From assembly GCA_013204185.1 (NCBI GenBank), contig JABMOI010000061.1:1-44402 (forward strand): a DNA stretch of 44,402 nucleotides. Reading direction: 5' to 3'. The stretch's first letter is position 1, and each line of letters opens with the position of its first letter. Shown here piece by piece: positions 1 through 44,402 of this stretch. The translations under genes were made by a program, and so were the position numbers. Below the pieces are notes generated by a model. That model saw only the letters and a list, made by a program, of their open reading frames with translations. It searched no databases and was not told the DNA's origin. Source of the stretch: a bacterium (GTDB taxonomy: Bacteria > Bacteroidota > Rhodothermia > Rhodothermales > UBA10348).

Positions 1-460
1 ATACAGAAGCGCCTTCCTGAATGAGGTTTCTAGCCAAACGAAGCGAAGTGTCGTAAGCGATTTCATCTTCCGGAAGCAGCTTACCTTCAAATTCGCCGAT
101 TGTCCCAGGATCCGGACCGCCGTGCCCTCCTACAATGTAGTAGACATGGCCTTCAAGCCGATCTGTCAATACTGGAACTCGTTCGTACGTCGAACCGAAA
201 ATAGGGTAGACTTTTGAAGTAGACGCTACCTTGTAGGTGCGTCCTACTAAAAGGACATCTTTTCCGCCTAGGGCCCGCTCATTCATTGATTTAAATTCTG
301 AAACAGCAGACGGCGTAGGTGCGATACCGTTTTGCCGAAGCAAACTATAGATCCCGTCTCCTTCCCTCGCAGTTACCGTAACATGTTCCTGCGCAACAGA
401 TTGCGAGGAAATAGCGATACTAAAAATGAGCAGAACAAGGAAAATATAGAGCGTTTTCAT
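1..460 (-). CDS. N-acetylmuramoyl-L-alanine amidase with N-terminal LysM-like region (3' end outside window)
   Basis: Only the first 153 codons lie in the window. The product starts with a signal peptide (hydrophobic residues 4-19, then SVAQ). A LysM-like segment follows at about residues 26-80 (TVTAREGDGIYSLLRQ...GRTYKV), and then the beginning of an Amidase_3 zinc hydrolase domain with GGHGGPDPG, whose His113 is the expected first zinc ligand. The segment LLPEDEIAYDTSLRLARNL matches the part of the fold that carries the next acidic ligand. Such enzymes cut the bond between MurNAc and the stem peptide in the periplasm. The start is the ATG before the signal peptide. The gene is divergent from the CHAT gene, sharing a 180-base upstream region. 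An EnvC-like protein, the usual activator of this amidase class, is encoded at 15645-16835. Whether the two pair is inference. Confidence 0.88.
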   Translation of the reverse strand, partial: MKTLYIFLVLLIFSIAISSQSVAQEHVTVTAREGDGIYSLLRQNGIAPTPSAVSEFKSMNERALGGKDVLLVGRTYKVASTSKVYPIFGSTYERVPVLTDRLEGHVYYIVGGHGGPDPGTIGEFEGKLLPEDEIAYDTSLRLARNLIQEGASV

Positions 461-640
461 GTTTCGGTCGGTTCCAAATATTAAGTCTCAATATAGGTTT
501 TATCGACGAGTTCGCGAGGTACTTAACAGATTGGGCCCTATATCGTCGTAAATAAAATGGAACAGCAATTGTAGGATGGGATGAAAATCTGCTTACCTCC
601 TTTGTATACTGCGTTTACCCTACCTCGCCCTGCCAACATC

Positions 641-3600
641 ATGAAGAACAAACTATTTGCTTGCCTCCTCGGGCTTGCAGTGTGCCTCCCAATTGGATTG
701 GTCTTCGGACAAGAATCCAATACGACCGAATTGGTTCCCACTGAGCGGCGCCTGATGATGTATCGAGTGCGCGGTGTCTACCCAGGCGAGCAAGGTATTC
801 TTGCCTACATCCTCGAGTCCTCAAAAGACGGCCTTTTTGATGGCTCGACTGGGGTTGTTAGATCAGTATTCAACAATGGCGGGCGGGAAGGGTCTGCAGC
901 CGACGAACTCGGAAGAGCGCAGGCTTTCGAAGTCACTGACTCGCTTTCATGGATTGCGGTAGTCCTAACAGATTCTTCCACTACAGATGGCTATTTGTAC
1001 GAAAATGACGTCGTTGAGCTGGCAACCGATATCCCAATCTTAGACTACCGAAGCGTGTTTTTTGATTTCGTCCGAAACTCAGTAGAGTTTTATGACAATT
1101 TCGACCAGCCCATTTTCAATCGAGGCCAAATTCTTCAATCCGATAGCCCTGAGCTCGAAATTGAATTGGAAACCGTGATGGCTGAGCAAGTGCGTGAGAC
1201 GGGCGCCGACATTCGTCCCCAGATCCCGGACAATCCTCAATGGGATCTATTGATTGAAGGGGGCAGATTTGCAGGGATGAAGTTGGTAGATGCCTTGGAG
1301 TCTACTACGTACGAAAACATTCACGCTTTCCTTGGTTTTGTTACGTCTTACCCTGGAAAATACTTGGGTGGGACGTGGAAGATCAACGAAACGTATGCAA
1401 CCTGGCTCATTAATGCGGCTCCCCCAGGGCAAGTGGAACTGCGCGACATGCTGTTGGCTGCGATGGATACGCCTGCATTTGACTCCCTCCTAGCTGAATA
1501 CAGCGATGAACTAACAGACGGTATTTTTACTTCGAACTGGAATAACCAAGCTGAAGCCTTGGGGGATGAAAACAAGCTTGAAGAAGCCATTGCGCTAAGC
1601 GACGTCGTGGCGCTGGTTGCGTCTCACCTTGGGGACAACAACATGTACGGATATATGCTCTTCTCTCGGGCAGATATTGCCGCTTCCGCGGAAGAACTGG
1701 ATACAGCTGTCAATCTATACCAAAAAGCAATCCAAGCATTCGAAGAAACGAATGACATCGCGGGAAAAGGAATGGCGGTTAACAACCTTGGAAACAAGCT
1801 CAATGACTTGGATCGATACGCCGAAGCAGACTCGCTTTTCAATGAAGCAATCTCACTAAAACTGCGCCTGATGCAGGAGGATACAGATAATAATTTACGT
1901 GCCAGTCTCGCCTCTTCATCCTATGGGAAAGGGACAAGTCTGTTGAATTTGGGTCAGTTAGAGGACGCGATTGCATCGTTTCAAACGGCCGATTCGCTCT
2001 ACGTCTTAGAAGGATCGCTCTCTAGCCAACGAAGTCACACGTACACGCTGAATCAAATTGGCAAAGCCTTCCTCAAGTCCGACAAGTACGACAAAGCCAT
2101 TGAGCAGTACCGACTTTCTTTTGATGCCTCCCAAGCCATGGGCGACGACGAGGGGAAAGCCGATGCGCTCGACGAAATGGGATATGCTCATTCCGTTCAG
2201 GGGAAGGATCAAGATGCTCTTGACGCATTCGAGCGGGCATACGATTTGCATGTTCTATCCGGTAATTTAAAAGATGCTGGCTATTCAAAGTCGCAATCTG
2301 GGCAGTCTCTTTGGAGGCTAAAACGATTCGACGAAGCCATCGTGGCTCATCACGCCGCTATCGCGATCCGAGAGCAAGCTGGTTTCGTGTCTGGGCAAGC
2401 GTATTCTTGGCTTAAACTGGGCGACCTGTACAAGGAAGCAGGAGACCCTCTGAACGCTATCTCCGCCTTCGATACAGCCTCCAGCCTGTACGACCAGGTC
2501 GGAAATCGATCGGGCGCTGCCGATGTCTTGGAGACGCTCGGGGATATGTATATCAGTGTCGAAGACTATGCTAAGGCTGCTCAGACTCATCTGAAGGCGC
2601 TTGAGATTCGGCAAGAGCTTTTACTCGCTTTTGAAACGGCCACCAGTTTAAACGATGTCGCCGGAGCGTATTTCAGCGACCGCAAGTTTGATGAGGCCAA
2701 AAAGTACTATGAGCAAAGCGCGGAACTACGCCGCGAATTACGTGACTATTCAGGCCTAATCAAAGCGCTTGCCAACCTCGGAAACATCTCCCACTTTCAC
2801 GACCGAGATTACGAAAAGGCTCAGTCTTTATATGCAGAAGCCATCGATCTTGCCAAGCTTCAAGAAAGCAGTTACGACTTGGCTTATTGCTACAGAGGTT
2901 TAGGCAATATTGAGGAGGATACCGGAAACTCAGTCGCTGCCTTAGAACACTACACTGAGGCATTAAACCTCTTTAGCGATACAGATGACCTCGTTAACAC
3001 CCACCTCCGAAGAGGCTCGGTTTTTCTCGTTCTCGGGCGTTTTGACGAATCTCGTTCAGAATACGAGGCCGCTAAAACATTGGCTGAAGAAGCGAATAGC
3101 CGGTTGGATGTTGCGAGCGCCTTGAATTCGCTCGGAGGTTTAGAAGTCACCATCGGGCAGCCAACCAAAGCACTTCAACTCGGAATGCAAAGCCTGAGGA
3201 TTGCTGAAGATGTTTCAAACCCTTGGGGTATGGCGTCGGCCAATGTGATCATTGGTAATGCCTACAACGTCATGGGCACCAATCAATTAGCCGTAACGCA
3301 CTACAGCATCGCAGACAGCTTGTGGGCTAGCACGGACAGCGATCTGGCACGGGCAACGCCCATCAACAACACGGGTACGATTTACTACCATCAAGGCGAC
3401 TATGCAGGATCTCTGCCTTTCTTCGAAGAAGCTTATCGAATCCAAAAGGAGGCCAAAATCGAAGACAACTTTACTGCCATTCTTTTAGGAAACATTGGCG
3501 CCTCCTACATGAAAATGGGTCAGTTTGAGCTGGGCGATAAATGGCTATTGGATGGCCAAGCGTTGTCAGATAAAATTGGGGTCGAACCGAGCCGTTCAAG

Positions 3601-5425
3601 TATGCGCGTGCTACTAGGCGAGTCTTTGTTTAGACAACAAAAGCCTGAACAAGCACTTGAAATGCTACTTTCATCCAAGGAAATCGCCCAGAGAATTGGC
3701 GATCCCGGAAATTTGGCCTCGGCCGAATTGTGGCTTGGCAAACTGTATGACTCGATGGGGTCGTATGAGGACGCCATTGCTTCGCTAAACGAAAGCGCTC
3801 GCATCTCAAGAGAGGTTGCGGATACGCGTACCCTTTGGCAAACGCTGGATGCGCTCGGAAACGTGTATCAGCACCTGGGGCAAAAAGAAGAGGCTATTCA
3901 AAGCTTTACCCAGTCAACGATCACGATCGAACAGCTATCTGGGAGGCTGGCCTTTGGGGACAGTGCGAAGGAGTTGTATTCCAAGTCCGACGGCCGCAGC
4001 GAAGTCTACGAAAAGCTGATTCGATTGCTCGTAGAAGAAGGTAAGATTGAATTGGCCTTGTCCTATATCGAACGCAGCAACAATGAGGCGTTAAGGAAAA
4101 GCTTGGCTTCGCTTCAAATTGAATTTGCCGATCCAGAAAAAACCACCGCGTTGCAACAAGAGCGGGAGCAAAAGGCGGAGCTTGAGGCCATCGACAAACA
4201 GATTTCGGTTCAGAAGTCTAAGTCCTCTCAAGACAGGCAAGCAGACCTCATTGAAAGCCTCGAGCGCAAGCGGAATATCGCCGAACAGGATTATGTTCGA
4301 TTTGTGAACCAGACCATTCGCTCGTTTCCCGAGCTTGCCGTGCATCTTAGCGATAGCGTTAATCCAAAGGACCTATCTAAAGTCAAAGGCAACATTCCTG
4401 AAAACACAGCCGTCGTGGCCTATTTGGTAGGCAATTCTGGTACGTTCATCTTTGTAGCCAACACAGATACTGTCATTGCCGTTGCCGTGGATATCGTTGC
4501 AAGCGATGTAAACTTGTTGGTAAACGAAGTTCATTCCGGACTCAAGGCGCCTGGCAGTGGATTGACTCGGAAAGCGGGCTCGGCGGCTGGCCGGCGAGAC
4601 CCCAAGATTGATATTCAAGCCGCGCTTACCGACCTCTACCGGCTTCTCGTTGAACCCATCGAAGATGCCATCGCAGGAAAGGAAATGATTGCGGTCATAC
4701 CGAGCGGTTCGCTTCACAAACTGCCGTTTCAAGTGCTTTCAGATCCGGAAAATGGCAAAAAGGCTCTCGTTGATGAGCACACCATCTATTACACCAGCAA
4801 CCTGGGCATTTTTTCGAACGAAAACATCAAGCAAGAACTACGCATTGTGGCTTTTGGGAATGCCGATGAGTCGCTCGAATGGTCGGAACGTGAAGTAACC
4901 GAAATTGCCGACATCAAACCAGACACGCAGGTTTTCTTAAGGGAAGAAGCGACTGAAAGCCGCGTAAAGAACGTTTCCACTGATTTTAACGTCCTCCATT
5001 TGGCTACACACGGAACGCTCGATTACAACGATTTTGAGAATTCATTCCTTACTTTGGCCAAAGGCGATTCCAATTCGGAGGATGGTCACCTGACGATCGC
5101 CGAAATTTGGAGTATTGTAGGTCTAGACTCCTATCGCCTCGTTACACTGTCCGCCTGCGAAACAGCCGTCAACGACGATATATCAAACGGATGGCCTATT
5201 AGCCCTGCCAATGCCTTTTTGGAACACGTTCCTAGCGTTATTGCATCGTTGTGGGAAGTCGACGACGTGGCAACATCTATCCTAATGCAGCGATTCTATC
5301 AGAACCTTGAAACGATGGGAACGGCGAAAGCTTTGCAATTGGCACAGCTTTCGCTCTCTTCTGAGGAGTCCTACTCAGATCCTTTCTACTGGGCCCCTTT
5401 TGTGGTTATGGGAGATTGGAGATAA
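641..5425 (+). CDS. Secreted TPR-CHAT protein (caspase-HetF-family protease)
   Basis: The product has 1594 residues when started at the ATG that opens a clean signal peptide (MKNKLFACLLG...GLVFGQ). An in-frame ATG 60 bases upstream would only add a polar leader. After export the order is: about 300 residues of unrecognised sequence, roughly 19 consecutive TPR units (about residues 335-1120), a charged coiled-coil-like stretch (about 1170-1225), and a C-terminal CHAT domain. The CHAT catalytic pair is visible as HLATHG (His1457) and LSACET (Cys1506), followed by the family hallmark VPSVIASLWEVDD. CHAT domains are caspase-fold cysteine peptidases. TPRs usually sense a partner and gate the protease. 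It is the first gene of a three-gene run, ending 16 bases before the metacaspase start. The exported location and very long TPR array are notable. The substrate is unknown. Confidence 0.9.
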   Translation: MKNKLFACLLGLAVCLPIGLVFGQESNTTELVPTERRLMMYRVRGVYPGEQGILAYILESSKDGLFDGSTGVVRSVFNNGGREGSAADELGRAQAFEVTDSLSWIAVVLTDSSTTDGYLYENDVVELATDIPILDYRSVFFDFVRNSVEFYDNFDQPIFNRGQILQSDSPELEIELETVMAEQVRETGADIRPQIPDNPQWDLLIEGGRFAGMKLVDALESTTYENIHAFLGFVTSYPGKYLGGTWKINETYATWLINAAPPGQVELRDMLLAAMDTPAFDSLLAEYSDELTDGIFTSNWNNQAEALGDENKLEEAIALSDVVALVASHLGDNNMYGYMLFSRADIAASAEELDTAVNLYQKAIQAFEETNDIAGKGMAVNNLGNKLNDLDRYAEADSLFNEAISLKLRLMQEDTDNNLRASLASSSYGKGTSLLNLGQLEDAIASFQTADSLYVLEGSLSSQRSHTYTLNQIGKAFLKSDKYDKAIEQYRLSFDASQAMGDDEGKADALDEMGYAHSVQGKDQDALDAFERAYDLHVLSGNLKDAGYSKSQSGQSLWRLKRFDEAIVAHHAAIAIREQAGFVSGQAYSWLKLGDLYKEAGDPLNAISAFDTASSLYDQVGNRSGAADVLETLGDMYISVEDYAKAAQTHLKALEIRQELLLAFETATSLNDVAGAYFSDRKFDEAKKYYEQSAELRRELRDYSGLIKALANLGNISHFHDRDYEKAQSLYAEAIDLAKLQESSYDLAYCYRGLGNIEEDTGNSVAALEHYTEALNLFSDTDDLVNTHLRRGSVFLVLGRFDESRSEYEAAKTLAEEANSRLDVASALNSLGGLEVTIGQPTKALQLGMQSLRIAEDVSNPWGMASANVIIGNAYNVMGTNQLAVTHYSIADSLWASTDSDLARATPINNTGTIYYHQGDYAGSLPFFEEAYRIQKEAKIEDNFTAILLGNIGASYMKMGQFELGDKWLLDGQALSDKIGVEPSRSSMRVLLGESLFRQQKPEQALEMLLSSKEIAQRIGDPGNLASAELWLGKLYDSMGSYEDAIASLNESARISREVADTRTLWQTLDALGNVYQHLGQKEEAIQSFTQSTITIEQLSGRLAFGDSAKELYSKSDGRSEVYEKLIRLLVEEGKIELALSYIERSNNEALRKSLASLQIEFADPEKTTALQQEREQKAELEAIDKQISVQKSKSSQDRQADLIESLERKRNIAEQDYVRFVNQTIRSFPELAVHLSDSVNPKDLSKVKGNIPENTAVVAYLVGNSGTFIFVANTDTVIAVAVDIVASDVNLLVNEVHSGLKAPGSGLTRKAGSAAGRRDPKIDIQAALTDLYRLLVEPIEDAIAGKEMIAVIPSGSLHKLPFQVLSDPENGKKALVDEHTIYYTSNLGIFSNENIKQELRIVAFGNADESLEWSEREVTEIADIKPDTQVFLREEATESRVKNVSTDFNVLHLATHGTLDYNDFENSFLTLAKGDSNSEDGHLTIAEIWSIVGLDSYRLVTLSACETAVNDDISNGWPISPANAFLEHVPSVIASLWEVDDVATSILMQRFYQNLETMGTAKALQLAQLSLSSEESYSDPFYWAPFVVMGDWR

Positions 5426-5441
5426 CCTGCAATTGAAATTC

Positions 5442-7673
5442 ATGTCCAGAATACTGGTCTTACTTATCGTATTTGGTGTCCTATTTACACCTCACGAGGG
5501 ACACGCTCAGAAAAAAAGAGCGCTGTTAGTCGGGATTAACGACTATACGCCTGCTGCATCCTCTGAAAACTTCGCGCTCAGAAAGTGGAAAAACTTAGAG
5601 GGCGCCGTGAACGACGTTGAGGCCATTTCAGCTATTTTGCAGACGAGGTTAGGTTTTGATAGTATAGAACTGCTTCGCAATCAAGACGCGACAAGATCAG
5701 CCATCTTCTCTTCTATCGAACGTTTAGCTGCGGAGTCACAGCCCGGCGATGTGGTCCTGTTCTACTACGCAGGCCACGGGTCACAAATGAAAAACACGGC
5801 GAGTCGGGAAGCAGATGGCTTAGACGAAACCATCGTCCCTTACGACGTTACGAGTGGCGCACCTGACATTCGCGACAAGGAGCTACGAGACGCCTTTAAT
5901 GCAATTCTTGATCGGGGTGCCTTGGTGACTCTGATCTTTGACAGCTGCCACAGCGGCTCGATTACCCGAGGAATTCCCGGAGGACAGACTCGTTACCTAG
6001 CTCCGAGCCCGCTTGTAGTCTCGGACGATAGCAATCCTCCGCGGCCTGAAGATCGCGGCGCACTCGTTTTGTCTGCCGCTCAGGACGATGAACTTGCCAG
6101 TGAACTGCTCGACGCAGATGGAAAACACAGAGGGGCGTTTAGTTGGGCGCTTGGACAGGCCTTGCTTTCAGGACAAGGAAGCGCGTCGGCCAATTCAGTT
6201 TTTCTCCAGTTGCGTGCCCTGATGAAATCCAAGGGCATGAAGCAAGAGCCCGTAATTGTTGGAAATGAAGACAGGATGAGTCAACCTCTATTCGGGGGTG
6301 CTTCTTCAGAATCCAATCCACATCAGGTTTTGGTAGCATCTATTGACGATAAAGACATCTTTTTGCAAGGCGGTCTTGCAACCGGAATACGCGAAGGCAC
6401 CGAATTGATATCAGATGCTGGCGCGCGGTACGTTGTAGAACAAAATCTTGGAATGTCTCAGTCAATCGCGGTGGCCCTGGAAGGCGCGCCCATGCCGACC
6501 GCCGGAGAGGCCCTGACCATCGACAAGTTTGTGCCCTCTGCCTCTTCGCCCTTACGAGTCCACGTGCCTCCGGCAACGTTGGATTATGCAACATTAGAAG
6601 CATTAGCAACAGACTGGGACTCGTTGAACCCCATTCTAGATCCAACCGAACAGGTTCCGAATCATATCCTGTATTTCGATACCGTGTGGCACTTGCTCAC
6701 CTCTTCAGGCGAAGAAGTTGATCTTGGACCAAGCCCTTCGGCCAAGAAGGTCAAGGCGGCATTGGTTGAGCCAGCAGATGGTTCTTCTGTAGTTTTGTTT
6801 ATTTCATATCCTCCGTTTGACTCGTTCGGCGACCGCTTACAAGAGGATTTGGCGACGGCTGGTAGAGAAACGGCTCTCATCGAATCCTTTTCTGATGCAG
6901 AATACCTGCTAGCGGGTATTTGGAGCGGCGGCGAATTCAAGTATGCTTGGATACTGAGGGAGTCTACTCAGGCGGAATCCAACTCCCCTGCACCGCCCCG
7001 AACAGATTGGAGACTAGTGACTTTAAGCCGTTTGATTTCAGCCAGTTTGTTAACAACCGATCTTGGTAAGCTAGATGTAATCTGGAGTTGGATCAACTTG
7101 CAAAGTCCCCCAGGGGACAAGGCCTTCCCTTATGAAATTGCAGGATTTAAAAATACTAAAACAGGCGAAATGCGCGTTCAAGGTGATTCTTTGACTTTGG
7201 GAGAACAATACAACCTGGTTCTAAAAACGACCTCCAGTCGGATTCAGGATGCTCAAATGAATGCCGTAATTACAAATGTTGGCAAGCGATACCTATACGT
7301 ATTCGCTCTCGATCGAGATGGCAACGGCACGCTTTTGTATCCGACAGCTCAGGATGGAAATGTTGAAAATGACATCAACTTTTTCACCAGTCTTCCTTTA
7401 GAGATGACCATTCCATCTCAAGGAGCCTTATTTAATGTTACAGCCCCCGTTGGAGTAGATTCGTTCTTTCTCCTCTCGAGCGCTGAAGCACTGCCTCAGC
7501 CTGATATTCTAACTTTTTCGGGTGTTCGCACCCGTTCAACTCCTGACGGTGAACAAACGGACCTCTCCAAGCTCTTGTTTGGGCTTGGGGGCAGCACGAG
7601 AAGCATTAGACAACCCGTGCCGCTGAACTGGTCTTTGGAAAAAATCACCGTCAGAAGCATTGATAATCCCTAA
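5442..7673 (+). CDS. Secreted metacaspase-like C14 peptidase with DUF4384-like C-terminus
   Basis: The product has 743 residues. The ATG is chosen because it opens a signal peptide (MSRILVLLIVFGVLF...GHAQ) directly after the stop of the CHAT gene. A TTG nine bases upstream is a possible alternative. A caspase p20 domain covers about residues 24-290: KRALLVGINDY, the catalytic His112 in YYAGHGS and the catalytic Cys169 in FDSCHSG, with the acidic DET/DIRDKEL surroundings usual in type I metacaspases. The middle (about 300-560) is not recognised. The last 170 residues contain a DUF4384-like beta segment (GDSLTLGEQYNLVL, LYVFALDRDGNGTLLYP) often attached to bacterial caspases. Metacaspases cut after Arg or Lys and often need calcium. 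Both caspase-clan proteases here are exported and adjacent, so sequential activation is possible but is inference. Confidence 0.9.
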   Translation: MSRILVLLIVFGVLFTPHEGHAQKKRALLVGINDYTPAASSENFALRKWKNLEGAVNDVEAISAILQTRLGFDSIELLRNQDATRSAIFSSIERLAAESQPGDVVLFYYAGHGSQMKNTASREADGLDETIVPYDVTSGAPDIRDKELRDAFNAILDRGALVTLIFDSCHSGSITRGIPGGQTRYLAPSPLVVSDDSNPPRPEDRGALVLSAAQDDELASELLDADGKHRGAFSWALGQALLSGQGSASANSVFLQLRALMKSKGMKQEPVIVGNEDRMSQPLFGGASSESNPHQVLVASIDDKDIFLQGGLATGIREGTELISDAGARYVVEQNLGMSQSIAVALEGAPMPTAGEALTIDKFVPSASSPLRVHVPPATLDYATLEALATDWDSLNPILDPTEQVPNHILYFDTVWHLLTSSGEEVDLGPSPSAKKVKAALVEPADGSSVVLFISYPPFDSFGDRLQEDLATAGRETALIESFSDAEYLLAGIWSGGEFKYAWILRESTQAESNSPAPPRTDWRLVTLSRLISASLLTTDLGKLDVIWSWINLQSPPGDKAFPYEIAGFKNTKTGEMRVQGDSLTLGEQYNLVLKTTSSRIQDAQMNAVITNVGKRYLYVFALDRDGNGTLLYPTAQDGNVENDINFFTSLPLEMTIPSQGALFNVTAPVGVDSFFLLSSAEALPQPDILTFSGVRTRSTPDGEQTDLSKLLFGLGGSTRSIRQPVPLNWSLEKITVRSIDNP

Positions 7674-7720
7674 TACAACCACCTACTTTCTGTTTTATAC
7701 TGAATCATCATCGAAAAACA

Positions 7721-9736
7721 ATGAACATTAAACAACGAATGGGCTCATTCATCGCCCTGCTGGTGCTTTTAGTTCTTCCACAGAATGTGGTAGCACAAGC
7801 GCCTTCTACAACGTCCGTAAAAACGTACTGTGATAGCTCAATTTCAGCGTCGGACTGTCAGATGGCAGAACGGGTCGCGAACAAGCTGGCTTCCGTGATC
7901 ACGCTCGAGCATTCGCTTCATACCTGGCCGCCAGACTTATACATTCACGACCAGAAGGACGAAAACGGAAATCCGATGCTCAACGCATTCGCACATGCTT
8001 GTGGTGGCGATATCGATGAAGGCATGCCGCATGACTGCACGGCGCCTGAAGGCTCTACGAAGCCTCATGTTCACTTCACTAAGAAGATATTAGATGATGT
8101 GGTTCAGGGAGACGAGAGTCGGTTGGCATTGATTATGGGCCATGAAATGGGTCATATAACGTCAGGCCACACCACTCCTTATGCATACCGTTTGATGGCA
8201 GAGTCTGAAGTTGGTTTTTACGCGTTCGGAAGGCAGCAAGAAATTATCTCTGACATTCGTGGGACTCAGTACGGATTGGCCGCAGGTTATAGCTTGGAAA
8301 AAATGCTAAATGCATTTTATAAGTTTATTGACCTCGATTTGAGCTACTCATCTTTCGAAGGTCTTGGCTATTCGCATCCTTCGTGGGAAGAACGCCTTAC
8401 CTTCATTGATGAGGACAGAGTGGGTCTGTGGCGGTCAATGATGGCCTTCAAAACAGGCGTCTCTATGCTGGCTAGCGAGCAGTATGCTGTTGCTACCAAT
8501 CTATTTCGAAGCGTTGTAGCTCAGTTCCCAGACAGCTATGAGGCACAAGCCAACTTGGGATACGCTCAGCTCATGGACTACCTTGACCAACTTGAGCCAG
8601 CCGATATCCAGGCGTTTGGCGTTGGCCAGATTGTGGTCGGAGCGTTCACTAGACGTCCTGAGTCTATGGAGCCAGCTATGCGTGGGATTAACACAGGGCT
8701 GTGGTTCCAGGCTACAACTTCGCTACAATCGGCACTTCGTTTGAATCCCTCCATGGCTGAAGCCAAAGCCAATCTTGGTATTGCATACCTAGTGCAGCCT
8801 AACGGTGGCGACAAGGCACAAGCCAAGCAGTATTTGCTGGAAGCGGTAGCTTTGGCTCAAAACGATCCGTCCATGGATAGCCGGGCGAAAGCAGCCATAT
8901 TCATTAATGCGGGTGTCGCGGAAATGGCTGAGGGCCTACTGCAGGATTCCTTTAATCATATGATTGCGGCAGAAACGGAACTCAATATGGTGTCCGGTTT
9001 CGCAGGAAGTCCAGATCGCGTAGTTCGGGGCGAACTAGAAGCTGGCCTCTACTACAACACGGCGCTGATCCTTTCAAAAGTCAACAACGCTGAAGCTCAA
9101 ACGGGCGCTGCAGATTATTTCCATGCCTACCTCTCTGGTCAAAGCCCCTCCTCTAACTGGTGGCAGCTTGCTTACAATCAGTATGTTCTTGCATGTAAAG
9201 CCATTGGCCGCACGCCAAACACTGTTTCAAGTTACCAGAAAAGTCATGTGACGACGTTCCGCACCTTGAGTGGAATCACCTTCGAAAACGGTACACAGGT
9301 AACGCTGGGACAACCGGTGGATGAGTTTATCAATGACATGACACGTCGTGGCGGTGACTCTGCTGCGTATTTGGATTCGCCGGTAATCGAAAATACCGAT
9401 TTACATGACTACTCTTTCTACCTCGCAGGTACGTCTATTTTTGCAACCCAGGAAGTATTGAGTGTCCAGATGTATGGCACTTCTTCTCCTAAACTGACTG
9501 TTCAAGAATCTGGTCTTGGTGCTAAATCCTATACGTTGAGTGTTGGAATGCCAATTGCAGACTTGGACCGCATTTTGGGTTCCAATTGGGAAAAAAGGCT
9601 GGTAGTTGACTTCTCCGCTGGATACCGATTCTATCGTGACCTTGGATTGGCCGTCCGCATTCAAGATGGCCTTGTGGCTGAATTGGTCGTGACTCAGATT
9701 CCTTACCAGCAGTTCTGGGAGCCAGAAGTTGAGTAA
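7721..9736 (+). CDS. Secreted M48-family metallopeptidase with TPRs
   Basis: The product has 671 residues and starts with a signal peptide (hydrophobic 8-22, NVVAQ). The zinc site is intact: HEMGH (His141, Glu142, His145) and the third ligand Glu174 in QQEIISD, the M48 pattern. A Cys/His-rich loop lies just upstream (CGGD...HDC, about 94-106). TPR-like helices occupy about 245-500, as in the periplasmic BepA group. The last 170 residues are not helical repeats. They contain two copies of a short pattern (LGQPVDEFI and VGMPIADLDRILG) reminiscent of BamE/SmpA-type folds, which is only a resemblance. It lies 47 bases behind the caspase gene and ahead of a strong terminator, so it probably closes the same operon. 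BepA-like proteins clear misassembled outer-membrane proteins. The role here is unproven. Confidence 0.87.
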   Translation: MNIKQRMGSFIALLVLLVLPQNVVAQAPSTTSVKTYCDSSISASDCQMAERVANKLASVITLEHSLHTWPPDLYIHDQKDENGNPMLNAFAHACGGDIDEGMPHDCTAPEGSTKPHVHFTKKILDDVVQGDESRLALIMGHEMGHITSGHTTPYAYRLMAESEVGFYAFGRQQEIISDIRGTQYGLAAGYSLEKMLNAFYKFIDLDLSYSSFEGLGYSHPSWEERLTFIDEDRVGLWRSMMAFKTGVSMLASEQYAVATNLFRSVVAQFPDSYEAQANLGYAQLMDYLDQLEPADIQAFGVGQIVVGAFTRRPESMEPAMRGINTGLWFQATTSLQSALRLNPSMAEAKANLGIAYLVQPNGGDKAQAKQYLLEAVALAQNDPSMDSRAKAAIFINAGVAEMAEGLLQDSFNHMIAAETELNMVSGFAGSPDRVVRGELEAGLYYNTALILSKVNNAEAQTGAADYFHAYLSGQSPSSNWWQLAYNQYVLACKAIGRTPNTVSSYQKSHVTTFRTLSGITFENGTQVTLGQPVDEFINDMTRRGGDSAAYLDSPVIENTDLHDYSFYLAGTSIFATQEVLSVQMYGTSSPKLTVQESGLGAKSYTLSVGMPIADLDRILGSNWEKRLVVDFSAGYRFYRDLGLAVRIQDGLVAELVVTQIPYQQFWEPEVE

Positions 9737-9765
9737 TTAAGTTATTCGAGATTGATGTATAAGAA

Positions 9766-9806
9766 AGCGGGGCGGGCCATTACATGGCCCGCCCCGCTCT
9801 TTTTTA
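9766..9806 (+). terminator. Strong intrinsic terminator after the protease operon, probably bidirectional
   Basis: A perfect 15-bp stem (arms 9766-9780 and 9784-9798, GC-rich, with a 3-base TAC loop) is followed directly by CTTTTTT. It lies between the convergent M48 and M28 genes. Read on the other strand, the stem is followed by TTTCTTAT, so it can serve both genes. Confidence 0.93.
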
Positions 9807-9825
9807 GTGCTCTAATTTCTACGAA

Positions 9826-11202
9826 CTATCGTGGCAGACGCTGATCCATATCGGCAACAACGAATGCCATAACTCCCATGGTAGCCACAGATTTGGCCAC
9901 TTCTACTGGATCCAACTTATCTACGTAATCCGCATTGGTATGGTGGTACCAGAAATACTTCGTTCCATCGACGTTTAGTCCCATTCCAGGAACCCCCTCC
10001 TGCATGATAGGGCCAATATCTGCGCCCCCTCCACCTTTTGTGATTACGCCAGAGTCAATGCTTTTCAACAGGCCGCCAACTTGAGTTATGATGTCAAAAG
10101 CCGCCTCACTTCCTGAAAATCCAAATCCAATGGGAGCAAACACGCCACCGTCCGACTCCATAGCCAATATGTGATTATCCAATTCATCGATGTGGGCATC
10201 TTTGTACGCATTTCCGCCGCGCATACCATTCTCTTCGTTGGTCCACATAACCACACGAATCGTTCTTTTGGGACGCAAACCTAGTTTTTTCATCAAACGA
10301 AGCGCCTCCCAAGCTGCAACACAGCCTCCAGCATCGTCCATTGCGCCGGTTCCCACATCCCACGAATCAATGTGACCTCCAAAAACGATGACTTCGTCTG
10401 GAAATTCACTTCCTACTAATTCCCCAACGACATTTCTCGACTCAGAGTCGGGTAGCCACACATCATCCAACTTGAGCGTCACGGAAATTGTGTGACCCCG
10501 ATCTTGCATGCGCTGCATCATGAGCGCGTCTTCAACTGTAACGGCCGCGTGCGGAATTTTAGGGACTCCGTCTGCATAGCTAGAGTTTCCCGTGTGAGGG
10601 GTGTACAACGAGTTGGGAGTGACTGAGCGGACCAGGCTTGCAATTGCACCCGCTTCTGCAGCTTTGATTGCTCCGTTTCCCCGATAACTAACCGTGGCAC
10701 CATACGATGTAAATGGAACGTTCCATAGCACGATTTTTCCCTTCGCTTTAGCCTTATTCGCCTCTAGGTCATCATAGGAGCTTACGACAAACACCTCCCC
10801 AGTTACCCCGTTAGGACCCGTTCCTACGGTCCCTCCTAAACCCAAAATCTGCAATTTTCTGTGGTGAGGAGCGAGTAACACGAGCGACTCCTCCCCGCGA
10901 ACCCAATGAGGAACCATTACTTTTTCGCCTCGAACGTTTTCGAGGCCGTCTGCCTTCATCGCCTCCAAAATCCAATCGATGGCCGTTTCTAGATTGTCTG
11001 AACCTGAAAAACGTGGTCCAAACGTATCTGTCAGATACGCCAATCTGTTCCAAGCCGCGCTGTCTGCCAGCGCAGCGTCAATGATTTGATCCGCTGCAGA
11101 CTGATACTGGGCGGCAATATCCTGTCCACTGTCTGCTTGTTTGCAAAGACCGGGATGGGAAAACAGAACGGCAACTAGTGCCAAGGTAAAAAGACGTTTC
11201 AT
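9826..11202 (-). CDS. Secreted M28-family metallopeptidase (carboxypeptidase Q-like)
   Basis: The product has 458 residues with a signal peptide (MKRLFTLALVAVLFSHPGLC). A protease-associated (PA) insert is seen at about 130-240 (VTGEVFVVSSYDDLEANKA, GKIVLWN). The co-catalytic zinc site is complete: His277 in GGHIDSWD, bridging Asp289 in MDDAGG, catalytic Glu323 and ligand Glu324 in TNEENG, Asp351 in MESDGG, and a late His in FWYHHTNADYVDK. The architecture is that of plasma glutamate carboxypeptidase/carboxypeptidase Q, which removes residues from small peptides. It is transcribed toward the secreted protease operon and could degrade its peptide products, but no sequence link shows that. The ATG is preceded by AAGGAT, a plausible ribosome site. 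Confidence 0.9.
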   Translation of the reverse strand: MKRLFTLALVAVLFSHPGLCKQADSGQDIAAQYQSAADQIIDAALADSAAWNRLAYLTDTFGPRFSGSDNLETAIDWILEAMKADGLENVRGEKVMVPHWVRGEESLVLLAPHHRKLQILGLGGTVGTGPNGVTGEVFVVSSYDDLEANKAKAKGKIVLWNVPFTSYGATVSYRGNGAIKAAEAGAIASLVRSVTPNSLYTPHTGNSSYADGVPKIPHAAVTVEDALMMQRMQDRGHTISVTLKLDDVWLPDSESRNVVGELVGSEFPDEVIVFGGHIDSWDVGTGAMDDAGGCVAAWEALRLMKKLGLRPKRTIRVVMWTNEENGMRGGNAYKDAHIDELDNHILAMESDGGVFAPIGFGFSGSEAAFDIITQVGGLLKSIDSGVITKGGGGADIGPIMQEGVPGMGLNVDGTKYFWYHHTNADYVDKLDPVEVAKSVATMGVMAFVVADMDQRLPR

Positions 11203-11284
11203 AACAGAAGGATACGCGTTAGGTTTAGTCCATCAATCTACATGATTCCCTCAAATCAAACGAAGCGTTCTCCAAAATAATCCT

Positions 11285-11548
11285 ATGATGCCTCCAGACC
11301 AGACACCCATTATCAAATTGAAAAACCTCGGACCCGCATCAGAACGTATGCTGGCCCAGATTGATGTGTTTACTGCCGGCGATATTCGCACGCTGAGTCC
11401 AGCTTTGATCTACCGGATTTTAAGGGACAAAGGGACTCCCGTCTCCATGAACCTTATCTACGCCCTTGAGGCGGCCATATCTGGTCGTCATTGGCTTGAA
11501 CTAACATCGTCCGAAAAACAGACGTTAAAAGAAGCGTGCGGCGCTTAG
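11285..11548 (+). CDS. Stand-alone TfoX C-terminal-domain protein
   Basis: The product has 87 residues and matches the TfoX_C helix-hairpin-helix-type domain throughout: KNLGPASERMLAQIDVFTAGDIR near the start and NLIYALEAAISGRHWLELTS near the end. The TfoX N-terminal domain is absent and there is no room for it upstream, so this is a complete single-domain form, which is common outside Proteobacteria. TfoX links to competence regulation in some bacteria. For the isolated C-terminal domain, nucleic-acid binding is only suggested by its fold. Two adjacent ATG codons are possible starts. It converges with the CBS-fusion gene with 13 bases between stops. Confidence 0.85.
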   Translation: MMPPDQTPIIKLKNLGPASERMLAQIDVFTAGDIRTLSPALIYRILRDKGTPVSMNLIYALEAAISGRHWLELTSSEKQTLKEACGA

Positions 11549-11561
11549 GATCTGCAAGGCA

Positions 11562-13484
11562 TTAGGTCCCAGAGCTTGCGCTATCCTCAAAGAGCCTCGC
11601 CGCGAGTAAATTGAAATCAGTTTCGGTAATAATTCCAACCAACTGGCCGTTAAGAACAACCGGGAGCGCTCCAATATTGTGCTCTCTCATGATGCGAATT
11701 GCGTCAATGGTCGCTATTTCCGGAGAAACGGAAATGGGATTACGCACCATAATTTCTCCCACCGAAAGGTCTTCATCGTGCCCTGTATGGGGCAAATCGG
11801 TTAGCGCCTTGAGAATGGATCGGTGCGTGACAAGTCCCACCAAGCGATGTTCGTCATCTTCGACCAATATATGGCGGATGTGCCGCCAGCTCATAAGAAT
11901 GGCAACAAAATCGACCAATTCATCTTCCCTAACTGTGAACAAGTCCGTCGACATAAAGTGCTCGACTCGCGTGCCATGAATTGTGTTTACGGCTTTGGGC
12001 TTTACGGCTGCGAGGCTCCATTCATGCCCCGGTTTACCTGATTTTTGACGGGAAATCATCCCCTCAACAAGGGAGTCTAAGCGTTCGGCTCTCGAATTTC
12101 CTCCCGCTCGTTTCATACTTGCCAACGAACTGAGTTGCCATTGAGCGCCTGTCATTTTTGATTTGACACGTGCATCTATCACGCCCAAGTATGTTTCAAT
12201 ATCCTCTTCGTCGACCTTTCTGGCCTGAAGCCCTTCGCGGGAAATATCGATGAGTTGCTCAACAATTAATTTATCCGCAGACCAGCGTTTCCCATCGATC
12301 CAGTCTATTTCAGAAGCCAAACCACGCCGAGCTGAGCCAATAAAATTGCTTTTAGCATCGTCGAAATCCATCAAAGGCCGAATATCCTTGTGATGAAGCG
12401 CAATTCCCTGCATGAGTCCAGCCCAAAACGCGGCATTGGCCACTTCATCTATTGTGGACGGGCCGGACGGAATGTATCGATTTTCGATGCGCAAATGGGG
12501 CTGATGCCCGCTAATTCCGTAACAAGCCCGATTCCACCGATACACGGTTCCGTTGTGAAGTTGAAGCGCTTTTAGTTTTGGGACCTCGCCTCGTTCAAGC
12601 ATTTCAAACGGGTCTTCGTAATCGCATGTCATGATCACACGGAAGCGAGCAATATCCTCCTTGAATATTTCTGTAACGGACTCGTTCACCCATTCCGTTC
12701 CAAAATGGACTCGTGGACTCATGTCCCTTAAGTACAAGTTGCTACTTCGCGTATCCACTGCTTGTTGAAATAGCGCAATGCGCGTTTCTCTCCACAACCG
12801 TTTTCCGAAGAGAATCGGCGAGTTTGCGGCGGCTGCAAGTACAGGACCAGACACCAGTTGTGCGATATTGTAATAGTGAGCAAACGTATCGGGTGTTGCT
12901 TGGAAATGAATCTGAAAGCTCGTGTTGCAGCCTTCAACCATGATGTTGTCATGCTGAAAAAAGAGCTCGTCCACCCCTCGAATGTGATATTGAGCCTTTC
13001 CGCCTTTCAACGACATAATTGTGTCGTTCAACTTGAAATATCGTGGCTTAGGAGCCATGTTATCCAGCCGTAAATCCCAAGCATGGATGGTTGGAAGGAT
13101 CCCTGCAAGTACAATTTTAGCGCCTACCTCACCAGAAAGACCCCGGGCATAGGCCACGAGATCGTCCAAGCTTTTTTGCATTTCGCGAAAACATGAACCG
13201 GTCAGCTCTATGGGATCCAGGTTGATTTCTAAATTGAAACGCGTTAGTTCATTTACCAAGCGTTCGTTGTCACTTAGCGCAAGAACTTCTTCTGCCAAGG
13301 GAGAAGGCTGAAACTGTCCGTCGACTAAAAAAAGTTCTTGCTCGGCTCCAATGCGCTGAACCTCCGTCTCGAACATATTCTGTTCCAACATGAAATCCAG
13401 TGCACGCATGTCCTGCATGATGTGCCGAGTAAACCGGCGGATCGCGGCTGAATCGTGTTGCGTCTTTATGTCCTGCTGACCCAT
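11562..13484 (-). CDS. Glutamate-cysteine-ligase-like (GCS2) protein fused to a CBS-domain pair
   Basis: The product has 640 residues when started at the ATG before GQQDIKTQ, which has AAGGAA just upstream; the longer reading frame adds 28 unlikely residues. The first 480 residues resemble the GCS2/ATP-dependent carboxylate-amine ligase fold (RIGAEQELFLVD, FNLEINLDP, FQIHFQA). The last 130 form two CBS motifs (MSTDLFTV...RHILV...LVGLVTHRSI and IMVRNPISV...ALPVV...LVGIITETDF). CBS pairs bind adenosyl nucleotides and commonly regulate the attached enzyme, so energy-gated amide-bond synthesis is a reasonable guess. True gamma-glutamylcysteine synthesis is not established, because no glutathione synthetase lies nearby. 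It is divergent from the TPR-DUF4292-EnvC operon. Confidence 0.83.
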   Translation of the reverse strand: MGQQDIKTQHDSAAIRRFTRHIMQDMRALDFMLEQNMFETEVQRIGAEQELFLVDGQFQPSPLAEEVLALSDNERLVNELTRFNLEINLDPIELTGSCFREMQKSLDDLVAYARGLSGEVGAKIVLAGILPTIHAWDLRLDNMAPKPRYFKLNDTIMSLKGGKAQYHIRGVDELFFQHDNIMVEGCNTSFQIHFQATPDTFAHYYNIAQLVSGPVLAAAANSPILFGKRLWRETRIALFQQAVDTRSSNLYLRDMSPRVHFGTEWVNESVTEIFKEDIARFRVIMTCDYEDPFEMLERGEVPKLKALQLHNGTVYRWNRACYGISGHQPHLRIENRYIPSGPSTIDEVANAAFWAGLMQGIALHHKDIRPLMDFDDAKSNFIGSARRGLASEIDWIDGKRWSADKLIVEQLIDISREGLQARKVDEEDIETYLGVIDARVKSKMTGAQWQLSSLASMKRAGGNSRAERLDSLVEGMISRQKSGKPGHEWSLAAVKPKAVNTIHGTRVEHFMSTDLFTVREDELVDFVAILMSWRHIRHILVEDDEHRLVGLVTHRSILKALTDLPHTGHDEDLSVGEIMVRNPISVSPEIATIDAIRIMREHNIGALPVVLNGQLVGIITETDFNLLAARLFEDSASSGT

Positions 13485-13624
13485 AATTCCTTGGTGTTGA
13501 GGTCTGTACTGTCCGCCTACTCCATATAACCGGATAACTAGGGTAAAAAGGCAAGGTGTAAGAAACAACTACTGATGAGCAACTAAAAGACGAAACTTGC
13601 ACCAATCGGCGCCGTTTTTGAGGA

Positions 13625-14833
13625 ATGAGATCTCGACTTCCTCTAACCTTTTATTTGGGTCTACAGACCTACAGCCTCGCTAGGCGGCTTTTTGCAGTGA
13701 TTTTGATTCTCACTGCCTGCGGAGTTTTTCCTCGCTTTTCTCAAGCGTTTCAGTCCGACGCTCAAAAAGAGGTGCATGCAAAAACGATTTTGATCCGTGG
13801 CCTGACACAACTGAGAATCGGATTCCCAGACAAAGCCGCTACGTTGTTTGCAGAAGGACTTAGCGTAAATCCAGACAATACAGCGTTGCTCTCTTCGATG
13901 GCTGACGCCCAATTTGCCGTTGGGGACCTATCGCTAGCCACATTTTATGCTGAAAAAGCGCTTGCGTTAGAACCGGACAACGTAGAATTGAATAAGCTGG
14001 CTCTGTTTTTATTTAAAGAAGCCGGTGACGCAATCAACGCGGTGCGTTATTCAACTAAGTTGGTGACGCTCAATCCCACTGATCTCGAACCCCGGATCTC
14101 AAACATTCTCTTGTTGAATGATTTAGGCATGACGGTCGAAGCGCTCGCGAGCGCGCAGCAAGGACTCTTGGCATTCCCTCAAAACGAAACCATGCTTCGC
14201 ATAGCATTACCCATCTTTATGTCTGCGGGCTCTCTATCAGAAGCGACTCGCGCAGCCTCTCAAATTTCAGAGTTGACATCTGATCCGGAAGACGTGTTTG
14301 AACTTTCGAAAATCCTCGTCCAGAATGGAGAACTCGAACAAGCGCGCGATCTACTTCGAGCCTTGGCGTTTTCTGATCCGGATTTTGAACAGGCAGCTTC
14401 CACCTTGAATGTGTTGTCTACGCAGGCTGCTACGGATCAAGGCCAGACATCGAATGCGAATGAGCCTTCGGACCTCGCAGAGACGGATCCACAGGGCGAG
14501 GCAAATCGGTTGTTTTCAGACGGGCAGTTCGAGCAAGCTGCAACATTGGCTCAAGCCCAGATTGAAGCTGACCCAAGGAAGCTCGATATGTGGGTCTTGG
14601 CGGTTCGGTCGCTTATCGAACTGAACCAAACTCCAGAGGCGATTTTCTTGGCGGAAGATGGTGGGCTCTTGTTTCCCGGATACGCCCCGCTTCTATTTCA
14701 ACACGCGCGAGCTCTTAGAAAGTCGAATCGGCAATCCGAGGCAATTGAAAAAGCGACCAAGGCACTCGAAAACCTTGATCCGAATTCCGTGTTGTTTAAA
14801 GAGATTCAAACCTTTCTGGGTCAATCAAACTGA
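13625..14833 (+). CDS. Exported TPR protein
   Basis: The product has 402 residues. A long positively charged N-terminus is followed by one hydrophobic stretch (about residues 20-37) and SQAFQ, a likely signal peptide. Several TPR units follow (for example AATLFAEGLSVNPDNTALL and LATFYAEKALALEPDNVEL). A polar linker at about 265-285 (TDQGQTSNANEP) separates a second TPR block. No catalytic motif is visible. Its stop overlaps the ATG of the next gene as TGATG, so translation is probably coupled. The conserved neighbours suggest a scaffold in envelope assembly. That is inference. Confidence 0.8.
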   Translation: MRSRLPLTFYLGLQTYSLARRLFAVILILTACGVFPRFSQAFQSDAQKEVHAKTILIRGLTQLRIGFPDKAATLFAEGLSVNPDNTALLSSMADAQFAVGDLSLATFYAEKALALEPDNVELNKLALFLFKEAGDAINAVRYSTKLVTLNPTDLEPRISNILLLNDLGMTVEALASAQQGLLAFPQNETMLRIALPIFMSAGSLSEATRAASQISELTSDPEDVFELSKILVQNGELEQARDLLRALAFSDPDFEQAASTLNVLSTQAATDQGQTSNANEPSDLAETDPQGEANRLFSDGQFEQAATLAQAQIEADPRKLDMWVLAVRSLIELNQTPEAIFLAEDGGLLFPGYAPLLFQHARALRKSNRQSEAIEKATKALENLDPNSVLFKEIQTFLGQSN

Positions 14834-15645
14834 TGCGAACCACCAAACCATATTCTGTTAGAATAACTTCGTGGCTACTTCTGCTTCTTGCGGCTATGGG
14901 ATCGGGCATGCTGGTTGGATGCGCATCAACGAATTCAAGCCGCTCTGCAGACGAGACTCTCGGTTCATTCCCCAATCATTCAGTCGCCGAAATATTGGCT
15001 CTGGTACCTGAGTATCCCAAGGAATTACAGAAAGTCAGAATTCAAGCCCAAATCGCGGTAGCGTCTCCGGAGATGGACGGCACCTTTACCGCCGTTGCAG
15101 ATGCCTCCCACTTTGACTCCTTGTTTGTGCGGATCAAATTTCCGCTGGGAATAGAAGGAGCTCGCGTCCTCATCACACCCGATTCTGCCTTTACCTACGA
15201 TCGGATTCAAAATACGGTCTATCGAAGCAGCGCCAGTAAAATGAAGTCCATTCTGCCAGGCTCCGTGATGGGACTCGATTTGGTTGAGCAAATCACCGGT
15301 TTTGTGGCAATAGACCCTGCTATCGACTGGGAAATTCAGACTGAATCGTCGAGATACTATCTCCACTCGCCAGACGGGACCATTCGATATACGATTGACC
15401 CCACGATCTGGAGAATTGAGCACGTTCAACTGCGCGATTTGACCGGCGTCGTAATCGAGCAGCGTTGGTACCTAGATTTCTCCGAAAAAGACGGGGTATT
15501 GCTCCCCTCACGCATGATCTATGTTGAGCCAAGCAGTGACACGCGTCTATCGATATCCCTGCAAAAAATGGACAAAAATCCGGGACGTCTCCATTTTGAT
15601 TTAGGAGTTCGTGCCGATACTCAATGGAAAGATCTCACGCCATAA
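14833..15645 (+). CDS. DUF4292-family outer-membrane lipoprotein
   Basis: The product has 270 residues. A lipoprotein signal is clear: a hydrophobic helix ending LVGCAS, with the Cys at about residue 30 for lipid attachment. The rest reads as a LolA/LolB-like half-barrel (VRIQAQIAVASPEMDGTFTAVADASHFDSL, WEIQTESSRYYL), which is how DUF4292 proteins look. Members of this family in Bacteroidota are generally found just upstream of an EnvC-type peptidase, as here. The gene overlaps both neighbours by one base (TGATG at its start, TAATG at its end), which argues for coupled translation and a shared task. It may help place lipoproteins or glycolipids in the outer membrane, but that is not shown by sequence. 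Confidence 0.85.
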   Translation: MRTTKPYSVRITSWLLLLLAAMGSGMLVGCASTNSSRSADETLGSFPNHSVAEILALVPEYPKELQKVRIQAQIAVASPEMDGTFTAVADASHFDSLFVRIKFPLGIEGARVLITPDSAFTYDRIQNTVYRSSASKMKSILPGSVMGLDLVEQITGFVAIDPAIDWEIQTESSRYYLHSPDGTIRYTIDPTIWRIEHVQLRDLTGVVIEQRWYLDFSEKDGVLLPSRMIYVEPSSDTRLSISLQKMDKNPGRLHFDLGVRADTQWKDLTP

Positions 15646-16835
15646 TGCGCTTTCATATCGTTTTCATAAGTCTGTTGCTTGTGCTTGCCTCGCCAAGTAC
15701 ACCCGCCGTTGCTCAGCAAACGGCGGGCGGAAAATCGTCTACGGAGCTCAAATTAGAGCAGTTGAGAAATGAAATTGCGGCCGAAGAACGCGCCCTAGCC
15801 GAAACGGAGAACGAGGAAAAAGCCTCGCGCAGCAGGCTTTCCGACCTAAATCGCCAGTTATCTCTACGCGAGGAACTGATGCGTAACTATTCTAAACGAG
15901 TAGAGCAGCTTAAAACAGAGCGGGACTCTCTTCAAACCTCCATTTCCGCACTAAACAGGGACCTTGACCTCGTTAAAACTGAATATCAAGCTCGTGCCAC
16001 TCACGCCTACCGATATGGAAGGCAACACGATGCGGCTCTTATTTTGTCTGCCTCTTCTATTAATCAGATGCTAGTTCGCATCAACTACCTGAGGCGTTTT
16101 ACCCTTAAAAGGAAAGACAAATTGGCCGAGATTCAGCTTTCAACACTGGATTTGCAAGAAAAACGTTCGACTATGCAGCAAAAGCTGGTCGAATCCGAAA
16201 TGACACTTGTAAATATTGACCGAGAACAGGAGAAACTCGACAAACTTCGGGCGACGGTAGGGGAAGAACTCTCCCGAATCAAAACGGAGAAAGACTCAAG
16301 ATCAGAAAGTTTGGCTGAAAAAAGGACGATGGAACAGCAACTGATTGAATTAATCCGGTCCTATCTGACGTCAAATTCGAGAAAGGCACTTCCGGCCTCG
16401 CCAACGGCTATTTCGCCGTCGCTACTTACCGGATCTTTCGCCGCTGCGCGAGGACAATTAGATTGGCCTTCTATTGGATCTGTGATTGAACCATTTGGTG
16501 ATATTGTCCATCCTCAGTACGGAACCAAAACTCCAAATCCTGGGATCTTGATAAAGACACCTCCTAGCACAGAAGTTAATTCCGTGTTTGCAGGACAAGT
16601 GAGCACCATTGACATCATTCCAGACATGGGGCGCTTTATTATTATAGAACACGGCGACTACCACACAGTGTATGGTAATTTCTCCCTGATCTACGTTTCA
16701 CAAGGCGATACCATAGAAACGGGGCAGCTACTCGGTCGCTCTGGAACGGACATGGAGCCAAGAGGCGAGTCTGTCTTTTTTGCCGTTTTCAAAAATGGCG
16801 TCCCTCAGAATCCTATTCAATGGTTGCGCCGATAA
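15645..16835 (+). CDS. EnvC-like murein hydrolase activator (degenerate M23/LytM domain)
   Basis: The product has 396 residues from the ATG that overlaps the previous stop; it opens the signal peptide MRFHIVFISLLLVLA...AVAQQ. A long coiled coil covers about 30-250 (heptad-rich, KLEQLRNEIAAEERALAE and onward). The C-terminal 120 residues form a LytM/M23 fold. The zinc residues of active M23 enzymes are missing: the HxxxD site reads NPGILIK and the HxH site reads VFFAV. This is what is seen in EnvC, which activates amidases instead of cutting peptidoglycan itself. The probable client in this window is the Amidase_3 enzyme at the left end, but the pairing is inferred. Confidence 0.87.
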   Translation: MRFHIVFISLLLVLASPSTPAVAQQTAGGKSSTELKLEQLRNEIAAEERALAETENEEKASRSRLSDLNRQLSLREELMRNYSKRVEQLKTERDSLQTSISALNRDLDLVKTEYQARATHAYRYGRQHDAALILSASSINQMLVRINYLRRFTLKRKDKLAEIQLSTLDLQEKRSTMQQKLVESEMTLVNIDREQEKLDKLRATVGEELSRIKTEKDSRSESLAEKRTMEQQLIELIRSYLTSNSRKALPASPTAISPSLLTGSFAAARGQLDWPSIGSVIEPFGDIVHPQYGTKTPNPGILIKTPPSTEVNSVFAGQVSTIDIIPDMGRFIIIEHGDYHTVYGNFSLIYVSQGDTIETGQLLGRSGTDMEPRGESVFFAVFKNGVPQNPIQWLRR

Positions 16836-16878
16836 TTTCGCGGTTGCAGGTAGTCCGGCTTGAGCCGTAGCTTGAGGT

Positions 16879-17520
16879 ATGAGCGGACGCACAGTAATCA
16901 CAGAACGACACATCCAAGACGCGGTAAGAGCCGGGAAAAACGTAGTCCTAGCTCCCCCAAATGCGCTAGTTACTCCCCTAGCAACGGACTCTGCACGTTC
17001 TCTAGGCGTAACCATCCAGTTTGGAGCAGAATCCAGTCCCCAAACCCTTGAAACCGAGACACCAAACGGCATAATCTGTATTGGCTCTGACCACGGCGGT
17101 TTTGAAATGAAGTCTGACTTGATCTCCTTCCTGCAAGAAAAAGGACGCATCGTTTTGGACCTGGGTACCGATTCAACGAAATCGTGTGACTACCCAGATT
17201 TCGCCTATGCCGTATCCCGAACGGTCGCGGAAGGGAAAGCGGGTATCGGTATTATGATCGATGGCGTTGGAGTCGGTTCAAGCATGGTGTGCAATAAAGT
17301 CCCTGGAATCCGAGCTGCTTGTGCCTACAATGAGTTTGCGGCTTGGAACGCAAGGGCACATAACAATGCGAATATACTTACCCTAGGAAGCCGTTCAATG
17401 GGAATTGAAGTCGTCAAGCGGATCGTTACAACCTTCTTGGAAACGGACTTTGAAGGCGGAAGGCACGCAAAACGAGTCCAGAAAATTACAGACGTAGAGT
17501 CTCGCTTTTCTCGTAGCTAA
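16879..17520 (+). CDS. RpiB/LacAB-family sugar-phosphate isomerase-like protein with N-terminal extension
   Basis: The product has 213 residues. Residues about 64-205 match the RpiB fold: GSDHGGFEMK (Asp71, His72), DYPDFAYAV, GVGVGSSMVCNKVPGIRAA, RAHNNANILTLGSR and the closing FEGGRHAKRVQKI. Two departures stand out. The position of the catalytic Cys66 of E. coli RpiB (ILICGTGVG) is Asp128 here (IMIDGVGVG). There is also a 60-residue extension, ITERHIQDAV...TPLATDSARSLGV, a segment type known from other multidomain enzymes but not from RpiB itself. The fold is sure. Ribose-5-phosphate isomerase activity is not, so no gene symbol is given. The reading frame lies 43 bases behind the EnvC gene and 114 ahead of lpdA. 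Confidence 0.83.
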   Translation: MSGRTVITERHIQDAVRAGKNVVLAPPNALVTPLATDSARSLGVTIQFGAESSPQTLETETPNGIICIGSDHGGFEMKSDLISFLQEKGRIVLDLGTDSTKSCDYPDFAYAVSRTVAEGKAGIGIMIDGVGVGSSMVCNKVPGIRAACAYNEFAAWNARAHNNANILTLGSRSMGIEVVKRIVTTFLETDFEGGRHAKRVQKITDVESRFSRS

Positions 17521-17634
17521 GGTTTTCTTGCCTCCCGAATTGCGTATTCACTTGCTCTCAATAGCTAGAAAAGAGATTCGCCGTATTTTTAAGACTTCCG
17601 AATTTTGTTGAAGCTAACCCTCGCCTGAACCATT

Positions 17635-19056
17635 ATGGCATCCGCAACTTACGACGTTTTAATTATCGGGACTGGCCCTGGCGGCTATGAATCGGCTATT
17701 CGCGCCACTCAACTAGGCTTAAAGACGGCCGTCGTTGAAAAAAATAAACTTGGCGGCGTTTGCCTCAATATTGGCTGTATTCCGACCAAAGCGCTTTTGA
17801 AAAGTGCCGAGCTCATGGAGTACTCGCGTCATCTGGATGAGTATGGCCTGTCTTCGACCGGAAAAATCGTCGCTGAATTTGAAAAAGTGGTCGGCAGGAG
17901 CCGCGGCGTTGCAGATAAAATGAACAAAGGCGTTCAGTATCTGATGAACAAGAACAAAATTGATGTTCTGTTCGGCCATGCTCGTCTTGCTGGTGATGGA
18001 AATGTGGACATTGAGCCTTCCGAAGATATGGACGGTAACAAGGTCGGCGAGAAAAAGACGGTTAGCGCAAAGCACATTATTGTTGCCACGGGAGCTAGAC
18101 CGCGTGAACTTCCCTCCCTTCCATTTGACGGCAAGAAAATCATTTCGTCAAAAGAAGCTCTCTTGCAAACCACTCAACCGAAACGATTGGTAATCTGTGG
18201 AGCCGGAGCCATTGGTGTAGAGTTTGCTTACTTCTACCACAACATGGGAACTGAAGTAACACTGATCGAGCTTCAGGATCGCCTTGTTCCAGTTGAAGAT
18301 GCCGATGTGAGCCGCGAACTAGGTCGCGTATTCAAAAAGCACGGCATTAACGTGATGACTGGGTCGATGGTAAAAGAGGTTAAGACCTCTGGTAAGTCGC
18401 TTTCCGTGGTTGTTGAAACCAAAAAAGGATCAGTGACCATTGAAGCAGACCAGGTGTTGTCTGCCGTCGGTGTTGTCGGAAATATTGAAGACATCGGCTT
18501 GGAAAAAGCCGGAGTTAAGACAGACCGTGGAGCCATTGTTATCGATGAGTTCTGCCGCACAAATGTGCCAGGTGTCTACGCAATTGGAGATGTGGCTGGA
18601 CCACCTTGGCTCGCTCACAAAGCTAGCCACGAAGGCGTAATGTGCGTTGAGAAAATTGCGGGTGAACCGGTTCATGCTATGAACAAGCAGAACATCCCTG
18701 GATGTACGTATTGCCAGCCTCAGATCGCTTCAGTAGGCTATACCGAAGCTGCTGCAAAAGAGGCTGGGTATGAGCTTAAAGTTGGTAAATTCCCGTTCAC
18801 AGCCAGCGGCAAAGCCTCGGCAATGGGGCACAACGAAGGCTTTGTCAAAGTGATCTTTGATGCCAAATACGGAGAGTTTCTAGGTTGCCATATCATCGGA
18901 TATGATGCAACTGAAATGATTGCAGAGGCCGTGACAGCTCGTACGCTTGAGACAACAGCGCACGAAATCATGGAATCCATCCACCCACATCCGACTCTTT
19001 CGGAAGCGGTTATGGAAGCAACCCGGGCAGCCTACGGTATTGCGATCAACATTTAG
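17635..19056 (+). CDS. lpdA: Dihydrolipoyl dehydrogenase (E3)
   Basis: The product has 473 residues, the normal length. It reoxidises dihydrolipoamide in 2-oxo acid dehydrogenase or glycine-cleavage complexes, passing electrons to NAD. Visible motifs are the FAD-binding IIGTGPGGYESAIRA, the redox disulfide GGVCLNIGCIPTK, the NAD-binding ICGAGAIGVEFAY, the second FAD contact GVYAIGDVAGPPWLAHKA, and the C-terminal interface HPHPTLSEAVMEA with its catalytic His-Pro. The C-terminus (AAYGIAINI) is complete. No E1 or E2 gene is adjacent, so the complex served cannot be told here. Directly behind its stop lies the tail of an unrelated ABC permease. Confidence 0.96.
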   Translation: MASATYDVLIIGTGPGGYESAIRATQLGLKTAVVEKNKLGGVCLNIGCIPTKALLKSAELMEYSRHLDEYGLSSTGKIVAEFEKVVGRSRGVADKMNKGVQYLMNKNKIDVLFGHARLAGDGNVDIEPSEDMDGNKVGEKKTVSAKHIIVATGARPRELPSLPFDGKKIISSKEALLQTTQPKRLVICGAGAIGVEFAYFYHNMGTEVTLIELQDRLVPVEDADVSRELGRVFKKHGINVMTGSMVKEVKTSGKSLSVVVETKKGSVTIEADQVLSAVGVVGNIEDIGLEKAGVKTDRGAIVIDEFCRTNVPGVYAIGDVAGPPWLAHKASHEGVMCVEKIAGEPVHAMNKQNIPGCTYCQPQIASVGYTEAAAKEAGYELKVGKFPFTASGKASAMGHNEGFVKVIFDAKYGEFLGCHIIGYDATEMIAEAVTARTLETTAHEIMESIHPHPTLSEAVMEATRAAYGIAINI

Positions 19057-19203
19057 CTTGATCTGCCATTTCAAGCAGGATTCAGCGTGACTACGTTGAT
19101 TGTAATTGCCTTGACCGCCGCGGCTGTAGGGGTCATCTTTGGAACCTATCCAGCCTATAGCGCCGCCCGTTTGAATCCGGTAGACGCCATTCGATACGAA
19201 TAG
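19057..19203 (+). pseudogene. Remnant C-terminus of a MacB/FtsX-type ABC permease
   Basis: Immediately after the lpdA stop and in the same frame, 48 codons run to a TAG. They read as a hydrophobic helix (TTLIVIALTAAAVGVIFG) followed by YPAYSAARLNPVDAIRYE. This last string is the near-invariant end of MacB-type ABC transporter permeases (usually YPARKAARLDPIEALRYE). The other roughly 350 residues are absent, and lpdA sits where they should be. The simplest reading is a deletion or recombination that brought lpdA up against a dead permease tail. A GTG at 19087 could in principle start a 38-residue peptide, but no ribosome site supports this. Confidence 0.85.
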
Positions 19204-19204
19204 C

Positions 19205-19250
19205 GGAAGAAAAGGCGCCCAGAAACACCTCGAAGCCCCAGGGCGGGCGC
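19205..19250 (-). terminator. Probable intrinsic terminator of metG
   Basis: On the minus strand, directly after the metG stop, GCGCCC (19245-19250) can pair with GGGCGC (19215-19220), followed by TTTTCTTC. The stem is only 6 bp and the loop is long, so the call is moderate. Confidence 0.5.
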
Positions 19251-19251
19251 G

Positions 19252-21336
19252 CTACTTAATAATAGCTCCGTCTTCGCCACTAGATTGCATGATGGCTAGC
19301 TGACCGTCTCTCGATTCGGCCATAAGAACCATCCCCTCGCTTTCCATCCCCATCATCTTGCGAGGCGCAAGGTTCGCCACAATGGCAACCCGCTGTCCTA
19401 CGAGGTCGGCAGGCTCGAAATGCTCTGCGGCTCCAGCTAAAATCTGCCTTTTTTCAAAACCCAGATCGATCTCAAGGCGAACCAGTTTCTTGGACTTTGG
19501 AATAGCTTCCGCTGTCAATACGGTCCCCATTCTGAAGTCTAATTTGGCAAAATCGTCGTAGGTGATCAGGTCTTTGACCGGAGGATAAGGCATTTCTGTA
19601 GGGGTTGAGGATTCTTTAGAGCCAAGTTTGGCCTTTTGAACTTCGATTACGTCGTCTTCAATCTTGGAAAACAGAATGTTCGATTCACCTAGCACATGTC
19701 CCTCTTGCAAAAGAGGTTGTGCTGCATCGTCCCATCCTATTCCGTCTTTACTTCCGCTCGGTGTTCCGCTTCGTATGTCTCCCATTTTCAACATGTTTCT
19801 TAGCTCAGCCGCTGAGTGCGGGAGCACCGGATCCATTAAAACAGCCAAGGAGGCGCAGATTTGAAGGGAAACATGAATGGTGTTAGCACATTGCTGCGGA
19901 TCCGACTTCCGCGAGTGCCACGGTTCACTGTCGTTGAAATACTTATTCCCAAGGCGGGCAAGCGCCATGGTCTCAAAGACAGCTTCTCTGTTCTTGTAGC
20001 GGTCGTAGGCTGATCCAATTCGTTCTGGAAATGTCGCAATGGCATTTAGCGCATTGATATCAATTGGAGAAGGTTTGATTAGCGGAGGCAACTTTCCATC
20101 AGCAAATCTGGCAGCAAAGGTCAAGGTCCGGTTCACAAAATTGCCAAGCACATCGGCTAACTCGGAGTTAACGCGGGCTTGGAATTCATTCCAGTTAAAA
20201 TCAGCGTCTTTTGTTTCCGGCAGCATCGTTGCCAAGGCATACCGCAATAAGTCGGGATCGAAGTCTTCGAGGTACTCATGAAGCCAAACGGCCCAGTTTC
20301 TGCTCGTAGATAGTTTGTCCCCTTCAATATTTAGAAACTCGTTTGCTGGAACGTTTTCGGGAAGAACATACCCCCCATGAGCCATCAACATGGCCGGAAA
20401 CATTAAGCAATGAAAGACGATGTTGTCTTTTCCGATAAAGTGGACCAGCCTCGTTTCTGCATCCTGCCAGTAGTCTTTCCACGCTTCTGGCCGTCCAACT
20501 GATTGGGCCCACTCTTTGGTCGCAGATATATACCCGATTGGCGCATCAAACCACACGTAAATCACTTTTCCAGAAGCATCTATTCCCTTTGAAGCCGCGA
20601 CATCTTCAGGAACGGGTACGCCCCACGGCACGTCGCGTGTGATGGCTCGTTCTCTGAGTCCATCTTGGAGCCAGCTTTTCACTTGGCCCAGCACATTGGG
20701 CTTCCATTCTGGGTGCGTGGCAATCCAATCTTCCAATCTGCCCTGAAAGTCTCCCAACGGTAAGAACCAATGCGTTGACTCACGTAGTTCGGGTATCGCA
20801 TCCGAGAGCGTACTACGAGGATTGACTAATTCCATGGGGCTTAAGGTAGACCCGCATTTCTCGCATTGATCGCCGTACGCATTTTCATTCCCACACGTCG
20901 GACAAGTACCAATCACAAATCGATCGGCCAGAAAAATGCCTGCTTTCGGATCGAACAATTGGCTTTCTGTCTTCAAGGTGAAGACATCTTTTTCCGCTAG
21001 CGTTCGAAAGAACTCTTGGCTCGTTTCCGCATGGGTTTGCGTGGTTGTCCTAGAATACAAATCGAAGCTCATCCCAAATCTTTCAAACGCCTCTTTGATT
21101 TGGGGATGGTACTGGTCCACAATGTCCTGTGGCGACACGCCCTCTTTGCGCGCGCGAACCATGATGGCGACTCCCATTTCATCCGAACCACAAACAAAAA
21201 CAACATCCTCGCCTTTTTGACGCTGATATCTGCAAAAGAGGTCGGCAGGGAGGTATGCCCCGGCTAAGTGGCCTAGGTGTATGGGGCCATTCGCGTATGG
21301 AAGAGCTGCCGTGACTAGGATTCTTTTATAGTCCAT
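19252..21336 (-). CDS. metG: Methionyl-tRNA synthetase
   Basis: The product has 694 residues from the ATG before DYKRILVTAALPYANG; a TTG three codons earlier is less likely. It charges initiator and elongator tRNA-Met. The class I signatures are HLGH near the N-terminus and a KLSTS version of KMSKS. The zinc knuckle is intact with four Cys (CPTCG...CEKCG). The anticodon-binding helical domain follows, and the C-terminal 110 residues are an EMAP/Trbp111-like tRNA-binding OB fold (DFRMGTVLTAEAIPKS, GMESEGMVLMAE) that gives dimerisation. The length and layout match the E. coli-type long MetG. It is divergent from hisA. Confidence 0.97.
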   Translation of the reverse strand: MDYKRILVTAALPYANGPIHLGHLAGAYLPADLFCRYQRQKGEDVVFVCGSDEMGVAIMVRARKEGVSPQDIVDQYHPQIKEAFERFGMSFDLYSRTTTQTHAETSQEFFRTLAEKDVFTLKTESQLFDPKAGIFLADRFVIGTCPTCGNENAYGDQCEKCGSTLSPMELVNPRSTLSDAIPELRESTHWFLPLGDFQGRLEDWIATHPEWKPNVLGQVKSWLQDGLRERAITRDVPWGVPVPEDVAASKGIDASGKVIYVWFDAPIGYISATKEWAQSVGRPEAWKDYWQDAETRLVHFIGKDNIVFHCLMFPAMLMAHGGYVLPENVPANEFLNIEGDKLSTSRNWAVWLHEYLEDFDPDLLRYALATMLPETKDADFNWNEFQARVNSELADVLGNFVNRTLTFAARFADGKLPPLIKPSPIDINALNAIATFPERIGSAYDRYKNREAVFETMALARLGNKYFNDSEPWHSRKSDPQQCANTIHVSLQICASLAVLMDPVLPHSAAELRNMLKMGDIRSGTPSGSKDGIGWDDAAQPLLQEGHVLGESNILFSKIEDDVIEVQKAKLGSKESSTPTEMPYPPVKDLITYDDFAKLDFRMGTVLTAEAIPKSKKLVRLEIDLGFEKRQILAGAAEHFEPADLVGQRVAIVANLAPRKMMGMESEGMVLMAESRDGQLAIMQSSGEDGAIIK

Positions 21337-21518
21337 GGTGGACAAAATTGGATTGTATGGAGGGAATCAGGCTGCCAATAAACAACATAAAGCAGTGACT
21401 TGATTCACGATATAGCCGAGAACATATGGAAACCTCACGAAAACCAACCCAAATGAGAACGATATCTTGGAAACCGAGCAGAAAAGGCACCGTTGGAGCG
21501 GTAATATTTTAGACGATT

Positions 21519-22310
21519 ATGATCCTCGTTATACCTGCCATAGACCTCCGCGGAGGATGCTGCGTTCGACTCCTTCAAGGTGAGTACGAAAAGGAGAAGG
21601 TGTATTTCGACGATCCCGTCAAAATGGCCAAGCTATGGCGTATTCAAAACGCCAAAGTCCTGCACTTGGTTGACCTCGATGCTGCCAAAGGTGGACAGGA
21701 AAACAATCGTGCCGTGATTCAGGATATTTGCCGGGAGCTTGATATTCCTGTTCAAGTTGGGGGCGGCATACGGACCATGGAAGACATTGACGCAGCCCTC
21801 GCTGCCGGTGCGTACCGCGTGATTATTGGGACCGCCGCTGCTCTGAACCCCGATCTGGTTTCCGAGTCCGTCGAGAAATACGGGAGCAGCCGAATCGTGG
21901 TTGGGATTGACGCCAGGGATGGCGAGGCTCGGATTCAAGGCTGGACTGAGGGAAGTGGACTCGACGCCGTTGAGTTCGCTATTGATATGGAAAAAAGAGG
22001 ATGTCGTAGAATTGTCTATACCGACATTTCCCGTGACGGAACCATGGAAGGCCCCAATATCGACGCCTACAAAGAAATGGGGCTTCGGTTAACTCGCGCT
22101 AAGATCACGGCTTCAGGCGGCATTGGGAATCATCTTCACCTCATTGAATTGAACACGCTAGGCGAATTCCGCGTAGACTCGGTAATCGTAGGTAGAGCGT
22201 TATACGAAAACACGTTCCCTTGCCAACAATTCTGGTGTTGGAATATGAAGGAAGAACTAGACCTTTCCTGCTATTCGACTGCAACTTTGAAAAAAGATTC
22301 CTCGTCTTAA
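21519..22310 (+). CDS. hisA: ProFAR isomerase of histidine biosynthesis
   Basis: The product has 263 residues. This TIM barrel isomerises the ProFAR intermediate in histidine synthesis. Key features are the catalytic Asp in IPAIDLRGG, the phosphate loops VQVGGGIRTMEDI and ITASGGIGN, and the second acid/base Asp in YTDISRDGTMEGPN. VIVGRALYEN ends the barrel. The last 35 residues (FWCWNMKEELDLSCYSTATLKK) have no obvious match and make it slightly longer than usual. No other his gene is nearby, so the pathway genes are at least partly scattered. A terminator follows at 22325-22355. No His-rich leader peptide is found upstream. Confidence 0.94.
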   Translation: MILVIPAIDLRGGCCVRLLQGEYEKEKVYFDDPVKMAKLWRIQNAKVLHLVDLDAAKGGQENNRAVIQDICRELDIPVQVGGGIRTMEDIDAALAAGAYRVIIGTAAALNPDLVSESVEKYGSSRIVVGIDARDGEARIQGWTEGSGLDAVEFAIDMEKRGCRRIVYTDISRDGTMEGPNIDAYKEMGLRLTRAKITASGGIGNHLHLIELNTLGEFRVDSVIVGRALYENTFPCQQFWCWNMKEELDLSCYSTATLKKDSSS

Positions 22311-22324
22311 AAAAGATGAAACAG

Positions 22325-22355
22325 CGAGGCAATAATATTTGATTGGCCTCGTTTT
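22325..22355 (+). terminator. Intrinsic terminator after hisA
   Basis: CGAGGCAAT (22325-22333) pairs with ATTGGCCTCG (22342-22351) with one bulged G, leaving an 8-base AT-rich loop, and is followed by TTTT. It lies 15 bases after the hisA stop on the same strand. Confidence 0.8.
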
Positions 22356-22430
22356 AATGCTGTCGATTGAGTACAAGTCGTTCTGGAAGACGCTTACATC
22401 TTCAATCTGTTTTATTGAGAGGGACTTCCC

Positions 22431-22913
22431 ATGGCTTCCACCACACCAGACCGCAGCCACAAGCTTGTAATGGGCCTTGGCATTGTTGCAATTTTGCTGT
22501 TCTCCGCTAATTTGATCACTGCAATCGTGCATCATTTATGGCCAGAGCAGGAATCTAGAGTTCTCCACTTCACTTCTGAATCTTGGGGAGCAACCGATGC
22601 GACTGCAGAAGTTTACACGATTGGCCGGGCCAACGGACTTCAGAAATTTGTAATCCGACATAGACATGCTGCACCGGAAATAGTGCTGAGTGTTGAAACT
22701 GACTTGGATCAGGAAATTGCTGAGCTTGAACGCAGAATCGAGATCGAAGCAAGTGTGTGGAGCAATGAGCTGGCGCTCAAACTCGAAAAAAACGAATGGC
22801 ATGAGACCATGCAATCTGCCAAAGAAACGTTGCAAGAAGCCGAAAGAAGCCTAGCACGAGAAAAGGCTGTTCGCGAAGTCGAAGTATCTAGTAGAGACGG
22901 ACGCAACAGATAG
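22431..22913 (+). CDS. Hypothetical membrane-anchored coiled-coil protein
   Basis: The product has 160 residues and I do not recognise it. One transmembrane helix lies at about residues 13-34 (LVMGLGIVAILLFSANLITAI). A short globular part follows (about 40-85). The second half is highly charged and predicted by eye to be a coiled coil (DLDQEIAELERRIEIEAS, ETLQEAERSLAREKAVREVEV). A good ribosome site (GAGAGGGA) precedes the ATG by six bases, which supports real translation. It is flanked by the hisA terminator upstream and the class-V aminotransferase downstream. The topology suggests a single-pass anchor with a long extracytoplasmic or cytoplasmic rod. The orientation cannot be decided. Confidence 0.7.
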   Translation: MASTTPDRSHKLVMGLGIVAILLFSANLITAIVHHLWPEQESRVLHFTSESWGATDATAEVYTIGRANGLQKFVIRHRHAAPEIVLSVETDLDQEIAELERRIEIEASVWSNELALKLEKNEWHETMQSAKETLQEAERSLAREKAVREVEVSSRDGRNR

Positions 22914-22924
22914 TTACCTCGTAT

Positions 22925-22949
22925 ATTTCAGCGAATAATCCGCTGAAAT
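22925..22949 (+). promoter_or_regulatory. Inverted repeat abutting the aminotransferase start codon
   Basis: ATTTCAGCG (22925-22933) and CGCTGAAAT (22941-22949) are perfect 9-bp arms with a 7-base loop, ending one base before the ATG at 22951. It is not followed by a T tract, so it does not look like a terminator for the preceding gene. In the mRNA it would occupy the ribosome-binding region. As DNA it could be an operator. Confidence 0.55.
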
Positions 22950-22950
22950 T

Positions 22951-24120
22951 ATGCTGTCTTGTCAAGCCCACCGGTTTTCTCTCGACCGGTCCATTCATTA
23001 TCTAAACTGCGCCTATATGTCTCCTCTGCCGATTCCGGTTGAGGAGGCTGGCATTAAGGGCATTTTAGGTAAACGAAACCCTCATCTCGTATCGACTTCA
23101 GACTTTTTTGAGACCGCGAGCTCGGTCCGATCTTTGTTTGCGGACTTAGTTTCAGCCCATGATGCGTCGTCCATCTCTATACTTCCTGCTGTTTCCTATG
23201 GAACAGCCATTGCGGCTAAAAACGTAACGGTTCGACCAGGTCAGAACATTGTGCTGGTCCATGAACAATTTCCAAGCAATGTATATGTTTGGACAAAACT
23301 CGCCGCAGAACGGCAATTAACCGTGCGCATCGCGACGCCTGCTCTTTCCGCGTCCGGTGCCACCAATAAATCCGTGGCCTGGACCCACGCCGTCCTAGAG
23401 TCCATTGATTCAGACACGGCCGTAGTGGCTCTTCCCACGGTTCATTGGACAGACGGAACCCTTCTGGACCTTGTTAAGATTGGCCAGCGAGCACGAGAAG
23501 TTGGTGCCTACCTCATTGTGGACGGAACTCAATCTGTTGGCGCTCTTCCCTTTGATATCAGACTCATCCAACCCGACGCCCTGATTGTTGCCGGCTATAA
23601 ATGGATGATGGGCCCCTACTCATGCGGCTTGGCATACTGGGGTGAGCGATTAATTGGCGGACAACCCTTAGAAGAAAACTGGATTAATCGATTAAACAGT
23701 GAGAACTTTGCGAGTCTGGTTGACTATGAAGAGCGGTACCAGCCTGGAGCCGTCCGTTTTGACGTTGGGGAAAAAAGCAATTTCATATTGCTCCCGATGC
23801 TAGAAGCTGCACTCCAATTATTGCTAGAATGGAAGCCGGCCCGTGTTCAGACATACCTTTCGGAACTTGTCAGACCATGGGTTCAACCCATTCGCGACCT
23901 TGGCTTTGTTCTTGATGATGAATCTTCGCGAGGGGCTCATCTCTTTGGAATTAAGCTGCCTTCGGGAATGGATCCGATGAAGCTGAAAGAAGATTTAGAT
24001 TCAAAATCAGTTAGCGTTTCGGTTCGCGGAAAAGCAATTCGGGTGGCGCCTCATGTGTACAACGATCACGATGACTTGGCTGCCTTTGTGGACGCATTAA
24101 AGAATTCAATAGCCAAATAA
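22951..24120 (+). CDS. Class-V aminotransferase (cysteine-desulfurase-like fold)
   Basis: The product has 389 residues. This is a PLP enzyme of fold type I: HYLNCAYMSPLP near the start, Asp191 and Gln194 in LIVDGTQSVGALPFD to hold the cofactor ring, and the Schiff-base Lys217 in VAGYKWMMGPYSCG. The conserved C-terminal GAHLFGIKLP and IRVAPHVYND segments are present. A mobile SufS/IscS active-site Cys loop is not evident, so cysteine desulfurase activity is unlikely. Kynureninase- or isopenicillin-N-epimerase-like chemistry is possible, but the substrate cannot be assigned. A hairpin sits directly before its start. Confidence 0.85.
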   Translation: MLSCQAHRFSLDRSIHYLNCAYMSPLPIPVEEAGIKGILGKRNPHLVSTSDFFETASSVRSLFADLVSAHDASSISILPAVSYGTAIAAKNVTVRPGQNIVLVHEQFPSNVYVWTKLAAERQLTVRIATPALSASGATNKSVAWTHAVLESIDSDTAVVALPTVHWTDGTLLDLVKIGQRAREVGAYLIVDGTQSVGALPFDIRLIQPDALIVAGYKWMMGPYSCGLAYWGERLIGGQPLEENWINRLNSENFASLVDYEERYQPGAVRFDVGEKSNFILLPMLEAALQLLLEWKPARVQTYLSELVRPWVQPIRDLGFVLDDESSRGAHLFGIKLPSGMDPMKLKEDLDSKSVSVSVRGKAIRVAPHVYNDHDDLAAFVDALKNSIAK

Positions 24121-24208
24121 ATGCATTTCCTGTCCGTTTACCGCCATGGCATAGCAATTGATGGTAGTTAGATATTCAATCGTACTAAATTTACTCAGAG
24201 CCATTTAA

Positions 24209-24856
24209 TTGAAATCATTGCGGACATATTCTTACTGGGTTATCGTTGCCCTACTGACGATGGGGAGCCTAGACGTACGCGCGCAATCCGCAGATAACCT
24301 GCAGGCCGAAATTGCAACCAAGTATGAGTCATTAAAGGCTATGAGCGCCTCCTTCGTTCAGGTTACCACCTCGGAATTTATGGAGGCCCCCGAGCGTTTT
24401 TCGGGCACTATTGTGTTTTCAGGCTCTAAGTATCGCATTCAGACTTCCTCTCAAACCATTGTAACAGATGGTCAGACGCTTTGGATATCCAACAGGACTG
24501 AAAAGCAGGTTATCATTAATGACTTCATTGAAGACGAGTCCTCATTTTCTCTGACATCCTTGCTCCGACAAATTGGTTCTGACTACACGGCAACGCTACT
24601 GGGGCAAAAGAAAAAAGACGGCGTTGATCACGATCTGATCTCGCTCATTCCAAAAGATGAAAATGTGCAATTCAAGAGCGTTCAAATTGATGCCAGAAGC
24701 TCAGATTCTATCGTCACGCGCGTAGAAGTTCTAGATTTCAACGATGTCCGAATGGTCTTCGACCTGCATGATATTGTACTAAACCCCGTCATCTCCAGTG
24801 ATTCCTTTTCTTTCGTCCCTCCTTCTGGCGTCGAAGTCATAGATCTTAGAAACTAA
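24209..24856 (+). CDS. lolA: Periplasmic lipoprotein carrier LolA
   Basis: The product has 215 residues starting from TTG; the signal peptide (WVIVALLTMGSLDVRAQ) begins within the first 15 codons and no nearby ATG would retain it. LolA carries outer-membrane lipoproteins across the periplasm. Family features are YESLKAMSASFVQVT...FSGTIVF near the start, YRIQTSSQTIVTDGQTLWISN, and the C-terminal FSFVPPSGVEVIDL. The size is normal. It begins a run with the YbhN-like protein 46 bases downstream and the M1-like protein overlapping that, probably one operon. The DUF4292 lipoprotein at 14833-15645 has a related fold. Confidence 0.9.
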   Translation: MKSLRTYSYWVIVALLTMGSLDVRAQSADNLQAEIATKYESLKAMSASFVQVTTSEFMEAPERFSGTIVFSGSKYRIQTSSQTIVTDGQTLWISNRTEKQVIINDFIEDESSFSLTSLLRQIGSDYTATLLGQKKKDGVDHDLISLIPKDENVQFKSVQIDARSSDSIVTRVEVLDFNDVRMVFDLHDIVLNPVISSDSFSFVPPSGVEVIDLRN

Positions 24857-24902
24857 TGCCGTTGATTCTTAACATAACGGCCTGTGAAACTGCGCCGATG
24901 CT

Positions 24903-25952
24903 ATGCGAGAAGTAACTACCAAGTGGCTCGTTCGATTGGGCAGTTTTGGATTTGCAGGTCTCTTACTCTTTTTTGCGCTCAAAGACGTTGATTTAGAGTT
25001 GGTTTGGGCAGCCCTCAAGACGGCGCAATATGGTTGGATGGTTCCTCTCATATTCATTACGCTAGGAAGCCATTGGCTCCGCGCTATTCGCTGGAAGATG
25101 TTTCTTGAAGTTCTTCCAGATAGACAACATAAAAACAGACCCATTTCGACGTGGAATACGTTCATCTCGATCATGATTGGATACATGGCCAATTACGCTG
25201 GTCCCAGATTGGGAGAAGTTATTCGAACGGGAAACGTAGCACAGCGCGAAAAAATACCCTTTTCATCTGTATTAGGCACCGTATTTGTTGAACGGCTATT
25301 GGATATGGTTGTCTTTGGGATAGCGCTTCTGAGCATCCCATTTGTGTTTCCTAGCCAAACGTCTGATTTATGGCATTTGTTGACGAGCCCAACGTTTAAT
25401 CTGATCCAAAATGCCGACTCGCTATGGATCGTTGGAGGCTTGGTCCTAATCATAGGCTGCTCTGGTGTTGTAGGATTCCTGATACTAAAGGCAGCTCGGA
25501 ATCCGGCGTCACGACTCATGAAGTTTATTCGGCAGTTCAAGTCAGGGCTGTTGAGCTTAATGAATACGGGTAAACCAGGTAAAATATGGGCTTTGACCCT
25601 TGCCATGTGGGCTTGTTATGGCTTGATGGCGTATTTACCATTCGTTTTATTAGGTCAGAACACGACCTTTGACATAGGATTGATTAGTGCCTGGGGAATC
25701 ATGTTGATCGGCGCTCTTGGTGTTATAGTCCCCTCGCCGGGTGGAATTGGCACCTTTCATTTTGTAACGATTCAATCACTCGGAATGCTTTTTGCAATGC
25801 CGGAAACAGAGGCTGCCACCTATGCGATACTCGCTCACAGCGGCCAAATGTTACTCTACCTTCTAGTTGGCGCAATTGGTATTTTGTATTTGGGATCCAG
25901 CTTGTCTTCTGTTTCAAAAACTTCGAGTTCAGGTACATCCGGTCATGCTTAA
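24903..25952 (+). CDS. YbhN/LPG-synthase-TM-family integral membrane protein
   Basis: The product has 349 residues with about eight transmembrane helices. The pattern belongs to the lysylphosphatidylglycerol-synthase transmembrane family (UPF0104): LGSHWLRAIRWKMFLEVL, then GYMANYAGPRLGEVIRTGNVAQREKIPFSSVLGTVFVERLLDM, and late in the protein VPSPGGIGTFHFVT. Proteins of this type without the synthase domain are thought to move lipids or lipid-linked sugars across the inner membrane. The substrate here is unknown. The next gene starts inside its last codons (8-base overlap), so expression is probably coupled. Confidence 0.85.
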   Translation: MREVTTKWLVRLGSFGFAGLLLFFALKDVDLELVWAALKTAQYGWMVPLIFITLGSHWLRAIRWKMFLEVLPDRQHKNRPISTWNTFISIMIGYMANYAGPRLGEVIRTGNVAQREKIPFSSVLGTVFVERLLDMVVFGIALLSIPFVFPSQTSDLWHLLTSPTFNLIQNADSLWIVGGLVLIIGCSGVVGFLILKAARNPASRLMKFIRQFKSGLLSLMNTGKPGKIWALTLAMWACYGLMAYLPFVLLGQNTTFDIGLISAWGIMLIGALGVIVPSPGGIGTFHFVTIQSLGMLFAMPETEAATYAILAHSGQMLLYLLVGAIGILYLGSSLSSVSKTSSSGTSGHA

Positions 25953-28341
25953 GCGAGGCCCTTTCATACTATCCTTTTTGTGTCTGCTCGCGGCTCCGTT
26001 ATACGGCCAAACTCATCCTCTGATGGATGGCCCGATTCGATCAGAAGAATCTAGCCCGTATGATGTGGAAATGGTTCGCACTGCCATATCGATCAGCGCC
26101 CAATCTGGGTCCGTTCCGGGAATGTCTTTTGTACACGTTACCTCTCCCTCTCCGGCTTCTGATTGGTTGGAGTTGAATGCCAGCGGATACGCCGTTTCTA
26201 GAGTTTCCATGCACGGTTACGTTCCTGAATGGCACCAGCAAGAAGGTGTTTTAACAGTCCAATTGCCAGAAAGAAAACTGGGGACGAATAATCGATCTGA
26301 ATGGCTGATCAAAATAGAATATTTGATTAGCGATGGTCTCTCCTTTCGGACTTCCCCCAAAGGAAGAATCGCAGTTTGGGATGGATCAGAAAGGGGCTCA
26401 GATATATGGTATCCTACCCCTATCGATCAATTGGACAGCTACATGACCCAGCTCCGTGTGGCCGTACCCAAGTTTTGGGACGTATGGGTGGCAGACGGCG
26501 AATTGGCATCTCATCCCGAGAGAGTGGTAGACGGGTACAGCAAGCGCCCTGTTTTTTCGGGCTCTGCGGCATTTTTAGCTTTTGACACGCGCTCATCTCA
26601 TCCAGGCGATTTTGAGTATCCAGTCCTGATTGATCACACAAATGGAGTGAGTGAGTATCTAGAATCACTTAGCGCGACGCAAAAAGTAGTTGTCGACTAT
26701 TTAGCCACGTTGAATATCGAATCAGATTTCTCTGGTTTCGACGTGGCCTTAGCAGAAGGGCTCGCCTCGCCAACTCGAATTGGCTCCAGACTGCTTACTT
26801 CGCCTGAATTTGCCGTATCTCGGAACGCCTGGACGGACCAATTCAATGCCATTTACACCGTGATGGCCGGCGTGACTGAGCGTACCTTTGATTCTGTTCT
26901 TCCTACGGATTCTTGGCTGGCAACGGCCCTACCGTTGTGGATGTCACTTCAGGCTTTTTCTGAAAGCGAGGGCAAAGACGCTGCGGGTCTTATGTATGAA
27001 ATCCTCAGAGACGAATACTTAGAAGAAGCCCAAACCTACCGGCGGCCCTTGGTATGGGATCGGTGGGTACACCCTTCCGATATGGTAGACAAGCACTCCA
27101 AGGGCAAGGGCGCTTGGGTCTTTAGAATGCTTTCTGAACGCCTTGGCGAGGATGTCTTGAACGAGTCTGTTGTTCGTTTCATGGAGCTGGCTAAAACCCA
27201 GGTCGTGGATTCAGAGGTATTTCGCGAAACGCTGGAAGTTGTTTCAGGAGAACAACTTACGCTGTTTTTTGATGTATGGATTTACTCCGCGGGACACCCT
27301 GAGCTGACGCTAGACTTTACATTTAATTCCGCAACCGAAAGCACCGAAGTCACCATTGAGCAGCATCAAAACGGTGGACTGGTTCCAGATGCGTTTGAGT
27401 TTGATTTGGCTTTCCAATACTCCTCGCTCGATGGCACCAACACATCCGTTGTCCGATTGAACCGGCGCAAGCAAACGTCAACCATAGAGACAACAATTAG
27501 CCCGCGCTATGTATTTCCTGACGCTTTTGCAGCGGTACTACTTGACTACTCGGCCCCGCTGAAACAGGACGATATAGTAGCTCAGTTGCGCGACGCCGTA
27601 GGGCCGGTGTCTAAAATCAGGTCGCTTAGGCATCTCAAAAATTCGAATCCCGATCCAGCCGTTCTGCTCGGCCTGCGAGGCTTTCTTCAAAAAGAATCAG
27701 AACCTGCTGTTCTAGCAAGCGCCTGTGAGATGCTTGCGGAAATGGCTCCTTCATCTTCGGCGCTCTCGATGCTACTTGGGTTTGCAAGCCACCAAGATGA
27801 ACGCGTCCGGGTCGCTGCAATTCGTGCTCTTTCGCACTTTCCAAACGATGAGAAAGCGTTTGAATTCGCACTAGATGCCGCAAACACGGGAACGAGTGCT
27901 GCCGTGTTGAGCGAGTCAGTCAATACGTTGGTTACGCTGCGACCAGCCCTCACTTGGTCGTTAGTTCAGTCTGCTTTGGTCACGCCCTCATCTGGGCAAC
28001 TTGTTGCAAGGACTGCTCTGGACTTGGTTCAAACCGGAATCTCAGAAGATCGCAATTTATTCGGGGCCATCAGACCACTCATTGACGAACAGAACCCTAT
28101 TTCGCTTCGAATTGCAGCGTTTAGAGCGTTCGCTCGCATTGATCCAGAAGGTCAAACGGTAAAGAAAACCATTGAATCATGGTTGGCTTCTGAGGAGTTT
28201 AGCTTGAAATCGGCCGCCTTAGACGCGCTTATGACCTATCCCGATATCGACGTGAAGGTCGAAACGCTGGTTAAGCTTTCTGAAAAAGAGCAAAATCGCT
28301 TATTGCTCCTCAAGTATTCTCAGATACTCAGCAAATCCTAG
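25945..28341 (+). CDS. Exported M1-peptidase-like protein lacking the zinc site, with C-terminal HEAT repeats
   Basis: The product has 798 residues from the ATG that overlaps the upstream stop and opens the signal peptide MLKRGPFILSFLCLLAAPLYGQ. The first 480 residues follow the M1 aminopeptidase plan: an N-terminal beta saddle with WYPTPIDQLDSYMTQLRVAVP, then KGAWVFRMLSERLGEDVLN and FFDVWIYSAGHPELTL. However, there is no HExxH anywhere in the protein. The aligned stretch reads AIYTVMAGVTERTF, and the WLNEGFA segment reads SWLATALPLWM. All zinc ligands are therefore lost and it cannot be a standard aminopeptidase. About 565-798 are HEAT/ARM-like helices (LASHQDERVRVAAIRALSHF type). A substrate-binding or scaffold role is inferred. 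Confidence 0.83.
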   Translation: MLKRGPFILSFLCLLAAPLYGQTHPLMDGPIRSEESSPYDVEMVRTAISISAQSGSVPGMSFVHVTSPSPASDWLELNASGYAVSRVSMHGYVPEWHQQEGVLTVQLPERKLGTNNRSEWLIKIEYLISDGLSFRTSPKGRIAVWDGSERGSDIWYPTPIDQLDSYMTQLRVAVPKFWDVWVADGELASHPERVVDGYSKRPVFSGSAAFLAFDTRSSHPGDFEYPVLIDHTNGVSEYLESLSATQKVVVDYLATLNIESDFSGFDVALAEGLASPTRIGSRLLTSPEFAVSRNAWTDQFNAIYTVMAGVTERTFDSVLPTDSWLATALPLWMSLQAFSESEGKDAAGLMYEILRDEYLEEAQTYRRPLVWDRWVHPSDMVDKHSKGKGAWVFRMLSERLGEDVLNESVVRFMELAKTQVVDSEVFRETLEVVSGEQLTLFFDVWIYSAGHPELTLDFTFNSATESTEVTIEQHQNGGLVPDAFEFDLAFQYSSLDGTNTSVVRLNRRKQTSTIETTISPRYVFPDAFAAVLLDYSAPLKQDDIVAQLRDAVGPVSKIRSLRHLKNSNPDPAVLLGLRGFLQKESEPAVLASACEMLAEMAPSSSALSMLLGFASHQDERVRVAAIRALSHFPNDEKAFEFALDAANTGTSAAVLSESVNTLVTLRPALTWSLVQSALVTPSSGQLVARTALDLVQTGISEDRNLFGAIRPLIDEQNPISLRIAAFRAFARIDPEGQTVKKTIESWLASEEFSLKSAALDALMTYPDIDVKVETLVKLSEKEQNRLLLLKYSQILSKS

Positions 28342-28435
28342 GATTTCGGCATAAATTGAGGATGTAGTTCAGATTCGGCACCTCCGCTCCGATTCGCAGC
28401 AAGCAGCTAAAACGACTCAATTGGCTGATTCAACG

Positions 28436-28545
28436 GCTCGCAATGACGGCATTACCGTTCACCTCATTTCACTTTGCTAGCCTTTCTCGGTGCCTTACGT
28501 TTTTGTTGCGGATTGAGGTATGCCCCTCCTCTGCTCGGAATGACG
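28436..28545. repeat. Two near-identical 13-mers in the 28342-28609 intergenic stretch
   Basis: GCTCGCAATGACG (28436-28448) and GCTCGGAATGACG (28533-28545) differ at one base and are in the same orientation, 97 bases apart. Reversed, they read as CGTCATT(G/C)CGAGC, which resembles the ends of dispersed intergenic repeats seen in many bacterial genomes. The 268-base gap around them has no credible reading frame. Confidence 0.45.
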
Positions 28546-28609
28546 CAAGCCATTTGTGGCGAGAACTGGCTCGGTAGAAGTGTAAATCAGGAATCTGACA
28601 AAAGAGACC

Positions 28610-28870
28610 ATGCAGGTAACGAACAATCACCTCAATGAAAATCCTCTTGAAGGACTGATCAGCGAGGAAGTATTCAGCATCCTAGACGACAACAACCTTT
28701 TAAGCGAAAAAGGTGTGCGAGACTACCAAATTCGGAAGTCGTTTCGCACCATGCGCTTGAACAACGTCGCGGCTTTTGACGCCATAGAAATGCTTCGCGA
28801 TGAATACCCATACCTCCAGTTTGATACAATCCGTAAGATTGTGTACAAGCTCAATGGCGTTCGTCGTTAA
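28610..28870 (+). CDS. Small hypothetical protein
   Basis: The product has 86 residues and I do not recognise it. It is soluble, mixed in charge and looks wholly alpha-helical: an acidic first third (LEGLISEEVFSILDDNN) followed by a basic, aromatic second part (VRDYQIRKSFRTMRLNNV, AFDAIEMLRDEYPYLQFDTIRKIVYKL). The latter could form a helix-turn-helix-like pair, but no family match can be claimed. AAAGAGA lies just before the ATG, and a hairpin terminator follows at 28951-29004. Both support it being expressed as a single-gene unit. Confidence 0.7.
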   Translation: MQVTNNHLNENPLEGLISEEVFSILDDNNLLSEKGVRDYQIRKSFRTMRLNNVAAFDAIEMLRDEYPYLQFDTIRKIVYKLNGVRR

Positions 28871-28950
28871 CAATCTTGCACTTGAGTTTCAGGTGTCAAC
28901 AATTCCGCTGCAATTCGTTTCAACGGAAACCTGTTGCGCTTGAAAGGTGG

Positions 28951-29004
28951 GCGCCCCGACCGACCCTTGAGTGGTACCTCATAGGTTGGTCGGGGGCGTT
29001 TATT
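28951..29004 (+). terminator. Hairpin terminator between the small hypothetical gene and rlmB
   Basis: The arms GCGCCCCGACCGACC (from 28951) and GGTTGGTCGGGGGCG (28984-28998) pair along nearly their full length, with one bulge and one wobble, around an 18-base loop that itself has a GAG/CTC mini-stem. TTTATTT follows. The convergent rlmB may use the same stem, although its T tract is weak. Confidence 0.75.
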
Positions 29005-29011
29005 TGCCCAT

Positions 29012-29788
29012 TTATTCTGGTCTGCCAAGTGAGGCTTGGAATAACAGAATTCCAGCCGCCACCGAAGCATTTAAAGATTCTGCCTTTCCTCTCATGGGGA
29101 TGTGAACCAAGTAGTCGCACGCACCTCGAACCACGCGGCCCATTCCTTTCTCTTCGCTTCCAATTACGATTCCAAGTGGTCTGTCCCAGTCCATTTCGAG
29201 CATGGACGTCTCTCCACTGCCCTCAGCTCCCACAATCCAGTAGCCTCGCTCCTTTAGCTGATCAATAAGCTGGCTAAGATTGCCAACCCGAGCTATTGGG
29301 ATCTCAGATACGGTCCCAGCACTCGTTTTAATGCTTGCCGCAGTAATCGGGGCCGCACCTCGATCCGGAATAATGACTCCTTCGGCACCGGCAGCAACGC
29401 AGCTGCGGATAATGGCTCCGAGGTTATACGGATCTTGAATATGGTCCAGCACCACGACGATTGGCTTTTTCCTGATCACTTCGTCCATGGTGGGTGCGAT
29501 GGCCGCCAACATGTCGTCGACATCATGGTACTCAATAGAGGAAATGACTAACACAGCGCCTTGGTGATTCACACCAGGAACCAATGTATTCAGTTTGCCC
29601 GTTGGAACGAATTGGACGGGCACCCCCACATCGTGCGCCAATTTTTGTAAGCCCATAAGCTTACCCGTAGCTCCCTTTTGAAGGAAAAGCTTTTCGGCTC
29701 TTGAATCCTCTCGTTCAAGTTGTTCGCGAACGGGATTTCGTCCCGAAATAAATCTGGGAGTAGAATTGTCTTTTTCTTTTGGATTCAT
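29012..29788 (-). CDS. rlmB: TrmH-family 23S rRNA 2'-O-methyltransferase
   Basis: The product has 258 residues. This is a SPOUT-fold SAM-dependent enzyme that normally methylates the ribose of G2251 in the peptidyl-transferase loop of 23S rRNA. The N-terminal L30e-like substrate-binding part reads ISGRNPVREQLERED...VNHQGAVLVIS. The three trefoil-knot motifs are complete: DHIQDPYNLGAIIRSCVAAGA, GIVIGSEEKGMGRVVRGACD and IPMRGKAESLNASVAAGI. The length is typical. Assignment to RlmB over TrmH rests on the N-terminal domain and is good but not absolute. Confidence 0.9.
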   Translation of the reverse strand: MNPKEKDNSTPRFISGRNPVREQLEREDSRAEKLFLQKGATGKLMGLQKLAHDVGVPVQFVPTGKLNTLVPGVNHQGAVLVISSIEYHDVDDMLAAIAPTMDEVIRKKPIVVVLDHIQDPYNLGAIIRSCVAAGAEGVIIPDRGAAPITAASIKTSAGTVSEIPIARVGNLSQLIDQLKERGYWIVGAEGSGETSMLEMDWDRPLGIVIGSEEKGMGRVVRGACDYLVHIPMRGKAESLNASVAAGILLFQASLGRPE

Positions 29789-29878
29789 CCCTGCCTAATT
29801 GTCTCCGACATCAAATATATTAACGTACTCGACCTAAGGTACAACCACTTTATCATCAATGCCGTGACTCGTTTTTCA

Positions 29879-30733
29879 ATGACCGCCCCCTTGCAGCATG
29901 TTTTAGTAGCACATGCCCGGCACACTTTTCGTTCTCAAGCCTATCTAAATGAACACTGGAAACAGTACAGCTATTCCGTTTGCCCAAACTTCGAGGCCGC
30001 TTGTGAGGAGTCTGACGCCTTCATTTCAACTCTGGAGTCGCACGGAGTACGCGTTTCTGTTCTCCCTGCTGAGTACGGTACGGATCTAGACTCACTGTAC
30101 GTACACGACCCAGTGGTTACGCTCCCCGTTGGTTTTGCTCTTTGCAACATGGGTAAAAAGCTGCGGCAGGGAGAACCCGACGCCCTCGGTAAATGGATCC
30201 AAGGTGAAAACCTACCTATTGCCGGAAGGATCAGTGGTCCGGGAAAGCTTGAGGGCGGGGATGTTGTGTGGCTCAAGCCGAACTTGGCAATGGTTGGAAT
30301 TGGCTACCGGTCCAATTTGGAGGGATTGGCTCAACTGCGGAGCTTTATTGAAAACCCATCTATGCATATCGAGCCCGTTTTCCTGCCTCACTGGAACGGC
30401 CCGAGCGATGTCTTACATCTCATGTCCATGATCTCCCCTGTGAGCGAGAACGAGCTACTCGTTTACAGCCGCATCATGCCCGTAGTGACCAGAGAGCGGT
30501 TGATCACGGAAGGGTTTACGCTAATCGAAATTGCTGAGGACGAATACAACTCCATGGCGTGCAATGTCTTATCTCTTGGAAACAGAATCTGTCTTATTGA
30601 AAAACAGAACGTTAAGACCGCAGACATTCTTCGATCCCATGGCTTTACCGTGCTGTTTTATGACGGCTCAAATATCTCTCGTCCGGGCGAAGGGGGGCCT
30701 ACTTGTTTGACTAGGCCACTGTCCAGGGGTTAA
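29879..30733 (+). CDS. Arginine-deiminase/DDAH-fold hydrolase
   Basis: The product has 284 residues from the ATG that begins the conserved fold; the reading frame is open further upstream but across the rlmB promoter region. The guanidino-group-modifying fold is shown by the catalytic set: YVHDPV (Asp77), KLEGGDVV (Glu125-Asp128), the His170 in SDVLHLMSM and the nucleophile Cys276 in GEGGPTCLTRPL at the very end. Enzymes of this kind hydrolyse or transfer guanidino groups; the size suits a dimethylarginine dimethylaminohydrolase-like enzyme. The substrate is not determinable here. It is convergent with lgt. Confidence 0.86.
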   Translation: MTAPLQHVLVAHARHTFRSQAYLNEHWKQYSYSVCPNFEAACEESDAFISTLESHGVRVSVLPAEYGTDLDSLYVHDPVVTLPVGFALCNMGKKLRQGEPDALGKWIQGENLPIAGRISGPGKLEGGDVVWLKPNLAMVGIGYRSNLEGLAQLRSFIENPSMHIEPVFLPHWNGPSDVLHLMSMISPVSENELLVYSRIMPVVTRERLITEGFTLIEIAEDEYNSMACNVLSLGNRICLIEKQNVKTADILRSHGFTVLFYDGSNISRPGEGGPTCLTRPLSRG

Positions 30734-30771
30734 TGCCTTCCACAGGCGCCAGTGCCTTACGCAGGCGCCGC
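30734..30771. repeat. Tandem 19-base repeat forming two small hairpins
   Basis: Two adjacent 19-mers (30734-30752 and 30753-30771) share TGCCTT...CAGGCGCC with about five mismatches. Each folds into a GCCT/AGGC hairpin. It fills the gap between the convergent hydrolase and lgt genes. There is no T tract, so it is not a standard terminator. Confidence 0.6.
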
Positions 30772-30782
30772 CTACCACCCCG

Positions 30783-31712
30783 CTATTTTGCAGGCTCAGC
30801 GACTGGTTTGCCCACTGTTTTCGGCGGCGTCCAGGTTTTAATAATTCCGACGACGCCAATGGCAATCAGGACCAACGCAATCAATTCAGCTTGGGTCATA
30901 GTCTGCCCAAACCATTCAAATCGATTGTTTACCCTGATCTTTTCTATAAAAAACCGCTCGGCACCGTTAAACACCATATAAACCCAGAAGAGCCAGCCAG
31001 CTACGTGCTTATGCTTTCGGAACGACCATAAAATGCCAAAAATGAGAACAGCCGCCAAAAACTCGTAAAGCGGCGTTGGATACACCGGCGTGGCGCTCAA
31101 ATCTATTCCCATGATATTGTTAGGATACGTCTCAGCCCAGAGCCACGTTGGAAGCCAACCTGGTTTTGCCGCCAAATCTGAGGCAATACCCCAGTCTCCA
31201 TCTCCTGAAAGCTGGCATCCAATCCTTCCAATTCCGTAGGCAATCATAACACCCGGTGCCATGGCATCAGCAATTCGGCCAACTGAAAGCCCTTTCTTTT
31301 TGACGTAGTACACGACGCCTAAGCCACCCACAATCATTCCACCGTAGAACGTAAACCCGCCGGTAGAAAAGACCATCCTCGCTGGGGCGCGAAAAAACGA
31401 GTCCAAATTTTCTAAAATGTGAAATCCTTTGGCCCCTGCGAATCCTGCCCCAATAATAATGAGGGTTATGGTGCCCACGATAAAAGATGGACTGACTTCA
31501 ACCATCTTCTTTCGGCCTTTTTTGTCTTTGGTCGTTTCCGGCATCCGGACACCGCCAATCAGGCCAGAACCATACATCCGGTCCAATTCCTTCTGGAGAA
31601 TCCAGGCACCAAACATGGCGCCTGCAGCGACCATGAACCCAAACGAGTAAATTGGGATGGGGAAATCGAATCCAAACAGATCCTGAAATAAATCGCTCAG
31701 TCTGGGATACAT
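30783..31712 (-). CDS. lgt: Prolipoprotein diacylglyceryl transferase (variant active site)
   Basis: The product has 309 residues with about seven transmembrane helices. It adds diacylglycerol to the lipobox Cys, the first step in lipoprotein maturation. The signature region reads GRIGCQLSGDGDWG with the essential Arg at 163. Compared with E. coli Lgt as I recall it, the His of FHGG is Tyr123 (FYGG) and the Asn of GRIGN is Cys166. This combination is familiar from Bacteroidota Lgt sequences. It is the last gene of ptsN-hisS-lgt, seven bases behind hisS. Its likely substrates in this window are the DUF4292 and DUF6174 lipoproteins. Confidence 0.92.
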   Translation of the reverse strand: MYPRLSDLFQDLFGFDFPIPIYSFGFMVAAGAMFGAWILQKELDRMYGSGLIGGVRMPETTKDKKGRKKMVEVSPSFIVGTITLIIIGAGFAGAKGFHILENLDSFFRAPARMVFSTGGFTFYGGMIVGGLGVVYYVKKKGLSVGRIADAMAPGVMIAYGIGRIGCQLSGDGDWGIASDLAAKPGWLPTWLWAETYPNNIMGIDLSATPVYPTPLYEFLAAVLIFGILWSFRKHKHVAGWLFWVYMVFNGAERFFIEKIRVNNRFEWFGQTMTQAELIALVLIAIGVVGIIKTWTPPKTVGKPVAEPAK

Positions 31713-31719
31713 AAACTGA

Positions 31720-33006
31720 TTACGCTTTTAGCTGAGTTGCGAGTTGATCGAAGTCTACGGTTCGTTGCGAACTTTGGTCCATATCCTTCACTTGTGCCGC
31801 ACCAGCCGCCAATTCATCATCCCCCACAATCACAACATACCGAGAATTTTGCCGATTGGCTTCCCTCATTTGCGCCTTCATAGAGCGTCCATTTAGGTCA
31901 TAACCGGTACTAATGCCAGCGCTGCGTAAAGTTCTAGCTGTGTGAAAAGCCCAATCGAGCGCTGCTTCTCCTAGTGCGACCAAAAATACTTCTGGGCGCG
32001 CTGCCTCTACATTGAGCTTGCCAGCCGCTTCAAGCGCCATCAGTAACCGTTCCATACCCGCGGCAAACCCGACGGCTGGAATCACGGTCTTGGATCCCAA
32101 TTCAGTGGAAAGTAAATCATACCGACCACCGCCTGCCAGTGAGCCTTGAGAGCCCAGATCGTCACTTTCTATCTCGAAAGCAGTCTGTGAGTAGTAGTCT
32201 AGTCCGCGAACCAAAAACGGATCTTCTTCGAACGGAATGCCCACAGATTGTAAATGAGCCTTCACTTCGTCGAAGTGGACACGACTTGCCTCGTCCAAAA
32301 AATCTCGTAGCAGCGGCGCTCCTTTTAGGAGCTCTTTTTCTTTTTCAATTTTGGTATCGAGAATACGCATTGGGTTTGATTCAAGGCGCTGTCTGCTTAC
32401 CTCACTCAGCTGATCCGCAAATGGCGTTATGAACGCAATCAGCGCTTCTTTATAGCGAGGCCGGCTCGAAGCATCTCCAACAGAATTGATTCGAACTTTG
32501 AAATCAGTCAAACCAAGCGCTTTGTAAACATCCACAGCGCAGGCTATGGTCTCGGCATCGGCTCGGGCATCTGTTGAACCTATGAGTTCCAAACCAAATT
32601 GGTGAAACTGACGATATCGCCCTTTTTGCGGACGTTCTGCACGAAAACACGGCCCGATATAAAATAGTCGTTGAACGCCGCCTTTTTGACTTAGATGATG
32701 CTGCTGATATGCCCTCATCACTGGAGCTGTTACCTCCGGGCGAAGCACATAATTCGTACTTCCCCTTTCGAAGGCGAACATCTCTTTAGAAACAATATCT
32801 GTAAGCTGACCAATACCGCGAGCAATGAGTTCGGTTGGCTCCAAGATGGGCGTCCGAATTTCTTCAGCACCGTAAAGTGCCATGACGGACCGAATGGTTG
32901 ATTCAACGTATTGCCAAGCCCGACTTGGAGCTATTGCATCGCCGCCCGACGTGTGTCCTTCTGGAAGGATGTCGAACGTACCTGGAATTGACTTGAAAGA
33001 GCTCAT
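31720..33006 (-). CDS. hisS: Histidyl-tRNA synthetase
   Basis: The product has 428 residues, the normal class II length. It charges tRNA-His. The catalytic core shows motif 2 (YVLRPEVTAPVMRAYQQH), the His-specific GLDYYSQTAFEIES and GGRYDLL, and motif 3 (AVGFAAGMERLLMALE). The C-terminal 95 residues form the anticodon-binding domain (VFLVALGEAALDWAF...GDDELAAGAAQVKDM). The start ATG gives MSSFKSIPGTFDILPEG, the family's usual N-terminus. It lies nine bases behind ptsN and seven ahead of lgt. Confidence 0.96.
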   Translation of the reverse strand: MSSFKSIPGTFDILPEGHTSGGDAIAPSRAWQYVESTIRSVMALYGAEEIRTPILEPTELIARGIGQLTDIVSKEMFAFERGSTNYVLRPEVTAPVMRAYQQHHLSQKGGVQRLFYIGPCFRAERPQKGRYRQFHQFGLELIGSTDARADAETIACAVDVYKALGLTDFKVRINSVGDASSRPRYKEALIAFITPFADQLSEVSRQRLESNPMRILDTKIEKEKELLKGAPLLRDFLDEASRVHFDEVKAHLQSVGIPFEEDPFLVRGLDYYSQTAFEIESDDLGSQGSLAGGGRYDLLSTELGSKTVIPAVGFAAGMERLLMALEAAGKLNVEAARPEVFLVALGEAALDWAFHTARTLRSAGISTGYDLNGRSMKAQMREANRQNSRYVVIVGDDELAAGAAQVKDMDQSSQRTVDFDQLATQLKA

Positions 33007-33015
33007 GGGTGGTAG

Positions 33016-33486
33016 TTAAGCGGAAGTAGCTGGATCATCATAATGACCCAAAATAGCTAACAATTCCTCTCCAGATTTAGCGGACAAGATCTGTTTTCTG
33101 ACTTCTTCGTGGTTCATCACTCGTGAAACACGACTTAAAATTCGGACGTGTAGTGATTTGGAGTCCAGTTTGCCCAATAATAAAAAAACGATCCGAACGG
33201 GTTCGTTGTCGAGAGCCCCAAAGTCGACGGGTTGGGCCGTAGTGACCAGCGCGCCAATCATCCCGCTAACGGCCGGCGTTTTGGCGTGAGGAAGTGCTAG
33301 GCCCTTTCCAACTCCGGTCGACATCTGGGCTTCCCTTTCCATGACTGCTTTTTTGACGGCATCAACATCCAACACATGAGGATGGTCGGATACCATTTCA
33401 ATTAGGGTATCGATCAAGGTGTCCTTGTCAGGCGCTGCAATATTGACTGCAACGTGATTCGTCTGAAGAAGAGAAATTAAATTCAA
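33016..33486 (-). CDS. ptsN: PTS EIIA-Ntr-like regulatory protein
   Basis: The product has 156 residues starting at TTG, the only available start between an upstream stop and the conserved fold. The EIIA fructose/nitrogen-type domain is complete, with the phosphorylated His67 in GKGLALPHAKT and LLLGKLDSKSLHVRILSRVSRVM after it. No sugar permease is linked, so a regulatory PtsN-type role (PEP-phosphorelay sensing of carbon and nitrogen state) is more likely than transport. It leads the ptsN-hisS-lgt operon. Confidence 0.85.
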   Translation of the reverse strand: MNLISLLQTNHVAVNIAAPDKDTLIDTLIEMVSDHPHVLDVDAVKKAVMEREAQMSTGVGKGLALPHAKTPAVSGMIGALVTTAQPVDFGALDNEPVRIVFLLLGKLDSKSLHVRILSRVSRVMNHEEVRKQILSAKSGEELLAILGHYDDPATSA

Positions 33487-33511
33487 GGTCTTGGGTCGCT
33501 CAATCCGGGTT

Positions 33512-33542
33512 CACGTGATTGATATCAAACTCTTCCCACGTG
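33512..33542. promoter_or_regulatory. Pair of CACGTG palindromes upstream of ptsN
   Basis: CACGTG occurs at 33512-33517 and again at 33537-33542, starts 25 bases apart, in the 145-base gap that must hold the ptsN operon promoter. GATATC lies between them. The spacing suits a dimer-of-dimers operator, but chance cannot be excluded. Confidence 0.3.
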
Positions 33543-33631
33543 TAAGAAAGAGTAGACTGATGTCGCAATCTAGGGAGAAAACAGCCCTAAATCTCCGAAT
33601 ACAGGTTGTGCACAACAAATTAATAAGAGAT

Positions 33632-34747
33632 TCAGATCAGGTCAAAACTGCGAAGTCGGCTCACAACGTGTTGCATGTCTTCCGGCATCTCAACTTCAAA
33701 ATCCATTTCCTGTCCGGTTCGTGGATGTTTAAACCCGAGGGATCGAGCGTGAAGTGCTTGACGCGGAAGTTTTTGGAAGAGATTCCGATAAAATGCCCTT
33801 CTTTGTCCTTCGTCCTTTCCGTATCGAATTCGATCACCGCCATATGTTGTATCACCAAAAATTGGATTTCCGATGTGTGCAGCGTGGACTCTAATCTGGT
33901 GAGTCCTGCCCGTTTCAAGTTTAAACGAGCAAAGTGCGCAGTATCCGAACGGTTCGACCGTTTCGTAGTGGGTAATGGCCTGCTTTCCTACCACTTTGGA
34001 CTTAATATTGGATTCTCTGACAACAGCCACCTTTCGCCTGTCCTTGGGATCTCTTGCCAAAAATGTATCAATGGTGGCCTCGGACGGCGTCGGAACGCCC
34101 CAAACAACGGCTAAATACTGCCTTCGCGTGGTTCGACTCATAAATTGCTTTGCCAAAGCCGCATGAGTCACATCGTTTTTAGCAATAACCAGAAGACCGC
34201 TAGTGTCTTTGTCCAAGCGGTGTACAATACCTGGGCGCAGCACCACGTCGCCTTCAAACCTCGGACTGGCATTTATAGACGAAAGTTGAGTTTCGTCTGG
34301 ATCCTCATCTTCATCCACTTCATCCTGGTCTTCATCCGAGTCGAGATGGATGGCGGCCCCACCAACATGGTGAAGCAGAGCATGGACCAACGTACCCGTC
34401 CGATGCCCAAACGCGGGGTGAACTACCATTCCAGCGGCCTTATTTACGACCAAAAGATCCTCGTCTTCAAAGACGATGTCGAGATCAATGGCTTCCGGGA
34501 TGATTTCAACCGGGGGCGCTTTGAGAATCTCACAGACAATGGCATCATCGGGCTGAACGCTATAAGATGGTTTTGAAACAACCTTGCCATTCACCTCAAC
34601 CTTTCCATCTTTTATCCCCTTCTGAACACGTGCTCGTGTCGCATTTTGGATAAAAGTAGTCAGGTACACATCGAGCCTGTCATTTTCTTTGTACCCGGAC
34701 GGGACATCGAAATGTAGATGCGTTACTATTTTTTCTGGTTCGCTCAT
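33632..34747 (-). CDS. rluD: RluA-family 23S rRNA pseudouridine synthase with acidic insert
   Basis: The product has 371 residues. An S4 RNA-binding domain (about residues 24-85, ENDRLDVYLTTFIQNATRARVQKGIKDGKVEV in pieces) precedes the catalytic domain, whose nucleophile is Asp179 in HRLDKDTSG. FKLETGRTHQIRVHAAHIGNP follows. The architecture fits RluD, which modifies helix 69 of 23S rRNA, although other RluA members share it. An unusual run of Asp and Glu at about 135-153 lengthens the protein between the VNKAAGMVVHPAFG motif and the catalytic loop. No C-terminal truncation is seen. Confidence 0.88.
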   Translation of the reverse strand: MSEPEKIVTHLHFDVPSGYKENDRLDVYLTTFIQNATRARVQKGIKDGKVEVNGKVVSKPSYSVQPDDAIVCEILKAPPVEIIPEAIDLDIVFEDEDLLVVNKAAGMVVHPAFGHRTGTLVHALLHHVGGAAIHLDSDEDQDEVDEDEDPDETQLSSINASPRFEGDVVLRPGIVHRLDKDTSGLLVIAKNDVTHAALAKQFMSRTTRRQYLAVVWGVPTPSEATIDTFLARDPKDRRKVAVVRESNIKSKVVGKQAITHYETVEPFGYCALCSFKLETGRTHQIRVHAAHIGNPIFGDTTYGGDRIRYGKDEGQRRAFYRNLFQKLPRQALHARSLGFKHPRTGQEMDFEVEMPEDMQHVVSRLRSFDLI

Positions 34748-34818
34748 ATCACGATTTTAAATTCCATCGAACCTACGAAATCCAGCGCACGTTAGCTGCG
34801 AATAACAGACGATTATTG

Positions 34819-36003
34819 CTATAGCGCCGAGGTCCGCTCATAGTAATTGCCTTCCAACGCGTGGATTAGGCCGTCGCACTCTAGTTGAAGGAGCGCCGTC
34901 CACAAGGAAGCGTCGGGGTATTCAAGGCACGCTTCAATTTCGTCAATGTGGCGATGTGTTGTTGAAAGGCAATCTAGAATTTGGTTTTCGAGTTTTGACC
35001 TTGGCAATACGGGGGGCGTCTCAACGCGCTCTTCCGCCCCGGTGCCCCCGCGGCTGAGCCAGCCTCTAGACCTCATCTCGGTGATAATCTGCTCTGGTCG
35101 TGTTAAAACGGCGGCGGCTGATGCTTCTAACAGAGCATTTGTCCCTGAAGAGGTGGCATCGTCAATTCTTCCAGGCACCGCATACAAATCTCTTTTTTGA
35201 TCGATGCACAAGGCTGCTGTTACGAGTGCCCCTGCTTTTTCAAATGCCTCTACAACGATAGTCGCCCTTGAGAGGCCGGAAATAATCCTGTTTCGTTGCG
35301 GGAAATGGGTACGCTCCGGTCTGGTTTGGGGCTCAAATTCAGATACGATACATCCTTGCTTCTCGATTTTTTGAGCCAAAGCCCGATGTTCGCGAGGGTA
35401 AATTTGATGCACGCCGCTGCCCAAAACTGCAATGGTCTTTCCTCCGGCATCTAATGCTCCTTCATGAGCCGCTCGGTCAATGCCGTATGCCAATCCACTC
35501 ACCACACAAATACCCGAGCGAGCCAATTCAAAAGCGAGTCTGTGCGCGGTTCTTCTGCCATAAGCCGATGCTCTTCTAGTGCCGACTACCGCAACACAAG
35601 GCATTTGTAGCGATTCTCCTTGGCCCTTGACCCAAAAATAGGGTGGCGGATCGGAAATGTGCCGAAGGAGATCGGGGTAATCTGAATCTGAGTATCCCAG
35701 CATAGATCCGGTTTCCGATTCATTCATTTCCTCTCTAGGCGTATCCTTCCTAGAGGGGCGTGCAACTAGCGATGCATCGTGAGCTGAATGGTCCGCGTTT
35801 CCTCCTGCCAAATGGGATACGAGTCGTTCCAATTTGGAACTTCCAATTCCTTCCACACGAAGAGACTGGTTCAATACGGCTCGTTGAATACTCAACGCCG
35901 AGCCATACTGATCATATAGTCTCTTTTGAAGCCTGAACCCAATACCCGGAGTGGAATTCAGCTTTCTTCTAGCTATCCATTCTTCTCTAGTTGCTTTCAC
36001 CAA
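34819..36003 (-). CDS. dprA: DNA-processing protein DprA
   Basis: The product has 394 residues. DprA binds incoming single-stranded DNA during transformation and loads RecA. An N-terminal helix-hairpin-helix/SAM-like part (TPGIGFRLQKRLYDQYG...VEGIGSSKLERL) leads into the Rossmann-like core: VAVVGTRRASAYGRRTAH, GLAYGIDRAAHEGAL, VLGSGVHQIYPREHRAL, FPQRNRIISGLSRATIVVEA and LYAVPGRIDDATSSGTNALL. A winged-helix C-terminal domain closes it (ILDCLSTTHRHIDEIE). There is no ATG at the start. TTG (36003) or GTG (36000) must be used, and both overlap the end of obgE by about 15 bases. Confidence 0.93.
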   Translation of the reverse strand: MVKATREEWIARRKLNSTPGIGFRLQKRLYDQYGSALSIQRAVLNQSLRVEGIGSSKLERLVSHLAGGNADHSAHDASLVARPSRKDTPREEMNESETGSMLGYSDSDYPDLLRHISDPPPYFWVKGQGESLQMPCVAVVGTRRASAYGRRTAHRLAFELARSGICVVSGLAYGIDRAAHEGALDAGGKTIAVLGSGVHQIYPREHRALAQKIEKQGCIVSEFEPQTRPERTHFPQRNRIISGLSRATIVVEAFEKAGALVTAALCIDQKRDLYAVPGRIDDATSSGTNALLEASAAAVLTRPEQIITEMRSRGWLSRGGTGAEERVETPPVLPRSKLENQILDCLSTTHRHIDEIEACLEYPDASLWTALLQLECDGLIHALEGNYYERTSAL

Positions 36004-37006
36004 ACGACTTCGATTCTACCACATGATTCCACAACGAACGCTTCAATTCATCCAATTTGACATGCGCCACCGACGAAAAAGCCAGTGTCGGAATATCAGC
36101 TGGGATTGCTTTGCGAGCTTTGGTTTCCCATTTTTTCCTGTCTTCAGTTGGAAGAAGGTCCACTTTAGAAAACCCAACCATGCGAGGTTTCGACAACATT
36201 TTCTCGTCAAAAGCTTGTAGTTCGCCCAATAAGGTATCGTATTCGGCTCCGACGTCGTCTGAATCCACTGGAATGAGAAAAAGCAGCACCGCATTTCGCT
36301 CAATATGCTTTAGAAACTGTATTCCCAGCCCCTTTCCTTCATGCGCGCCTTCGATAATTCCAGGAATGTCTGCAATGACAAAGCTTTCATAACTTCCGAC
36401 AGCTACGACTCCCAAGGCTGGGACAAGCGTCGTGAACGGATAGTCAGCAATCTTTGGACGTGCTGCAGAGACGCTCGCAACGAGCGTACTTTTGCCTGCG
36501 TTGGGAAATCCTACCAACCCAACGTCGGCCATCAATTTCAGCTCTAACGTGATCTTGCGCTCTTCGCCTGGTTCACCCGGCTGGGCGTACCTGGGGCTTT
36601 GATGCGTTGCCGACTTAAAGAATTCGTTTCCTTTGCCTCCTCTCCCTCCTTTTGCTAATTCCAGGGTGTCTCCCGGCGAGAGAAGCTCACCAATGGTCTC
36701 CCCCTTGTCGGTATCCTTGGCAATCGTGCCAACGGGCACTCTTAACACAATGTTTTGCCCGTCTTTTCCTGATTTGTTTGCACCGGAGCCATTAGATCCG
36801 TTCTCGGCAAAGTGATGCCTATTGTAGCGGTGATCTAGCAAGGTGTACAATTGAGCGTCTGCAATGAGCGAAATAGACCCACCTTCGCCACCATTTCCGC
36901 CATCTGGGCCTCCTTTAGGCTCAAATTTAGCTCGGCGAAATGAGACCGATCCTGGTCCCCCTTTTCCACTTCTAATTTCAATGGTTACGTAATCGACAAA
37001 CTTCAT
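35987..37006 (-). CDS. obgE: GTPase Obg/CgtA
   Basis: The product has 339 residues from the ATG giving MKFVDYVTIEIRSGKGG, the usual Obg start; a TTG six codons earlier is possible. The glycine-rich Obg domain (GGPDGGNGGEGGSISL, GGRGGKGN) is followed by the GTPase domain: G1 GFPNAGKST, switch II DIPGIIEGAHEGKGLG, and FSKVDLL. It acts in large ribosomal subunit maturation and stress control. The variable C-terminal tail present in some Obg proteins is absent. dprA begins inside its last codons. Confidence 0.95.
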   Translation of the reverse strand: MKFVDYVTIEIRSGKGGPGSVSFRRAKFEPKGGPDGGNGGEGGSISLIADAQLYTLLDHRYNRHHFAENGSNGSGANKSGKDGQNIVLRVPVGTIAKDTDKGETIGELLSPGDTLELAKGGRGGKGNEFFKSATHQSPRYAQPGEPGEERKITLELKLMADVGLVGFPNAGKSTLVASVSAARPKIADYPFTTLVPALGVVAVGSYESFVIADIPGIIEGAHEGKGLGIQFLKHIERNAVLLFLIPVDSDDVGAEYDTLLGELQAFDEKMLSKPRMVGFSKVDLLPTEDRKKWETKARKAIPADIPTLAFSSVAHVKLDELKRSLWNHVVESKSFGESN

Positions 37007-37069
37007 AGTAATCTTTTCATCCAAGCTCTCTCACGAGAACGCTATCTTACCGGTATCTTGACCAAACGT

Positions 37070-37102
37070 CGTATACGTTGGAGTCCGAGCCCGCCGTATA
37101 CG
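37070..37102. promoter_or_regulatory. Pair of CGTATACG palindromes between obgE and rnhA
   Basis: The 8-base palindrome CGTATACG occurs at 37070-37077 and 37095-37102, 25 bases start to start, within the 128-base divergent promoter region. Two identical palindromes at this distance suggest a shared operator. No known regulator can be named. Confidence 0.4.
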
Positions 37103-37134
37103 CTTCAAACTTCATTCCGGCTCCCAAAAGACAC

Positions 37135-37575
37135 ATGGCCTTGAAAAACGTAACTATTTATACTGATGGGGCATGTAGCGGCAATCCTGGGCCCGGAGGA
37201 TGGGCTGCTATTTTAATGTATGGTTCAAAAGAACGCGTCATTACGGGAGCAGAGTCCCCTACTACAAATAACCGCATGGAACTCGCCGCGGTAGTAGAGT
37301 CCCTTCGCGTGTTAAAAGAGCGGTGCAAGGTGGCCGTGCACACAGACAGCGCGTACGTAGCAAACGCCTTCAACGAAAACTGGATTGAAGGGTGGATTAA
37401 AAGAGGTTGGAAAACTGCTGGTAAGAAGCCGGTCAAGAATCAAGATCTTTGGGAGGAGCTGATTACCCAAGTAAAGCGGCACGACGTGACGTTTGTCAAG
37501 GTCAAAGGCCACGCAAACGACGAAATAAACAATCGGGTCGATCGATTGGCCGTCGAAGCCGTAAAAATGCAATAG
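37135..37575 (+). CDS. rnhA: Ribonuclease HI
   Basis: The product has 146 residues from the ATG giving MALKNVTIYTDGACSGNPGPGG; the open frame before it uses a TTG and is not conserved. It cleaves RNA in RNA-DNA hybrids. The four catalytic acids are visible: Asp11 (TDGA), Glu49 (RMEL), Asp71 (HTDSAY) and Asp136 (RVDRLA), plus His126 in KGHANDE. The basic handle region of the E. coli enzyme is recognisable as WIEGWIKRGWKTAGKKPVKNQDLW. Its TAG stop directly abuts the stop of yigZ. Confidence 0.96.
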   Translation: MALKNVTIYTDGACSGNPGPGGWAAILMYGSKERVITGAESPTTNNRMELAAVVESLRVLKERCKVAVHTDSAYVANAFNENWIEGWIKRGWKTAGKKPVKNQDLWEELITQVKRHDVTFVKVKGHANDEINNRVDRLAVEAVKMQ

Positions 37576-38187
37576 CTAGGCTAACTCATCGCCCCGTCCG
37601 CCAAGCGCCTCCAGAAATACAGCTCTGAACGCGTCAACTTGCGAGGATCGAATGTCGAGGGTCATTGAAGTTCTCTCTGAATAGGAAGTCTCCAGAACAA
37701 TCACGTCGAATTGGCTGATTGTATGCATGGCCGGTGACGTATCGTCGTAATCAAATACGAAACGAAGAGCCGTTCGGGGGATAATTTCCTTCACTTGTGC
37801 CGCATCTAAGGCAAGCGACGCGGCTTCGCCATAGGCGCGGACTAACCCGCCCGTACCCAGTTTGGTACCACCGTAGTATCTAATAACCACGACAAGCGAA
37901 TTCGTCAGATTTCGCCCTTCGATTTGCCGATAAATGGGCAATCCGGCCGACGAATTGGGCTCGCCGTCATCATTGTAGCGAAACGTGTTTCCATCAGACC
38001 CGATTCTGTAGGCGCTACAGTGATGGGTAGCGTCGTAGTCGCGTTTCTTGATGGCTAGCAAAGCGGCATCTGCCTCTTCAACAGAAGAAACAGGAATTGC
38101 TTCTGCCAAGAATCTCGAGCCCTTAATCTTTATCTCTGAAATTCCCGGTTTGTCTAAAACCAGATAGGTGTCCGGCGATGTCTCCAT
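37576..38187 (-). CDS. yigZ: YigZ/IMPACT-family protein
   Basis: The product has 203 residues from ATG, or 205 if a GTG two codons earlier is used. The IMPACT N-terminal domain is complete: KGSRFLAEAIPV, the KKRDYDATHHCSAYRIG loop, the signature DDGEPNSSAGLPI, and VVVIRYYGGTKLGTGGLVRAYG. A shorter ferredoxin-like DUF1949 domain follows (about 135-200). The eukaryotic relative modulates GCN2 and translation. The bacterial role is unclear, with suggestions of ribosome or nucleic-acid binding. It lies 33-39 bases behind rlpA, and its start codon is enclosed in a predicted hairpin. Confidence 0.9.
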   Translation of the reverse strand: METSPDTYLVLDKPGISEIKIKGSRFLAEAIPVSSVEEADAALLAIKKRDYDATHHCSAYRIGSDGNTFRYNDDGEPNSSAGLPIYRQIEGRNLTNSLVVVIRYYGGTKLGTGGLVRAYGEAASLALDAAQVKEIIPRTALRFVFDYDDTSPAMHTISQFDVIVLETSYSERTSMTLDIRSSQVDAFRAVFLEALGGRGDELA

Positions 38188-38215
38188 GGACACGAATATA
38201 TCGTGTCTCGTGGAG
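38182..38215 (-). promoter_or_regulatory. Hairpin enclosing the yigZ start codon
   Basis: In the transcript, GACACGA and TCGTGTC form a perfect 7-bp stem with a UAUAU loop ending one base before the AUG. Outside it, CUCCA (38211-38215) pairs with UGGAG (38182-38186), which includes the UG of the start codon. There is no U tract, so this is not an ordinary terminator of rlpA. Confidence 0.6.
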
Positions 38216-38226
38216 GGATGCTCGTC

Positions 38227-39069
38227 CTAAGAGGCTACTTTTCGCAAAAAGCTATCCTGTCCTTTCGTCCAAAGGTCGTTTTGAGCAATGCGAGCAGGTT
38301 TCTCTTGGTCAAACCGGCTAAAGTAAACTCTAAATGAAACCTCTCCATTCACGTCAATCCGGGCAATCCAAGCCTCTGTATACTGATCTGCTAGTATTTT
38401 AGCCCTTGCGTGTGTGGAGAACGATCCGATTTGAAGCGTATAGGCGCCGTCTTTTGAGCTCACCTGCTGGACTACGTTCTGATCTTTCGAGCTTGTAGCC
38501 GAAGCAGTCCGAACTGGTGTGGATGCACTAGACGCGTTCTTCGTGCCAGAAGTCGCAACAGGAGGGCCCATTACTTGCACTTCGGTCTTATTGCTAGATT
38601 TTGGGGATTGGTCATTGGCTGCAATGGTGGCCAATTCCTGGCTGTCCATCAGAATAAGTGAAACATTAGCCGTTCCTGACTCAAATAGTCCGATTTTCTG
38701 AGCTGCAGCGCCCGACAAATCAATAATGTGTTTTGCGCCCGACTTCATCCGATCGTTAATCCGAACGACTACAAACTGGTTGTTTTCCAGGTTTGTGACT
38801 TTCACCATGGTATCGAATGGTAAGGTCGGATGGGCTGCTGTCATCGCTTTGTGGTCATAGCGTTCGCCAGAAGCCGTCTTGGCGCCGTGCAGACCCATGT
38901 TGTACCAACTCGCGAACCCTTCAGTCGCCGTTGACTGAGTTGCTGGAGACTGGGTTGCTAGAGTCTGCGCGTGAACAGTTGCTGGCAGTGCAATCGCCAA
39001 AAGCGTTGCCACGATCAAAGCGATCACGAGCCAGATAGAAGAGATGAATTGTTTCGATGTGATAATCAT
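38227..39069 (-). CDS. rlpA: RlpA-like septal lytic transglycosylase with SPOR domain
   Basis: The product has 280 residues from the ATG before IITSKQ; the longer frame adds seven residues. A signal peptide or anchor (about 12-35) leads to the double-psi beta-barrel domain: GFASWYNMGLHGAKTASGERYD, then TAAHPTLPFDTMVKVTNL and INDR. The residues reported as catalytic in Pseudomonas RlpA are matched in spacing by Glu69, Asp72, His80 and Asp106. The usual NDRGPF loop is instead NDRMKSGAKHIIDLS. A low-complexity Thr/Ser linker leads to a C-terminal SPOR domain (YTLQIGSFSTHARAKILADQ) that binds septal denuded glycan. It probably acts in daughter-cell separation. It lies upstream of yigZ. Confidence 0.88.
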   Translation of the reverse strand: MIITSKQFISSIWLVIALIVATLLAIALPATVHAQTLATQSPATQSTATEGFASWYNMGLHGAKTASGERYDHKAMTAAHPTLPFDTMVKVTNLENNQFVVVRINDRMKSGAKHIIDLSGAAAQKIGLFESGTANVSLILMDSQELATIAANDQSPKSSNKTEVQVMGPPVATSGTKNASSASTPVRTASATSSKDQNVVQQVSSKDGAYTLQIGSFSTHARAKILADQYTEAWIARIDVNGEVSFRVYFSRFDQEKPARIAQNDLWTKGQDSFLRKVAS

Positions 39070-39076
39070 GGGAGTG

Positions 39077-39111
39077 TCTCTTGGTAACAATGTTTGTCCG
39101 TTACCGAGAGA
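39077..39111 (-). promoter_or_regulatory. Hairpin in the rlpA leader
   Basis: TCTCTCGGTAAC and GTTACCAAGAGA (minus strand, 39111-39100 and 39088-39077) form a 12-bp stem with one C-A mismatch and an 11-base loop, ending seven bases before the rlpA ATG. It covers AAGAGA, the only ribosome-site-like sequence there. It could be an RNA control element or a protein operator. Confidence 0.6.
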
Positions 39112-39259
39112 TAATCCAATTATTATGCCAGCTTACGCTAGAGCCCCAAAACAAACCCTGCAAAGCCTTTTCAGGACCTCAAAACGTACCAAGGGAGCAT
39201 TCATTCGATTGCAATCAGGACAAAAAGCGCAAATATTGCCCTCAAGACTGCATATTTTT

Positions 39260-39339
39260 CCGCTTTCGGGGCTCCGCTTTCGGGTCTCCGCTTTCGGGGC
39301 TACTTCCGCGCGCCCGCTTCTGGGCTCCGCTTTCGGCGT
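39260..39339. repeat. Degenerate 14-base tandem repeat in the rlpA-clpS gap
   Basis: Three consecutive units CCGCTTTCGGGGCT, CCGCTTTCGGGTCT and CCGCTTTCGGGGCT (39260-39301) are followed, after a 12-base interruption, by two more degenerate copies (39314-39339). They lie in the longest gene-free stretch of the window (39070-39394). Besides these repeats and the rlpA leader hairpin I see nothing convincing in that stretch. The repeat zone is clearly more GC-rich than the AT-rich 120 bases before it. It lies downstream of clpS and upstream of rlpA. Confidence 0.75.
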
Positions 39340-39394
39340 TTACGCTACGGGCGAGGCCGGCGGGGTTCCTCTAGTCGGGGCCAGTGGCCTCTGA

Positions 39395-39691
39395 TCAACC
39401 TTTAATCTGGGTTGCTAAGCCAATTTCGTTCAGGATTCCGGCCACTCGCAAACAGTCTTCAAAGACAGACTGAAACACATTCGCCTTCCCTTCCCTGTGC
39501 ACCGTCCAGGATAGATCTTCGGCTCGACCACGAGTGCAATTCGTTGCCTTCATCAATTGATGAATGACTTCTTCGAAGGTGTGCACCTCGTCGTTGAACA
39601 AGTCCACGCTCCACAATAGATCTATATCTACCTGGGCATTGGATTCCTGTTCTTCAGCAACTAAGACTTCTTTTTCAAGCGACAAGTTCAT
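39395..39691 (-). CDS. clpS: ClpS-family adaptor of the Clp protease
   Basis: The product has 98 residues from ATG; a TTG three codons earlier extends further into purS. ClpS delivers N-end-rule substrates to ClpAP. The core reads WSVDLFNDEVHTFEEVIHQLMKATNC (the Asn-Asp pair of the substrate pocket), then AEDLSWTVHREGKANVFQSVFEDCLRVAGILNEIGL. The N-terminal 25 residues are acidic and flexible, as usual. The start overlaps the end of purS by about 17 bases, an uncommon pairing. No clpA is in the window. Confidence 0.87.
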   Translation of the reverse strand: MNLSLEKEVLVAEEQESNAQVDIDLLWSVDLFNDEVHTFEEVIHQLMKATNCTRGRAEDLSWTVHREGKANVFQSVFEDCLRVAGILNEIGLATQIKG

Positions 39692-39929
39692 AGATCTCAA
39701 CGTGGAAGTCTTCCATTACAGAATTAGCAAGTAGCTCTTTGCAGGCGTTTTCCGCGACTTCCATTGCTTCGCTTTTCGACGCCGCCTTGATTTCCATTTC
39801 AACAAACTTGCCGATTCGGACAGATTGCACTGATCCAAAACCAAGTTCGCCCAGAGCATGATGCGACGCTTTACCCTGTGGATCTAGGATGGATGAACGA
39901 AGCGTGATGGTAATATTAGCCTTAAACAT
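39675..39929 (-). CDS. purS: Phosphoribosylformylglycinamidine synthase subunit PurS
   Basis: The product has 84 residues, the full PurS length. PurS bridges the small PurL and PurQ in the FGAM synthase of purine synthesis. The sequence follows the family: MFKANITITLRSSILDPQGKA, then LGELGFGSVQSVRIGKFVEMEI and AENACKELLANSVMEDFHVEI. purQ and purL are not adjacent. It is the third gene of psd-pssA-purS-clpS, ten bases after pssA, and its last codons overlap clpS. Confidence 0.92.
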   Translation of the reverse strand: MFKANITITLRSSILDPQGKASHHALGELGFGSVQSVRIGKFVEMEIKAASKSEAMEVAENACKELLANSVMEDFHVEIYELVA

Positions 39930-39938
39930 GAGCCTGTT

Positions 39939-40823
39939 TTAATTAGTAGATGGAGAAGATTCTGCCTTGGCGTCTAAGCCGTCTGCTTCAGATTCTGGTG
40001 GCTCCGAATCACGAACAGCTTTCAAAAATCCAGTAAAGGCGCTTACAATTCCCGCAACCAGATAGATCGAAAGAACAGTTAGGAGCCCAATCTCCCGAAA
40101 AACAACCATAATCAAGAATCCGGCGAAATAGACCAGAAACTTAACGGTGTGCTTCCGAATGTATTCAACCGACGGCCTAGGTACTGAATCAAATGGAATA
40201 TTGGAGACCATTAAGCCTGATAGGACGATTACGGCGACCAAAATGATCGACATATCGCCTCGATCCGATGTAACTGACGCAAAAATATCAGGATTTAGGA
40301 TGATGGCTACGATCGCGACGGCAGACACTGGAATGGGAAGTCCAGCAAACGTGTCCTTTTTCTCGCCTTCGTAGTTCACATTGAACCTGGCCAACCGTAC
40401 GGCTCCTGCCATGGCGGGCAGCGAGGAAATAATAATTCCCGGAATCCCGAATTCGCGCAGACCAAAAGAGTATATCAAAAAAGAAGGGGCAACTCCGAAC
40501 GAAACGACGTCGCAGAGGCTATCTAGCTCCATTCCAAACAGACTCGTTCCGTTCGTTAAGCGCGCCATCATCCCGTCTAGCATATCAAACAGACTCGCCA
40601 ATAAGATCAGCCAACCGGCGTATTCTAGTCGCCCTTCGAGCACCTGAATGAGCGACAAAAATCCGCAAAACAGGTTCATCAACGTGAAAAAGGACGGCAC
40701 CGCAGCGCGCGGAATTCTGCGAGGCAACCGAGGACCCTTCGATTCGCGGTAGGTAATTAATCGCTGACGAAAACGGCGTTGTTTCAGGCCAGGTCTAGAC
40801 TTCTTTTTTCTCGAGCGCAGCAT
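39939..40823 (-). CDS. pssA: CDP-diacylglycerol-serine O-phosphatidyltransferase
   Basis: The product has 294 residues with about seven or eight transmembrane helices after a very basic N-terminus (RSRKKKSRPGLKQRRFRQR). It makes phosphatidylserine from CDP-diacylglycerol and serine. The CDP-alcohol phosphotransferase signature is complete: DGMMARLTNGTSLFGMELDSLCD gives D-G-A-R...G...D...D in the required spacing (split here as one 23-residue region, about 83-105). FGVAPSFL and ARFNVNYE, typical of PssA type II, follow. It lies six bases downstream of psd, its pathway partner, so the two form a phosphatidylethanolamine unit. Confidence 0.93.
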   Translation of the reverse strand: MLRSRKKKSRPGLKQRRFRQRLITYRESKGPRLPRRIPRAAVPSFFTLMNLFCGFLSLIQVLEGRLEYAGWLILLASLFDMLDGMMARLTNGTSLFGMELDSLCDVVSFGVAPSFLIYSFGLREFGIPGIIISSLPAMAGAVRLARFNVNYEGEKKDTFAGLPIPVSAVAIVAIILNPDIFASVTSDRGDMSIILVAVIVLSGLMVSNIPFDSVPRPSVEYIRKHTVKFLVYFAGFLIMVVFREIGLLTVLSIYLVAGIVSAFTGFLKAVRDSEPPESEADGLDAKAESSPSTN

Positions 40824-40829
40824 GTAATC

Positions 40830-41492
40830 TTAGTTAGAAACCTCTGGAAGGTGTCCAAGGACGGTAAGGCCCCCCGTCACTTTATCTCCGATAGATACGG
40901 TAATGTTTGAATCCCTGGGTACAATCACGTCCATCCGTGACCCAAACTTAACAATACCAAATCGGTCTCCAAGTTTCACGGTATCGCCTACGGTTACGTG
41001 ATACACGATTCGCCGCGCAACCGCGCCTGCAATTTGTTTGAATAATACTTTGTGTCCGGAGGGTGTCATTAAGCCCAATTGGCTCCGTTCATTCAATTCA
41101 CTGGCTTTTTCGTGCCAAGCTACTAGGTAATCGCCGGAAACATATTCGTCAAATTCGATGACCCCATCCGTTGGAATACGGTTCACATGGACATTTAGCG
41201 GAGACAAAAAGATTGAAACCTTGAGCGCCGGACCTTTGAAGTAGAGGGGCTCATCAATTTCGTCGATCAATAGCACCTTCCCGTCTGCCGGAGACATCAG
41301 CGTGTTCTGAGGAACGGTGGCAATGACCCGGGTTGGGTCTCTAAAGAAATAGAGCGTAAACCCAAGCAGGAATGCGCCGAAACACATTAAGATTATGCCG
41401 ACGATACCGCCGTTGAGCCATCCCAATCCGCCAACTACGGCCGCAATAATTGCAGCCCCTGCTATTAGTGCATATCCTTCTTTGGCGAACAT
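40830..41492 (-). CDS. psd: Phosphatidylserine decarboxylase (short, archaeal/Bacteroidota type)
   Basis: The product has 220 residues. It decarboxylates phosphatidylserine to phosphatidylethanolamine. Two N-terminal membrane helices (about 5-50) are followed by FFRDPTRVIA, LMSPADGKVL, the SIFLSPLNVHVNRIPTDG motif and AGAVARRIV. The self-cleavage site that creates the pyruvoyl group is visible as FGSRMDV near residue 184. The size fits the short class that is found next to pssA in many Bacteroidota. It leads the four-gene operon, and its promoter must lie in the 110 bases or fewer shared with mtaB. Confidence 0.93.
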   Translation of the reverse strand: MFAKEGYALIAGAAIIAAVVGGLGWLNGGIVGIILMCFGAFLLGFTLYFFRDPTRVIATVPQNTLMSPADGKVLLIDEIDEPLYFKGPALKVSIFLSPLNVHVNRIPTDGVIEFDEYVSGDYLVAWHEKASELNERSQLGLMTPSGHKVLFKQIAGAVARRIVYHVTVGDTVKLGDRFGIVKFGSRMDVIVPRDSNITVSIGDKVTGGLTVLGHLPEVSN

Positions 41493-41602
41493 AAGGTGTA
41501 GAGTAGTAGCTTGTAGGTTCTGGGAAACCCGAAAATACCATCTACGTTCGAATGGTACCCTATCTATGCAAAAGATTCCTTATTCACTTCTCCCCCTGTT
41601 CT

Positions 41603-42934
41603 TTGGCTAGCGTTTCATTCCATACTCTCGGCTGCAAGCTCAATTTCGCTGAAACGGGCACGATTGCAAATCAATTCAAGTCGAACCAGTTCAGTGTAGT
41701 TCCTTTTGGTTCTCCATCGGACGTGGTCGTTTTAAACACCTGCACCGTGACGGAAGAGGCGGACAGGAAGTGCCGGCAAGCCATTCGAAAAGCCCTGAAG
41801 GCAAACCAGGATGCATGCGTCATTGTAACTGGTTGCTTTGCTCAGCTTAGACCCGAACAAATTGCCGCCATTCCAGGCGTTGACGTGGTTTTGGGTGCGA
41901 ATGAAAAGTTTGATGTCTTTCGCTACATCGAAGCATTTGCCAAAAAAGAAAAAACTCAGATAGACGTCTCCTGCATTGACGACGTAACCGTATTTGGAGC
42001 CGCTTTTTCCGCCTCCGAACGAACCAGGGCCTTCCTAAAGGTGCAAGATGGATGCGACTACAGTTGCTCGTTTTGCACCATTCCGATGGCCCGTGGCAGG
42101 AGCCGTTCCGCACAAATTCCTGATCTCGTTAGGCAGGCGAATGAAATTGCTGAGCGCGGATATAAAGAAATCGTCCTATCGGGCGTCAATATTGGACTTT
42201 TTGGGCAAGAACAGGGCGGCAGTTTATTACCGCTGCTCAGAGAACTGGATGGGGTCGATGGGATTGAGCGCATTCGCATTTCATCGTGTGAGCCAAATTT
42301 GTTGACGGACGAGATCATCGACTTTGTTGGTGAATCGCGCGTTTTCATGCCGCACTTTCATCTGCCTTTGCAGTCCGGGGATGACTATGTCTTGGGCAAA
42401 ATGCGCCGCAGATATCGGGTTTCAGACTACCTCGCCCGGTTGGATCGAATCTATTCGGTGCTTCCTGATGCGGCCGTTGGCGCGGACGTGATCGTTGGGT
42501 TTGCTGCCGAAAGCGACGATCATTTTGAATCTTCCTATCGCTTTATCGAATCCCTTCCTGTCAGCTATCTGCACGTTTTCACCTATTCCGAACGCCCTGA
42601 AACGGTGGCGGTCGAAAAACCATCCCTAATGGGTGGTCATGTGGTGGAAAAGCGGGTTCGAAGCGAAAGAAACCGAAGGCTTCGGGTTCTATCAGAAAAG
42701 AAAAAAGGCTCGTTTTATTCTCGATTTATCGGACAAACCCGCCCTGTACTCTGGGAAAGCGCTGAAAGGGACAATCGAATGAGTGGGTTTACCGACAACC
42801 ATATTCGAGTAGAGCGCTCGTTTGATGAGGCTCTTTCTGGCACTATTCAACCGGTTGTGTTGGGCAGAATGAACGAGCGAGGGCTTGTGGAATCCCCCGA
42901 GATGGAAATGCTGCACGTGTTAGTTTCGTCCTAG
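41603..42934 (+). CDS. mtaB: tRNA (t6A37) methylthiotransferase MtaB
   Basis: A TTG start is preferred because it gives MASVSFHTLGCKLN, where the family begins; an upstream ATG at 41552 would add 17 unusual residues. This radical-SAM enzyme adds a methylthio group to t6A at tRNA position 37. The N-terminal MTTase domain carries three cluster Cys (GCKLNFAE, NTCTVTEEA, TGCFAQ). The radical-SAM cluster is DGCDYSCSFCTIP. A TRAM-like C-terminal domain follows (FIGQTRPVLWES and GFTDNHIRVE). The length of 443 residues is normal. It is divergent from psd. Confidence 0.9.
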   Translation: MASVSFHTLGCKLNFAETGTIANQFKSNQFSVVPFGSPSDVVVLNTCTVTEEADRKCRQAIRKALKANQDACVIVTGCFAQLRPEQIAAIPGVDVVLGANEKFDVFRYIEAFAKKEKTQIDVSCIDDVTVFGAAFSASERTRAFLKVQDGCDYSCSFCTIPMARGRSRSAQIPDLVRQANEIAERGYKEIVLSGVNIGLFGQEQGGSLLPLLRELDGVDGIERIRISSCEPNLLTDEIIDFVGESRVFMPHFHLPLQSGDDYVLGKMRRRYRVSDYLARLDRIYSVLPDAAVGADVIVGFAAESDDHFESSYRFIESLPVSYLHVFTYSERPETVAVEKPSLMGGHVVEKRVRSERNRRLRVLSEKKKGSFYSRFIGQTRPVLWESAERDNRMSGFTDNHIRVERSFDEALSGTIQPVVLGRMNERGLVESPEMEMLHVLVSS

Positions 42935-42979
42935 CCTCTAGGCGTCACGACCTCGAACCCTTGTACGTATTGAGCGATT

Positions 42980-43420
42980 ATGCGAATACTCCTATTAGTC
43001 TGTGCGTTGTTCTACTCTGGCTGCCAAATTGTTGGCCCCGACGATCCTAGGACAAACGGTAATACCGACTACAGAGCCCAGTGGGAGGCCTTTCAAGATG
43101 GCACGTATTACTACACGCTGAGCAGGTCGTGCTTTTGCCTTCCTGGAGGCCGAATGCAGGTCCAAGTTGTGCAAGGAAAGGTCACTTCGGCGTTCTACTT
43201 AGACCGACAAGACGAAATTACCCAAGACCAGCTTGATTACATCGAAACGATCGATGCCATGTTTGACCTCATTGACGAGCGCCAAGGCAACTCCTACGTG
43301 TTTGAAGTCGAGTACTCAGATTCGGGATACCCTACTTCAATCACGCTCGATGGCAGCGAACAGATCGCCGACGACGAACTGTGGCTAGAGGTCACAGATC
43401 TTCATGTGGGCGTGAGGTAG
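42980..43420 (+). CDS. DUF6174-family lipoprotein
   Basis: The product has 146 residues. The N-terminus is a short lipoprotein signal (ILLLVCALFYSGC, Cys at 15). The remainder fits DUF6174: YYYTLSRSCFCLPGG, MQVQVVQGKVTSAFY, TIDAMFDLIDERQ and EVEYSDSGYPTSITLDGSEQIADDE. Function is unknown for the whole family; it is a small extracytoplasmic beta protein. The paired Cys in SCFC may form a disulfide. Its TAG stop directly abuts the carB stop. It lies 45 bases behind mtaB and may be cotranscribed with it. Confidence 0.82.
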   Translation: MRILLLVCALFYSGCQIVGPDDPRTNGNTDYRAQWEAFQDGTYYYTLSRSCFCLPGGRMQVQVVQGKVTSAFYLDRQDEITQDQLDYIETIDAMFDLIDERQGNSYVFEVEYSDSGYPTSITLDGSEQIADDELWLEVTDLHVGVR

Positions 43421-44402
43421 CTAGCGCGACAGATACAAATTGCGCATTTCAAAAGGTTTGCGGAAGTGTTCGTCCTTGAAGTCCGCGATGAAGGCGATGG
43501 CTTCGCCTGTGGATTTCATTTCTGGACCGAGCTCTTTGCGAACCTCAGGGAATTTATCCCATGAGAAAACCGGTTCTTTCACTGCGTACCCAACCAGTGA
43601 CGACTCCAAATCACCCCGATCTCTGAACTCTTTCAGTTTAGCGCCAAGCATGACCTTGGTGGCAATATTTGAAATCGGTACTCCCGTGGCCTTTGCTACG
43701 AACGGCACAGTCCGCGACGCGCGAGGATTCGCTTCAATTACGTACACCTTGTCTTTCTTAACAACCATCTGGACGTTCACAAGACCTAACACACCGAGAC
43801 GTATCGCGATGGAAGCTATGTATTCCCTCACAGTCTGCTGAATTTCCTGGGACATCGAGTAAGGCGGTAAAACAGCCGTTGAATCGCCTGAATGAACACC
43901 AGCTGGCTCAATATGCTGCATAATGCCTGCCACCCACACTTCATCTCCATCACAAATGGCATCTACGTCCAGTTCAATCCCATCTTCCAAGAAAAGGTCG
44001 AGTAGGATCACATTGTCTGGCATCAACTTCCAGATTTGATTGACATACTTCTCAACCTCTTCCTTATTGATGGCGATACGCATTCCCTGTCCCCCCAGGA
44101 CGTAACTAGGGCGAACCAACAACGGATATCCAATCTTTTCTGCCGTTTCAATTGCTTCAGGAACTGAACGGGCAGCGCCGTACGGTGGGTATGGGATCTC
44201 AAGCTCTTTTAGTAGATCCGAAAACTGAACCCGATCTTCTGCGAGGTCCATATTAGCAAACTGGGTCCCCAGAATAGGTATGCCGTGCTTATCAAAGTCA
44301 CGTGCCAATTTCAAGGCCGTCTGGCCACCGAGTTGGACGATAACCCCGACAGGATCCTCGTGGTCAATAATATCTTTGACACGCTCCCAAAAAACAGGCT
44401 CA
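43421..44402 (-). CDS. carB: Carbamoyl-phosphate synthase large chain, C-terminal part (5' end outside window)
   Basis: About 327 C-terminal residues are in the window and the frame remains open to the right edge (VIVQLGGQTALKLARDFDKHG). They form the second ATP-grasp unit that phosphorylates carbamate: YPLLVRPSYVLGGQGMRIA, HIEPAGVHSGDSTAVLPP, VYVIEANPRASRTVPFVAKATG. The protein ends RKELGPEMKSTGEAIAF...RNLYLSR, so the 120-150-residue allosteric MGS-like domain of the E. coli enzyme is missing. A clean conserved end suggests a natural short form, which I recall in Flavobacteria, and not a mutation. Regulation by UMP or ornithine through that domain is therefore not expected. Confidence 0.93.
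   Translation of the reverse strand, partial: EPVFWERVKDIIDHEDPVGVIVQLGGQTALKLARDFDKHGIPILGTQFANMDLAEDRVQFSDLLKELEIPYPPYGAARSVPEAIETAEKIGYPLLVRPSYVLGGQGMRIAINKEEVEKYVNQIWKLMPDNVILLDLFLEDGIELDVDAICDGDEVWVAGIMQHIEPAGVHSGDSTAVLPPYSMSQEIQQTVREYIASIAIRLGVLGLVNVQMVVKKDKVYVIEANPRASRTVPFVAKATGVPISNIATKVMLGAKLKEFRDRGDLESSLVGYAVKEPVFSWDKFPEVRKELGPEMKSTGEAIAFIADFKDEHFRKPFEMRNLYLSR

Follow-up and report, generated by a model that had tools for sequence, protein, structure and literature searches.

An operon for three exported proteases in a Rhodothermales bacterium, a probable, dispensable module for protein cleavage in the cell envelope

Introduction

Bacterial CHAT and caspase proteases have mostly been studied as cytoplasmic immune effectors. 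What would such proteases do if they were exported, and encoded next to a zinc metallopeptidase? This question is raised by three genes in a 44,402-nucleotide stretch of DNA (the window). The host of the operon is a Rhodothermales MAG. The original prediction, made from the window's letters, was that the genes form an exported module, perhaps a proteolytic cascade acting in envelope stress or at the outer surface, export being regarded as unusual for proteases of these two families. A literature search returned no paper naming the CHAT domain, M48 and caspase together. The operon offers a testable extracytoplasmic case, with a BepA-like protease as a partner.

Results

Three exported proteases encoded by one operon

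The three genes lie on the forward strand and encode a TPR-CHAT protein (641..5425, 1594 aa), a metacaspase of the Peptidase_C14 family (5442..7673, 743 aa) and an M48-TPR metallopeptidase (7721..9736, 671 aa). The reading frames of the window bear out their predicted adjacency, the spacers being 16 and 47 bases long. Upstream, an intergenic region (461..640, + strand), which is the presumed promoter region, separates them from the divergent start of an N-acetylmuramoyl-L-alanine amidase gene (2..460, - strand), cut by the contig end. The CHAT gene has an alternative, longer in-frame start at 581; its signal sequence starts at 641. No prominent sigma-70-type promoter was found (8 found versus 14.4 expected), a result that is weakly informative for this lineage. 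Downstream, the single strong terminator that had been proposed to close the operon was located at 9766..9798 (+ strand), where a 15-pair stem, 12 pairs of which are G-C, a loop of 3 and a T-run make up the strongest of 14 intrinsic sites in the first 14 kb. Because it is positioned between convergent genes, it may serve both sides. That the three genes form one exported operon is supported.

The TPR-CHAT protein was delineated by Pfam, orthologue alignment, N-terminal hydrophobicity and a structure model. It comprises a signal sequence (residues 1-23), an N-terminal domain of unknown fold (~25-320), a TPR array (~340-1110) and a CHAT peptidase domain (1327-1592), the last of which exceeds the Pfam cut-off (E = 4.5e-55, 187.6 bits versus 24); 11 TPR_12 stretches were matched as well. 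The expected His1457/Cys1506 dyad is present and is invariant across three orthologues. The N-terminal domain, modelled from three sequences, reached a pLDDT of 56, and the CHAT region had no match to PDB chains at E 0.1 by phmmer.

The metacaspase, characterised by Pfam, alignment and N-terminal hydrophobicity, has a signal sequence (1-22), a p20-like domain (24-273) and a weak DUF4384 match (606-681). Its Peptidase_C14 match is strong (E = 1.3e-28, 100.7 bits versus a cut-off of 21.4), the predicted His112/Cys169 dyad is intact, with H112, D167 and C169 invariant in five homologues, and among solved structures, metacaspase chains are the closest (7qp0, E = 2e-16). The family is described as specific for basic residues (PMC6426788), and by analogy a metacaspase with this Asp-Ser-Cys (DSC) motif probably cuts after Arg or Lys.

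The M48 protein was analysed by Pfam, alignment, structure modelling and N-terminal hydrophobicity. Following a signal sequence (1-25) are the HExxH motif (HEMGH, 141-145), the third-ligand Glu174, an HPx4R plug (219-225), TPR helices (~230-510) and a C-terminal alpha/beta domain (~515-660). Peptidase_M48 was matched above its cut-off (E = 2.3e-10, 41 bits versus 20.3), and TPR was matched in addition. The predicted zinc-site residues withstood comparison, H141, E142, H145 and E174 being invariant in nine relatives, and the same holds for H219, P220 and R225, the plug residues as defined in BepA (PMC7950410). The M48 profile matches the structures of BepA (6ait, E = 4.8e-7) and of another M48 protein (3c37, E = 3.5e-12). 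Foldseek and VIA-align searches with the whole model, which barely probed the M48 and C-terminal domains, returned TPR proteins only, and BepA was absent among the matches listed.

Each protein had been assigned its own signal peptide, and each indeed begins with a hydrophobic stretch followed by a plausible signal-peptidase site, as read by eye: residues 5-23 and VFG-Q in the CHAT protein, 4-22 and GHA-Q in the metacaspase, and 7-25 and VVA-Q in the M48 protein. Export itself is borne out, but the premise that it is unusual is weakened. Signal-like stretches also open about 16 of 19 further CHAT proteins sampled from the class, suggesting that TPR-CHAT export is common there, and probable extracellular metacaspases were already reported in 2012 (PMC3501461). 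A Pfam scan found no T9SS sorting domain in the three proteins, so an outer-surface location is unsupported and the periplasm is the simpler reading.

Conservation and loss at one chromosomal site

The amidase gene on the left and a gene for an exported M28 peptidase on the right (9826..11202, - strand) lie outside the module and are conserved borders of the site, the latter gene being found in 26 of 27 genomes of the family. A genome of another genus (G013) carries the same trio, in the same order, on the same strand and between the same two borders, the interval measuring 9450 bases against 9368 in the window; in that genome, the metacaspase frame taken at its longest extends over the CHAT stop (L031, 10086/10089). 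In both trio owners, the operon proteins are kept at full length at 51-63% identity.

Among the 245 other genomes of the class, intact CHAT orthologues were found in two only (G013 and G072), both of which carry M48 and metacaspase orthologues. G072 belongs to a different family; its CHAT and M48 genes are adjacent and its orthologous metacaspase (48-50% identical) is on a separate contig. Across the class, CHAT orthologues occur only in genomes with an M48 gene or M48 remnant, and two genomes (G069 and G012) have related metacaspases without CHAT or M48 partners. The anticipated co-occurrence of the three families exceeds chance (for the metacaspase with CHAT-M48, hypergeometric ~2e-4, a statistic that ignores kinship), but few genomes (2 of 246) have the complete trio. 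Judged from these sequences, the metacaspase is an optional operon member. These comparisons draw on few intact relatives, four within the class, and each of the Ignavibacteria and Planctomycetota examples below is a single locus.

Five sister genomes hold differently truncated remnants at the site, one of them a CHAT-M48 fusion created by an internal deletion, and in five further genomes the site is empty. At this site the operon is ancestral, and smaller-genomed relatives have deleted it repeatedly. Because of these remnants and empty sites, we consider it an old, repeatedly lost accessory set, which is not needed for growth. Its GC content equals that of its flanks (49-50% in the window, ~57% in G013), and searches of plasmids, phages and viral contigs returned no relative of the operon. 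A mobile-element origin was therefore rejected, and the operon belongs to the resident chromosome.

The CHAT-M48 pair in other phyla

In other phyla, only the two-gene CHAT-M48 core of the operon is seen. An Ignavibacteria MAG has an M48 gene 69 bases downstream of a TPR-CHAT gene on the same strand (L049), and in a Planctomycetota MAG the two genes are ~1 kb apart (L047). Ahead of each of the two M48 loci of the Ignavibacteria MAG stand an ECF sigma factor and a protein with one TM helix and anti-sigma topology, which is a probable anti-sigma factor. This arrangement before CHAT-M48 points to an envelope signal, and to that extent sustains the envelope setting of the original prediction; no sigma/anti-sigma genes stand beside the Rhodothermales operons. 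An apparent CHAT-M48 adjacency in an Ignavibacteriaceae MAG (G544) was rejected, since the 30-mer common to the ends of L050 and L103 is Nextera adapter.

A phylum-wide search with the M48 profile found only the genomes already identified, one weak match (G729) and a second G543 locus. Elsewhere, the gene that most often accompanies M48 encodes a small exported YbjN-like protein. The window operon lacks this partner, and the M48 role may thus not depend on CHAT or caspase. At L047, a 240-aa ORF downstream of the M48 gene matches this partner by blastp; a 680-aa ORF upstream, tried as a further relative of it, gave no blastp match at 0.05.

Discussion

We favour, at a probability of about 0.5, the reading that this accessory operon serves regulated proteolysis in the envelope, because catalytic residues are conserved in all three families, the CHAT-M48 linkage recurs and one relative is linked to an ECF sigma factor. 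From their signal sequences, all three proteins would be exported to the periplasm. There, the M48-TPR protein would act as a BepA-like zinc protease, the plug of which, by analogy with BepA, probably shuts the active site until a client docks on the TPR and C-terminal domains. The TPR-CHAT protein is the likely sensor and regulator. Through its N-terminal domain and TPR array it may recognise an envelope protein that is misfolded or foreign, and binding would free the CHAT cysteine protease to cleave envelope clients or to activate operon partners, with the metacaspase as an optional third protease that could widen the output. Direct activation of one operon protease by another is a less probable part of this scheme. 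Unlikely in its full form is a periplasmic caspase-fold cascade in which CHAT would respond to an intruder in the envelope or to a misfolded protein, and would cleave the metacaspase and/or M48 into activity. It would be the equivalent, outside the cytoplasm, of the CHAT cascade in CRISPR systems, its relatives coupling CHAT-M48 to an ECF sigma/anti-sigma switch.

Three exported proteases might also be merely co-transcribed and not regulate one another, serving for instance to scavenge protein or for general turnover in the periplasm. An exported M28 aminopeptidase adjoins the operon, metacaspases stand alone in G069 and G012 and apart in G072, and many TPR-CHATs of the class are exported, all of which would suit such a loose association. 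However, M28 and amidase are core genes and the trio is rare, so flanks and trio are not one unit; moreover, CHAT and M48 are linked in other phyla too, and the pair shares genomes with metacaspase orthologues. TPR-CHAT and metacaspase architectures are regulatory, not digestive, in known cases, which also counts against mere co-transcription, a possible but doubtful account.

Could the operon instead be an extracytoplasmic defence or cell-death module, in which TPR-CHAT, from the periplasm, detects entering phage, a contact-delivered toxin or a predator, and sets free the metacaspase and M48 protein to kill the cell or seal it off? Conflict systems are where CHAT and caspase proteins are best known (PMC7159879, PMC9729208), other Rhodothermia have cytoplasmic caspase-CHAT pairs, an exported CHAT-metacaspase pair follows a Ser/Thr kinase in a Planctomycetota MAG, and patchy presence with repeated loss is usual for defence systems. 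Yet the neighbours are core housekeeping genes, with PADLOC hits for 0 of 10; no mobile-element relative was found, and the one chromosomal site is held in two genera without moving; and the operon encodes neither a membrane pore or gasdermin nor a nuclease effector. Defence is, on this balance, rather improbable. Finally, remnants in at least five sister genomes and five empty sites could suggest that the window operon too is a decaying relic, kept because not yet deleted, but this is very hard to reconcile with three frames open over 9 kb, intact catalytic and plug residues, and full length kept after divergence to 51-63% identity, which needs long purifying selection.

With regulated envelope proteolysis as the preferred reading, the operon is probably one that cleaves proteins in the envelope and that the cell can do without.

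Comparison with known systems

The periplasmic E. coli protease BepA (YfgC) shares with the M48 protein its export, HExxH motif, third-ligand Glu and HPx4R plug followed by TPR; on sequence grounds, the latter is an apparent BepA-type protein, with an exported M48 domain and then TPR repeats. It differs in its extra C-terminal alpha/beta domain, low identity, and CHAT and metacaspase genes alongside. SAVED-CHAT of type III-B CRISPR systems likewise has a CHAT protease, but is cytoplasmic and triggered by cyclic oligoadenylate via SAVED, whereas the window proteins are exported, and the SAVED domain and a cas gene are absent in the proteins scanned; the domain scan of the CHAT protein found only TPR-type families and CHAT, and no SAVED domain. 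The target of SAVED-CHAT is reportedly a caspase-like protease, according to Steens et al. in 2024. SAVED-CHAT is described as acting through a proteolytic cascade (PMC11229360), and the idea of a cascade driven by CHAT is in this respect not new.

Csx29, the TPR-CHAT of Craspase (type III-E), also has TPR repeats and then a CHAT His/Cys protease (PMC9729208, PMC10028731). In contrast, the window protein has a signal peptide, a much longer TPR array, an extra N-terminal domain and no gRAMP/Cas7-11 neighbour, no cas protein being found among nearly all window ORFs of at least 150 aa. Nor do Pfam and PADLOC place a gasdermin gene among the neighbours, as in bacterial gasdermin systems. EACC1-associated caspases show a weak likeness in their caspase domain, the window protein scoring 50.3 bits on NF047832, well short of the cut-off of 140, and the adjacent genes here are CHAT and M48. 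Prokaryotic metacaspases and orthocaspases, of which exported members were suspected earlier (PMC3501461), share the C14 match and the intact His/Cys dyad; the window protein departs from them in its long C-terminal region with weak DUF4384 similarity and in its CHAT and M48 partners. The BepA-like M48 protein, the TPR-CHAT protein and the metacaspase are all of known kinds, and the operon is a variant of them.

Domains, catalytic residues and setting of the trio

The TPR-CHAT gene (641-5425; Pfam TPR and CHAT, 4.5e-55), the metacaspase gene (5442-7673; Peptidase_C14, 1.3e-28) and the M48 gene (7721-9736; Peptidase_M48, 2.3e-10) all lie on the + strand, separated by 16 and 47 bases, and are closed by the strongest terminator of the region (9766-9798). 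Pfam matches of all three proteins exceed the curated cut-offs. Order, positions, strand, spacing and terminator are as the original prediction had them, and the catalytic residues that it named are all in place. In alignments, the CHAT His/Cys dyad is unchanged across three orthologues, the caspase dyad and the Asp preceding the Cys across five homologues, and the M48 HExxH, Glu174 and HPx4R plug (the active-site motif defined for BepA, the E. coli periplasmic M48-TPR protease; PMC7950410) across nine relatives. Given this conservation, these residues are more than a motif coincidence. Each protein also carries its own signal-like N-terminus, as predicted, retained in G013 (a second genus with the trio) and G072 (another family).

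The predicted M48 model (pLDDT 77.5) has three parts: the M48 domain, a TPR solenoid and, C-terminally, a domain with the look of two alpha/beta units, which may resemble BamE/BLIP-like folds. By sequence, the M48 profile matches 3c37 (M48; 3.5e-12) and BepA (4.8e-7). Among solved chains, eukaryotic metacaspases are nearest to the window metacaspase; for the CHAT region, phmmer returned no PDB match at E 0.1.

The window corresponds to contig 29 of a genome assembled in 271 contigs (3.44 Mb), whose closest named relatives are Rhodothermales MAGs. The trio is bordered by an amidase gene on the left and an M28 peptidase gene on the right, both on the - strand. This setting is not a defence island: further right, the scanned genes are housekeeping (rpiB-like isomerase, lipoamide-dehydrogenase-type oxidoreductase, Met- and His-tRNA synthetases, dprA, obg, lgt and others), and PADLOC gave 0 matches among ten neighbour genes.

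Co-occurrence and repeated loss within the class

Just three of 100 relatives, G013, G072 and G060, have an intact M48 protein; a nine-sequence M48 profile run class-wide (245 other genomes) retrieved the same three, plus truncated copies. Orthologues of the CHAT N-terminal domain are confined, in the class search, to G013, G072 and, truncated, the sister genome G023, and metacaspase relatives with E < 1e-60 to G013, G072, G069 and G012. Conserved co-occurrence of the three families holds in G013, where the complete trio stands in identical order, flanked by the same two border genes (an interval of 9450 bases vs 9368 in the window), but not as strict adjacency in G072, where CHAT and M48 adjoin and the metacaspase (48-50% identity) is on a separate contig. 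The hypergeometric test of co-occurrence, uncorrected for kinship, gives ~2e-4 for the pairing of CHAT and metacaspase and ~1e-4 for that of CHAT and M48; the two positive genomes come from separate families. G069 has a cluster of three caspase-domain genes (L041:6181-15311), one of them 42% identical to the window metacaspase.

The same amidase-M28 site was read in sister genomes. Solely the 3' part of the M48 gene is left in G025 (~440 residues, with a TAG), G024 (~285), G001 (~109, with stops) and G004 (~55). In G023 (L122:47-2152), CHAT residues 1-654 are fused in frame to the last ~22 residues of M48, the scar of a large internal deletion that removed the remainder of CHAT, the complete metacaspase and almost the entire M48. 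In G005, G003, G017, G026 and G009 the amidase adjoins M28, with no remnant of the trio detectable at the site. The breakpoints all differ; therefore at least two genera had the trio ancestrally, and it has been lost on many occasions. Within its genus, each of the two trio owners has the largest genome of the set (3.4-3.5 Mb vs 1.9-2.9 Mb), which, with completeness varying between genomes, is compatible with loss through streamlining.

Variable partners of the M48 protein in other phyla

In a scan of the genome collection, members of the M48 family also turned up in MAGs with the labels Planctomycetota, Bacillota, Ignavibacteria and Acidobacteria. In an Ignavibacteria MAG (L049), M48 has a TPR-CHAT gene 69 bases upstream on the same strand; in a Planctomycetota MAG (L047), the TPR-CHAT gene is ~1 kb away and convergent; in a Rhodothermales MAG (L046), M48 is followed by two small genes and then by a TPR gene that is truncated at the contig end. 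No metacaspase was found beside M48 at these three loci. The Ignavibacteria MAG RIFOXYC2_FULL_35_21 holds two M48 loci, both sigma-linked: L049:3880-11117 (ECF sigma factor, one-TM anti-sigma-like protein, TPR-CHAT, M48-TPR, small exported protein) and L115:4098-7353 (ECF sigma factor, one-TM anti-sigma-like protein, M48-TPR alone). The sigma factors match Sigma70_r2 at 9e-11 and 4.3e-10, and both second genes encode a single central transmembrane helix, a topology as in anti-sigma factors. In G544, a public Ignavibacteriaceae MAG, Nextera adapter sequence at contig ends (L050:5918-5955 and L103) is an assembly contaminant.

Small exported proteins are encoded directly 3' of M48 in four differently classified MAGs (L046:12017-12508, L047:11801-12520, L048:1911-2474 and L049:10611-11117). 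They form one family (linking pairs E 1e-12 to 8e-8), of which one member weakly matches YbjN (0.0011, below cut-off), and which is missing from the window lineage. Because neighbours differ between loci, the M48 partners are variable: the small YbjN-like protein, TPR-CHAT and, in one lineage, the metacaspase.

Export and proposed mechanism

The original prediction contrasted the exported pair with the CHAT and caspase proteases described in defence, which act in the cytoplasm. Export is not special: of 19 further CHAT proteins sampled from the class, ~16 start with a signal-like stretch, and export of many prokaryotic metacaspases was already suspected in 2012 (PMC3501461). A Planctomycetota MAG (L101:866-10600) encodes a separate, second exported pair, in which a Ser/Thr kinase gene precedes a 1816-aa TPR-CHAT and a metacaspase with overlapping reading frames. 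Caspase-CHAT pairs of cytoplasmic type, devoid of signal sequences, also occur within the class (L106-L109), so that CHAT-caspase pairing recurs both inside and outside the cytoplasm. These four clusters in other Rhodothermia (L106:4381-9750, L107:4901-13786, L108:224-11241 and L109:2171-12287) each hold a ~1160-aa caspase with at least one CHAT protein, and two hold a second caspase; they may represent an undescribed or EACC1-like conflict system.

The likeliest reading of the trio is a module for regulated proteolysis in the envelope. In such a module, presumably periplasmic, TPR-CHAT would act as sensor and regulator and M48-TPR as a protease similar to BepA, with the metacaspase as an optional additional protease. 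The literature searched, which omits most subscription journals, contained no paper naming CHAT domain, M48 and caspase together. The observation behind the original prediction is confirmed and its interpretation, an envelope-stress or outer-surface cascade, is supported in part. Proteolytic cascades involving a CHAT protease are known from SAVED-CHAT of type III-B CRISPR (PMC11229360), and cleavage among the trio proteins is a hypothesis with that precedent.
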